In this document: positions 1-36,707 of the stretch, in pieces | How positions within the stretch are numbered: position 1 is the stretch's first letter | Layout of the letters: every line of letters starts with the position of its first letter | Assembly: GCA_005809105.1 (NCBI GenBank) | Contig: SYLI01000074.1 | Coordinates: 1 to 36,707 of the forward strand | Direction: 5' to 3' | From: Verrucomicrobiales bacterium | GTDB taxonomy: Bacteria > Verrucomicrobiota > Verrucomicrobiia > Limisphaerales > UBA1100 | DNA: 36,707 nt | Program-made: the position numbers and the translations under genes | The notes under the pieces: model-generated | The model's database searches: none | What the model saw: only the letters and a program-made list of their open reading frames with translations | Told to the model about the DNA's origin: nothing

Positions 1-47
1 CCTTGCCAAGGTTGATGTCGAGGGTTCGAATCCCTTCACTCGCTCCA
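1..47 (+). tRNA. tRNA-Gly(GCC), 3' part only
   Basis: The left window edge cuts this tRNA in the anticodon stem. Visible are the anticodon loop TTGCCAA with anticodon GCC at 5-7, a T-arm with loop TTCGAAT (25-31) closed by a 5-bp stem, the acceptor 3' strand CACTCGC, discriminator T and an encoded CCA at 45-47. The T73 discriminator together with GCC fits tRNA-Gly. It converges on nuoN with 16 bp between. Confidence 0.9.
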
Positions 48-63
48 TCTCCTTCCCGCAGGA

Positions 64-1551
64 TTACCGGAGCCATTCCAAGAGCGGTTCGGGCCACAGG
101 CCCAAAGCCACCACCAGCACGGCCAGCATCACCAGCACCACCCAGGCGTTGGTGCCCACGCGCACGGGCGGCAGTGCCGGTTCACCCGTCACCAGAAATG
201 CCCGCAGCACCTTGAGGTAGTAGTAAAGCCCCACCACGCTCATGATGAGCGCCACAGCCACCAGCCAGGACCAGCCGCCGAATCCCTCCTCCGGCACCGG
301 TGGGGGTTGGAGGGCCGCGAAGAACAGGCCGAACTTGCCGATGAAGCCGCTCAGCGGCGGAATGCTGGCCAGTGACAGGACGAAAATGAGGAACAGCGCC
401 GCAATCCCCGGCATGGATTTCCAGCAGCCGCGGAAGTCGTCAATTTCTGCGTCGCGCCCCAGCTGGTCGCTGACCAGTGCCACCACCGCAAAGGCGCCCA
501 TGCTGGCCAGCGCGTAGGTGAGCACGTAGAAGAGCACCGCCACGCGGGAGGCGTCGCTGAAGGCAACCATGCCCACCAGCAGATAGCCCGCGCTTGCCAC
601 ACCGCCGTAGGCCAGCAGCCGCTTAAGATTGCCCTGACGCATCGCGCCCAGATTGCCCACGAGCATGCTGATGAGTGCGAGCACCGCGAGACCCGATGAG
701 AGCAGGCGCGACACCGGCGAGTAGGCATTGGGCGCATCAAATCCCGGCAGCATCAGCCCCAAAAGCAGCACCGTGCTGCCGAGCTTGGAGCCCGTGGCAA
801 TCCACGCCGCCACGGCCGTGGGCGCGTTTTGGTACACATCGGGCGCCCAGAGATGGAAGGGCACGATGGCGAGCTTAAAACCCACTCCCACCAGCAGGAA
901 CAGAAAGGCGACTCCCAAGAGCGGCGGCAAATGCTGGAGCGTGTGGATGTAGGCGGACACCTTCCCAAGGTTGAGCTGCCCGGTGACGCCGTAGAGATAG
1001 CTGATGCCCACGAGCAGGAACGCTGAGGAGAGCCCCCCGATGGCGAAGTATTTAAGGGCCGCCTCGGCACCGGCGCGCCGGCCCATGTCCAGTGCCGTCA
1101 AGGCGTACAGGCACAAGCTCAGCAGCTCCAGCGCCACGAAAGAGACCAACAGGTGATGGCTCGTGGCCAGAAAGCCGACACCCAGAGCGCTCAGCAGCAG
1201 CAAAGCGTATTGCTCGGACACATGGCCCGAGGTTGCCGGCCGTGTGGGAATCAGCTCCACCACCACCAGCGCCAGCAGGAACGCCGTCAGTTTGAAGAGC
1301 AGGCGCACCGGGGTGATCACCAGCTGCCCGTCGCCAATTTGCAGCTGCAAGAGCTGGGGGTCGCGCGAGCCCAGCAGCCCGGCCAACAAACCGCAGATGA
1401 GAGTCCACGAGGCGATGCGCGAGATGAGCCGGTGCCGCTCGGCGACATCGCGCCCTCGCAGCAGGATGTAGTCGGCACCCAGGCACAGGAAAAGCCCGGC
1501 CACCACCACCAGGTCGGGCAGCAGCGCGTTGAGCATGAGGTGGCCGTCCAT
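64..1551 (-). CDS. nuoN: NADH-quinone oxidoreductase subunit N
   Basis: 495-residue, very hydrophobic antiporter-like subunit of the complex I membrane arm, taking part in proton translocation next to NuoK. The key charged residues of the family are visible: Glu142 in TM5 (FVALELLSL), Lys226 in TM7 (GFKLAIVPFHLW), Lys256 in TM8 and Lys406 in TM12 (GFIGKFGLF). It is the last gene of the nuo operon, 7 nt after the second nuoM. No Shine-Dalgarno is seen at the chosen ATG, so translational coupling is likely; an ATG five codons downstream is an alternative. Product assignment is secure. Confidence 0.96.
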   Translation of the reverse strand: MDGHLMLNALLPDLVVVAGLFLCLGADYILLRGRDVAERHRLISRIASWTLICGLLAGLLGSRDPQLLQLQIGDGQLVITPVRLLFKLTAFLLALVVVELIPTRPATSGHVSEQYALLLLSALGVGFLATSHHLLVSFVALELLSLCLYALTALDMGRRAGAEAALKYFAIGGLSSAFLLVGISYLYGVTGQLNLGKVSAYIHTLQHLPPLLGVAFLFLLVGVGFKLAIVPFHLWAPDVYQNAPTAVAAWIATGSKLGSTVLLLGLMLPGFDAPNAYSPVSRLLSSGLAVLALISMLVGNLGAMRQGNLKRLLAYGGVASAGYLLVGMVAFSDASRVAVLFYVLTYALASMGAFAVVALVSDQLGRDAEIDDFRGCWKSMPGIAALFLIFVLSLASIPPLSGFIGKFGLFFAALQPPPVPEEGFGGWSWLVAVALIMSVVGLYYYLKVLRAFLVTGEPALPPVRVGTNAWVVLVMLAVLVVALGLWPEPLLEWLR

Positions 1552-1558
1552 GGCAGTG

Positions 1559-3040
1559 TCAGCGGGCCTCGTTGAGGCGGTCCACGATGAGTTTGAGGCT
1601 GGCCTGCATCTTGTCGGTCAAGAGCGAGGGGAACAGTCCGACCAAAAGCGACGAGCCCAGCAGCAATGCGCAGCCGGCGATTTCCGCCGCCGTCATGGGC
1701 TCGTAGAGGCCTTCCTTGTCCGAGCTCCCGGAAGCCACGCGTGGCCGAAAAAAAGCTTCGTGAATCTTCACAAGCGTGTACCCGAATGTCGCTACGACGC
1801 CCGCGCCCGCCAGCACGACCAGACCCGCCGACACCCACGGCGATTGCCACGCGCCCATGAGCACATGCAATTCGGCGGCGAAGCCGCTAAAGCCGGGCAG
1901 CCCCATCGACGCCAGTCCCGCCAAGATAAACACCCAAGCGATGACGGGCATGCGCGCGATGAGCAGATGAAATTCCTCCAGCTGGCGCGTGTGCGTGCGC
2001 GAATAAATCACTGCACCCACGAGCGCGAAGAGCAGCGCGCCGATGACGCCGTGGGAAAACATTTGCAGCACGGCACCGGTGAGCCCGGTTTGGGTCAGCG
2101 TCGCCAGCCCCAGCAGCACAAATCCCATGTGGCTGACGCTCGAGTAGCCAATCACAAACTTGAAATCCGTCTGGCGCAGTGCCACGAGCGCCCCATAGAC
2201 GATGTTCACCACCGCCAGCGCCGCCACCCAAGGCGCCCACACTTTGGCGCCCAGCGGCAGGAGGCCGATGGCCACGCGCAGGCAGCCGTAGGCGCCCAGC
2301 TTCATCACCACGCCGGCCAGAAGCATTGATGCGGCCGTGGGCGCAGCGACGTGGCCCGTCGGCGCCCAAGTGTGGAAGGGCCACATGCCCGCGAGCACCG
2401 CAAATCCAACGAACAGCAGCGGGAACACCACGTACTGCAGCGGCGCACTCAAGCTGGCCTGCGAGAGCTCCTGCAGGGTGAATGTGCTGGCGTTGGCGCC
2501 AAAGTAGAGCCCGAGCAATCCCAGCAGCACCAGCGCGCTACCCGCAAAGGAATAGAGCACCAGCTTCATGGCCGCGTAGTCCTTGCGCGTGCCGCCCCAG
2601 ATCGCGATGAGAAAGTACTTGGGCACGACGGCGATCTCGTAAAACACAAAGAGCAGGAACAAATCCCGCGAGAGGAACACGCCGTACACGCCGCCCACGA
2701 GCGCGAAGTAGTACGCATAGAACTCGTTCGCGCGCTCCTTGAGTTCCCAGGTGAAGAGCACCCCGCACACCGCCACCAGACCCGTCACCAGCAGCAGCGG
2801 CAGGCTGATGCCGTCGTAGCCAAACGCCAGCCGCGCGCCCAGGCTGGGAATCCACGGCCAGTCCACCTCGTCGGCCACGCCCGAACCGCCGTACCGCAGG
2901 GCGCAATGCAAGGCCGTGAGCAGGCCCAGCGAAGCGAAGGCCAGCGCCACCCAGCGGATCTGCCGCGCCCGCCCGGCGGGCATCAGCCCGCAGGCCAGTG
3001 CGCCTGCAAAACTAAGGATGAGGGTCAGCAGGGCGTGCAT
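1559..3040 (-). CDS. nuoM: NuoM-like subunit, second copy (lacks the TM7 lysine)
   Basis: 493-residue antiporter-like complex I subunit of the NuoM family. It keeps Glu135 (VFYEIAVVP) in TM5, Lys247 in TM8 (VVMKLGAYG) and Glu390 in TM12 (GFAAE). The TM7 position that is Lys in E. coli NuoM (AFAVKMP) is Leu216 here (GFAVLAGMWPFHTW); the codon on the minus strand is CTC at 2393-2395. An extra Lys141 lies six residues after Glu135. It begins 4 nt after the preceding nuoM stop. The two copies are strongly diverged, so this is an old paralogue, not a recent duplication or assembly artefact. Whether it pumps is open. Confidence 0.93.
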   Translation of the reverse strand: MHALLTLILSFAGALACGLMPAGRARQIRWVALAFASLGLLTALHCALRYGGSGVADEVDWPWIPSLGARLAFGYDGISLPLLLVTGLVAVCGVLFTWELKERANEFYAYYFALVGGVYGVFLSRDLFLLFVFYEIAVVPKYFLIAIWGGTRKDYAAMKLVLYSFAGSALVLLGLLGLYFGANASTFTLQELSQASLSAPLQYVVFPLLFVGFAVLAGMWPFHTWAPTGHVAAPTAASMLLAGVVMKLGAYGCLRVAIGLLPLGAKVWAPWVAALAVVNIVYGALVALRQTDFKFVIGYSSVSHMGFVLLGLATLTQTGLTGAVLQMFSHGVIGALLFALVGAVIYSRTHTRQLEEFHLLIARMPVIAWVFILAGLASMGLPGFSGFAAELHVLMGAWQSPWVSAGLVVLAGAGVVATFGYTLVKIHEAFFRPRVASGSSDKEGLYEPMTAAEIAGCALLLGSSLLVGLFPSLLTDKMQASLKLIVDRLNEAR

Positions 3041-3044
3041 GGTT

Positions 3045-4484
3045 TTAGTGCGCTGAAAACGCCAGCCAGTGACCGGGGGCCAACCCCGCCCACAGCACCA
3101 GCGCCAGCACCGGTGCCAGCAACAGAACCTCCTCGCCCGTCAGATCGGGCAACGACCCGCCCTGCGCGGGCGTCGGCCCTGTGAAGAGCCGCTGCAGAAC
3201 CGTGAGCAGGACCACCGCCGTCGCCAGCAGCCCGATCGTGGCGACGGCCGTGAGCGTGGGTGCGACAGCAAAGGCGCCCCCGAAGATCAAGAACTCAGCC
3301 GCGAATCCCGCCAGGAACGGCAGCCCCAGCGAGGCGAATGCCAGGATGTAAAACATCGCCGCCAGACGCGGCGCGGCCGCGCTCAAGCCCCCAAAATCTG
3401 CCAACCCGCTGCGGCCCGCCCGCTGTTCGATGAGGCCGGTGAGGTAAAACAAACCCGCTGCGGTAAGCCCGTGCGCAAACATCTGGAGAATCACCCCCTG
3501 CGTGGCCAGCCGCGGCACGTCCACGACGCCACCGGGGATGGCCAACCCGACGGCGCCCACCGCCAGCACACAGTAGGCGACGTGGTTGAGCGAGGAGAAG
3601 GCAAGCAGCCGCCGAAGCTGCGTCTGGCGCAGCGCCACGAACGCGCCCCAGAGGATGGTCAGTAGCGCCAGCACCATGAGCGTCTCGCCGTGCGCCGCCA
3701 GCTGCCGCGGGAAAAGCGGGATGATGAGGCGCAGCAATCCGTACACGCCCATCTTGGACATGACCCCGGTGAGCAGCATGGCGACCGGCGCCGGCGCGGC
3801 GGCGTAGGCAGGCGCCTGCCAGAGGTGCAATGGCGCCAGCGGCACCTTGACCAGCAACCCGGCCAGCACGGCGGCAAACACCCACCCGCCCGGATCCAGC
3901 GCGCCCGAACGCGCGCGTGCCGCGAGCTCGATGAAATCAAAGCTCTCGCGCCCGCCCCCGGAGAGAAAGAGAAAGCCCAGCAGCATCGCCACGCTGCCCA
4001 GCACCGTGAAGAGGAAGAAACTCAGCGCGGCGCGGTGGCGATCCTCGCCCTGCCCAAAGAGCTTGATGAGGAAAAACGCGGGCACCAAGGCCAGCTCCCA
4101 GAAGAGGAACCAGTGGAAAAAATTAAGTGCTGTGAAGGCACCAAACATCCCGCAGGCCTGAAGGGAGATGAGCGCGAAGTATCCACGCGGCAGGCTCCCC
4201 GGCGACGCCAGAATCGCCAGCAGCGAGAGCAGCGTCGCCAGCAGCAACACCAGCGCGTTGGCTCCATCCAAGCCCACGTGATAGTCCACTTTCAAGGAAG
4301 GCATCCACGCCACCTTCTCAGCGAATTGCAGGCCGCCGCGCGGATCAAACTGCGAAAGCAGGCAGCAGGTGATGACGAGCGACACCATCGCGCCCACCAC
4401 GGCCACGCGCCGCGCCCAATGCGAGGGCAGCAGCAGGATGAGCAGCGCCGCCAGAGCCGGCGCAAATGTCAGCACCGTGATCAT
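3045..4484 (-). CDS. nuoM: NADH-quinone oxidoreductase subunit M, first copy
   Basis: 479-residue NuoM family protein with all expected charged residues: Glu130 (LFWELALVP, TM5), Lys213 (LLVKVPLAPLHLW, TM7), Lys244 (VMSKMGVYG, TM8) and Glu397 (GFAAEF, TM12). The ATG at 4484 was chosen because it overlaps the nuoL stop as ATGA, the spacing used through most of this operon; the frame is open 18 codons further upstream, but those residues are not NuoM-like. With the following gene it gives the operon two NuoM subunits, hence four antiporter-like subunits (L, M, M, N) in total. Confidence 0.94.
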   Translation of the reverse strand: MITVLTFAPALAALLILLLPSHWARRVAVVGAMVSLVITCCLLSQFDPRGGLQFAEKVAWMPSLKVDYHVGLDGANALVLLLATLLSLLAILASPGSLPRGYFALISLQACGMFGAFTALNFFHWFLFWELALVPAFFLIKLFGQGEDRHRAALSFFLFTVLGSVAMLLGFLFLSGGGRESFDFIELAARARSGALDPGGWVFAAVLAGLLVKVPLAPLHLWQAPAYAAAPAPVAMLLTGVMSKMGVYGLLRLIIPLFPRQLAAHGETLMVLALLTILWGAFVALRQTQLRRLLAFSSLNHVAYCVLAVGAVGLAIPGGVVDVPRLATQGVILQMFAHGLTAAGLFYLTGLIEQRAGRSGLADFGGLSAAAPRLAAMFYILAFASLGLPFLAGFAAEFLIFGGAFAVAPTLTAVATIGLLATAVVLLTVLQRLFTGPTPAQGGSLPDLTGEEVLLLAPVLALVLWAGLAPGHWLAFSAH

Positions 4485-6385
4485 GTTAAAAGCCAGTGGA
4501 CGAACAGCCCGCCCAAGAGCGTGCCCAGCACGACCCACCGCAGGTAGCCCGGCAGGAAGCCCGATTGGAATCGCACGGCTGCGCGCCCGCCCTCGTGGAA
4601 GCGCCGCGCCAAGCCGTCCACGGCAAGCTGGTCAATGAGGCGGCCATCCACGCTCCGCGAAAAAAACTGCCCCGTGGCCTGCGCCAGCTCCTGCACCAGT
4701 TCCGCCAAGGCCGCCACCATCTCCTGCAGCAGTACCGCCAAAGCCGTCAGCCCGCTCCACAGGCGCCCCGCTGTTGCGGCGTAGAGTTCATCAAACCAGA
4801 GCTTGCGCTGCAAGGGCACCAACGCCAGCGGGTCGGGCGCACGCAAGTCGCGTCCGCTGTAAATCACCCAGCCCAGCAGCATGCCTCCCAACGCCACGGC
4901 CCAGCTCGTCGCGATGACCGGGAAGGGATGCGCGGCGTGGATCGCGCCCAGCTTGGCTTGCAAGGCGCCGCCAAAAAGTCCGCCCATGCCCAGCGCAAAC
5001 ACGGCCAGGATCACCAGCGGCACGGTCATCACGGCGGGACTTTCATGCGGGGCGTGCGCGCCGCGGTGGGCGCCGGCAAAGACGTACACGCACTGGCGCG
5101 TCACGTAGAGGGCCGTGAGGAGCGAGGAGAACGCGCAGAGGTAAAAGAGGGGGCGGTCGGCGCCGTACACGGCAACGAGCACGGCGTCCTTGCTGAAGTA
5201 GCCGCTCGTGTAGGGAAACGCCACCAAGGCCAGCGCACCGCACAGATATGCCGCGGTGGTGACCGGCATGGCGCGCGCGATGCCGCCCATCTTGCGGATG
5301 TCCTGCTCGTGGTGGCAGCCGTGGCTGATGGAGCCAGCACCCAGAAAGAGCAGCGCCTTGAAGTACGCGTGAGTGAAGAGGTGGTACATGCCAATGGCCC
5401 CGGTGGTGGCGGCTCCCAGCCCCACCATCATGAGGCCCAGCTGGCTCACGGTGGAGTAGGCAAGGATGCGTTTGATGTCAAACTGGCCCAGCGCAATGAG
5501 CGCGGCAATGAGTGCAGTAACGCCGCCCGTCCATGCGACGAGCGGCAGCGTGCCACCGGCTTCGAACAGCGGGAAGGTGCGCGCCACCAGAAACACGCCC
5601 GCGGCCACCATCGTGGCGGCGTGAATGAGGGCGCTCACCGGCGTGGGGCCTTCCATCGCGTCGGGCAGCCAGACGTGCAAGGGCACTTGGCCCGACTTGC
5701 CAGCCGCCCCGACAAAAAGCAGAAGGCTCACCAGCTTGGCCGCGCCCACGCCCCACACCAGCGTGCCCGGATCTTTCTCCAGCAAGCCCGCCCCCCCCGC
5801 GTACAACTCCAGCGTGCCCGTCTGGGTGAAGGCCACCAACAGGCCCAGCAGAAGACCCAAGTCGCCCAAGCGCGTGACGATGAACGCCTTCTTGCCCGCG
5901 GCCGCTGCCGAGGGTTTGTGAAACCAGAATCCGATGAGCAGGTAGGAAGCCAGCCCGACAATTTCCCAGCTCATGAAAAGCAGAAGGAGGTTGTTGGAGA
6001 GCACCAGCCCGAGCATCCCGGCGGCGAAGAGCGAGAGGTAGCAGAAGAACCGCGCGCAACGTGGGTCGTGCGCCATGTAGCCTGTGGAGAAGATGAAGAT
6101 GAGTAGCCCAACAAACGTGACCATCGACGCCATCAATGCCGAGAGCGCATCGAGCCGCAGGCTGAAGGTGATGCGGGTGCCACCCACTGAGAGCCAGTCG
6201 GCCAGCGGGAACACTTGCGCGTCTCCCGTCCATGCCTGCGAGAGCGCCCAAAGCGCCAGCAGCGCCGACATCGCCAGGGCACCGATGGCCACAGCCGCCG
6301 CCCGCCGGCCGTTGCGCATGCCGGCCGTGCAGAGTGCCGCCAGCAGCGGCAGACAGGGGATGAGGGCGAGGGTTGAAGCGCTCAT
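4481..6385 (-). CDS. nuoL: NADH-quinone oxidoreductase subunit L with extended lateral helix
   Basis: 634-residue distal antiporter-like subunit of complex I. TM5 Glu141 (MSWEIVGLASYLL) and TM7 Lys230 (GKSGQVPLHVWLPDA) are present. The C-terminal part has the usual lateral amphipathic helix followed by a final TM, but the stretch from FDELY (531) to GYLRW is about 89 residues against about 55-59 in E. coli-type NuoL. The extra roughly 30 residues (around 547-576, Ala/Leu/Glu/Gln-rich, no Pro) look like continuous helix. This matches an arm that must brace an additional antiporter subunit. It overlaps nuoK and nuoM by 4 nt each. Confidence 0.96.
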   Translation of the reverse strand: MSASTLALIPCLPLLAALCTAGMRNGRRAAAVAIGALAMSALLALWALSQAWTGDAQVFPLADWLSVGGTRITFSLRLDALSALMASMVTFVGLLIFIFSTGYMAHDPRCARFFCYLSLFAAGMLGLVLSNNLLLLFMSWEIVGLASYLLIGFWFHKPSAAAAGKKAFIVTRLGDLGLLLGLLVAFTQTGTLELYAGGAGLLEKDPGTLVWGVGAAKLVSLLLFVGAAGKSGQVPLHVWLPDAMEGPTPVSALIHAATMVAAGVFLVARTFPLFEAGGTLPLVAWTGGVTALIAALIALGQFDIKRILAYSTVSQLGLMMVGLGAATTGAIGMYHLFTHAYFKALLFLGAGSISHGCHHEQDIRKMGGIARAMPVTTAAYLCGALALVAFPYTSGYFSKDAVLVAVYGADRPLFYLCAFSSLLTALYVTRQCVYVFAGAHRGAHAPHESPAVMTVPLVILAVFALGMGGLFGGALQAKLGAIHAAHPFPVIATSWAVALGGMLLGWVIYSGRDLRAPDPLALVPLQRKLWFDELYAATAGRLWSGLTALAVLLQEMVAALAELVQELAQATGQFFSRSVDGRLIDQLAVDGLARRFHEGGRAAVRFQSGFLPGYLRWVVLGTLLGGLFVHWLLT

Positions 6386-6693
6386 GGTTCGCGCAACGTG
6401 TCGAGCTTCTCCAGATCCACGGTCTTAAAATGACGGTACACCGCAATCACGAGCGCCAGCCCCACCGCTACCTCGGCGGCCGCCACCGCAATGGCGAAGA
6501 GCGCAAACATCGGCCCCATGAGTGCCTCTGGGTTGGGGCCGAAGCGCCAGAAGGCGATGAAATTGAGGTTCGCGGCGTTGAAAAGGATTTCGATGGAGAA
6601 GAGCACGACGATGATGTTGCGCCGCGTGAGTACACCCAGTAGGCCGATGCCCAGCAGGATCGCCGAGAGGACGAGATAGTGATTGAGCGTCAT
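6382..6693 (-). CDS. nuoK: NADH-quinone oxidoreductase subunit K
   Basis: 103 residues with three predicted TM helices, the usual NuoK length. The two conserved membrane glutamates needed for the proton path are Glu35 (LFSIEILFNAANLNF) and Glu74 (AAAEVAVGLA). The family signature NIxVxLFSIEI is well kept. The start overlaps the nuoJ stop, and its own stop overlaps the nuoL start, both as ATGA. Confidence 0.96.
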   Translation of the reverse strand: MTLNHYLVLSAILLGIGLLGVLTRRNIIVVLFSIEILFNAANLNFIAFWRFGPNPEALMGPMFALFAIAVAAAEVAVGLALVIAVYRHFKTVDLEKLDTLREP

Positions 6694-7214
6694 GCCGGCC
6701 GGTCCTTCCCGGGTGGATCCTTCTCCGGCCCGTGTGCCACCGCAACGGCCCCAATGAGTGCGCCCGTCAGCAGCAGCGCGAGCACCTCCAGCGGCACCAC
6801 GTAGTGTTCCATCAACTGGCTGCCCAGCTGGCGGGCGGTGGACTGCGGCGCTGCTGGCGGCACAGGTGGCTCGCCGTTGAGCAAGGGCGGCAGCAGCAGC
6901 ACCACCGGCAGCGCCACGGCCAGCATCAGCCCCCAGAACCAGCCTCGCGCGCCCAGCCGCCGAAGGTCATCGCCGGTCACGTGCTCGGTGAGCATGATGG
7001 CAAAGAGCTGCAGAATGCCCACGGCGCCGACGTACACCAGCACCTGCACGGCCGCCACGTAGTCGGCCATGAGCATGACAAAGAGCCCCGACAACGCCGC
7101 AAAGAAGAGCAGCAGCGCGAACACCCCGTGAACCAGATTGCGCCGGCTGACCGCCAGCAGCGCGCCCAGCACCGCCACGGTCGACAGAATGTAAAAGGCA
7201 ACTCCCTCGATCAT
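6690..7214 (-). CDS. nuoJ: NADH-quinone oxidoreductase subunit J
   Basis: 174-residue membrane subunit at the hinge between the quinone module and the pump module. Visible are TM1 (VAFYILSTVAVLGALLAV), the conserved RNLVHGVFALLLFF segment, and a TM3 with MADYVAAVQVLVYVGAVGIL, the place of the pi-bulge region in the family. ATG 7214 is chosen because it overlaps the nuoH stop by 4 nt. The frame is open about 100 codons further upstream, but that stretch lies inside nuoH and is not NuoJ-like. The C-terminus ends in a short charged Pro/Lys tail. Confidence 0.95.
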   Translation of the reverse strand: MIEGVAFYILSTVAVLGALLAVSRRNLVHGVFALLLFFAALSGLFVMLMADYVAAVQVLVYVGAVGILQLFAIMLTEHVTGDDLRRLGARGWFWGLMLAVALPVVLLLPPLLNGEPPVPPAAPQSTARQLGSQLMEHYVVPLEVLALLLTGALIGAVAVAHGPEKDPPGKDRPA

Positions 7215-8344
7215 TCGGCGTAAGAATAAGTGCGCGGAGCTGCGTCGGCCCGATGCGATCGGCTCAACGCCACGGCCGCCCCGTAGAGCACCAGCGCGCC
7301 CACGGGCCAGCTGAGCCACGGCTTGGCAAGTTTCAGGGCCGCCGCCGCCACGAAGAGATTGAGCAGCGAGAGCGGCAGCAGGAATTTCCAGGCGAATCCC
7401 ATGAGCTGATCCACCCGCAGGCGCGGCAACGTGCCCCGCAGCCAGATCATCACGAAGATCAATGCGAAGATTTTTGCGAGGAACCACACGCAGGAGAGCG
7501 CGGGATACGCCGCCACCCACGGGCCCGCGCCGCCGCCCAGAAACAGCGTCACGGCCAGCCCGCTGACGGCGAAGATGGCCAAGTATTCTCCAAGAAAGAA
7601 GAGCGCGAACTTAAACCCGCTGTACTCGGTGAAGTAGCCGGCGATGATTTCACTCTCCGCCTCGGGCAGATCGAAGGGCGACCGGTTGGTCTCGGCCAGC
7701 GACGCGATGAAGAAGATGAGGAAGGCCGCCAGCCCCCACGGCGTGAAGATGAACCACTGCGCACGTTGCGCCTCCACGATGGCCTGAGCGTTCATGCCGC
7801 CGGCCGCCATGATGACCACGGCGGCAGAGAGCACGAGGGGGATTTCGTAGCTCACCATCTGGGCCACGGCGCGCATGCCGCCCAAGAGTGAGTATTTGTT
7901 GCGCGACGCCCAGCCGGCCATGAACACCGCCAGTGTGTTGAGGCTCGTGATGGCGAAGAACAGAAGCACGGCGTTGTCGAGCGCAGCGGCCTGCAACGCG
8001 CGCATTCCGGCCGTGGCGTAGGGCAGTTCCAACGGCAGCAGGCAGAGCACCATCATGGGCGGCACCAGCGAAAGAATGGGTGCCAGAAGATGCAGCAGCT
8101 TGTCGGCATCGCGCGGCACAATGTCCTCCTTGGCCAGCATTTTAAGCCCATCGGCCGCAGGCTGGATGAGGCCAAAGAGCCTGCGAAACCGGGTGAAGGG
8201 CAGGCTGATGCGGTTGGGGCCGATGCGATTTTGGATGCGCGCCAAGATTTTTCGCTCAAGCCACGTGGTGAATGCAAAGAGCGAGGCAAACCCCACCGCC
8301 AGCGGAACGGCAATCGCCAACAGATTGAGGAGCGTCTGAGTCAC
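7211..8344 (-). CDS. nuoH: NADH-quinone oxidoreductase subunit H (GTG start)
   Basis: 377-residue quinone-chamber subunit. Recognisable are the N-terminal LERKILARIQNRIGPNR motif, GLIQPAADGLKMLAKED and the acidic loop around SPFDLPEAESEIIAGY, which lines the ubiquinone/menaquinone entry region. The start is GTG at 8344, overlapping the nuoI stop by 4 nt. A clear GGGAGGT Shine-Dalgarno lies about 5 nt upstream on the minus strand (around 8349-8355). It sits between nuoI and nuoJ; in the E. coli order nuoH precedes nuoI. Confidence 0.96.
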   Translation of the reverse strand: MTQTLLNLLAIAVPLAVGFASLFAFTTWLERKILARIQNRIGPNRISLPFTRFRRLFGLIQPAADGLKMLAKEDIVPRDADKLLHLLAPILSLVPPMMVLCLLPLELPYATAGMRALQAAALDNAVLLFFAITSLNTLAVFMAGWASRNKYSLLGGMRAVAQMVSYEIPLVLSAAVVIMAAGGMNAQAIVEAQRAQWFIFTPWGLAAFLIFFIASLAETNRSPFDLPEAESEIIAGYFTEYSGFKFALFFLGEYLAIFAVSGLAVTLFLGGGAGPWVAAYPALSCVWFLAKIFALIFVMIWLRGTLPRLRVDQLMGFAWKFLLPLSLLNLFVAAAALKLAKPWLSWPVGALVLYGAAVALSRSHRADAAPRTYSYAE

Positions 8345-9030
8345 GCCGCACCTCCCGCCGTGGGCGCCGACGGCTCGGGCTTGGATTTCTCAGCAGCTAT
8401 TTCGGCCGCGGCCTTGGCTTCGGCGGCCTTCTTCTTGGCCGCGTCGGCAGCAGCCTGCTTGGCTTCCTTCTCGGCCTTTTCCTGCGCCATGCGATCGTCG
8501 CGCGCGCGCGCCTCCTCGGGATGGATGCGGTGGTAGTACTCGTTGGACTTGAGCAGCTGGTCGCGATGTTGCAGCAGGCCGCCAAAACGGTTGGCGGTGG
8601 AGAGCTCGAACTGGCTGTCCATGACGATGGCGTCAAAGGGGCAAACCTCGACGCAAATCTGGCAGCTCATGCAGACGGAGAGGTCGATGTCAAAGATCGC
8701 CGGGCGCTTGATGTACTTGCCCTGCTCGTCGTAGTCCTTCTCGATGTAGATGCACTGCGGCGGGCATTCGCGCTCGCAGATCTGGCAGGCCACGCAGCGG
8801 ATGCCTCCCATGGGATCAGCCCCGTCGTGAAGCAGGATCGGAAAGTTGCGGCTGTGTGCCGTCACGGTGGTGTCGGCGCGGGCGGGAAGCACTTCGGCGG
8901 GCGCACCGGGTTCCCATGCGTATTCCTTGGTGAACAGGTGGTGGCGCCGGTCGCGGTCGAAATAGGACCGCACGAAGTTTTCCAGCGTCACCGCCATCCC
9001 TTTCAGGATGCCAAAACCCAGCAGTCTCAC
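8341..9030 (-). CDS. nuoI: NADH-quinone oxidoreductase subunit I, 2x[4Fe-4S], with charged C-terminal tail
   Basis: 229-residue ferredoxin-like subunit carrying clusters N6a and N6b. Cluster ligands are Cys79, 82, 85, 89 (CVACQICERECP) and Cys120, 123, 126, 130 (CMSCQICVEVCP). The GTG start at 9030 is supported by a 4-nt overlap with the nuoD stop, a GGAGGT Shine-Dalgarno just upstream, and the family-typical N-terminal amphipathic stretch GILKGMAVTLENFVRSYF. After about residue 172 comes an unusual tail of some 55 residues rich in Ala, Lys and Glu, probably helical, absent from typical 160-180 residue NuoI. It may bind the electron donor or another subunit (speculative). Confidence 0.95.
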   Translation of the reverse strand: MRLLGFGILKGMAVTLENFVRSYFDRDRRHHLFTKEYAWEPGAPAEVLPARADTTVTAHSRNFPILLHDGADPMGGIRCVACQICERECPPQCIYIEKDYDEQGKYIKRPAIFDIDLSVCMSCQICVEVCPFDAIVMDSQFELSTANRFGGLLQHRDQLLKSNEYYHRIHPEEARARDDRMAQEKAEKEAKQAAADAAKKKAAEAKAAAEIAAEKSKPEPSAPTAGGAA

Positions 9031-10181
9031 CGGTCCACCTCCCCCAGCACAATATCCACACTGCCCAAGATGACGACAGCGTCGGCAATGGTGTGGCCCA
9101 CGCACAGGTCCTCGAGCACCGTGAGATTGATGAACGAAGGCGGGCGCACGCGGTAGCGGTAGGGTTTGGTGGTGCCATCCGCAATGAGATAAAATCCCAG
9201 TTCGCCCTTGGGCGATTCGACGCGGCCGTAGGTCTCCGACGCCGCGGGCTTGAACACGCGCGGAGCATTGCCCATCACCGGGCCCGTTGGAATGTCGCGC
9301 AGCGCCGCGTCCAGAATCTTCAGGCTCTCGCGCATCTCCAGCAGGCGAATCATGAACCGGTCGTAGCAGTCGCCGGCCGAGCCCAAGGGCACACGGAAGG
9401 CAAACCTCTCGTAGATGCCGTAGCGGTCCACCTTGCGGAGGTCATAGTTGACGCCGCTGGCGCGCAGCATGGGGCCGGTGATGCCGGCGTTGACCGCCTG
9501 CGCCCCCGACAGCACGCCGACGCGCTGCGTGCGCGCCAGAACAATTTCGTTTTCGCAGAGCAGCTTCTCAAACTCATCAAGAAAACGCGGGAAGGCGTCC
9601 ACCACGGCGCGGGCCCGGGCGAGCCAGCCCTCGGGCACGTCACAGCGCAGCCCGCCAAAGCGAAAGTAATTGCACATCATGCGTGCGCCGCTGGCTTGCT
9701 CGAAGAGGTCCAAGATGCGCTCGCGCTCGCGAAAGGCGTAGAGCAGCGGCGTGCCCAGCGCGCCCAGGTCGTTGAGGAAGAACCCCACGAGGCTCGTGTG
9801 GTTCACGAGGCGCGTGAGCTCCGCCATGATGACGCGCAGATATTGCGCGCGCTCGGGCACCTCGATGGGCAAGAGCTGCTCCGCCGCCAGCGCGTAGGCC
9901 CAGTTGTTGGTCATCGAGTTGAAGTAATCCAGCCGGTCGGTGAAGGGCATGCTGGCCAAATAACTCATCCCTTCGGCCAGCTTCTCGTGGTTGCGGTGCA
10001 GATAGCCAAAGACAGGCTTGAGCGCCACGACGGTCTCGCCATCGAGCCGGACATCCATGCGGAAGACGCCATGCGTGCTCGGATGGTGCGGCCCCATCGA
10101 GACTTCGAGCAGGCCAGTCTCCATCGCCGGCTGACGCACCAGCGAGTAAGACGCAGCGGCGGTCGCGGCGGCGGCACTCAT
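9027..10181 (-). CDS. nuoD: NADH-quinone oxidoreductase subunit D (49 kDa)
   Basis: 384-residue quinone-site subunit of the peripheral arm, related to [NiFe]-hydrogenase large subunits. The quinone-binding pair is visible: His37 in MGPHHPSTHGVFR and Tyr86 in FTDRLDYFNSM. Other conserved blocks are GYLHRNHEKLAEG, RVGVLSGAQAVNAGITGP and the C-terminal DIVLGEVDR ending. ATG 10181 overlaps the nuoC stop by 4 nt; the open frame upstream of it lies within nuoC and does not resemble NuoD. nuoC and nuoD are separate here, unlike the E. coli fusion. Confidence 0.96.
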   Translation of the reverse strand: MSAAAATAAASYSLVRQPAMETGLLEVSMGPHHPSTHGVFRMDVRLDGETVVALKPVFGYLHRNHEKLAEGMSYLASMPFTDRLDYFNSMTNNWAYALAAEQLLPIEVPERAQYLRVIMAELTRLVNHTSLVGFFLNDLGALGTPLLYAFRERERILDLFEQASGARMMCNYFRFGGLRCDVPEGWLARARAVVDAFPRFLDEFEKLLCENEIVLARTQRVGVLSGAQAVNAGITGPMLRASGVNYDLRKVDRYGIYERFAFRVPLGSAGDCYDRFMIRLLEMRESLKILDAALRDIPTGPVMGNAPRVFKPAASETYGRVESPKGELGFYLIADGTTKPYRYRVRPPSFINLTVLEDLCVGHTIADAVVILGSVDIVLGEVDR

Positions 10182-10756
10182 GCGATGATCACCTTGCCCC
10201 GCCGGTGCTTCTCCAGCACGTCGCCATGCGGCGTGGGTTCCCACTCGTAGTCCTGCGGCTCGGCGTAGTCCTTGCGCATGGGGTGGCCCGTAAACTCGTC
10301 CCACATGAGGATGCGGCGCAGGTCGGGGTGGCCCTCGAAGCTCACGCCAAAGAGATCGTACACCTCGCGCTCCTGCAGCTCGCAGCTGCGCCACACCGGA
10401 GTGAGCGAGACGGCGGCGGGCGCTTGGCGCGGAACGACCTGTTTGAGCACAAGCGGGCCGCTACGCTGCGCCACCGAGTAAAGATGGTAGACGACCTGCA
10501 GGCTTCCCGGCTCGGTGCGAACCACGATTTCCTCCGTGCCATCGGGCCGCTTGGACTTTTCCTTCACTTCCCTGGGGAGATAGTCCACACCCGTGACATT
10601 GCTGCAAAAGTCCCAGGCGCCGTGATCCGGCTGCGTGAGCCACTCGGCCACGGCACGGGCCAGTTCCGGCGGCACGATGAGCGCGCGCGCCGCCCCGTCC
10701 CACCGCACGGCGGGGAATTGCTGCAACACCGGCTCATGCCACGCTGGCGTGCTCAT
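10178..10756 (-). CDS. nuoC: NADH-quinone oxidoreductase subunit C (30 kDa)
   Basis: 192-residue peripheral-arm subunit. The diagnostic block is at residues 129-164: [20 protein letters not shown], then [14 protein letters not shown], matching the 30 kDa subunit signature. The start overlaps the nuoB stop by 4 nt. A short charged insertion ([15 protein letters not shown], about 62-76) interrupts the N-terminal domain; such loops are variable in this family. Confidence 0.95.
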
Positions 10757-11418
10757 GCCGTGGCCGCTTTCTTGGGGCGCGCGGGCTCGGTGTTGGGATT
10801 GGCGGGAGGGCGCCAGACCTCGGGATTGTACGGCGGCTCCAAATCCGTGCCGGTGAATCTGGGCACGGGATACTGCCGCCGCCCGGCGGTGAAGGCGGGG
10901 TCTTGCTCAATCCGGATGTTCAGGATTTTCTCCTGAAGATAGTTGAGGGCCTGCAAGACGGCTTCGGGCCGTGGCGGGCAACCGGGCAGGTACACATCCA
11001 CGGGGAGATACCGGTCGATGCCCTTGAGCACGTTGTAGCCTTGCTTAAAGGGGCCGCCGGAAATGGCGCAGGCACCCATCGCGATGACCCACTTGGGTTC
11101 GGGCATCTGGTTGTAGATGCGCACCACCTGCGGCGCCATTTTCTTGGTGACGGTGCCCGAGACAATCATGAGGTCCGCCTGCCGTGGCGACGGGCGGAAC
11201 ACCTCCGAGCCAAATCGGGCGATGTCAAACCGGGACGTGGCCGACGCAATCATCTCGATGGCGCAGCATGCCAGTCCGAAAGTGAGCGGCCACACCGAGC
11301 CGCCGCGGGCCCAATTGTACAGGCCCTCGACCGAGGAGAGCAGCACGCCGGCCTGCTCCAGCTCCGCGCGAGTGAAGCCGGGCACCTCCTGCGCCACCAC
11401 GTTGATTTGCTCGGTCAT
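10753..11418 (-). CDS. nuoB: NADH-quinone oxidoreductase subunit B (cluster N2)
   Basis: 221-residue subunit holding the terminal [4Fe-4S] cluster N2 that reduces quinone. The four ligands are visible: tandem Cys51-Cys52 ([10 protein letters not shown]), Cys117 ([10 protein letters not shown]) and Cys147 ([10 protein letters not shown]). Residues after about 190 form a Pro/Lys-rich tail. ATG 11418 gives the normal N-terminus (MTEQINVV). It follows nuoA after 38 nt, the widest gap in the operon, with only a weak purine-rich stretch before the start. Confidence 0.95.
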
Positions 11419-11456
11419 TTTTCGTCCGCGCCGACGGGGAAGTGCCCGCCTGCGCT

Positions 11457-11861
11457 CTACTTCCAGCTCAACACACCCTTGATCCACAGATAGGCCAGCC
11501 CCTCGGCCAGCAGCAGGACAAACACGCCCATGGCCACCAGGGCGCCCGTGGAGAGATTCGTGAAGGCCGCAGCCCAAGGGTAGATGAACACCACCTCGAC
11601 ATCGAAAATCACAAACGCCAGCGCGTAGAGGTAGTACTGCACGCGAAACTGCACCCAGGCGTCGCCCTTGGATTCGAGCCCGCACTCGAAGGGCGACTGC
11701 TTGATCTCACTGGGCTTGCGGGGCGCCACCAGCGCCGAGAGCAGAAGGGGCGCCACGGCAAAGCCCACCGCCACCACGCCCATCACCGCCAGCAGCAGGT
11801 AGCGCGCGCCGTGCGCATCATCTGGAGAAATCGCAGCCAGTTGAGGAAAAACGTCGCCCAT
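11457..11861 (-). CDS. nuoA: NADH-quinone oxidoreductase subunit A
   Basis: 134-residue three-TM subunit near the quinone chamber. Family motifs are [12 protein letters not shown] (the cysteine loop) and [19 protein letters not shown] with the membrane acidic residues. The ATG at 11861 is preceded by GGTGAGGGGG on the minus strand; an in-frame GTG at 11870 is an alternative. It is the first gene of the nuo operon, with a -35/-10-like element at 11885-11913. Confidence 0.93.
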
Positions 11862-11884
11862 CCCCCTCACCGAAAATCGCGGCG

Positions 11885-11913
11885 ACTGTGTTGGTTTTGC
11901 CAGTCCAAGTCAA
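11885..11913 (-). promoter_or_regulatory. Putative promoter of the nuo operon
   Basis: On the minus strand TTGACT (11908-11913), a 17-nt spacer and CACAGT (11885-11890). The -35 is good and the -10 weak (3 of 6). It lies in the 66 bp between the aldehyde dehydrogenase stop and nuoA. Read-through from the upstream gene is equally possible. Confidence 0.35.
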
Positions 11914-11927
11914 GCCGCCATGCCCCG

Positions 11928-13373
11928 CTAGGCGGGACGCAGGTGTGCCAACTTTTCCTTGGGCATCTGGAAGGCGCGCGCACGGAAAATGAAGTCCACG
12001 ATGCTGCCCTCGTGCGGCTGCAGCCAGTCCAGTTGGATGGTCGGCATCGGTCCGATATTGAGGCGGTCGATGTTGGTCGCCTCCAATAGCTGCTGCGACC
12101 ATGCGGCATTCTCAGTGATGGCCGAGGCCACCAGCGTGCCGCTGATCTTTTCGATCATCTCCTCCTGCGGACACCGCACCACCGAGGCGAACGGGAACAT
12201 GTACTCGGTGTTGGCCATCTTGAGGTTGGGGCTCTCGCAGTGAAGGATCGTCGGACGCAGGTAGGCGCACCGCTCCATCTCCACCAGCCGCGGCCCGTAG
12301 CGGGCCGTGACGTGGGTGGTTCCGGATTCCTTGCAGCCTTCTTCAATCATCCCCCACACACCCTGCGCCTGTCCGGGGACGGTGAACGCCGCCAGCGCCG
12401 CCTTGGGATCCACCGGATCCAGCGGCTCCATGGGCCCCACGCGCGCCGCGATGGCCTCGGCGATGGCCTCGGTGTGGCGCGAGGCCCACACGCCCGAGCA
12501 GTTGATGCAGCCGCGCCCGCTGTTCTTGTAGATGGAGTCCACCATCAGATCCAAGTACTTCTCCCACTGATCCACCACGTCGTCGCCCAGCAGGATCTTG
12601 CTAAAACCCGGCCCGTGCACTTGCACACAGGGATTGCCCTTGTACTGCTTCACGGTCTGGGTGCTGCCAAAGATCATCACGCGGTTCACCCGGTTCACCA
12701 CCTCCGCACCCATTTCGCCGGCCCCCGGATAGATGCTGATGGCCTCGCGCGGCACGCCCGCCTCGAAGAACGCCGCGGCCATGCGGTAGGGCGTCCAGGG
12801 TTCCTGCGGGCCGGGCTTGAGCACCAAACCAATCTGCATCGGAATCACCGGCAGCCAGAGCGTGTGCACTCCGGGCGAGTTGGAAGGCAGCACCATGCCC
12901 AGCACCGGCGACTGCGCCTGATAGCTCACCGTCACCCCGCGCGACTCGATGCCGTAGCCGCGCGTGAGGATGTCGATGTCCATGCCGCGCGTGAGCGCGT
13001 CGAGGATCTTGTCCATGTTGGAGAGCACAAAATGGTTCTTCTCCATGTTGAACCGGCACATGTGCTCGGGCAGGCCCGTCGAGGCCGATTGCTGCCGTGC
13101 GAAGTCCGCCGGTGACTGCTGCCCGTCGCCCAGCGGCAGCGTGGCCTTGAGATAGAAGTCGGCCGCCTTCTTCATCATCTGCACCAACTTGGCGGCGGGG
13201 ATGGCCCGGAGCGCCTCGCGCGCCTGGTGCGCCTGCTTCATGTCCTTGGCAAGCAGGCCGGGATTGGACTGGCCCACGCGCGCCAGCACCTCGCCGGTGC
13301 GGTGGTGCACCACCTCGTCAAATTTCAGGCTCTCGTAAGGCTGGCCCCAGCGCAGAACAGGAATCGTCACCAT
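11928..13373 (-). CDS. Aldehyde dehydrogenase superfamily protein, atypical active site
   Basis: 481 residues with the ALDH fold order: the cofactor-domain stretch GMVLPSNSPGVHTLWLPV then LVLKPGPQEPWTPYR (Asn and the cofactor-binding Lys kept), a FGSTQTV block, and a candidate catalytic Cys in NSGRGCINCSGVW. The canonical LELGG segment with the general-base Glu is replaced by CVQVHGPGFS, so the Glu is missing, as in CoA-acylating and LuxC-like members. It may therefore be a CoA-acylating aldehyde dehydrogenase or acyl reductase; the substrate cannot be named. No signal peptide, so cytoplasmic. Start ATG 13373; the frame is open further upstream but those residues are not ALDH-like. It lies between a carbonic anhydrase and nuoA on the same strand. 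Confidence 0.75.
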   Translation of the reverse strand: MVTIPVLRWGQPYESLKFDEVVHHRTGEVLARVGQSNPGLLAKDMKQAHQAREALRAIPAAKLVQMMKKAADFYLKATLPLGDGQQSPADFARQQSASTGLPEHMCRFNMEKNHFVLSNMDKILDALTRGMDIDILTRGYGIESRGVTVSYQAQSPVLGMVLPSNSPGVHTLWLPVIPMQIGLVLKPGPQEPWTPYRMAAAFFEAGVPREAISIYPGAGEMGAEVVNRVNRVMIFGSTQTVKQYKGNPCVQVHGPGFSKILLGDDVVDQWEKYLDLMVDSIYKNSGRGCINCSGVWASRHTEAIAEAIAARVGPMEPLDPVDPKAALAAFTVPGQAQGVWGMIEEGCKESGTTHVTARYGPRLVEMERCAYLRPTILHCESPNLKMANTEYMFPFASVVRCPQEEMIEKISGTLVASAITENAAWSQQLLEATNIDRLNIGPMPTIQLDWLQPHEGSIVDFIFRARAFQMPKEKLAHLRPA

Positions 13374-13513
13374 AAGCTTAAAGTCGTGTTGCAGCACCCC
13401 TTGCACGGGACACTGGTGAATTGACCGGCGCGACTTGGCCCTAAATGGAGGGGGGTGGCAAACCCAAAATACTACAGGGGCATGCGCGCCCGACCCCGAT
13501 ACCAGATGCCGGC

Positions 13514-15304
13514 TTAATGCCGGGAGAGGTCCACAGGCCCCGACACGAGGCGCGATTTGAGCACGATGCGCTGCTGCAGCGCCTGCACGGGGCGCTTGTT
13601 CTGGCCGCCTGAAAGGAACTTGAGGGACCGGAATGCGTCGATCTGCTCGGACGAAAAGCTGATGGGCTCGCCCATCACCGTCCACATCACATTCTGCGTG
13701 CAAGGCGGCGTGGTCAATGAACCGCTGTAGCGGAAGTACGCGGGATTGGCCGGCAGAAAATCCTTGGGCCCACTCTCCCGGCTGGTCGTCACCAGGCGCG
13801 ACTGCCCCTTTTCCTTGGGAAGATCCTCTCCCCAGAACTGCCCCACATACGCATGGGGCGCGCCTTCTACAATCAACACCCCCACCACCGCCAGTTTTGG
13901 AAAGACGCCCTGAGCGCCTCCGGTTGCCGCGCCATGGCCGTGGCCGGTGGCACCGGCACCGGCGCCATGCTTGTCGTTGGCATGGGCAGGCGCGGGATTG
14001 GCCGAGAGCGCAATGCCATGATTCCCTCTTGTGTCGCGGCCGTGGCCCTCGTCGTGCTCCTGCGCCATGAGTTCATGAACCAGATGAACCTCCAGAGGGG
14101 CGTCCACTCCGTCGAGCTGGTGCTCGCTGCGATGGTGAAAATGAAACTGCTTGAGCAGATAGCGGTTGGTGACGCCACCCATGCCGATTTCCATGGTGCT
14201 GTTGCGTTCCACCGCGCGCACATCGGCTTGGATGGTGTGCCCGTTGTTGATGAGTGTCAGTTTGCAGGGATGGTAATCCATCCGAAGATGCAAATTGGCC
14301 GCCACCACGGCACCCGAAGGCTCGATATTGATGGGCGACTGGCGGTCGCCCCTGGCATCCGGCGCCAGCAAACCCCAGTTGGCCGGCCCATAGTCGCCCT
14401 CGTAGGCCCAGTGCGGCGCGGGCGCGTGCTCCCCGCCATGCGCGCTGGCGTGTGCGGCGTCGGCCGGTGCCAGTGCCGCGGCATAACGGGCCACCAATTC
14501 CTCCGCGCACCCCATCTCCACGGCGGAAAACCTCCAGCCGGCCTTCTCATTCCTAAGGTGCGCCGCCGCGGCATAGACGGCAGCGGCCTCCTTGAGGATG
14601 TGGCCCGGATCGCCCAGGTGCTTAAACCGAAGCAGGCGCCCGCGCAGCATGGCGCTGGCACCCTCCTCCCTGCCTTCGGCCAGTGCCGTCCACTTGTAGG
14701 CCAGATAGAGCGCGTCCAACTGCTCCTGAGCACTGGCGTCAGAACGGTCCACCTTGCTGATGCGCGCCACAAACTCTGCCGCCCGCTCAGCCGGCGGTTT
14801 CTCCGCTTCATGCGCGTCTTTGCCGTGCGAGGACTCCTCGTGCCCGCCCTTGTCGTGCGCGTCGTGCGCCGGTGTGGCCGGGCCGCGGGCGTCGGCACCA
14901 TGTGCCGCCGGCGCGGCGCCGTGGGCGGCAGGTTCCTTCTCGGCGTACTCGCGCGCGGCAACCGAAAACCATTTGTACGCCAGCATCAGAAACTGCCGCT
15001 GACTCCCATGGTCGCTTTTCGCGGACTCCGCCATGGTTTCCAGCCTCCTGGCCAGTGCCATCTGCGCGGTGGGGCTGCCGCCGCTGGCGCTTGCCACCAG
15101 CGCAGAAAGCTCGAGCAGCCGCGACATGTCCGCGCGGCTGATCTGCATGTAGAGGGTGACACTGGTGGCCAGCGTCACGCATGCCCCCGTGATGATGAGG
15201 GTAAGCCGACCAAAGATGGGCGCAGCCGGCGTCGCGTCCGATGCCTCGGGGGCGGCGGCGGACGTGGCGGGCTTTGCTGCGGCGGCTTTTGCTTCTTCTG
15301 CCAT
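13514..15304 (-). CDS. Membrane-anchored alpha-type carbonic anhydrase with Sel1-like N-terminal region
   Basis: 596 residues. An Ala-rich start is followed by one TM (about 31-52), placing the rest outside the cytoplasm. Residues 80-275 contain AYKWFSVAA- and AYKWTALAE-type helices resembling Sel1/TPR repeats, with a His-rich linker at about 127-168. An alpha carbonic anhydrase domain fills 298-596: RQSPINI, shuttle His356 (NNGHTI), zinc ligands His388, His390 (QFHFH) and His407 (LEVHLVH), and the SLTTPPCTQ active-site loop. CO2 hydration is therefore expected. An additional His/Gly-rich stretch (about 413-468) is inserted inside the catalytic domain. ATG 15304 chosen; no clear Shine-Dalgarno. 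The 120 bp upstream to 15425 is a divergent promoter region. Confidence 0.88.
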   Translation of the reverse strand: MAEEAKAAAAKPATSAAAPEASDATPAAPIFGRLTLIITGACVTLATSVTLYMQISRADMSRLLELSALVASASGGSPTAQMALARRLETMAESAKSDHGSQRQFLMLAYKWFSVAAREYAEKEPAAHGAAPAAHGADARGPATPAHDAHDKGGHEESSHGKDAHEAEKPPAERAAEFVARISKVDRSDASAQEQLDALYLAYKWTALAEGREEGASAMLRGRLLRFKHLGDPGHILKEAAAVYAAAAHLRNEKAGWRFSAVEMGCAEELVARYAAALAPADAAHASAHGGEHAPAPHWAYEGDYGPANWGLLAPDARGDRQSPINIEPSGAVVAANLHLRMDYHPCKLTLINNGHTIQADVRAVERNSTMEIGMGGVTNRYLLKQFHFHHRSEHQLDGVDAPLEVHLVHELMAQEHDEGHGRDTRGNHGIALSANPAPAHANDKHGAGAGATGHGHGAATGGAQGVFPKLAVVGVLIVEGAPHAYVGQFWGEDLPKEKGQSRLVTTSRESGPKDFLPANPAYFRYSGSLTTPPCTQNVMWTVMGEPISFSSEQIDAFRSLKFLSGGQNKRPVQALQQRIVLKSRLVSGPVDLSRH

Positions 15305-15388
15305 GCCAGAATATTCACCAGTCAATCGGCATTTTCCATCCCAACTTAACTGCATCGAGGCGGCGGGCTGGTGCCCGGCGTGAAACTG

Positions 15389-15417
15389 TTGCCCTCGCCG
15401 GTGCGCTTGGATAGAGT
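15389..15417 (+). promoter_or_regulatory. Putative promoter, leaderless geometry
   Basis: TTGCCC (15389-15394), 17-nt spacer, TAGAGT (15412-15417), then only 7 nt to the ATG at 15425. A start site 6-7 nt after the -10 would fall on the start codon. Confidence 0.5.
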
Positions 15418-15424
15418 CCCGCTC

Positions 15425-16615
15425 ATGAAATCATGGGCTGCAGCCGTGGGACTGCCGTTGTTTTTTGCGAGCTGCCAGGCACCCGACGGGGCGCCCCCCG
15501 CCAAAGCCTCGCCGCTGGCCGGCCCCATTGGCTCGCTGCGCGCCGTGGATGCCGAGGGCCGGGGCAATGAACAGGCGGCGGCCGCGTGGGAAACGCTCTC
15601 GAAAGCGGGCATGGAGGCCCTGCCTGAGCTATTGGGCGCCATGGATGGGGCCAACGAACTGGCGGCAAACTGGCTGCGCGCGGCGGTGGATGCGGTGGTC
15701 GAACGCGAAGGACGCGCCGGCAGGGCATTGCCGGTGGCGGCATTGGAGGCGTTTCTGAAAGAGACGCGACACGATCCTCGGGCGCGGCGCCTGGCGTTTG
15801 AACTGATCCAACGGGCCGACGCACCCAAGGCCGACGCGCTCATCGCCGGCATGGCGGATGATCCCAGCGTCGAGCTGCGGCGCGACGCCGTGGGGCGGTT
15901 GCTGAGCAACGCGCAGTCGCAACAGAAGGTCGGCCGCACCGCGGAGGCGGCTGCCGAATTTGAGACCGCACTCCGGTCGGCGCGCGATCTGGACCAGATC
16001 AACTCAGCGGCGATGCAGCTGCGACAACTGGGGAAGTCCGTGGATCTCTCGCGCCACTTTGGCTTCCTGACCCACTGGAAAGTGGCGGGGCCTTTTGACA
16101 ACACCGAACGCAAGGGCTTCGCGTCCGTGTACCCGCCGGAGCAGGAAATCCAGCTTGCCGCCAAGTATCCGGGCAAGACGGGGCAGGCTTCGTGGGTGGA
16201 GCTGGTGGCCGCCGACGAGTATGGCAAGGTGAACATCAATGACGCCTTCGGGCCGCTCAAGGAAGCCACCGCCTACGCCTACAGCGAATTTGTCACCGAC
16301 AAGGCGCGGCCCTGCGAACTGCGTCTGGCCTGCAAGAACGCGTGGAAGGTCTGGGTCAACAGCAAGCTTGTCTTTGGACGCGACGAATATCACCGCGGCA
16401 CGCGCATCGATCATTACCGGCTTCCGGCGCAGCTTGAGCGCGGACGCAATACGATCTTGGTCAAGCTCTGCCAGAACGAACAGAAGGAAACCTGGACGGT
16501 GGAGTGGGAATTCCAACTGCGCGTGTGCGACGCCACCGGTACGGCCATCCTGGCCGCCGACCGGCTTCCCACTCCCGCGCCCAAGCCCACAACCCGCAAG
16601 CCCGAAACCAAATGA
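15425..16615 (+). CDS. Lipoprotein with HEAT/TPR-like helices and a C-terminal beta domain
   Basis: 396 residues. ATG 15425 gives a lipoprotein signal peptide (MKSWAAAVGLPLFFASC) with the lipidated Cys at 17; frame upstream of it is untypical. About 40-185 is alpha-helical with HEAT-like pairs (PKADALIAGMADDPSVELRRDA) and a TPR-like helix. The C-terminal half opens with HWKVAGPFDN and continues as a beta-sandwich resembling carbohydrate-binding or PA14-like modules seen in PVC surface proteins. Function is not known. Its stop overlaps the next gene's ATG by 4 nt, so the two are co-translated and probably act together at the envelope. Confidence 0.7.
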   Translation: MKSWAAAVGLPLFFASCQAPDGAPPAKASPLAGPIGSLRAVDAEGRGNEQAAAAWETLSKAGMEALPELLGAMDGANELAANWLRAAVDAVVEREGRAGRALPVAALEAFLKETRHDPRARRLAFELIQRADAPKADALIAGMADDPSVELRRDAVGRLLSNAQSQQKVGRTAEAAAEFETALRSARDLDQINSAAMQLRQLGKSVDLSRHFGFLTHWKVAGPFDNTERKGFASVYPPEQEIQLAAKYPGKTGQASWVELVAADEYGKVNINDAFGPLKEATAYAYSEFVTDKARPCELRLACKNAWKVWVNSKLVFGRDEYHRGTRIDHYRLPAQLERGRNTILVKLCQNEQKETWTVEWEFQLRVCDATGTAILAADRLPTPAPKPTTRKPETK

Positions 16616-17823
16616 AGAGAACCCTCCTCTTGGCGGCCGCCATCGCCTTCGCGGCCCTCGTTGAGCCGGCCGCCCTGTCCGCGGCTGACTGGCCGCAGTT
16701 CCGCGGCCCCAACACCGACTGCGTCTCAACCGACACCCAACTGCCCGTGGAGCTGGCGCCGGAAAACATCGCATGGAAGACCACGCTGCCGGGCCGGGGC
16801 CTCTCCGCGCCCATCGTGGTGGCCGGACGCGTGATTCTCACCTGCTCCAGCGGCCCGCTTCAGGAGCGCCTCCACGTGCTCTGCTACAACGCAGCCGACG
16901 GCACGCTGCGCTGGCACCGGCAGTTTTGGACCACGGGGCGCACCATGTGCCATGACAAGACCAGCGTGGCCGCGTCCACCCCCGCCAGCGACGGCAAGCA
17001 TATCGTCGCCCTGTTCTCATCCAACGACATGGCCTGCCTCGATCTGGAGGGCAACCTGCGTTGGTTCCGCGGAATCACGCGCGACTACCCCAACGTGAGC
17101 AACAGCTTGGGCATGGCGGCCTCCCCCGTGTGGGTGGATCAGACGATCGTGGCGCAGGTGGAAAACGACAGCGAAAGCTACTGCCTGGGCATCGATCCCG
17201 CCAGTGGGCGCAACCGCTGGAAGCTCAACCGGCCCATCGGCGCGAACTGGACTTCGCCCCTCATCCTGCGCGAAAGCTCGCGCAACCTGGTGGTGCTCCA
17301 GTCCAAGTCCGGGCTCGACGCCATTGATGCACGAACCGGCAAGGCGGCGTGGAGCTACACCGACGGCGCCTCGACCATTCCCAGCAGCGTCAGTGACGGC
17401 GAAACGCTTTTCGCCGTGTCGCAGGGCATCACCGCGCTGCGGCCCAGTGCCAGCGGGCCGCCCTCGCAACTCTGGCGCAGCGGCCAGCTCACTCCGGCCA
17501 CCGCCAGCCCCGTGGTTCATGGCGGCCGCCTGTACACGCTCAACAACGCCGGCGTGCTCAGCTGCGGCAAGACCGTGGACGGCGCGCGCCTCTGGCAGTT
17601 GCGCCTCAAAGGCCCCTTCAGTGGCACGCCCCTCGTAGCCGGCAAACACCTCTACTGCGTCGGCGAAAAAGGCCACGTGCAGGTGGTGGACACCGCCGCG
17701 CCGGAAGGCAAGGTGGTGGGCGAATTGGATCTTGGGGAAATGTTGCTGGCCACCCCCGCCGCCGCCGACGGCGCGCTCTACGTGCGCAGCAACACGCAGC
17801 TCTGGAAAATCGCGCGGCGCTAG
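16612..17823 (+). CDS. Secreted PQQ-type beta-propeller (BamB-like) protein
   Basis: 403 residues with a Sec signal peptide (MKRTLLLAAAIAFAALVEPAA, cleavage near ALSA-ADW). The mature part starts ADWPQFRGPN, a signature typical of Planctomycetes and Verrucomicrobia propeller proteins. Repeated blades contain W-x-x-x and DGxxxW-type motifs (AADGTLRWHRQF, LEGNLRWFRG, ARTGKAAWSYT, VDGARLWQLRL). It is probably a periplasmic scaffold or ligand-binding propeller. No PQQ-dependent dehydrogenase catalytic set is evident, so an enzyme role is not assigned. ATGA overlap with the upstream lipoprotein gene. Confidence 0.82.
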   Translation: MKRTLLLAAAIAFAALVEPAALSAADWPQFRGPNTDCVSTDTQLPVELAPENIAWKTTLPGRGLSAPIVVAGRVILTCSSGPLQERLHVLCYNAADGTLRWHRQFWTTGRTMCHDKTSVAASTPASDGKHIVALFSSNDMACLDLEGNLRWFRGITRDYPNVSNSLGMAASPVWVDQTIVAQVENDSESYCLGIDPASGRNRWKLNRPIGANWTSPLILRESSRNLVVLQSKSGLDAIDARTGKAAWSYTDGASTIPSSVSDGETLFAVSQGITALRPSASGPPSQLWRSGQLTPATASPVVHGGRLYTLNNAGVLSCGKTVDGARLWQLRLKGPFSGTPLVAGKHLYCVGEKGHVQVVDTAAPEGKVVGELDLGEMLLATPAAADGALYVRSNTQLWKIARR

Positions 17824-17852
17824 AACCCCGCACCGGCGCGCCCACTCGCGGC

Positions 17853-17881
17853 TTGGCGGCGCCGCCGGGCTTTGTTACCTT
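17853..17881 (+). promoter_or_regulatory. Putative promoter, leaderless geometry
   Basis: TTGGCG (17853-17858), 17-nt spacer, TACCTT (17876-17881), then 7 nt to GTG 17889. The same -10 hexamer and layout recur before 24153. This element supports choosing the GTG start of the next gene. Confidence 0.45.
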
Positions 17882-17888
17882 TGAAACC

Positions 17889-18938
17889 GTGCTTTGGAGG
17901 AAGCGTTCATTTTCGCTGCTGATACCGCCCCTGTTGCTGGTGTTGCTCGCGGCGGCCGCTTGCTCCCCGCAGTCTACTCCCAATGCGCCGGTGGTGACTG
18001 GCGCCGACAAAAGGCAGCTCACCCAGCAGGCGCTACAAATCCTGAAAACCGACGCCCCCGGCGCGGCGAAGTTGCTGGGAGAGGCGGCGGCCGAAGGCGA
18101 GCACGTGGTGGAGAAGCTGGAGACCGGCATCGCCATCTCCTACCGCCACGGCGTGACACTCGAGTCGCTCATCATCGCCAATCGAGCGGTGGACATCGAG
18201 CGGTTGCAGCCGGGCATGCGGCTCATCATTCCCGGTTTTCCCGCGGCGCAGTTTAACCTCGCCGCCATGCACGAGCGCGGCTTGGGCGGTTTCAAGGCGG
18301 ATTTGGTGGCCGCCGCAAAGTGGTATGAAAAATCCGCCGAGCAGGGATTCACCAAGGCAGAGTTCATGATGGGCAGTCTTTGCCAGCATGGGCAGGGCGG
18401 GCAGAAGCGCGACGGCGCGCGCGCCCGGGAATGGTACGAACTCGCCGCCCGCAAGGGCATGGTGGAGGCGCTCTACAATCTGGGCACGCTTCATGTGCAG
18501 GGCAGTCTGGTGGAGCGCGACGTGGTGCAGGCATACAAATGGTACGCGCTGGCCGCGCTGCGCACCGGCGAGAATGAGCGCAACGAGCTTGAGTCGCAGG
18601 CGTACGACGAGCAGTCGCAAGGCAAGCTGGACGCCACTGTGGAAGCGGCAGCCAATCGCCGCGCCGTGCAGCGCACACATCCTGAAAAGGCCAAGGCGCC
18701 CGACGCGGAACTTCGCAATCTGGTGAGCAGCCAATCGAGCCTGCGCGACGAGGCCAAGCGGCTCTACGTGCAGCTGCGCACCGACAAGCTGGTGCGCGCC
18801 CGCTCCGATTCGGATGAGAAGGGTTCCCCTGCTGCCGCGCGAAAGGGCGTCGAGCGGCTGATGAACCCCGCCGACAAGACGGCGGCAGAGCGGCTGGTGG
18901 CGGCCTTTGAATTCAAGCCCGATACTTCCGAGAAGTGA
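17889..18938 (+). CDS. Lipoprotein with a LysM domain set between Sel1 repeats
   Basis: 349 residues from a GTG start. N-region LWRKR and a hydrophobic core end in a lipobox with Cys25 (AAAAC). Residues 55-70 (AAKLLGEAAAEG) look like the second helix of a Sel1 repeat. About 71-117 is a LysM domain (HVVEKLETGIAISYRHGVTL, ending LQPGMRLIIPG), a peptidoglycan/chitin-binding fold. Directly afterwards Sel1 repeats resume: AAQFNLAAMHERGLG, AAAKWYEKSAEQG, AREWYELAARKG, ALYNLGTLHVQG, QAYKWYALAA. A charged helical tail follows. It is likely an envelope scaffold anchored to lipid and binding peptidoglycan. GTG was chosen on the signal peptide and the upstream promoter-like element; no Shine-Dalgarno is present. 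Confidence 0.75.
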   Translation: MLWRKRSFSLLIPPLLLVLLAAAACSPQSTPNAPVVTGADKRQLTQQALQILKTDAPGAAKLLGEAAAEGEHVVEKLETGIAISYRHGVTLESLIIANRAVDIERLQPGMRLIIPGFPAAQFNLAAMHERGLGGFKADLVAAAKWYEKSAEQGFTKAEFMMGSLCQHGQGGQKRDGARAREWYELAARKGMVEALYNLGTLHVQGSLVERDVVQAYKWYALAALRTGENERNELESQAYDEQSQGKLDATVEAAANRRAVQRTHPEKAKAPDAELRNLVSSQSSLRDEAKRLYVQLRTDKLVRARSDSDEKGSPAAARKGVERLMNPADKTAAERLVAAFEFKPDTSEK

Positions 18939-18967
18939 GGCTCTTTTCCGCTGGGGGCAATCGCGGA

Positions 18968-18996
18968 TTGCCACCGCGCTCTCGCCACGGTTTACT
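18968..18996 (+). promoter_or_regulatory. Putative promoter, leaderless geometry
   Basis: TTGCCA (18968-18973), 17-nt spacer, TTTACT (18991-18996), 6 nt to ATG 19003. The -10 is weak. It overlaps the 64-bp gap after the LysM/Sel1 gene. Confidence 0.35.
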
Positions 18997-19002
18997 TCCT
19001 CC

Positions 19003-19647
19003 ATGCACCTGCGTTGGATTTTCCTCTTGCCGCTGATCTTCGCCGGGTGCAGCAGCACTTCGCCCAGCGAACCCGTGACGGCTCTTTTTAACGGCAAGGA
19101 TTTGTCGGGATGGACAGAGACGGATTTTGCGGGGCGCGGGCGCGTGAGCGTCGCTCAAGGCGAGCTCAGGCTGGAGAGCGGGCTCATCATGACCGGCGTC
19201 AACTACACCAACGCCGCGAAGTTGCCGAAGACCAATTACGAGGTGGAGTACGAGGCGAAGAAGCTCAGCGGTTCGGACTTCTTCGGCTGCCTCACTTTTC
19301 CGGTGGGCGACTCACACGCGTCGCTCGTCAACGGCGGGTGGGGCGGCGCCGTCACGGGCATCTCCAGCCTCAATGAGGCCGACGCGTCGGAAAACAGCAC
19401 CACGCAGTACATCAAATACGAGGAGAACCGGTGGTACAAGTTTCGCGTGCGCGTGACGCCCAAGGCGATTGCCGTCTGGCTCGATGACAAACCCATCATT
19501 GATGAGGACATCACCGGCAAGCGCGTGTCGATGCGCGCGGGCGAAATCGAGCTCTCCAAACCGCTGGGATTTGCCGTGTACCAAACCAGCGGCGCACTGC
19601 GCCACATCCGCCTGCGCACGTTGCCCGCAGCGCCGGTCGCCAAGTAG
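19003..19647 (+). CDS. DUF1080 (3-keto-disaccharide hydrolase-like) lipoprotein
   Basis: 214 residues. MHLRWIFLLPLIFAGC is a lipoprotein signal with Cys16. The mature protein opens TALFNGKDLSGWTETDF, the hallmark LFNGKDLxGW of DUF1080, a concanavalin-like jelly-roll family abundant in Planctomycetes and Verrucomicrobia; some members act on 3-keto-glycosides. Later strands (NRWYKFRVRVTPKAIAVWLD) fit the family. Length is close to a single domain. The substrate is unknown. It ends 9 bp before the convergent histone-deacetylase-like gene. Confidence 0.82.
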   Translation: MHLRWIFLLPLIFAGCSSTSPSEPVTALFNGKDLSGWTETDFAGRGRVSVAQGELRLESGLIMTGVNYTNAAKLPKTNYEVEYEAKKLSGSDFFGCLTFPVGDSHASLVNGGWGGAVTGISSLNEADASENSTTQYIKYEENRWYKFRVRVTPKAIAVWLDDKPIIDEDITGKRVSMRAGEIELSKPLGFAVYQTSGALRHIRLRTLPAAPVAK

Positions 19648-19656
19648 CCCAGCCCT

Positions 19657-20526
19657 TTAAGCCGGCGCGCCCGAAATGCCCCGGAGATAGGAGAAGATGA
19701 GGTCGGGCAGGTCGCGGCTGTAGCCTCCCTCCAGCACATTCACCAGCGGCACTCCCAGCCGCCGCAGCTGGTCCCCCATCCAGTGGAAGTCACCGGCTTC
19801 CAGCTGCTGCTGGCACAGTGGGTCGAGCTTGTACGCATCAAAGCCCGCCGAGACGGCCACCAAATCCGGCGCGAAATCTTTCAAGTCCGCCAGCGCCTCC
19901 TGGGCGCGCCCTCGCCAGTCCTCGCGCGGCGCCTCCGGGGGCACGGGATAGTTGCGGCAATTGTCCACGCTGCGCGCGCCCGTGCCCGGGTAGGCGGGGT
20001 GTTGGTGGATGGAAAAAAACGCGCAGCCCTCGCGCCCGCGCAGGATGGCCTCGGTGCCATTGCCGTGATGCACGTCAAAGTCGAACACCGCGACTTTCGC
20101 CAGACCCGCCGCACGCGCCGCCAGCGCGGCCACGGCCACGGAGTTAAAATAGCAGAACCCCATCGCACGGTCGGAGGTCGCGTGATGACCCGGGGGGCGC
20201 ATCAGACTGAACACAGGACTGCCCTCGCGCGCGAGTTGCAGGGCGCGCAACGCGGCACCTGCGCTGCGGCGCGCGTGCGCGTCAATCTGTGGGTAGTCGG
20301 GAGTGTCGCTGTCGAAGGGGCCCACGGGGGTGGCCACGCGGTGGAGGTGGTCGGGCGCGTGGGCGCGAAGCAATGCTTCGTCTGAAGCCTCCGTCGGGGT
20401 GTGCCAGGTGATGGGCAGCGCGTCCTGCGCGCGCAGGCGGGTGAGCGTGCCCGCGATGCGCTGAGGGCGTTCGGCATGGCCGGGCTCATGATAGGCCATG
20501 CACCGCTCGTCGGTGATCACGTTCAT
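19657..20526 (-). CDS. Histone deacetylase family protein (acetoin utilization/acetylpolyamine amidohydrolase class)
   Basis: 289 residues with the full zinc-dependent deacetylase motif set: SLMRPPGHHA (110-115), GFCYFNSVAVAA, FDFDVHHGNGTEA (zinc ligands Asp151 and His153), SIHQHPAYPGTG, SAGFDAYKLDPL (Asp230 as third ligand) and a C-terminal LEGGYS. Known bacterial members deacetylate acetylpolyamines, acetyl-CoA synthetase or small amides; the substrate here is unknown. ATG 20526 gives MNVITDERCMAYHEPGHAERPQR, the usual N-terminus. Cytoplasmic. Divergent from scpA, with back-to-back promoter-like elements between. Confidence 0.9.
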   Translation of the reverse strand: MNVITDERCMAYHEPGHAERPQRIAGTLTRLRAQDALPITWHTPTEASDEALLRAHAPDHLHRVATPVGPFDSDTPDYPQIDAHARRSAGAALRALQLAREGSPVFSLMRPPGHHATSDRAMGFCYFNSVAVAALAARAAGLAKVAVFDFDVHHGNGTEAILRGREGCAFFSIHQHPAYPGTGARSVDNCRNYPVPPEAPREDWRGRAQEALADLKDFAPDLVAVSAGFDAYKLDPLCQQQLEAGDFHWMGDQLRRLGVPLVNVLEGGYSRDLPDLIFSYLRGISGAPA

Positions 20527-20539
20527 CTTAAGGGGGCGC

Positions 20540-20568
20540 ATGCTGCGGCGAGTTCGGCGCGGTGGCAA
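20540..20568 (-). promoter_or_regulatory. Putative promoter of the histone-deacetylase-like gene
   Basis: On the minus strand TTGCCA (20563-20568), 17-nt spacer, CAGCAT (20540-20545), 13 nt before ATG 20526. Its -35 faces the scpA -35 ten bases away, forming an inverted repeat TGGCAA-N10-TTGCCA. Confidence 0.35.
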
Positions 20569-20578
20569 TCCTTCGGCG

Positions 20579-20607
20579 TTGCCAAAGCGCAGAGCGGCAC
20601 CTATTCT
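20579..20607 (+). promoter_or_regulatory. Putative promoter of scpA-scpB-pheA-kdsD
   Basis: TTGCCA (20579-20584), 17-nt spacer, TATTCT (20602-20607), 13 nt before ATG 20621. Start of transcription would leave a leader of about 6 nt, too short for a Shine-Dalgarno. Confidence 0.5.
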
Positions 20608-20620
20608 TCCGCGCAGCGCC

Positions 20621-21391
20621 ATGGCGGATTACAAGGTCCAGTTTGAAGTCTTCGAGGGCCCGCTGGATTTGCTCCTTTATCTGGTGAAGAAGGAGGAGGT
20701 GGACATCTACGAGGTCAATCTCACGAAGGTCGCCCGCGAGTTCATCGAGTATGTAGAACTGATGCGCGAGTTCGATCTGGAAGTGGCCGGCGAATTTCTG
20801 GTGATGGCCAGCACACTGCTTCACATCAAGAGCCGCGATCTGCTCCCGGCGGATCTGCAGGCGGTGGATGAAGACGGTGAGGAGGGCGAGGATCCGCGTT
20901 GGGAACTCATCCGCAAGCTGGTGGAGTACAAAAAATTCAAGGACGCCGCCGAGCGGCTGGAGTTCATCGAGCACGCGCAGGAAAATGTCTATCCGCGCCT
21001 GCCCGTGGCCGTGGCGCCCGATCCGCAACCCGCGCCCGCGCGCATCACCGCCAGCCTCTTCGATCTTCTGGGCGCGGTGAATGAAGTGCTGCGGCGCTTC
21101 CAGACGCGTGAAGCGCGCGAGATTTACGCCGAACAATGGACCGTGGGCGGCAAGATCGCCGACATCCGCGAGCGGCTGGCAGGGTCGGCCCAACTCCGGT
21201 TTGGCGACCTCTTTGCCGCCGCCGGAAGCCGCGAGGAGGTTGTGGCCACCTTTCTGGCCATCCTGGAACTGGTGCGCCTGCGCCAGCTCGACCTCATTCA
21301 GGAGGATGCGTTCGGCGACATTTCACTCTGCCGCAGCGCCGAGTTTGAATGGGAAGCCGGCCCTGCCACCGCCGCCGTCATGGAGTCGTAG
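20621..21391 (+). CDS. scpA: Segregation and condensation protein A
   Basis: 256-residue kleisin of the Smc-ScpAB chromosome condensation complex. The N-terminal KVQFEVFEGPLDLLLYLVKK, then DIYEVNLTKVAREFIEYV and LVMASTLLHIKSRDLLP are diagnostic. A winged-helix C-terminal region (EVVATFLAILELVRLRQLDL) binds the Smc head. ATG 20621 gives the family N-terminus. It abuts scpB directly (TAG then ATG) and starts a four-gene run. Confidence 0.95.
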   Translation: MADYKVQFEVFEGPLDLLLYLVKKEEVDIYEVNLTKVAREFIEYVELMREFDLEVAGEFLVMASTLLHIKSRDLLPADLQAVDEDGEEGEDPRWELIRKLVEYKKFKDAAERLEFIEHAQENVYPRLPVAVAPDPQPAPARITASLFDLLGAVNEVLRRFQTREAREIYAEQWTVGGKIADIRERLAGSAQLRFGDLFAAAGSREEVVATFLAILELVRLRQLDLIQEDAFGDISLCRSAEFEWEAGPATAAVMES

Positions 21392-22066
21392 ATGGAACTT
21401 AAACACATCCTGGAAGCCCTCCTTTTCTCGGCCCAGAAACCGCTCACCCCGGGCGAGCTGCAAGCCCTGCTGGTCGCGGCGAACGAGGCCAGTCCAAACC
21501 CCTTCGGTGACGCCAAGGCGCGCGACATCGTCGCCGCGCTGGAAACGCTCTCGCAGGAGCATGAGGCGGGCGGGCGCACCTATCGCCTCGTTTGCGTGGC
21601 TGGCGCATGGCAATTTGCCAGCCAGCCGGAATATGGCCTGTGGATCCGCGCTTTGGTGGGGCAGAAACCGCGCCCGGCACGGCTCTCCAAGCCCGCACTG
21701 GAAACGCTCGCCATCATCGCCTATCGGCAGCCGCTCACGCGCGCGGAGATCGAGCAGATTCGCGGAGTCGGCATTGACGGAGTGATGCAGACGCTGATGG
21801 AGCGCGAGCTGGTGGAGGTGGCCGGGCGCGCCGAGGCACCGGGTCGCCCTCCCACCTACGGCACCACCAAACTCTTTCTGGAACACTTTGGGCTGCGTGC
21901 GCTCGACGATCTGCCCGATGCCAGCGAACTGCGCCGCATTCCGCTGGAAAAGCCGCGCGAGCCGGTGACCAGCGGTCAGGACACCACCACCGAGGCACCC
22001 GCGCAGGCCACGCTGGAGGAGGTGCTCCAGTCCGAGCCGTCGGCAACGCCGGCACCGACGCCATGA
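21392..22066 (+). CDS. scpB: Segregation and condensation protein B
   Basis: 224-residue ScpB, dimeric tandem winged-helix partner of ScpA. MELKHILEALLFSAQKPLT, the central LSKPALETLAIIAYRQPLTR and IEQIRGVGIDGVMQTLMERELV, and GRPPTYGTTKLFLEHFGL are family hallmarks. The last about 35 residues are a low-complexity Thr/Pro/Ala tail. It directly follows scpA, and its stop overlaps the pheA ATG by 4 nt. Confidence 0.95.
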   Translation: MELKHILEALLFSAQKPLTPGELQALLVAANEASPNPFGDAKARDIVAALETLSQEHEAGGRTYRLVCVAGAWQFASQPEYGLWIRALVGQKPRPARLSKPALETLAIIAYRQPLTRAEIEQIRGVGIDGVMQTLMERELVEVAGRAEAPGRPPTYGTTKLFLEHFGLRALDDLPDASELRRIPLEKPREPVTSGQDTTTEAPAQATLEEVLQSEPSATPAPTP

Positions 22067-23127
22067 GCATCGCCAAGCACCGGCGCGCGATTGACCGGCT
22101 CGACGAGCAGATCGTGCGGATGCTCAACGAACGCACCGGGCACGTGCTGGAGATCGGCCGCCAGAAGATCGCCGCCGGACAGGAGATTTACGCGCCACAC
22201 CGCGAGAGCACGCTCTTGCGGCGCCTCTGTGAGCTCAACGGCCAGGGGCCCATCACCAACGACTCACTCACCGCCATCTTCCGCGAGGTGATGTCCAGCG
22301 CCCTCTCGTTGCAGAAGCGCATGACCATCGCCTACCTCGGGCCCGAGGCGACGTTCACCCACCAGGCCGCCATCCGCCGCTTTGGCCACAGCCTGCTTTA
22401 CTCGCCGCAGAAGACCATTGCCGACGTCTTTGGCGAGGTCACCAAGGACCGCGCCTCGTACGGCGTCGTGCCCGTGGAAAACTCCACCGAGGGCGTCGTG
22501 TCGCACACGCTGGACATGTTCATGGACAGCGATCTCAAGATCGTCGCGCAAATCCTGCTGCCTATCGAGCACTGTCTGGTCAGCCGCTGCAAACTCTCGG
22601 CCGTCAAGCGCCTCTACTCGCATCCGCAGGCGTTCGCGCAATGCCGTAGTTGGATCCGCGATCACCTGCCCAGCGTGGAGTTTATCGAGAGCTCCTCCAC
22701 CACGCGCGCCGCCATCATGGCCTCGCGCGAGCGGCACGCCGCGGCCATCTCCAGCGCGCTGGCCGCCGAGGCTCATCGGCTGCGCATTCTGGAGAGCGGC
22801 ATCCAAGACAACCCCGACAACACCACGCGCTTTCTCGTGCTGGGCCGCCGGTGCAGCCCCGCCACGGGCCGCGACCGCACCAGCGTCATGTTCAGCCTCG
22901 CCGACAAGGTGGGCGCGCTGCACGATATGCTGCGCCCGCTGCGCCAGCACCGCGTCAACATGACGCGCATCGAATCGCGCCCCAGCCGCCGCAAGGCCTG
23001 GGAGTACTGCTTCTTTGTGGATATCGAAGGCCATGCCGAGAATCCCAAGGTGGCACGCACCCTGCGCAAGCTGGGCGACCACTGCGCGCTCCTCAAGGTC
23101 TTGGGATCCTACCCGTATGGCGACTGA
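22063..23127 (+). CDS. pheA: Bifunctional chorismate mutase / prephenate dehydratase
   Basis: 354 residues in the P-protein order. An AroQ-type chorismate mutase helix bundle covers about 1-85 (AIDRLDEQIVRMLNERTGHV). Prephenate dehydratase runs from about 87 to 270 (IAYLGPEATFTHQAA, GVVPVENSTEGVVSHTLD, and NTTRFLVLGR). A C-terminal ACT domain follows with the phenylalanine-sensing MTRIESRPSRRKAWEYCFFV segment, so feedback inhibition by phenylalanine is expected. It catalyses chorismate to phenylpyruvate in phenylalanine synthesis. ATGA overlap with scpB; its 3' end overlaps kdsD by 11 nt. Confidence 0.95.
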   Translation: MSIAKHRRAIDRLDEQIVRMLNERTGHVLEIGRQKIAAGQEIYAPHRESTLLRRLCELNGQGPITNDSLTAIFREVMSSALSLQKRMTIAYLGPEATFTHQAAIRRFGHSLLYSPQKTIADVFGEVTKDRASYGVVPVENSTEGVVSHTLDMFMDSDLKIVAQILLPIEHCLVSRCKLSAVKRLYSHPQAFAQCRSWIRDHLPSVEFIESSSTTRAAIMASRERHAAAISSALAAEAHRLRILESGIQDNPDNTTRFLVLGRRCSPATGRDRTSVMFSLADKVGALHDMLRPLRQHRVNMTRIESRPSRRKAWEYCFFVDIEGHAENPKVARTLRKLGDHCALLKVLGSYPYGD

Positions 23128-24103
23128 TTCCCGGTCCCTGCTGGCGCTGGCCCGGCGTGTGTTCGACGTCGAACTGGCGGGCCTTCGCGCCGTCCGGGCG
23201 CGCTTGGATGTTAACTTCGTCCGGGCTGCGGAGCTCTTGCAGCAGACTTACGAGCGCCGGGGCAAGCTGGTGGTTGTGGGCATCGGCAAGAGCGGCAACA
23301 TCGGCCGGAAGATTGCCGCCACTTTTAACAGCACCGGTGCCACCACCGTGCTGCTCGACACGCTCGACGCCATGCACGGCGACCTCGGCGTACTCAATGA
23401 CGGCGACACGGTGCTGGCGCTGAGCTACTCGGGCGAATCGGAAGAGCTGCTGGCCCTCATTGCCGCCCTCAAGCAGTTTACCGTCCGCATCATCGCCCTC
23501 ACGGGCTCGGCGCGATCCTCGCTGGCGCGGCAGAGCGACATCGTGGTCGATGTCCGCGTGCCCCGCGAGGCCTGCCCGTTCAACCTCGCCCCCACTGCCA
23601 GCACCACTGCCATGCTGGCGCTGGGCGACGCGCTGGCCATGGCACTCCTGCGCCTGCGCGGGTTCAGCGAGCGCGACTTTGCCAGATACCATCCCTCCGG
23701 CGCCATCGGCCGCAGCCTCTGCCTGCACGCGCGCGACCTCATGCGCACGGGCCGGCGGCTGCCCGTCGTGCCGCGAACGTTGTCCGTACAGGAGGCCCTG
23801 CTGCACATGACGCGCGCCAAGTCGGGCAGCGTGTGTGTGGTGGCGGCCAGCGGCCGGCTTCTGGGTGTGTTCACCGATGGCGACCTGCGCCGGCACATGG
23901 CGCACGGCAGCGAGGTGCTTGCGCAGCCGCTCTCCAAGGTGATGACCCGCCGCCCCGTGGCGGTGCGGGAGGATGCGCCGGCCATGGAGGTGCTGAGGAT
24001 TTTCCGCCAGCACAAGATTGACGATCTCATCGTCTTGAACGCCCGCCGTGAGCCGGTGGGGCTCATTGATTCGCAGGACCTGCCCAAGCTAAAACTGACC
24101 TGA
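23117..24103 (+). CDS. kdsD: D-arabinose 5-phosphate isomerase, KpsF/KdsD family
   Basis: 328 residues: an N-terminal SIS domain (VVGIGKSGNIGRKIAATFNS, DAMHGDLGVLNDGD, ALSYSGESEELL, YHPSGAIGRSL) and two CBS domains from about 205 to the end (LGVFTDGDLRRH; IDDLIVLNARREPVGLIDSQ). It makes arabinose 5-phosphate from ribulose 5-phosphate for Kdo, implying lipopolysaccharide or a Kdo capsule. In the GKSG loop the residue often His in KdsD is Asn, so GutQ/KpsF-type specificity cannot be excluded. ATG 23117 lies inside the pheA end, implying coupled translation. Confidence 0.9.
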   Translation: MATDSRSLLALARRVFDVELAGLRAVRARLDVNFVRAAELLQQTYERRGKLVVVGIGKSGNIGRKIAATFNSTGATTVLLDTLDAMHGDLGVLNDGDTVLALSYSGESEELLALIAALKQFTVRIIALTGSARSSLARQSDIVVDVRVPREACPFNLAPTASTTAMLALGDALAMALLRLRGFSERDFARYHPSGAIGRSLCLHARDLMRTGRRLPVVPRTLSVQEALLHMTRAKSGSVCVVAASGRLLGVFTDGDLRRHMAHGSEVLAQPLSKVMTRRPVAVREDAPAMEVLRIFRQHKIDDLIVLNARREPVGLIDSQDLPKLKLT

Positions 24104-24117
24104 GCGTTGCCGGACTG

Positions 24118-24146
24118 TTGCCGGCACCGCGGGGCAATGCTACCTT
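24118..24146 (+). promoter_or_regulatory. Putative promoter, leaderless geometry
   Basis: TTGCCG (24118-24123), 17-nt spacer, TACCTT (24141-24146), 6 nt to ATG 24153. A GGGCAA-N7-TTGCCC inverted repeat (24132-24150) overlaps the -10 and could be an operator or chance. Confidence 0.5.
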
Positions 24147-24152
24147 GCCCGC

Positions 24153-24608
24153 ATGAGAATAGCCCACCTCCTGCCGCTTCTCGGGGTCTTGGTTGCGCCG
24201 GGTGCCTTTGCGCAGCAGGCGCCGCAGGCGTTATCCCACTCACTGGTCGTCCTTCCCTATGTGCATCCGGGCGGACAGACCGTCGATCTTTCCCTCGCCG
24301 CACGTTGGAATTTAGGCGTCGGCGGTGGGCTCAACACGCAGGTGCAGGCGTGGAATGGCGTGCCGCTCGTGGTGGGGGGATCGATGCGAACCACGGGTGA
24401 GTTCCAGCGCAACTCCGTGCCGGGCTTGGGCCGCACGCCCTTTGTGGGAGGGCTCTTTCGCAGCTCATCGCAGACCACCCGGACGCGACACATGGATTAC
24501 ACCATCATCACTACGGCGGTGGATCCGGCGGGGTTTCCGCTGCACACACCGGGCACACAGCCTTTCGAGCGCTGGCAGGTTCCACCCATGACGGGGTTGG
24601 TTCGATGA
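24153..24608 (+). CDS. Small secreted protein consisting of a secretin C-terminal-like domain
   Basis: 151 residues with a Sec signal peptide (cleavage after AFA, residue 20). The rest aligns in motif order with the C-terminal region of type II/III secretins: LPYVHPGGQTVDLSLAAR (compare the vtPxInpdGtVtL strand), VQAWNGVPLVVGGSMRT (the GqtvvlGGL turn) and NSVPGLGRTPFVGGLFRS (VPxLGdIPxLGxLF), then YTIITTAVDPAG. The N0/N1 domains and most of a full secretin are absent. Whether it forms a pore or is a reused fold is unknown. No other secretion gene is in the window. This is my motif comparison only. Confidence 0.6.
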   Translation: MRIAHLLPLLGVLVAPGAFAQQAPQALSHSLVVLPYVHPGGQTVDLSLAARWNLGVGGGLNTQVQAWNGVPLVVGGSMRTTGEFQRNSVPGLGRTPFVGGLFRSSSQTTRTRHMDYTIITTAVDPAGFPLHTPGTQPFERWQVPPMTGLVR

Positions 24609-24618
24609 AGGGCGTGGC

Positions 24619-24647
24619 TTGACCGGCCGTTCTCGCCCCGATACAAG
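24619..24647 (+). promoter_or_regulatory. Putative promoter of the secreted hydrolase gene
   Basis: TTGACC (24619-24624), 17-nt spacer, TACAAG (24642-24647), 15 nt before ATG 24663; predicted leader about 9 nt. No Shine-Dalgarno. Confidence 0.45.
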
Positions 24648-24662
24648 CCTCCTCCTCCACTC

Positions 24663-25418
24663 ATGAATACGCGCGTCTCCACATTGCTCGGGCTGGCCAT
24701 GCTCACCGTGGGATTGGGCGCCGAACCCAAGTCCGGCGCTCCCATGCAAACCCCACACACCTTTTCCAAGACCGTTCAGCAGAAGCTGTCCATCGGCTAC
24801 CTGCTCTACCTTCCTGAGGATTACGAGAAGAAGGCGGGCGAAAAATTCCCGCTTTTGATGTTCCTGCATGGCGCCGGCGAGCGCGGCGACAAACTCGATG
24901 CCGTGACCCGGCACGGCCCTCCCAAGCTCATCAAAGCCGGCAAGCACATGCCCTTCATCGTTGTGTCTCCCCAATGCCCGACCGGCTCGCGCTGGGACAA
25001 CGCCGTGTTGCTGGCACTGCTGGATGAATTGGGCGCCACCCTGCGCGTGGATTCAAAGCGCGTGTACCTCACCGGCCTGTCGATGGGCGGCTACGGCACG
25101 TGGAGCCTGGGCATCGAACATTGCGAGCGCTTTGCGGCCATCGCGCCCATCTGCGGCGGCGGCGAATTCATCAAGGTCTATGTCGCCTCCACCGCAAAGG
25201 GGCCGGCACTGCAGAGTCTGGGCATTTGGGCTTTCCACGGCGCGAAAGACACAGTCGTGCTGCCCGGTGAATCCGAGCGCATGGTGGAGGCGCTCAAGAA
25301 AATGGGCCACAAGGACACCCGGCTGCACATGTACCCGGATGCCTCGCACGATTCGTGGACTGCCACGTACGACAACCCCAAGCTCTACGAGTGGTTTCTT
25401 GAACACCGGCGCCAGTGA
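24663..25418 (+). CDS. Secreted alpha/beta-hydrolase (predicted peptidase/esterase)
   Basis: 251 residues with an N-terminal signal peptide (about 1-20). Alpha/beta-hydrolase hallmarks: oxyanion-hole strand PLLMFLHGAGERGD, nucleophile elbow TGLSMGGYG (Ser140), Asp196 (FHGAKDTVV) and His229 (DASHDSW), giving an intact Ser-Asp-His triad. The layout fits the prolyl-oligopeptidase-like/phospholipase-carboxylesterase group often annotated as 'predicted peptidase'. Substrate unknown; it acts in the periplasm or outside. Its 3' end overlaps the proposed start of the MBL-fold gene. Confidence 0.82.
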   Translation: MNTRVSTLLGLAMLTVGLGAEPKSGAPMQTPHTFSKTVQQKLSIGYLLYLPEDYEKKAGEKFPLLMFLHGAGERGDKLDAVTRHGPPKLIKAGKHMPFIVVSPQCPTGSRWDNAVLLALLDELGATLRVDSKRVYLTGLSMGGYGTWSLGIEHCERFAAIAPICGGGEFIKVYVASTAKGPALQSLGIWAFHGAKDTVVLPGESERMVEALKKMGHKDTRLHMYPDASHDSWTATYDNPKLYEWFLEHRRQ

Positions 25419-26406
25419 CCCGGCGGGGCCGCCGCGCGCGCTCGCCGCGCCGCGCCGCCGCTGGCCCCGGCGCTCCCTGCTGGCCGGCTCGGTGTTGGCC
25501 GGTGGCGCCGCCGCTTGGGCCGCCTTCTCCCAATCCTTTCCCGCCCGGTTCCTGCGCGCACGCCTTGGCGATGTGGGGCGCGAGCCCGCACCCACCCCGC
25601 ATCAGCCTAATCCCGCCGCATGGTCCGACACCCATCTCACACTGGCTTGGCTGGGCCAGTCCACCGTGCTCATCAATTTTCTGGGCGTGCGCATCCTCAC
25701 CGACCCCGCGTTGCTCGACCGCATCGGCGTGGACTTTGGCTTGGGCACGCTGGGCCCGCTGCGACTCACCGCGCCGGCGCTCAAGCCCAAGGCCCTGCCA
25801 GAGCTGGATCTGGTGCTGGTTTCGCACGCGCACTTCGACCATTTGGATGTGGGCACGCTGGCCCAGCTGCGCGGGCGGCCGATGGTCGTCACCGCGCGCC
25901 ACACGGCCGACCTCATCCCCCGCCGCCCTTTCCGTGAAGTACGCGAGCTGGGCTGGAATGAGACCCACCGCGTGCGCACGCCGCGCGGCACGGTAATCCT
26001 GCGGGCGCTAGAGGTGAAGCATTGGGGGGCGCGCATGCGCCGCGACACGTATCGGGGATACAACGGCTACGTGATTGAGCGCGAGGGACGGCGGCTCATC
26101 TTTGCCGGCGACACGGCCCACACGGCCCTCTTTGAATCGCACCGCGCGCACGGCCCCTTCGACGCGGCGCTGATGCCCATTGGCGCCTACGATCCGTGGA
26201 TCAAGAACCATTGCACGCCGGAGGAGGCCATCGCGATGACACGTGCGGCGCGGGCCTCGCGACTGGTGCCGCTGCACCATCAGACCTTCAAGCTCAGCAA
26301 CGAGCCCTTTTCAGAACCCATCGAGCGGCTTCGACATGCGCTCTCCGACGAACCGGAACGGCTGGCGCTCAGCTCCATCGGAGAGCACGCCGTGCTGCCG
26401 GGGTGA
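25399..26406 (+). CDS. MBL-fold metallo-hydrolase, UlaG/NAPE-PLD-like
   Basis: About 335 residues. The beta-lactamase fold metal motif is SHAHFDHLD (His143, His145, Asp147, His148), with LTLAWLGQSTVLINFLGVRI before it, FAGDTAHT as the later Asp ligand motif and PLHHQTFKLS near the C-terminus. This pattern is typical of NAPE-PLD- and UlaG-like lactonase/phosphodiesterase members. The N-terminus has WPRRSLLAGSVLAGGAAAW, a twin-arginine-like or membrane-anchor segment. The start is uncertain: TTG 25399 (20 nt inside the upstream gene) keeps the RR segment; GTG or TTG codons further in would lose it. Ends 10 bp from convergent trpS. Confidence 0.78.
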   Translation: MNTGASDPAGPPRALAAPRRRWPRRSLLAGSVLAGGAAAWAAFSQSFPARFLRARLGDVGREPAPTPHQPNPAAWSDTHLTLAWLGQSTVLINFLGVRILTDPALLDRIGVDFGLGTLGPLRLTAPALKPKALPELDLVLVSHAHFDHLDVGTLAQLRGRPMVVTARHTADLIPRRPFREVRELGWNETHRVRTPRGTVILRALEVKHWGARMRRDTYRGYNGYVIEREGRRLIFAGDTAHTALFESHRAHGPFDAALMPIGAYDPWIKNHCTPEEAIAMTRAARASRLVPLHHQTFKLSNEPFSEPIERLRHALSDEPERLALSSIGEHAVLPG

Positions 26407-26416
26407 GTGCGCAACA

Positions 26417-27382
26417 CTAGAGAAGGCCGCAGTTTTGCTTCGCGCGGTCCAACACGGTGCGCGCCACAGCACGGGCACACAAGGCGCCCTGGCGCAGCAC
26501 GTCGTGCACGTGGTCGAGGTTGCCTTCTAGCTCTGCGCGGCGGGCACGTGCGTGCCTGAAGTGTTCCCAGTAATGATCAAAGAGCGCTTTTTTAAGGTCG
26601 CCGTATCCTAGGCCGCCTGCGCGCAACCGGTCCTCCCATTCGCGTGCCGCGGCCTCCGGTGCCACCAACTTGAGTAACTGCACCGCCAGATTCCCTTCGG
26701 CGTCGGGCTTGGGTTCCTGCGGTGTGCGGCTGTCCATGACCAGGCTCATGATCCGTTTGCGCGTGGCCTTCTCCTCGCCAAAGATATCAATGGTGTTGCC
26801 GTAGCTCTTGCTCATCTTCTGGCCATCGGTGCCGGGAACGGCCGCCGTCGCGTCGCGGATTCGCGGCTCGGGCAGCACGAAGGTCGCGCCATACGCCTCG
26901 TTAAACTTGATGGCGATGTCGCGGGTGACCTCCACATGCTGCTTCTGATCGCGTCCCACCGGCACGACCTGCGAGTCGTACAACAGAATGTCAGCCGCCA
27001 TCAGCACCGGGTAGGCGAAGAGCCCGTGGTTCACGGGCAGTCCCTTGGCGGTTTTGTCCTTGAAGCTGTGACAGCGCTCCAGAAGACCCATGGGAGTCAG
27101 CGTCCCCAAAAGCCAGGTGAGCTCGCAGACTTCGGGCACGTCGGACTGCCGGAAGAACACGGCCCTAGCGGGGTCCAGACCGCACGCCAGAAAGTCCAAC
27201 GCCACGTCCTGCGTGTGACGGCGGCGCGCGCCCGCGTCGAAGAGCGACGTCATCGAATGATAGTCGGCGATGAAATAGTACGCCTCGCCCTGCTCCTGAA
27301 GCTCGATGGCCGGCCGCATCATGCCAAAGTAGTTGCCCAAATGCAGCGCGCCGCTGGGCTGGATGCCGGAGAGAATCCGCAT
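26417..27382 (-). CDS. trpS: Tryptophan-tRNA ligase
   Basis: 321-residue class I aminoacyl-tRNA synthetase charging tRNA-Trp. The HIGH-type motif is HLGN at 14-17 (SGALHLGNYFG) and the KMSKS loop is at 189-193 (TDGQKMSKSYGN). Family-specific blocks GIQPSG, FIADYHSMT, and YPVLMAADILLYDSQVVPVG with DQKQHVE are present. Length is normal. ATG 27382 follows a TTGAAG-N18-TACCGT element by 7 nt. recF lies 47 bp upstream on the same strand. Confidence 0.97.
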   Translation of the reverse strand: MRILSGIQPSGALHLGNYFGMMRPAIELQEQGEAYYFIADYHSMTSLFDAGARRRHTQDVALDFLACGLDPARAVFFRQSDVPEVCELTWLLGTLTPMGLLERCHSFKDKTAKGLPVNHGLFAYPVLMAADILLYDSQVVPVGRDQKQHVEVTRDIAIKFNEAYGATFVLPEPRIRDATAAVPGTDGQKMSKSYGNTIDIFGEEKATRKRIMSLVMDSRTPQEPKPDAEGNLAVQLLKLVAPEAAAREWEDRLRAGGLGYGDLKKALFDHYWEHFRHARARRAELEGNLDHVHDVLRQGALCARAVARTVLDRAKQNCGLL

Positions 27383-27389
27383 GCGCCCG

Positions 27390-27419
27390 ACGGTAACAAA
27401 GCCCCGCGGAACGCTTCAA
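27390..27419 (-). promoter_or_regulatory. Putative trpS promoter, leaderless geometry
   Basis: Minus strand TTGAAG (27414-27419), 18-nt spacer, TACCGT (27390-27395), 7 nt before ATG 27382. Confidence 0.4.
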
Positions 27420-27429
27420 TGGATTTGAG

Positions 27430-28512
27430 TTAGGCGGGCACGGCCTTGAGCGCGCCCTCCGCCACCTCCCACCGGAGCAGCGCACGGCCCAGTTCGCGCG
27501 GCCAGCTCTCCTCGGTGCAGGTCATGAACACCTGGCCGCGCGCGTGCTGCGCGCGCTCCAGAAGCGGCAGCAGGCCGGCGCGGCGCGACTGGTCTAGCTC
27601 GCCCATCACATCGTCGATGAGCAGGATCGGCGGCACGCCATGCGCACCCGTCAGAAACTCCGCCTGCGCCATCTTGAGCGCGAGGGCCAGCGTGCGCTTC
27701 TGGCCTTCGCTGGCGAACGTCGCCGCCGGCCGGCCTTGCAGCAGCAGCATAAGCTCGTCCAAATGCGGCCCCACGAGCGTGGCGCGCCGGACGCGCTCGC
27801 GCGCGCGCTGCGCCTCCAATGCGGCGCGCAGTTCGCCGCGCACCTGCGGCTGGTAGCTGAGTTCCAAGGTTTCCCCGGCGCTTGAGATGCTCTGGCAGGC
27901 CGACTGCGCCAGCGGCGCCAACTGCGGCACCAGCCGCTGCCGGGCCGCGATGATGGGCTCGCCGGCGCGCACCAGCTCGTCGGTGAAACCCTCGAGCAGC
28001 GCCTCATCCAGCGGCATTCGCTTTAACACCGCATTGCGCGAGCGCACCGCCTGCAGATAGCGCAACAACCACGCCAGATAGCCGGGCTGAGTCTGCGCCA
28101 GCAGCAGATCCATGAATCGCCGGCGCACCCGGGCCGTGCCCTTGACGAGCTGAAGATCCTCGGCGCAAAACACCACGGCGCGCAGGGTTCCCAGATAGTC
28201 CGCCAGCCGACGCACCTTCTGGCGATCCAGTGTCAGGCGCCTCTCAGCCGCTGACCAGTAGATGCCGATCTCCCGTGTGGCCTGCCCCACGGCGCGGGCT
28301 CCGATGAAGTAGCCCTGCTGCCCGTGCCGGATGAGTTGGTGGCCGCCGGCGCCACGAAAGCTGCGCAGGGTGGCGGCCAGATAGATGGCTTCCAGCAGGT
28401 TCGTCTTGCCCTGCGCATTGCGGCCCAGAAGCACATGAAAGCCCGGCGCAAATTCCGCGTCGAGGCGGGCATAGTTGCGAAAGTCGCGCAGGCGCAATCG
28501 GGCCAGATGCAC
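27430..28512 (-). CDS. recF: DNA replication and repair protein RecF
   Basis: 360 residues. SMC-like ABC ATPase that loads RecA at gaps with RecOR. Walker A is GRNAQGKT (30-37), then NLLEAIYLAA; the signature-type SEGQKRTLALALKMA and Walker B ILLIDDVMGELD are near the C-terminus. GTG 28512 is chosen because it gives the family N-terminus (HLARLRLRDFRNY). Further in-frame sequence upstream is Arg/Pro-rich and unrelated. It is not next to dnaA, dnaN or gyrB in this window. A promoter-like element ends 6 nt upstream. Confidence 0.95.
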   Translation of the reverse strand: MHLARLRLRDFRNYARLDAEFAPGFHVLLGRNAQGKTNLLEAIYLAATLRSFRGAGGHQLIRHGQQGYFIGARAVGQATREIGIYWSAAERRLTLDRQKVRRLADYLGTLRAVVFCAEDLQLVKGTARVRRRFMDLLLAQTQPGYLAWLLRYLQAVRSRNAVLKRMPLDEALLEGFTDELVRAGEPIIAARQRLVPQLAPLAQSACQSISSAGETLELSYQPQVRGELRAALEAQRARERVRRATLVGPHLDELMLLLQGRPAATFASEGQKRTLALALKMAQAEFLTGAHGVPPILLIDDVMGELDQSRRAGLLPLLERAQHARGQVFMTCTEESWPRELGRALLRWEVAEGALKAVPA

Positions 28513-28518
28513 GCCCCG

Positions 28519-28548
28519 ACTATGCGCCGGCGTACGGTGCGCTGGCAA
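28519..28548 (-). promoter_or_regulatory. Putative recF promoter, leaderless geometry
   Basis: Minus strand TTGCCA (28543-28548), 18-nt spacer, CATAGT (28519-28524), 6 nt before GTG 28512. Part of the 116-bp divergent region shared with the HEAT-repeat gene. Confidence 0.4.
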
Positions 28549-28592
28549 TGAAGGGCGCGCGCCTCTTCGCGCCCACCTGCAATAACTTCTCC

Positions 28593-28621
28593 TTGCCCGG
28601 CCCATCTTTGCGCGCCTTGAT
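28593..28621 (+). promoter_or_regulatory. Putative promoter of the HEAT-repeat gene
   Basis: TTGCCC (28593-28598), 17-nt spacer, CTTGAT (28616-28621), 7 nt to ATG 28629. The -10 is poor; the geometry is what makes it notable. Confidence 0.3.
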
Positions 28622-28628
28622 TCCCAAC

Positions 28629-30092
28629 ATGCGAGGAGGAAGTTGGATGTGGGGCATGGCGCTGGCGGGGGGCATCCTTTCAACCCGCGGTGGGGAAGCG
28701 CCCGCGCTGTCCATGGGCTGGCGGATGGACGAGTCGTATGCCTACCGCGTCGCCGTGATCGCGCATGAGAAGGAGTACGTCGCGAGTCTTCGCGGCCATG
28801 TGGTGTATGTCGTGCGCGCGGCCAATCCCCACGGGTTCACCCTGCGCTGCCACGACCAGCTCTCCGTGCAACGACACTCGCACGCGGGCCGGCTCTTTCC
28901 ACCCTTCGGCATCTTCCGCGTGGGCTGGCGGCATTTTGACGGCGGCGATGTGGGCCACAAGCTGCGCGCCCCCACCGATGTGGTGGTGGACCGGCAGGGG
29001 CGTTGGCTGGCGGTTTCAGGCTCGCCGCAGGCGCCGCGCGACCTCACCGATCCAGCGATGCTCGTGCTGGAAACCATGCCGGGTTCCCTCGGTGCCACTT
29101 GGGCCGCCACCAACACCGTCCGCGTGACGCTCGAGCGCACCCTCAAGGAGGAGGAACACTCGCGGCTGGTGAAGCTGGACCGCACGCCTGTTTTGGCGGA
29201 GGAACGCGTGGCGTACCGGGTTGAATCGGCGACCACCAACTTGGTCACGGTGCGCAGGCAGACGCGGCTTAAAGCGCAGGGAGAAGACGGCGGGGTGGAA
29301 CTTGCCGGGGAGGGGTTGTTGGAATTTGACCGCGCACAGGGCGTCTTTTCCAGCCTCAATTTCACCGGCCAGTTGACAAGAGAACGCAATGGCACCGCCG
29401 CAGCGCCCATTCGCGTGGAAGTCCAGTACGAGCTCTTGCGCGGCGCAGCGCATGCCAACGCCCTGCGCCCGCGCCCCCCCGCATCGCGCGCCGAGCGCCG
29501 CCCGCTGCCCGCCGATGAACTCGACTTGTGCCTCGCGGACTTGCGCCGGCTGATTTCTTTTCCGCGCCATCGCGCCGCCGACACGCTCGCCCGTGCCGAA
29601 CCCCAGGATCGCCGCTCCGAGGTGGTTGCCGCGCTGGTACCCGTGCTGGGTGATTCCGATTCGTTCACCCGCGCTGCGGCCTGCCGCGCGCTGGCCGTGT
29701 GGGGTGATGGCGCCGCAGTGCCTGCGCTCATCGCCCGCCTTGAGGATGCACACCTGACCGTGCGCTGGGCCGCGGTGGACGCCGTGGCGGCACTGCGCGA
29801 TCCGCGCGCCGCCCTGCCCGTGGCCCGGCTTTTGGCGTCAGGCCGCGAGATGGCACCGGCCGCTTACGCGCTGGAGCAAATGGGCGCAGCGGCCGAGCCG
29901 GCCATGATGAGTTTGCTGCGGCATCCACAGCCGGAAGTGCGCCGCATCGCCTGCAGCCTGCTGGCCACGTCGGGGTCGTTGCGCAGCGTGCTGCCGCTCG
30001 TGGAAGCTTCGCGGGAAGGCACGCAGCCCACAGTGGTTGCGGCGGCTCGACGCGCACTGCGCGAGATTTTCCAACGGCAAGGGCAGCCATGA
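28629..30092 (+). CDS. Secreted HEAT-repeat protein of unknown function
   Basis: 487 residues. The N-terminus (MRGGSWMWGMALAGGIL) is signal-peptide-like. The middle (about 35-310) is a beta-rich region with no motif I recognise. The C-terminal third has HEAT repeats: VAALVPVLGDSDSFTRAAAC, ALIARLEDAHLTVRWAAVDA, MMSLLRHPQPEVRRIACSLL. Two starts compete. ATG 28629 keeps the positive n-region and sits 7 nt after a promoter-like element. ATG 28647 has a strong AGGAGGA Shine-Dalgarno at 28634-28640 but no positive n-region. It overlaps the GNAT gene by 4 nt. Confidence 0.7.
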   Translation: MRGGSWMWGMALAGGILSTRGGEAPALSMGWRMDESYAYRVAVIAHEKEYVASLRGHVVYVVRAANPHGFTLRCHDQLSVQRHSHAGRLFPPFGIFRVGWRHFDGGDVGHKLRAPTDVVVDRQGRWLAVSGSPQAPRDLTDPAMLVLETMPGSLGATWAATNTVRVTLERTLKEEEHSRLVKLDRTPVLAEERVAYRVESATTNLVTVRRQTRLKAQGEDGGVELAGEGLLEFDRAQGVFSSLNFTGQLTRERNGTAAAPIRVEVQYELLRGAAHANALRPRPPASRAERRPLPADELDLCLADLRRLISFPRHRAADTLARAEPQDRRSEVVAALVPVLGDSDSFTRAAACRALAVWGDGAAVPALIARLEDAHLTVRWAAVDAVAALRDPRAALPVARLLASGREMAPAAYALEQMGAAAEPAMMSLLRHPQPEVRRIACSLLATSGSLRSVLPLVEASREGTQPTVVAAARRALREIFQRQGQP

Positions 30093-30562
30093 GCATCCGC
30101 ATCCGCCCTGCCTGCGAAGCTGAGTTGGATCTCATCAAGGCCATCACGGTGGAGAGCTTTGGCGGTGTGTCGGTGGACCACGGCATCGAGCAGCAACTGG
30201 GCGTCTTGGCGGGGCACGATTGGAAATGGCGCAAGGCGCGCCACATCGACGCGGACTGGGCGGCGAATCCGGCAGGTGTGTTTGTTGCCGAACTGGACGG
30301 AAGCGTGGCGGGCTACATCACGGCAGTGGTGGATTCGGCGGCGGGCCGCGGGCGAATCCCCAACCTGGCTGTCACGGCATCCGCGCGCGGGCGCGGGCTG
30401 GGGCGCGCACTCATCGAGCACGCACTGGCGTACTTTCGTGCGAAGGGGCTGGAGTTTGCGGTGATCGAAACCATGGCCAGCAATCCCGTGGGCCAGTCGC
30501 TCTATCCGTCGTCCGGATTTGTGGAGGTGGGCCGGCAGATTCACTACGCCTGCCGCCTCTGA
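30089..30562 (+). CDS. GNAT-family N-acetyltransferase
   Basis: 157 residues. The acetyl-CoA binding motif A is visible in PNLAVTASARGRGLGRALIE (the R/Q-x-x-G-x-G/A pattern), followed by AKGLEFAVIETMASN and SLYPSSGFVEVGRQ, the usual final strands. Complete single domain, cytoplasmic. The substrate is not recognisable. ATGA overlap with the exported HEAT-protein gene suggests co-transcription. Ends 22 bp from convergent jag. Confidence 0.85.
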   Translation: MSIRIRPACEAELDLIKAITVESFGGVSVDHGIEQQLGVLAGHDWKWRKARHIDADWAANPAGVFVAELDGSVAGYITAVVDSAAGRGRIPNLAVTASARGRGLGRALIEHALAYFRAKGLEFAVIETMASNPVGQSLYPSSGFVEVGRQIHYACRL

Positions 30563-30584
30563 TGCGCTTGGCGCGCGCCCCGTA

Positions 30585-31034
30585 CTAGCGCTTCAAGCGC
30601 ACCAAGATCACCTTGTCGGGCGTGCCGTCCACTTCGATGCTCTCGGTTGAAATGTCCGGCTCCTCTTTCAGCGCATTGTGAACCACAAACCGGTCGGAGG
30701 CGTTGAGCGGGCCCAACTCCACCACGTCGCCCAGCTTGCGCGCCTTGGCCGACGCCTCCTTCGCCTTCCTCACAAGCGCCTCGCGCGCTTCGCCGCGGTA
30801 ATTGCCGACGTCCACCGTCACCTTGGGCGCCGTGGGATCGCGCTGAAAGGCCATCCGGTTGGTGATGTACTGCAGATCGGCCAGCGTGCTGCCCTGCCGC
30901 CCAATCAGACGGCCGGCCTCCTCGCACTGGATGCTCAGCAACTTGCCGTGCTCATTGTCGGTCTCCTCCACCACGGCCTGAAAGCCAAGGTGGCGGAGCA
31001 GTTCTTCAAGGATGGTCTTGGGGGCACTGGACAT
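30585..31034 (-). CDS. khpB: RNA-binding KH-R3H protein (Jag/KhpB/SpoIIIJ-associated)
   Basis: 149 residues. A KH-type domain carries the GxxG loop in AGRLIGRQGSTLADLQYITN and is followed by an R3H domain (VELGPLNASDRFVVHNALKE). The basic N-terminal Jag-N domain found in Firmicutes is absent; the N-terminal about 30 residues are short. It is last in the conserved rpmH-rnpA-yidD-yidC-jag order, 22 nt after yidC. KhpB-like proteins bind RNA broadly and influence cell division in other bacteria; the role here is inferred. Confidence 0.9.
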   Translation of the reverse strand: MSSAPKTILEELLRHLGFQAVVEETDNEHGKLLSIQCEEAGRLIGRQGSTLADLQYITNRMAFQRDPTAPKVTVDVGNYRGEAREALVRKAKEASAKARKLGDVVELGPLNASDRFVVHNALKEEPDISTESIEVDGTPDKVILVRLKR

Positions 31035-31056
31035 GGTGGTTGAGGGGGCGCGGCGT

Positions 31057-32922
31057 TTAAGCGGGTGCCGTGGTGATCTCGGTTTTGGTGAGCATGGTCT
31101 GTGCGATGGAGAGAATGTTCTGCACCGTCCAGTACAACGTCAAGCCTGCGGAAAAGTTGTAGAGGAACACGGAGAAGACGAGCGGCATATACTGCATCAT
31201 CTTGGCCTGCACTGGATCGGCCCCCGGAGTGGGCGGCGTGAGACGCGCCTGATAGAACATCGTGACGGCCATCAGGATGGGCAGCGGGTTCAGTGGCAGG
31301 CCCTGCGCGTTGCTGAAGAAAGGCAGAAAGGTGATGCCGGGGATCGTGAACACCGTGTCGGGACTGGAGAGGTCGCACGCCCAGAGAAAGGATTCGCCGC
31401 GCAGCTCCACCGCCGTGCGGATCATGAAGAAGAATCCGAAGAACACCGGGATCTGGATGAGCATGGGCAGGCATCCGCCCAGCGGGTTCACCTTGTGCTC
31501 CTTCATGAACTCCATGAGCTTCAGGTTCATCTTCTTCGGGTCGTCCTTGTGCTTGTCCTGCAGCGCCTTCATCTGCGGCTGCAGCTGCGCCATGCGTTTC
31601 ATGGAGCGGGTGCTGGCGGCCGTGAGCGGCCAGAAGAGCGCCTTGATGAGGACGGTGATCAGCACGATGGCCATGCCATACGAAACGCCCCAGCCGTGCA
31701 GGCCGTTCATGGAAAGCAGCAGCACCTTGGAGAAAAAGCCCCAGAACCCGGAGAGGTCCATCACGCGGTCCACCTGATTGCCGCGCTCGGCGGAGAGCCT
31801 TTCAAACCCGCGATACTCGCGTGGGCCCGCGTACACGTCGAATGCCGCGCTCCAAGGCTTGCCCGCCTCCAGAACGATCGGATAGCCAATGCCGGCCTGA
31901 TATCGATTCTGGTTCTTGAGATCCACGTCGGTGGACGCCGCATCAATCCAGCGCGCCAGAAACCGCTCTCGCACGGCGCCACCGTCGGGCACCATGGCGG
32001 CGATGGCATAGAACTGGTTGTGCGCGGCGATCCACGTGGCGTTGCTGTCGCGGTTGGCGACGCTGAAGGTGGGAATGGGCGTGCCCGGAAAACAACCCAG
32101 GGTGCGGTTGGCAAAGTCACCCGGTTCCCAGTGCTGCTCCAGCTTGCCGTCAAAGACAAAGACCCCGTGATAGGTCGGGTCGTAGTTTTTCACTCCCGCC
32201 GGTGTCGCCGTGCCCACTACCAGCTCCAACTCGGGAATGACCAGCGCGCGCGGTCCGGTGTAGTTGAGTTCCACCGTCACGCTGGGCATCACGTAGCCGG
32301 GCCCGGGCCGGATGGTCTTGATGATGCGGACGGTCTCGTTGCGGTCGTTGGCCAGCGTCAGCGTGGCCTGCCAGCCCGCCGAGGCGTTGCCCTGCGGGGG
32401 CAGCGGCGTAAGCTCGTAGTCTTCCTTCCCCGTCAGTTGCAGCGACCCCTCGGCGCTCAACACCGCAAACAGGGGCAACGGCGCGTCGCCATTAAGCCGC
32501 ACCCGTGGGTCGCCCTGAGTCGCGTTGCCATTGCTCCGACAGTCGGTGGCCATCTTGTGCCCATTAAGGCGCACCTCCTTCACGCCGCCGCCGCTTGCCG
32601 AAATCACATACTCGGCCACCGCGTTGGAGACGATCTGCGTCTTGGCTGCACCTGCCGCCAGCGGCACGGGTTGGAATGCGCCCGGCTGCGCCACTGCCGG
32701 CACGGCCGCTGGAACCGGAAGTGTCGCATTTCCCACCGTGGCGTTGCGATCCGGGAGCGACCGGTTTTGATCCCCTGCCCCGCGAGGAGCACTATTGGTC
32801 ATGGTCGTTTTCCAGCCGCCGGGCGGGGGCGGGGGCGGCGGAAAGATCTTGTCCACGACCTTGGGCCAAAGCAGGAGCAAGAGCACCGAGGCAGCGATGA
32901 TGAGAATGGCTTTGCGATCCAT
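31057..32922 (-). CDS. yidC: Membrane protein insertase YidC
   Basis: 621 residues. N-terminal TM (about 5-20), a Pro-rich stretch (seven consecutive Pro near 28-34), a large periplasmic domain of the Gram-negative type, then the conserved insertase core: GWGVSYGMAIVLITVLIKAL, PLTAASTRSMKRMAQLQPQM, NPLGGCLPMLIQIPVFFGFF and NFSAGLTLYWTVQNILSIAQ. In the groove position that is Arg in E. coli YidC the visible residue is Lys (LIKALFWPLT), a conservative change. ATG 32922 chosen over an in-frame TTG 15 nt upstream. It is 11 nt after yidD. Confidence 0.95.
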   Translation of the reverse strand: MDRKAILIIAASVLLLLLWPKVVDKIFPPPPPPPGGWKTTMTNSAPRGAGDQNRSLPDRNATVGNATLPVPAAVPAVAQPGAFQPVPLAAGAAKTQIVSNAVAEYVISASGGGVKEVRLNGHKMATDCRSNGNATQGDPRVRLNGDAPLPLFAVLSAEGSLQLTGKEDYELTPLPPQGNASAGWQATLTLANDRNETVRIIKTIRPGPGYVMPSVTVELNYTGPRALVIPELELVVGTATPAGVKNYDPTYHGVFVFDGKLEQHWEPGDFANRTLGCFPGTPIPTFSVANRDSNATWIAAHNQFYAIAAMVPDGGAVRERFLARWIDAASTDVDLKNQNRYQAGIGYPIVLEAGKPWSAAFDVYAGPREYRGFERLSAERGNQVDRVMDLSGFWGFFSKVLLLSMNGLHGWGVSYGMAIVLITVLIKALFWPLTAASTRSMKRMAQLQPQMKALQDKHKDDPKKMNLKLMEFMKEHKVNPLGGCLPMLIQIPVFFGFFFMIRTAVELRGESFLWACDLSSPDTVFTIPGITFLPFFSNAQGLPLNPLPILMAVTMFYQARLTPPTPGADPVQAKMMQYMPLVFSVFLYNFSAGLTLYWTVQNILSIAQTMLTKTEITTAPA

Positions 32923-32933
32923 TTTTTGGAAAA

Positions 32934-33200
32934 TCAATGAGCCGCGGCCGAATGCCCTGATGGCGGCGGCAGGACAGGATCACACCCGCAGCCACCCCAA
33001 GGATGGCACCGCATCAAACGGCGCAGCGCCTGTCCGGTGCCGCGAAGGACACCGCCCGACTGCACGGCCTGCACGGCAAATTCAGAGCATGTCGGCGTGA
33101 ACCGGCAGCCGGCTCCGGGACACAAGGCCGCCAGCAGCGGCGAGAGGATCCACTGATACAGCCGGAGCAGCCCGACCACGATGCACTGGGCCGCGTTCAA
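32934..33200 (-). CDS. yidD: Membrane protein insertion efficiency factor YidD (TTG start)
   Basis: 88 residues. Family motifs LLRLYQWILSPLLA, CRFTPTCSEFAVQAV and RLMRCHPWGGCGCDPV are intact, including the conserved cysteines. An N-terminal amphipathic helix associates with the membrane. TTG at 33200 is chosen because it gives the normal length and overlaps the rnpA stop as TTGA; no ATG exists in the right place. Gene order between rnpA and yidC is the common one. Confidence 0.9.
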   Translation of the reverse strand: MNAAQCIVVGLLRLYQWILSPLLAALCPGAGCRFTPTCSEFAVQAVQSGGVLRGTGQALRRLMRCHPWGGCGCDPVLPPPSGHSAAAH

Positions 33201-33559
33201 GATTGGGAATTGAGGAGTCCCGCGTCGCGGAGCAGCGCGAGGTACTCCGCCTGCACGGCCGCGAAGGATTTTCCCACCAATGCGCCGCGCGCCACCAGCA
33301 CCAGTTCGGCCGGCCGCAGCAGGGGCCGGTTGAGGCGGAAGGCTTCGCGCAGCAAGCGGCGGCAACGGTTGCGAACCACGGCCGGCCCCAGCTTGCGCGT
33401 GGTGATGAGGCCCAGTCGCGGCTTCGAATCGGCCGGCAGTTCCACCCAGTTTAACACCAATCCCTGCCGGGTTCGCCGCGACCCCGACTGCTTGAGCCGC
33501 GTAAAGTCGCGCCGGTGCTGGATGCGCAGCGAAGAGGGAAGCGTGAACCGCGCGGACAT
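33197..33559 (-). CDS. rnpA: Ribonuclease P protein component
   Basis: 120 residues. Protein subunit of RNase P, needed for 5' maturation of tRNAs. The RNR signature appears as VVRNRCRRLLREAFRLNR, preceded by RLGLITTRKLGPA; the N-terminal SSLRIQHRRDFTRL is typical. ATG 33559 shares one base with the rpmH stop (TGATG). The frame is open much further upstream, but that stretch is antisense to neighbouring sequence and not part of the protein. Confidence 0.94.
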   Translation of the reverse strand: MSARFTLPSSLRIQHRRDFTRLKQSGSRRTRQGLVLNWVELPADSKPRLGLITTRKLGPAVVRNRCRRLLREAFRLNRPLLRPAELVLVARGALVGKSFAAVQAEYLALLRDAGLLNSQS

Positions 33560-33696
33560 CAGACCGGCGTCAGCTTGGCCTTGCCGATGCGGCGGCGGCG
33601 CGACAGGATCGCGCGACCACTCTTGGTTGCCATGCGGGCGCGAAACCCGTGCTGCCGTCGGCGTCGGACTTTCGACGGTTGATACGTGCGTTTCAT
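33559..33696 (-). CDS. rpmH: 50S ribosomal protein L34
   Basis: 45 residues, found by reading the minus strand upstream of rnp[21 protein letters not shown] is the invariant L34 N-terminus, followed by [15 protein letters not shown] and ending KLTPV. Extremely basic, normal length. Stop and rnpA start overlap by one base. A promoter-like element lies 58 bp upstream. Confidence 0.96.
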
Positions 33697-33753
33697 GAAT
33701 GAGCCTTTTGGTGCCGGCATCGCCCGGCCTCACCGGGCCGGACGGAACGGCGG

Positions 33754-33781
33754 AGCGTATCAACAGGCTCCTTGGTGTCAA
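33754..33781 (-). promoter_or_regulatory. Putative promoter of rpmH-rnpA-yidD-yidC-jag
   Basis: Minus strand consensus TTGACA (33776-33781), 16-nt spacer, TACGCT (33754-33759). A leader of about 50 nt to rpmH contains a GC-rich hairpin (GCCCGG 33722-33727 pairing with CCGGGC 33733-33738). This is the only promoter here with a long leader. Confidence 0.5.
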
Positions 33782-33795
33782 TGGGCGATTGACAC
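33775..33795. promoter_or_regulatory. Perfect inverted repeat over the rpmH -35 region
   Basis: GTGTCAA (33775-33781), 7-nt spacer, TTGACAC (33789-33795). It overlaps the putative rpmH -35 and ends just after the hpnA stop. It could be an operator or a pair of alternative -35 boxes on opposite strands. AT content and the lack of a T-run speak against a terminator. Confidence 0.35.
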
Positions 33796-33796
33796 G

Positions 33797-34810
33797 CTAA
33801 AGAGCGCGCTTCACGCGACCCTGGGCCCGGAACCAGTCCACCGCATCCGCCAGCGCCTGGCGCGGGGGCGTCTGCGGCAGTCCCAGTTCGGCGATGGCCT
33901 TGGCAGGGTTGAAGAACATCTTGTAGCGAGCCATGCGGACGCCCGCCAAAGGTGCCCGCGGCGGCGACTGGGTGAATCGCGCGCCCGCCTCCGAAACATG
34001 GGCGGCCAGCAACACGAACCAATAGGGCAGCCGCACGCGCGGCGCGGGCACCCTCGTCAGCTCCTCCAGCACCGCAAACGCCTCGCGCAGCGTCCAGTTG
34101 CCGCCAGCATGGCCCAGGATGTAGCGCTCGCCCACGCGCCCACGTTCGGCGGCCAGCACGTGCCCGGCGGCCACATCGCGCACGTGCACCCAGTTAAGCC
34201 CCGTGTCGAGATAGGCGGGCATCGCGCGGTTGAGAAAATCCACCACCACCTGGCCGGTGGGCGTGGGCTTCACGTCGCGCGGCCCCACGGGGGCGCTGGG
34301 ATTGACGATGATGACGGGTGCGCCGCGCGCAGCCAGCTCGCGCGCCACCACCTCGGCCTGCCACTTGGAGCGCTTGTAGGGATTGGTCATCTGCGCCTCG
34401 GAGACTGGCGTGGTTTCATCCGTGGGCGTCACGCGCCCGTCCACCTCGCGCGGCAGGCCGATGCAACCGACAGTGCTGGTGTACACGATGCGCGAAACGC
34501 CCGCCGCCGTCGCTGCTTGGATGACATTGCGCGTGCCCTCCACATTGGCCGCGAACATGGGGGCGTAGTCGGGGAGCCACAGGTGATAGCTCGCCGCAAC
34601 GTGGAAGCACCAGTCGCAGCCGCGCAGGGCAGCAGTCAGAGCCGCACGGTCGGCCACATCGCCGGCCACCGCCTCGTACGGCGCCCCTTCGAGCCCGCGT
34701 TTGTCGGCCCCAGGCCGCAGCAGCACCCGCACGCGATGGCCGCGAGCCACCAGCTCGTGCACCAGATTGGCACCGACAAAGCCCGAGGCACCCGTGACAA
34801 AACAGTTCAT
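33797..34810 (-). CDS. hpnA: Hopanoid-associated sugar epimerase HpnA-like (NAD-dependent epimerase/dehydratase)
   Basis: 337-residue extended SDR. Rossmann motif TGASGFVG (6-13), active-site Tyr-x-x-x-Lys in YKRSKWQAE, and blocks characteristic of the HpnA subgroup: FHVAASYHLWLPD, NVEGTRNVIQAA, VNPSAPVGPRDVKPTPTGQV and VVDFLNRAMPAYLDTGLNWV. HpnA-type genes usually sit in hopanoid gene clusters; none is present beside it here. The true sugar substrate is unknown. Start overlaps the phosphorylase stop by 4 nt, so they are co-transcribed. Confidence 0.85.
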   Translation of the reverse strand: MNCFVTGASGFVGANLVHELVARGHRVRVLLRPGADKRGLEGAPYEAVAGDVADRAALTAALRGCDWCFHVAASYHLWLPDYAPMFAANVEGTRNVIQAATAAGVSRIVYTSTVGCIGLPREVDGRVTPTDETTPVSEAQMTNPYKRSKWQAEVVARELAARGAPVIIVNPSAPVGPRDVKPTPTGQVVVDFLNRAMPAYLDTGLNWVHVRDVAAGHVLAAERGRVGERYILGHAGGNWTLREAFAVLEELTRVPAPRVRLPYWFVLLAAHVSEAGARFTQSPPRAPLAGVRMARYKMFFNPAKAIAELGLPQTPPRQALADAVDWFRAQGRVKRAL

Positions 34811-36117
34811 GCCTCGACAACCTCCGCAATCAGCTCCGGCATGGGCGGCGGCGTGTCCGCCAATTCAAACGCAGCCCGGAGCCTTGCCGCGGCCTTCTCG
34901 GCTTGAGCCTTCGTCGCAGCATGGACGCGCCCCAACAAGGCACCCCGTCTCACCTGCTCGCCCGGTTTCGCAAGGGAATCCACGCCCACGTCCGCGAACA
35001 CTTTCGCATCCTGCGTCATGCGGCCCGCACCCAGATCGCGCACGAGCTCACCCACCTGCCGCGCGTCACAGCGGGTGACGAATCCCCCTTCCAAAGCGGC
35101 GACGTCACGGACGGCCGCCGCGCTCGTGTCCTGCGCGAGCTTCCGCGCAAACGCATCCAAGTCGGCGCCCTGTGCGGCGATGAGCTCGTCAAACTTCGCA
35201 CGGGGCGCGCCGCTGGCCAGCCGTTGCCGCGCCAGAGTGCGAGCCGCCGAGAGATCCTTGGCCTGACCGACCATCACTGCCAGATGTGCCGCACAGTCCA
35301 CCGTCAATGCCATGAGATCGGGCGGCCCGTCGCCTTCCAGCGCGCGCACGACCTCGCGAACCTCCAGCCAATTGCCCGCCGCGCGACCCAGAGGGGCGTC
35401 CATGGGGGTGAGCAGCGCGCGGGTTTTGACACCGCAGCCGTTAGCGAGTGTCACGAGAGCATCCGCCAGTTCGCGCGCCCGGAGGCGCGTCGCCATGAAC
35501 GCCCCACGGCCATATTTCACGTCGAGCACCAGCGCGCCGATCCCTTCGGCCAGTTTTTTGGAGAGGATGCTCGCCGTGATGAGCGGGATGCTGGGCACGG
35601 TGCCGGTGGCATCGCGAAGCGCATAGAGCCGCCGGTCGGCCGGCGCCATCCTTTCGGTGGCGGCGCCCATGGCCACGCCGATGGATTGCACCTGCGCGAC
35701 GAGTTGCACCGGGGAAAGCCGGGTGGTGAGGCCGGGGATGGATTCGAGTTTGTCCAGCGTGCCGCCCGTGATGCCCAGCCCGCGGCCGGAAATCATCGGC
35801 ACGCGAAATCCCAGGCACGCCAGCAGGGGCGCGAGCACGAGCGAGACCTTGTCGCCCACGCCCCCGGTCGAGTGCTTGTCGGCCAACGGCCGCTCGTCGG
35901 CGGGGAACCCCAGCACCTCGCCGGAGTCGCGCATGGCCAGTGTGAGGGCGCGGGTCTCCGCGGCGTCCATGCCTTGGAAAAGGACGGCCATGAGCAGCGC
36001 GGAAAGCTGGTGCTCGTGGAGAGTCCCGTCGGTGACATGGCAGACCAGTTGCTGCCACGAGGACGGGGAGATGGCCTGGCCGTCGCGTTTGGCCTCGATG
36101 AGGGGAAGCAGGTTCAT
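34807..36117 (-). CDS. deoA: Thymidine / pyrimidine-nucleoside phosphorylase
   Basis: 436 residues. Phosphorolysis of thymidine or uridine to base plus (deoxy)ribose 1-phosphate. The family signature is SGRGLGITGGTLDKLESIPG; phosphate-site residues lie in ADKHSTGGVGDKVSLVLAPL, with KKLAEGIGALVLDVKYGRGAF further on and a C-terminal alpha/beta lid. Length fits both DeoA and Pdp; the sequence alone does not settle the substrate, so the symbol is provisional. It lies between fabF (24-nt gap) and hpnA (4-nt overlap), an unusual setting. Confidence 0.9.
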   Translation of the reverse strand: MNLLPLIEAKRDGQAISPSSWQQLVCHVTDGTLHEHQLSALLMAVLFQGMDAAETRALTLAMRDSGEVLGFPADERPLADKHSTGGVGDKVSLVLAPLLACLGFRVPMISGRGLGITGGTLDKLESIPGLTTRLSPVQLVAQVQSIGVAMGAATERMAPADRRLYALRDATGTVPSIPLITASILSKKLAEGIGALVLDVKYGRGAFMATRLRARELADALVTLANGCGVKTRALLTPMDAPLGRAAGNWLEVREVVRALEGDGPPDLMALTVDCAAHLAVMVGQAKDLSAARTLARQRLASGAPRAKFDELIAAQGADLDAFARKLAQDTSAAAVRDVAALEGGFVTRCDARQVGELVRDLGAGRMTQDAKVFADVGVDSLAKPGEQVRRGALLGRVHAATKAQAEKAAARLRAAFELADTPPPMPELIAEVVEA

Positions 36118-36141
36118 GCGCGCAACGCCGACGCGCGCACG

Positions 36142-36707
36142 CTAGCCGTTGTAGCGCACGGCGGCAATCGTGGCATTGTGCCCGCCAAAGCCGAAGGAAT
36201 TGTTCAGCAGGGCGTCCATGCGCATCGGGCGCGCGACATTGGGAACATAGTCCAGGTCGCACTCAGGATCGGGATGCTCGTAGTTGATGGTGGGCGGCGC
36301 AATCTGCGTCTGGAGGGCCTTGGCGCACAGGGCCATTTCCACCGCGCCCGCCGCACCCAGCATATGGCCGGTGGCACCCTTGGTGGAGCTGACGGCGATC
36401 CGGCAGGCGTGATCCTTAAACACGGCCTTGATGGCCTGAGTCTCGCAGATGTCGCCCTGCGGCGTGCTGGTGCCGTGCGCGTTGATGTAGTCGATGTTGG
36501 TGGGATCCAAGCCCGCGGAGCGCAGCGCCATGCGCATGCAACGCGCCGCGCCCTCGCCACCGGGTGACGGGGCCGTGAGGTGATTGGCGTCGGCGGTGTT
36601 GCCGTAGCCGACAATCTCGCAGTAAATCCTCGCGCCGCGCCGGCGCGCATGCTCCAGCTCCGCGAGCCCGAGCACGCCGGCGCCCTCGCCCATGACCACG
36701 CCGTCGC
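36142..36707 (-). CDS. fabF: 3-oxoacyl-ACP synthase II, C-terminal part (cut by window edge)
   Basis: The visible 188 codons run from [20 protein letters not shown] to the stop; the N-terminal half including the catalytic Cys lies beyond the right edge. Catalytic His motifs are intact: [14 protein letters not shown] and [18 protein letters not shown] (Lys and His), and the C-terminal [13 protein letters not shown] loop. This enzyme performs the chain-elongating Claisen condensation in fatty acid synthesis. Assignment to FabF rather than FabB rests on the overall motif match. No acpP is visible in the window. Confidence 0.92.

Follow-up and report, generated by a model that had tools for sequence, protein, structure and literature searches.

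We show, from alignments and a phylogenetic tree, that the second NuoM (M2) of a 2M complex I cassette belongs to a branch of the NuoM family in which the TM7 ion-pair lysine was lost a single time, and that this lineage also supplies the single NuoM of ordinary complex I in several phyla. M2, the extra pump subunit, probably still pumps. The best overall explanation, which we hold with moderate confidence, is that a substitute basic residue replaces the TM7 lysine and that M2 still moves a proton. The cassette lies in a window of 36,707 nucleotides (the whole stretch of DNA analyzed) from a Verrucomicrobiales bacterium.

The window encodes a 2M complex I

The nuo genes occupy the minus strand of positions 64 to 11870 in the order A-B-C-D-I-H-J-K-L-M1-M2-N. 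The cassette is made up as follows.

6382 to 11870, minus strand: nuoK, J, H, I, D, C, B and A (from low to high coordinate), the remainder of the cassette
4481 to 6385, minus strand: nuoL, its lateral helix lengthened as is typical of 2M enzymes (tail at 4484 to 4807, 108 aa)
3045 to 4538, minus strand: nuoM1, the first NuoM, of a separate NuoM lineage, with the TM7 Lys kept (codon 3846 to 3848); the start is probably closer to 4484
1559 to 3040, minus strand: nuoM2, the second NuoM, 493 aa, of the lineage without the TM7 Lys (TIGR01972, AF2 model and tree)
64 to 1551, minus strand: nuoN (TIGR01770, 341 bits)

Both nuoM1 and nuoM2 exceed the TIGR01972 (NDH_I_M) cut-off, and the nuoM2 product scores 440 bits against a cut-off of 264, which places it in the NuoM family. 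The cassette shares these features with the 2M complex I of Chadwick et al. 2018, as described in PMC9040806, PMC7117926 and PMC6606698: the nuoL-M-M-N order, a second NuoM, and about 27 aa inserted in the lateral helix of NuoL. Measured from RKLWFDELY, the NuoL tail is 108 aa long. The length is 104 to 108 aa for 55 of the 57 2M cassettes; single-M cassettes mostly have 78 to 86 aa, including 78 aa in the second cassette of the same genome (contig C74, single-M). A few tails of 105 to 134 aa occur in loci classed as single-M, but at least one of these loci, L164, has an M1-type NuoM, so the class may be wrong there. At L164 (G166:C14:515200-524400), the M1-type NuoM sits beside a NuoL with a long lateral helix, and a separate M2 locus lies on the same contig. 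A further likeness is that the window cassette contains no nuoE, nuoF or nuoG; the Nitrospira moscoviensis 2M cluster is without nuoE, nuoF and nuoH (PMC6606698). That 2M enzymes move one extra proton per cycle is a proposal of the literature.

Leucine replaces the TM7 lysine in M2

Positions 2393 to 2395 read GAG on the plus strand and CTC on the minus strand, which is codon 216 (Leu) of nuoM2. The charged axis of M2 and the sites discussed below are encoded on the minus strand at these positions.

2636 to 2638, minus strand: Glu135 (GAG), TM5, equivalent to E. coli E144; invariant in M2
2618 to 2620, minus strand: Lys141 (AAG), TM5, equivalent to E. coli Met150; Lys in 105/105 M2 and in 0/139 NuoM that keep the TM7 Lys
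2393 to 2395, minus strand: Leu216 (CTC), the C-terminal residue of TM7a, where E. coli NuoM has Lys234; Leu or Met in 105/105 homologues
2318 to 2320, minus strand: Leu241 (CTG), TM8, the His site of single NuoM without the TM7 Lys; Leu in 105/105 M2
2300 to 2302, minus strand: Lys247 (AAG), the central TM8 lysine, equivalent to E. coli K265 by alignment
1871 to 1873, minus strand: Glu390 (GAA), TM12, equivalent to E. coli E407 by alignment

Leu216 aligns without gaps with E. coli NuoM K234. In the M1, NuoL and NuoN of this operon, the residue aligned with it, again without gaps, is likewise the TM7 Lys. An earlier note, made from the sequence alone, had called this substitution, and codon and alignment agree with it. 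The note had allowed for another lysine in the same half-channel. We regard such a misalignment of Leu216 as hardly credible: the alignment is gap-free across the broken-helix motif in every comparison, M2 TM7 (residues 199 to 232) has no further Lys or Arg, only the usual His223 and His230, and we found nothing in support of this reading.

The AF2 model of M2 (mean pLDDT, 91.5) superimposes on solved NuoM and NdhD chains with Z scores of 52 to 55 and rmsd values of 1.6 to 1.9 over 465 to 489 residues. In the model, residue 216 ends TM7a, immediately N-terminal to the helix break. M2 resembles the canonical NuoM of E. coli, Paracoccus and T. thermophilus (Nqo13) in its fold, the TM5 Glu, the central TM8 Lys (Lys247), the conserved His (His304) and a TM12 Glu rather than Lys (Glu390). 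It differs from them in having Leu for the TM7 ion-pair Lys, so that Glu135 is kept without its usual partner, and in having a new TM5 Lys. The retention of Glu135, Lys247 and Glu390 and the noncanonical nature of Lys141 had both been read correctly in the earlier note. Lys141 was also said there to lie two turns after Glu135; it is indeed on the same helix, but the spacing is i+6, or about 1.7 turns.

Leu216 and Lys141 are fixed in 2M cassettes

A first contig scan yielded 80 loci from Verrucomicrobiota and Acidobacteriota. Lys141, Glu135, Lys247 and His304 are present in every M2 of these loci, and residue 216 is Leu or Met. Among cultivated organisms, Terracidiphilus gabretensis has the 2M cassette (locus L067). 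With later additions, the set grew to 105 distinct M2 from the phyla sampled. In this set, residue 216 is Leu in 103 and Met in 2, residue 141 is always Lys, and residue 241 is always Leu. Hence the check proposed in the earlier note, whether lysine loss and the TM5 lysine co-occur across 2M cassettes, came out positive without exception. Because 105 homologues are fixed for these residues, Leu216 is neither a sequencing error nor drift. Glu135, Lys247, His304 and Glu390 are kept in each full-length M2 examined. In all 54 cassettes compared, M2 is better conserved than M1, and it is the best conserved of the antiporter-like subunits L, M1, M2 and N.

M1 has the TM7 Lys in 93 of 93 sequences of the multiple alignment. 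Pairwise BLAST had suggested that some M1 are without it, but those Leu calls were spurious. Besides the TM7 Lys, about 90% of M1 (3045 to 4538 in the window) carry an extra TM5 lysine of their own, at M2 position 146 (E. coli Ala155).

These patterns bear on the possibility that M2 is a nonpumping structural spacer, which would lengthen the arm without adding a proton. K234 of E. coli NuoM is reported to be essential (PMC5061711, citing Euro 2008). HycC of E. coli formate hydrogenlyase, with Leu at this site, was unaffected by 18 substitutions, including E135A and K239A (PMC5061711), so an antiporter-like subunit can be retained although no role in pumping has been demonstrated for it. However, a spacer would not be expected to keep the rest of its axis invariant, to hold position 216 at Leu or Met without drift, or to be the most conserved of the four antiporter-like subunits. 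Lys141 is strictly kept in 2M enzymes and absent elsewhere, whereas HycC has no such fixed substitute. We therefore think a spacer role unlikely.

The TM7 lysine is also missing from single-NuoM enzymes

We searched 288 genomes of the phylum of the window and about 200 genomes from the phylum of an Acidobacteriaceae genome; other phyla were sampled through plasmid records alone. Leu at the TM7 Lys site also occurs in the sole NuoM of ordinary cassettes in Verrucomicrobiota, Bacteroidota and some Acidobacteriota. Outside M2, 73 NuoM are without the TM7 Lys. Of these, 69 have His241 on TM8, one has His one turn further (His245), and three have neither. They are distributed as follows.

Verrucomicrobiota single NuoM: TM7 Leu or Met, n = 64 (including the C74 copy); His241 in 61
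lM group: TM7 Leu or Met, n = 5 (four Acidobacteriota and one from the genome of L046); His241 in 5
Bacteroidota: TM7 Leu or Met, n = 3 (Phocaeicola massiliensis, Bacteroides finegoldii and Prevotella nigrescens); His241 in 3
L157, a divergent Verrucomicrobiota NuoM: TM7 Leu or Met, n = 1; His245

The C74 single NuoM of the window's own genome (L176:8583-10208) thus has Leu at the TM7 Lys site as well. The Verrucomicrobiota single NuoM also carry His134 next to the TM5 Glu, and residue 246 is a second Lys in them. A search for Bacteroidota NuoM in viral contigs gave no match. Several near-complete genomes, among them G018, G085, G088 and G122, gave no NuoM match at E <= 1e-20 beyond the one without the TM7 Lys. 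This too argues against a spacer, since in these genomes the type found in M2 is the only NuoM matched.

The Bacteroidota sequences come from headless (11-subunit) NDH-1 and fall in the same clade as M2. They differ from M2 in that the enzyme has a single NuoM with His241 on TM8 and Met at 141, whereas M2 has Lys141. In P. nigrescens, the headless NDH-1 of Prevotella has a NuoM of this type; the headless enzyme is expressed in P. copri (PMC6560451).

The earlier note had implied a link between the lysine loss and the 2M architecture. That link did not hold, because the single-NuoM complex I of three phyla has lost the TM7 Lys too. With the lysine lost once in a lineage that also serves single-NuoM enzymes, Leu216 alone is not informative on 2M stoichiometry. 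Moreover, since the ion pair is absent from a whole clade of NuoM in ordinary nuo cassettes, it does not define the family. The change that is specific to 2M enzymes, within the phyla sampled, is the TM5 Lys141.

A single loss in the NuoM tree

We removed the trait columns from an alignment of 86 NuoM and built a maximum-likelihood tree from the rest. All NuoM without the TM7 Lys form one clade (bootstrap 100, SH-aLRT 99) that includes M2 and the single-M sequences of Verrucomicrobiota and Bacteroidota. M2 itself is a clade with support of 100/100. The sister of the larger clade is a Paenibacillus NuoM with K216 and H241 (100/94), a single sequence on a long branch. At minimum, the tree requires a single change each for residue 216 and for Lys141, but four for His241. 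It supports a single loss of the TM7 Lys; we take this change to be a loss because other antiporter-like subunits commonly have the lysine. The simplest order is that His241 was gained, the TM7 Lys was then lost, and His241 was later swapped for Lys141 in M2. Because we found just one independent loss of the TM7 Lys among NuoM, the coupling of this loss to the substitutes rests on few evolutionary events, and an independent-pairs test of this coupling had no power.

M1 lies in another clade than M2, and a tree constrained to join M1 and M2 in one clade was rejected (delta lnL, 82; AU p, 0.00037). Therefore, the two are not sister groups, and an origin of M1 and M2 as tandem duplicates is ruled out.

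Candidate substitutes for the TM7 lysine

Lys141 occurs in none of the 139 NuoM with the TM7 Lys, and His241 in just one of them, that of Paenibacillus. Lys141 and His241 are mutually exclusive in every sequence seen. In the AF2 model, TM5 spans residues 127 to 148 and TM8 residues 235 to 260, and Lys141 and position 241 are each 6 to 7 residues from the helix ends. By the known NuoM topology, these ends would face the N side. Position 240 of M2 corresponds to E. coli Asp258, and position 230 to His248. Both are on the N-side proton path of E. coli NuoM, K312-D258-H248-K265 (PMC13324432), and in T. thermophilus His218 and Asp228 are likewise on the N-side path (PMC11496545). Position 241 thus adjoins a path residue. 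From this position and the similar depth of the two sites, we infer that both stand in for the TM7 Lys inside the N-side half-channel.

We favor a model in which the charge has moved into the N-side half of M2 over one in which pumping was lost. The earlier note had left both options standing. Relocation gains from the coupling of Lys141 in 105 of 105 M2, the alternative His241 or His245 in related NuoM, the invariant axis and the high conservation of M2; loss of pumping fits much worse. In the proposed mechanism, the substitute residue would lie next to the TM7 break, within the N-side half of M2 or its relatives. Lys141, or the His at position 241, may serve as the new ion-pair partner of Glu135, may act as a proton-loading and gating site that feeds the central Lys247, or may do both. 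M2 would then move one proton per cycle through a rewired N-side half-channel.

Besides the single loss, the HycC leucine and the reported need for E. coli K234, two observations count against relocation. In an ideal helix, i+6 on TM5 is a different face from that of Glu135, and three Verrucomicrobiota NuoM (L152, L163 and L166) have neither the TM7 Lys nor either substitute. The latter observation, together with the TM12 Lys present in the NuoN of the 2M cassette, would also suit a reading in which M2 pumps, Lys141 and His241 mark lineages and act in another way (in helix packing or at a subunit interface), and Glu135 is served otherwise, for example by the TM12 Lys of NuoN. However, packing is hard to invoke for two basic residues that lie at comparable depth on the helices flanking TM7 and exclude each other. 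We judge this reading quite improbable and retain relocation of the charge as the preferred explanation. In L152, L163 and L166, the central TM8 Lys is shifted by one residue (Lys246-Gln247), and TM5 has an additional Glu (MEFEVL).

Relation to known systems

The 2M complexes were already known, as were the insertion in NuoL and the leucine of HycC. HycC is like M2 in having Leu208 at the NuoM K234 site (PMC5061711; we confirmed the leucine), in keeping the Glu and the central Lys, and in a nearly identical local motif (GFGLLAGIIPLHGW). It differs in being a hydrogenase subunit and in having neither Lys141 nor His241. With Leu and neither substitute, HycC indicates that the scaffold tolerates loss of the lysine; substitutions of its charged residues left formate hydrogenlyase unaffected (PMC5061711). 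In the open-licence literature, we found no published account of a respiratory NuoM that is without the TM7 Lys, and none of a single origin for such NuoM or of the substitutes; the HycC case was the only one to emerge.

According to published descriptions, every antiporter-like subunit conserves the TM7 Lys, and in "electrostatic wave" models complex I is switched when the ion pair of TM5 Glu and TM7 Lys opens (PMC9271201, PMC11496545). Respiratory enzymes with a lost Lys and alternative substitutes are natural experiments on this model. If relocation is true, the ion-pair switch, universal in current models, would be replaceable, and the natural variants would map the sites permitted to the charge. 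We consider the broader proposal evenly balanced: a large branch of bacterial complex I (that of Bacteroidota, Verrucomicrobiota and some Acidobacteriota, together with the extra subunit in 2M enzymes) may run a NuoM without the TM7 Lys by using a TM8 His or a TM5 Lys in the N-side half-channel. For the debate on 2M enzymes, Leu216 is removed as an argument for a dead fourth pump, and the 2M arm is shown to combine two distinct NuoM lineages.

Other features of the nuo loci

On C74, nuoE- and nuoF-like ORFs, judged from position and sequence, adjoin the nuo membrane genes. A second match to PF01512 (the NuoF family) lies outside the C74 cassette, on G000 contig C43:26158-26673 (L258). Its product may be the partner through which electrons enter the 2M enzyme, or it may belong to another enzyme. 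In the window, the NuoI-like protein (8341 to 9105, minus strand) has 254 aa and an Ala/Lys-rich C-terminal tail, and it scores below the NCBIfam NuoI cut-offs. Directly upstream of nuoA, at 11928 to 13703 and 13514 to 15355 (both minus strand), are genes for an aldehyde dehydrogenase-family protein (PF00171) and an alpha-type carbonic anhydrase (PF00194). The carbonic anhydrase has a long N-terminal extension.
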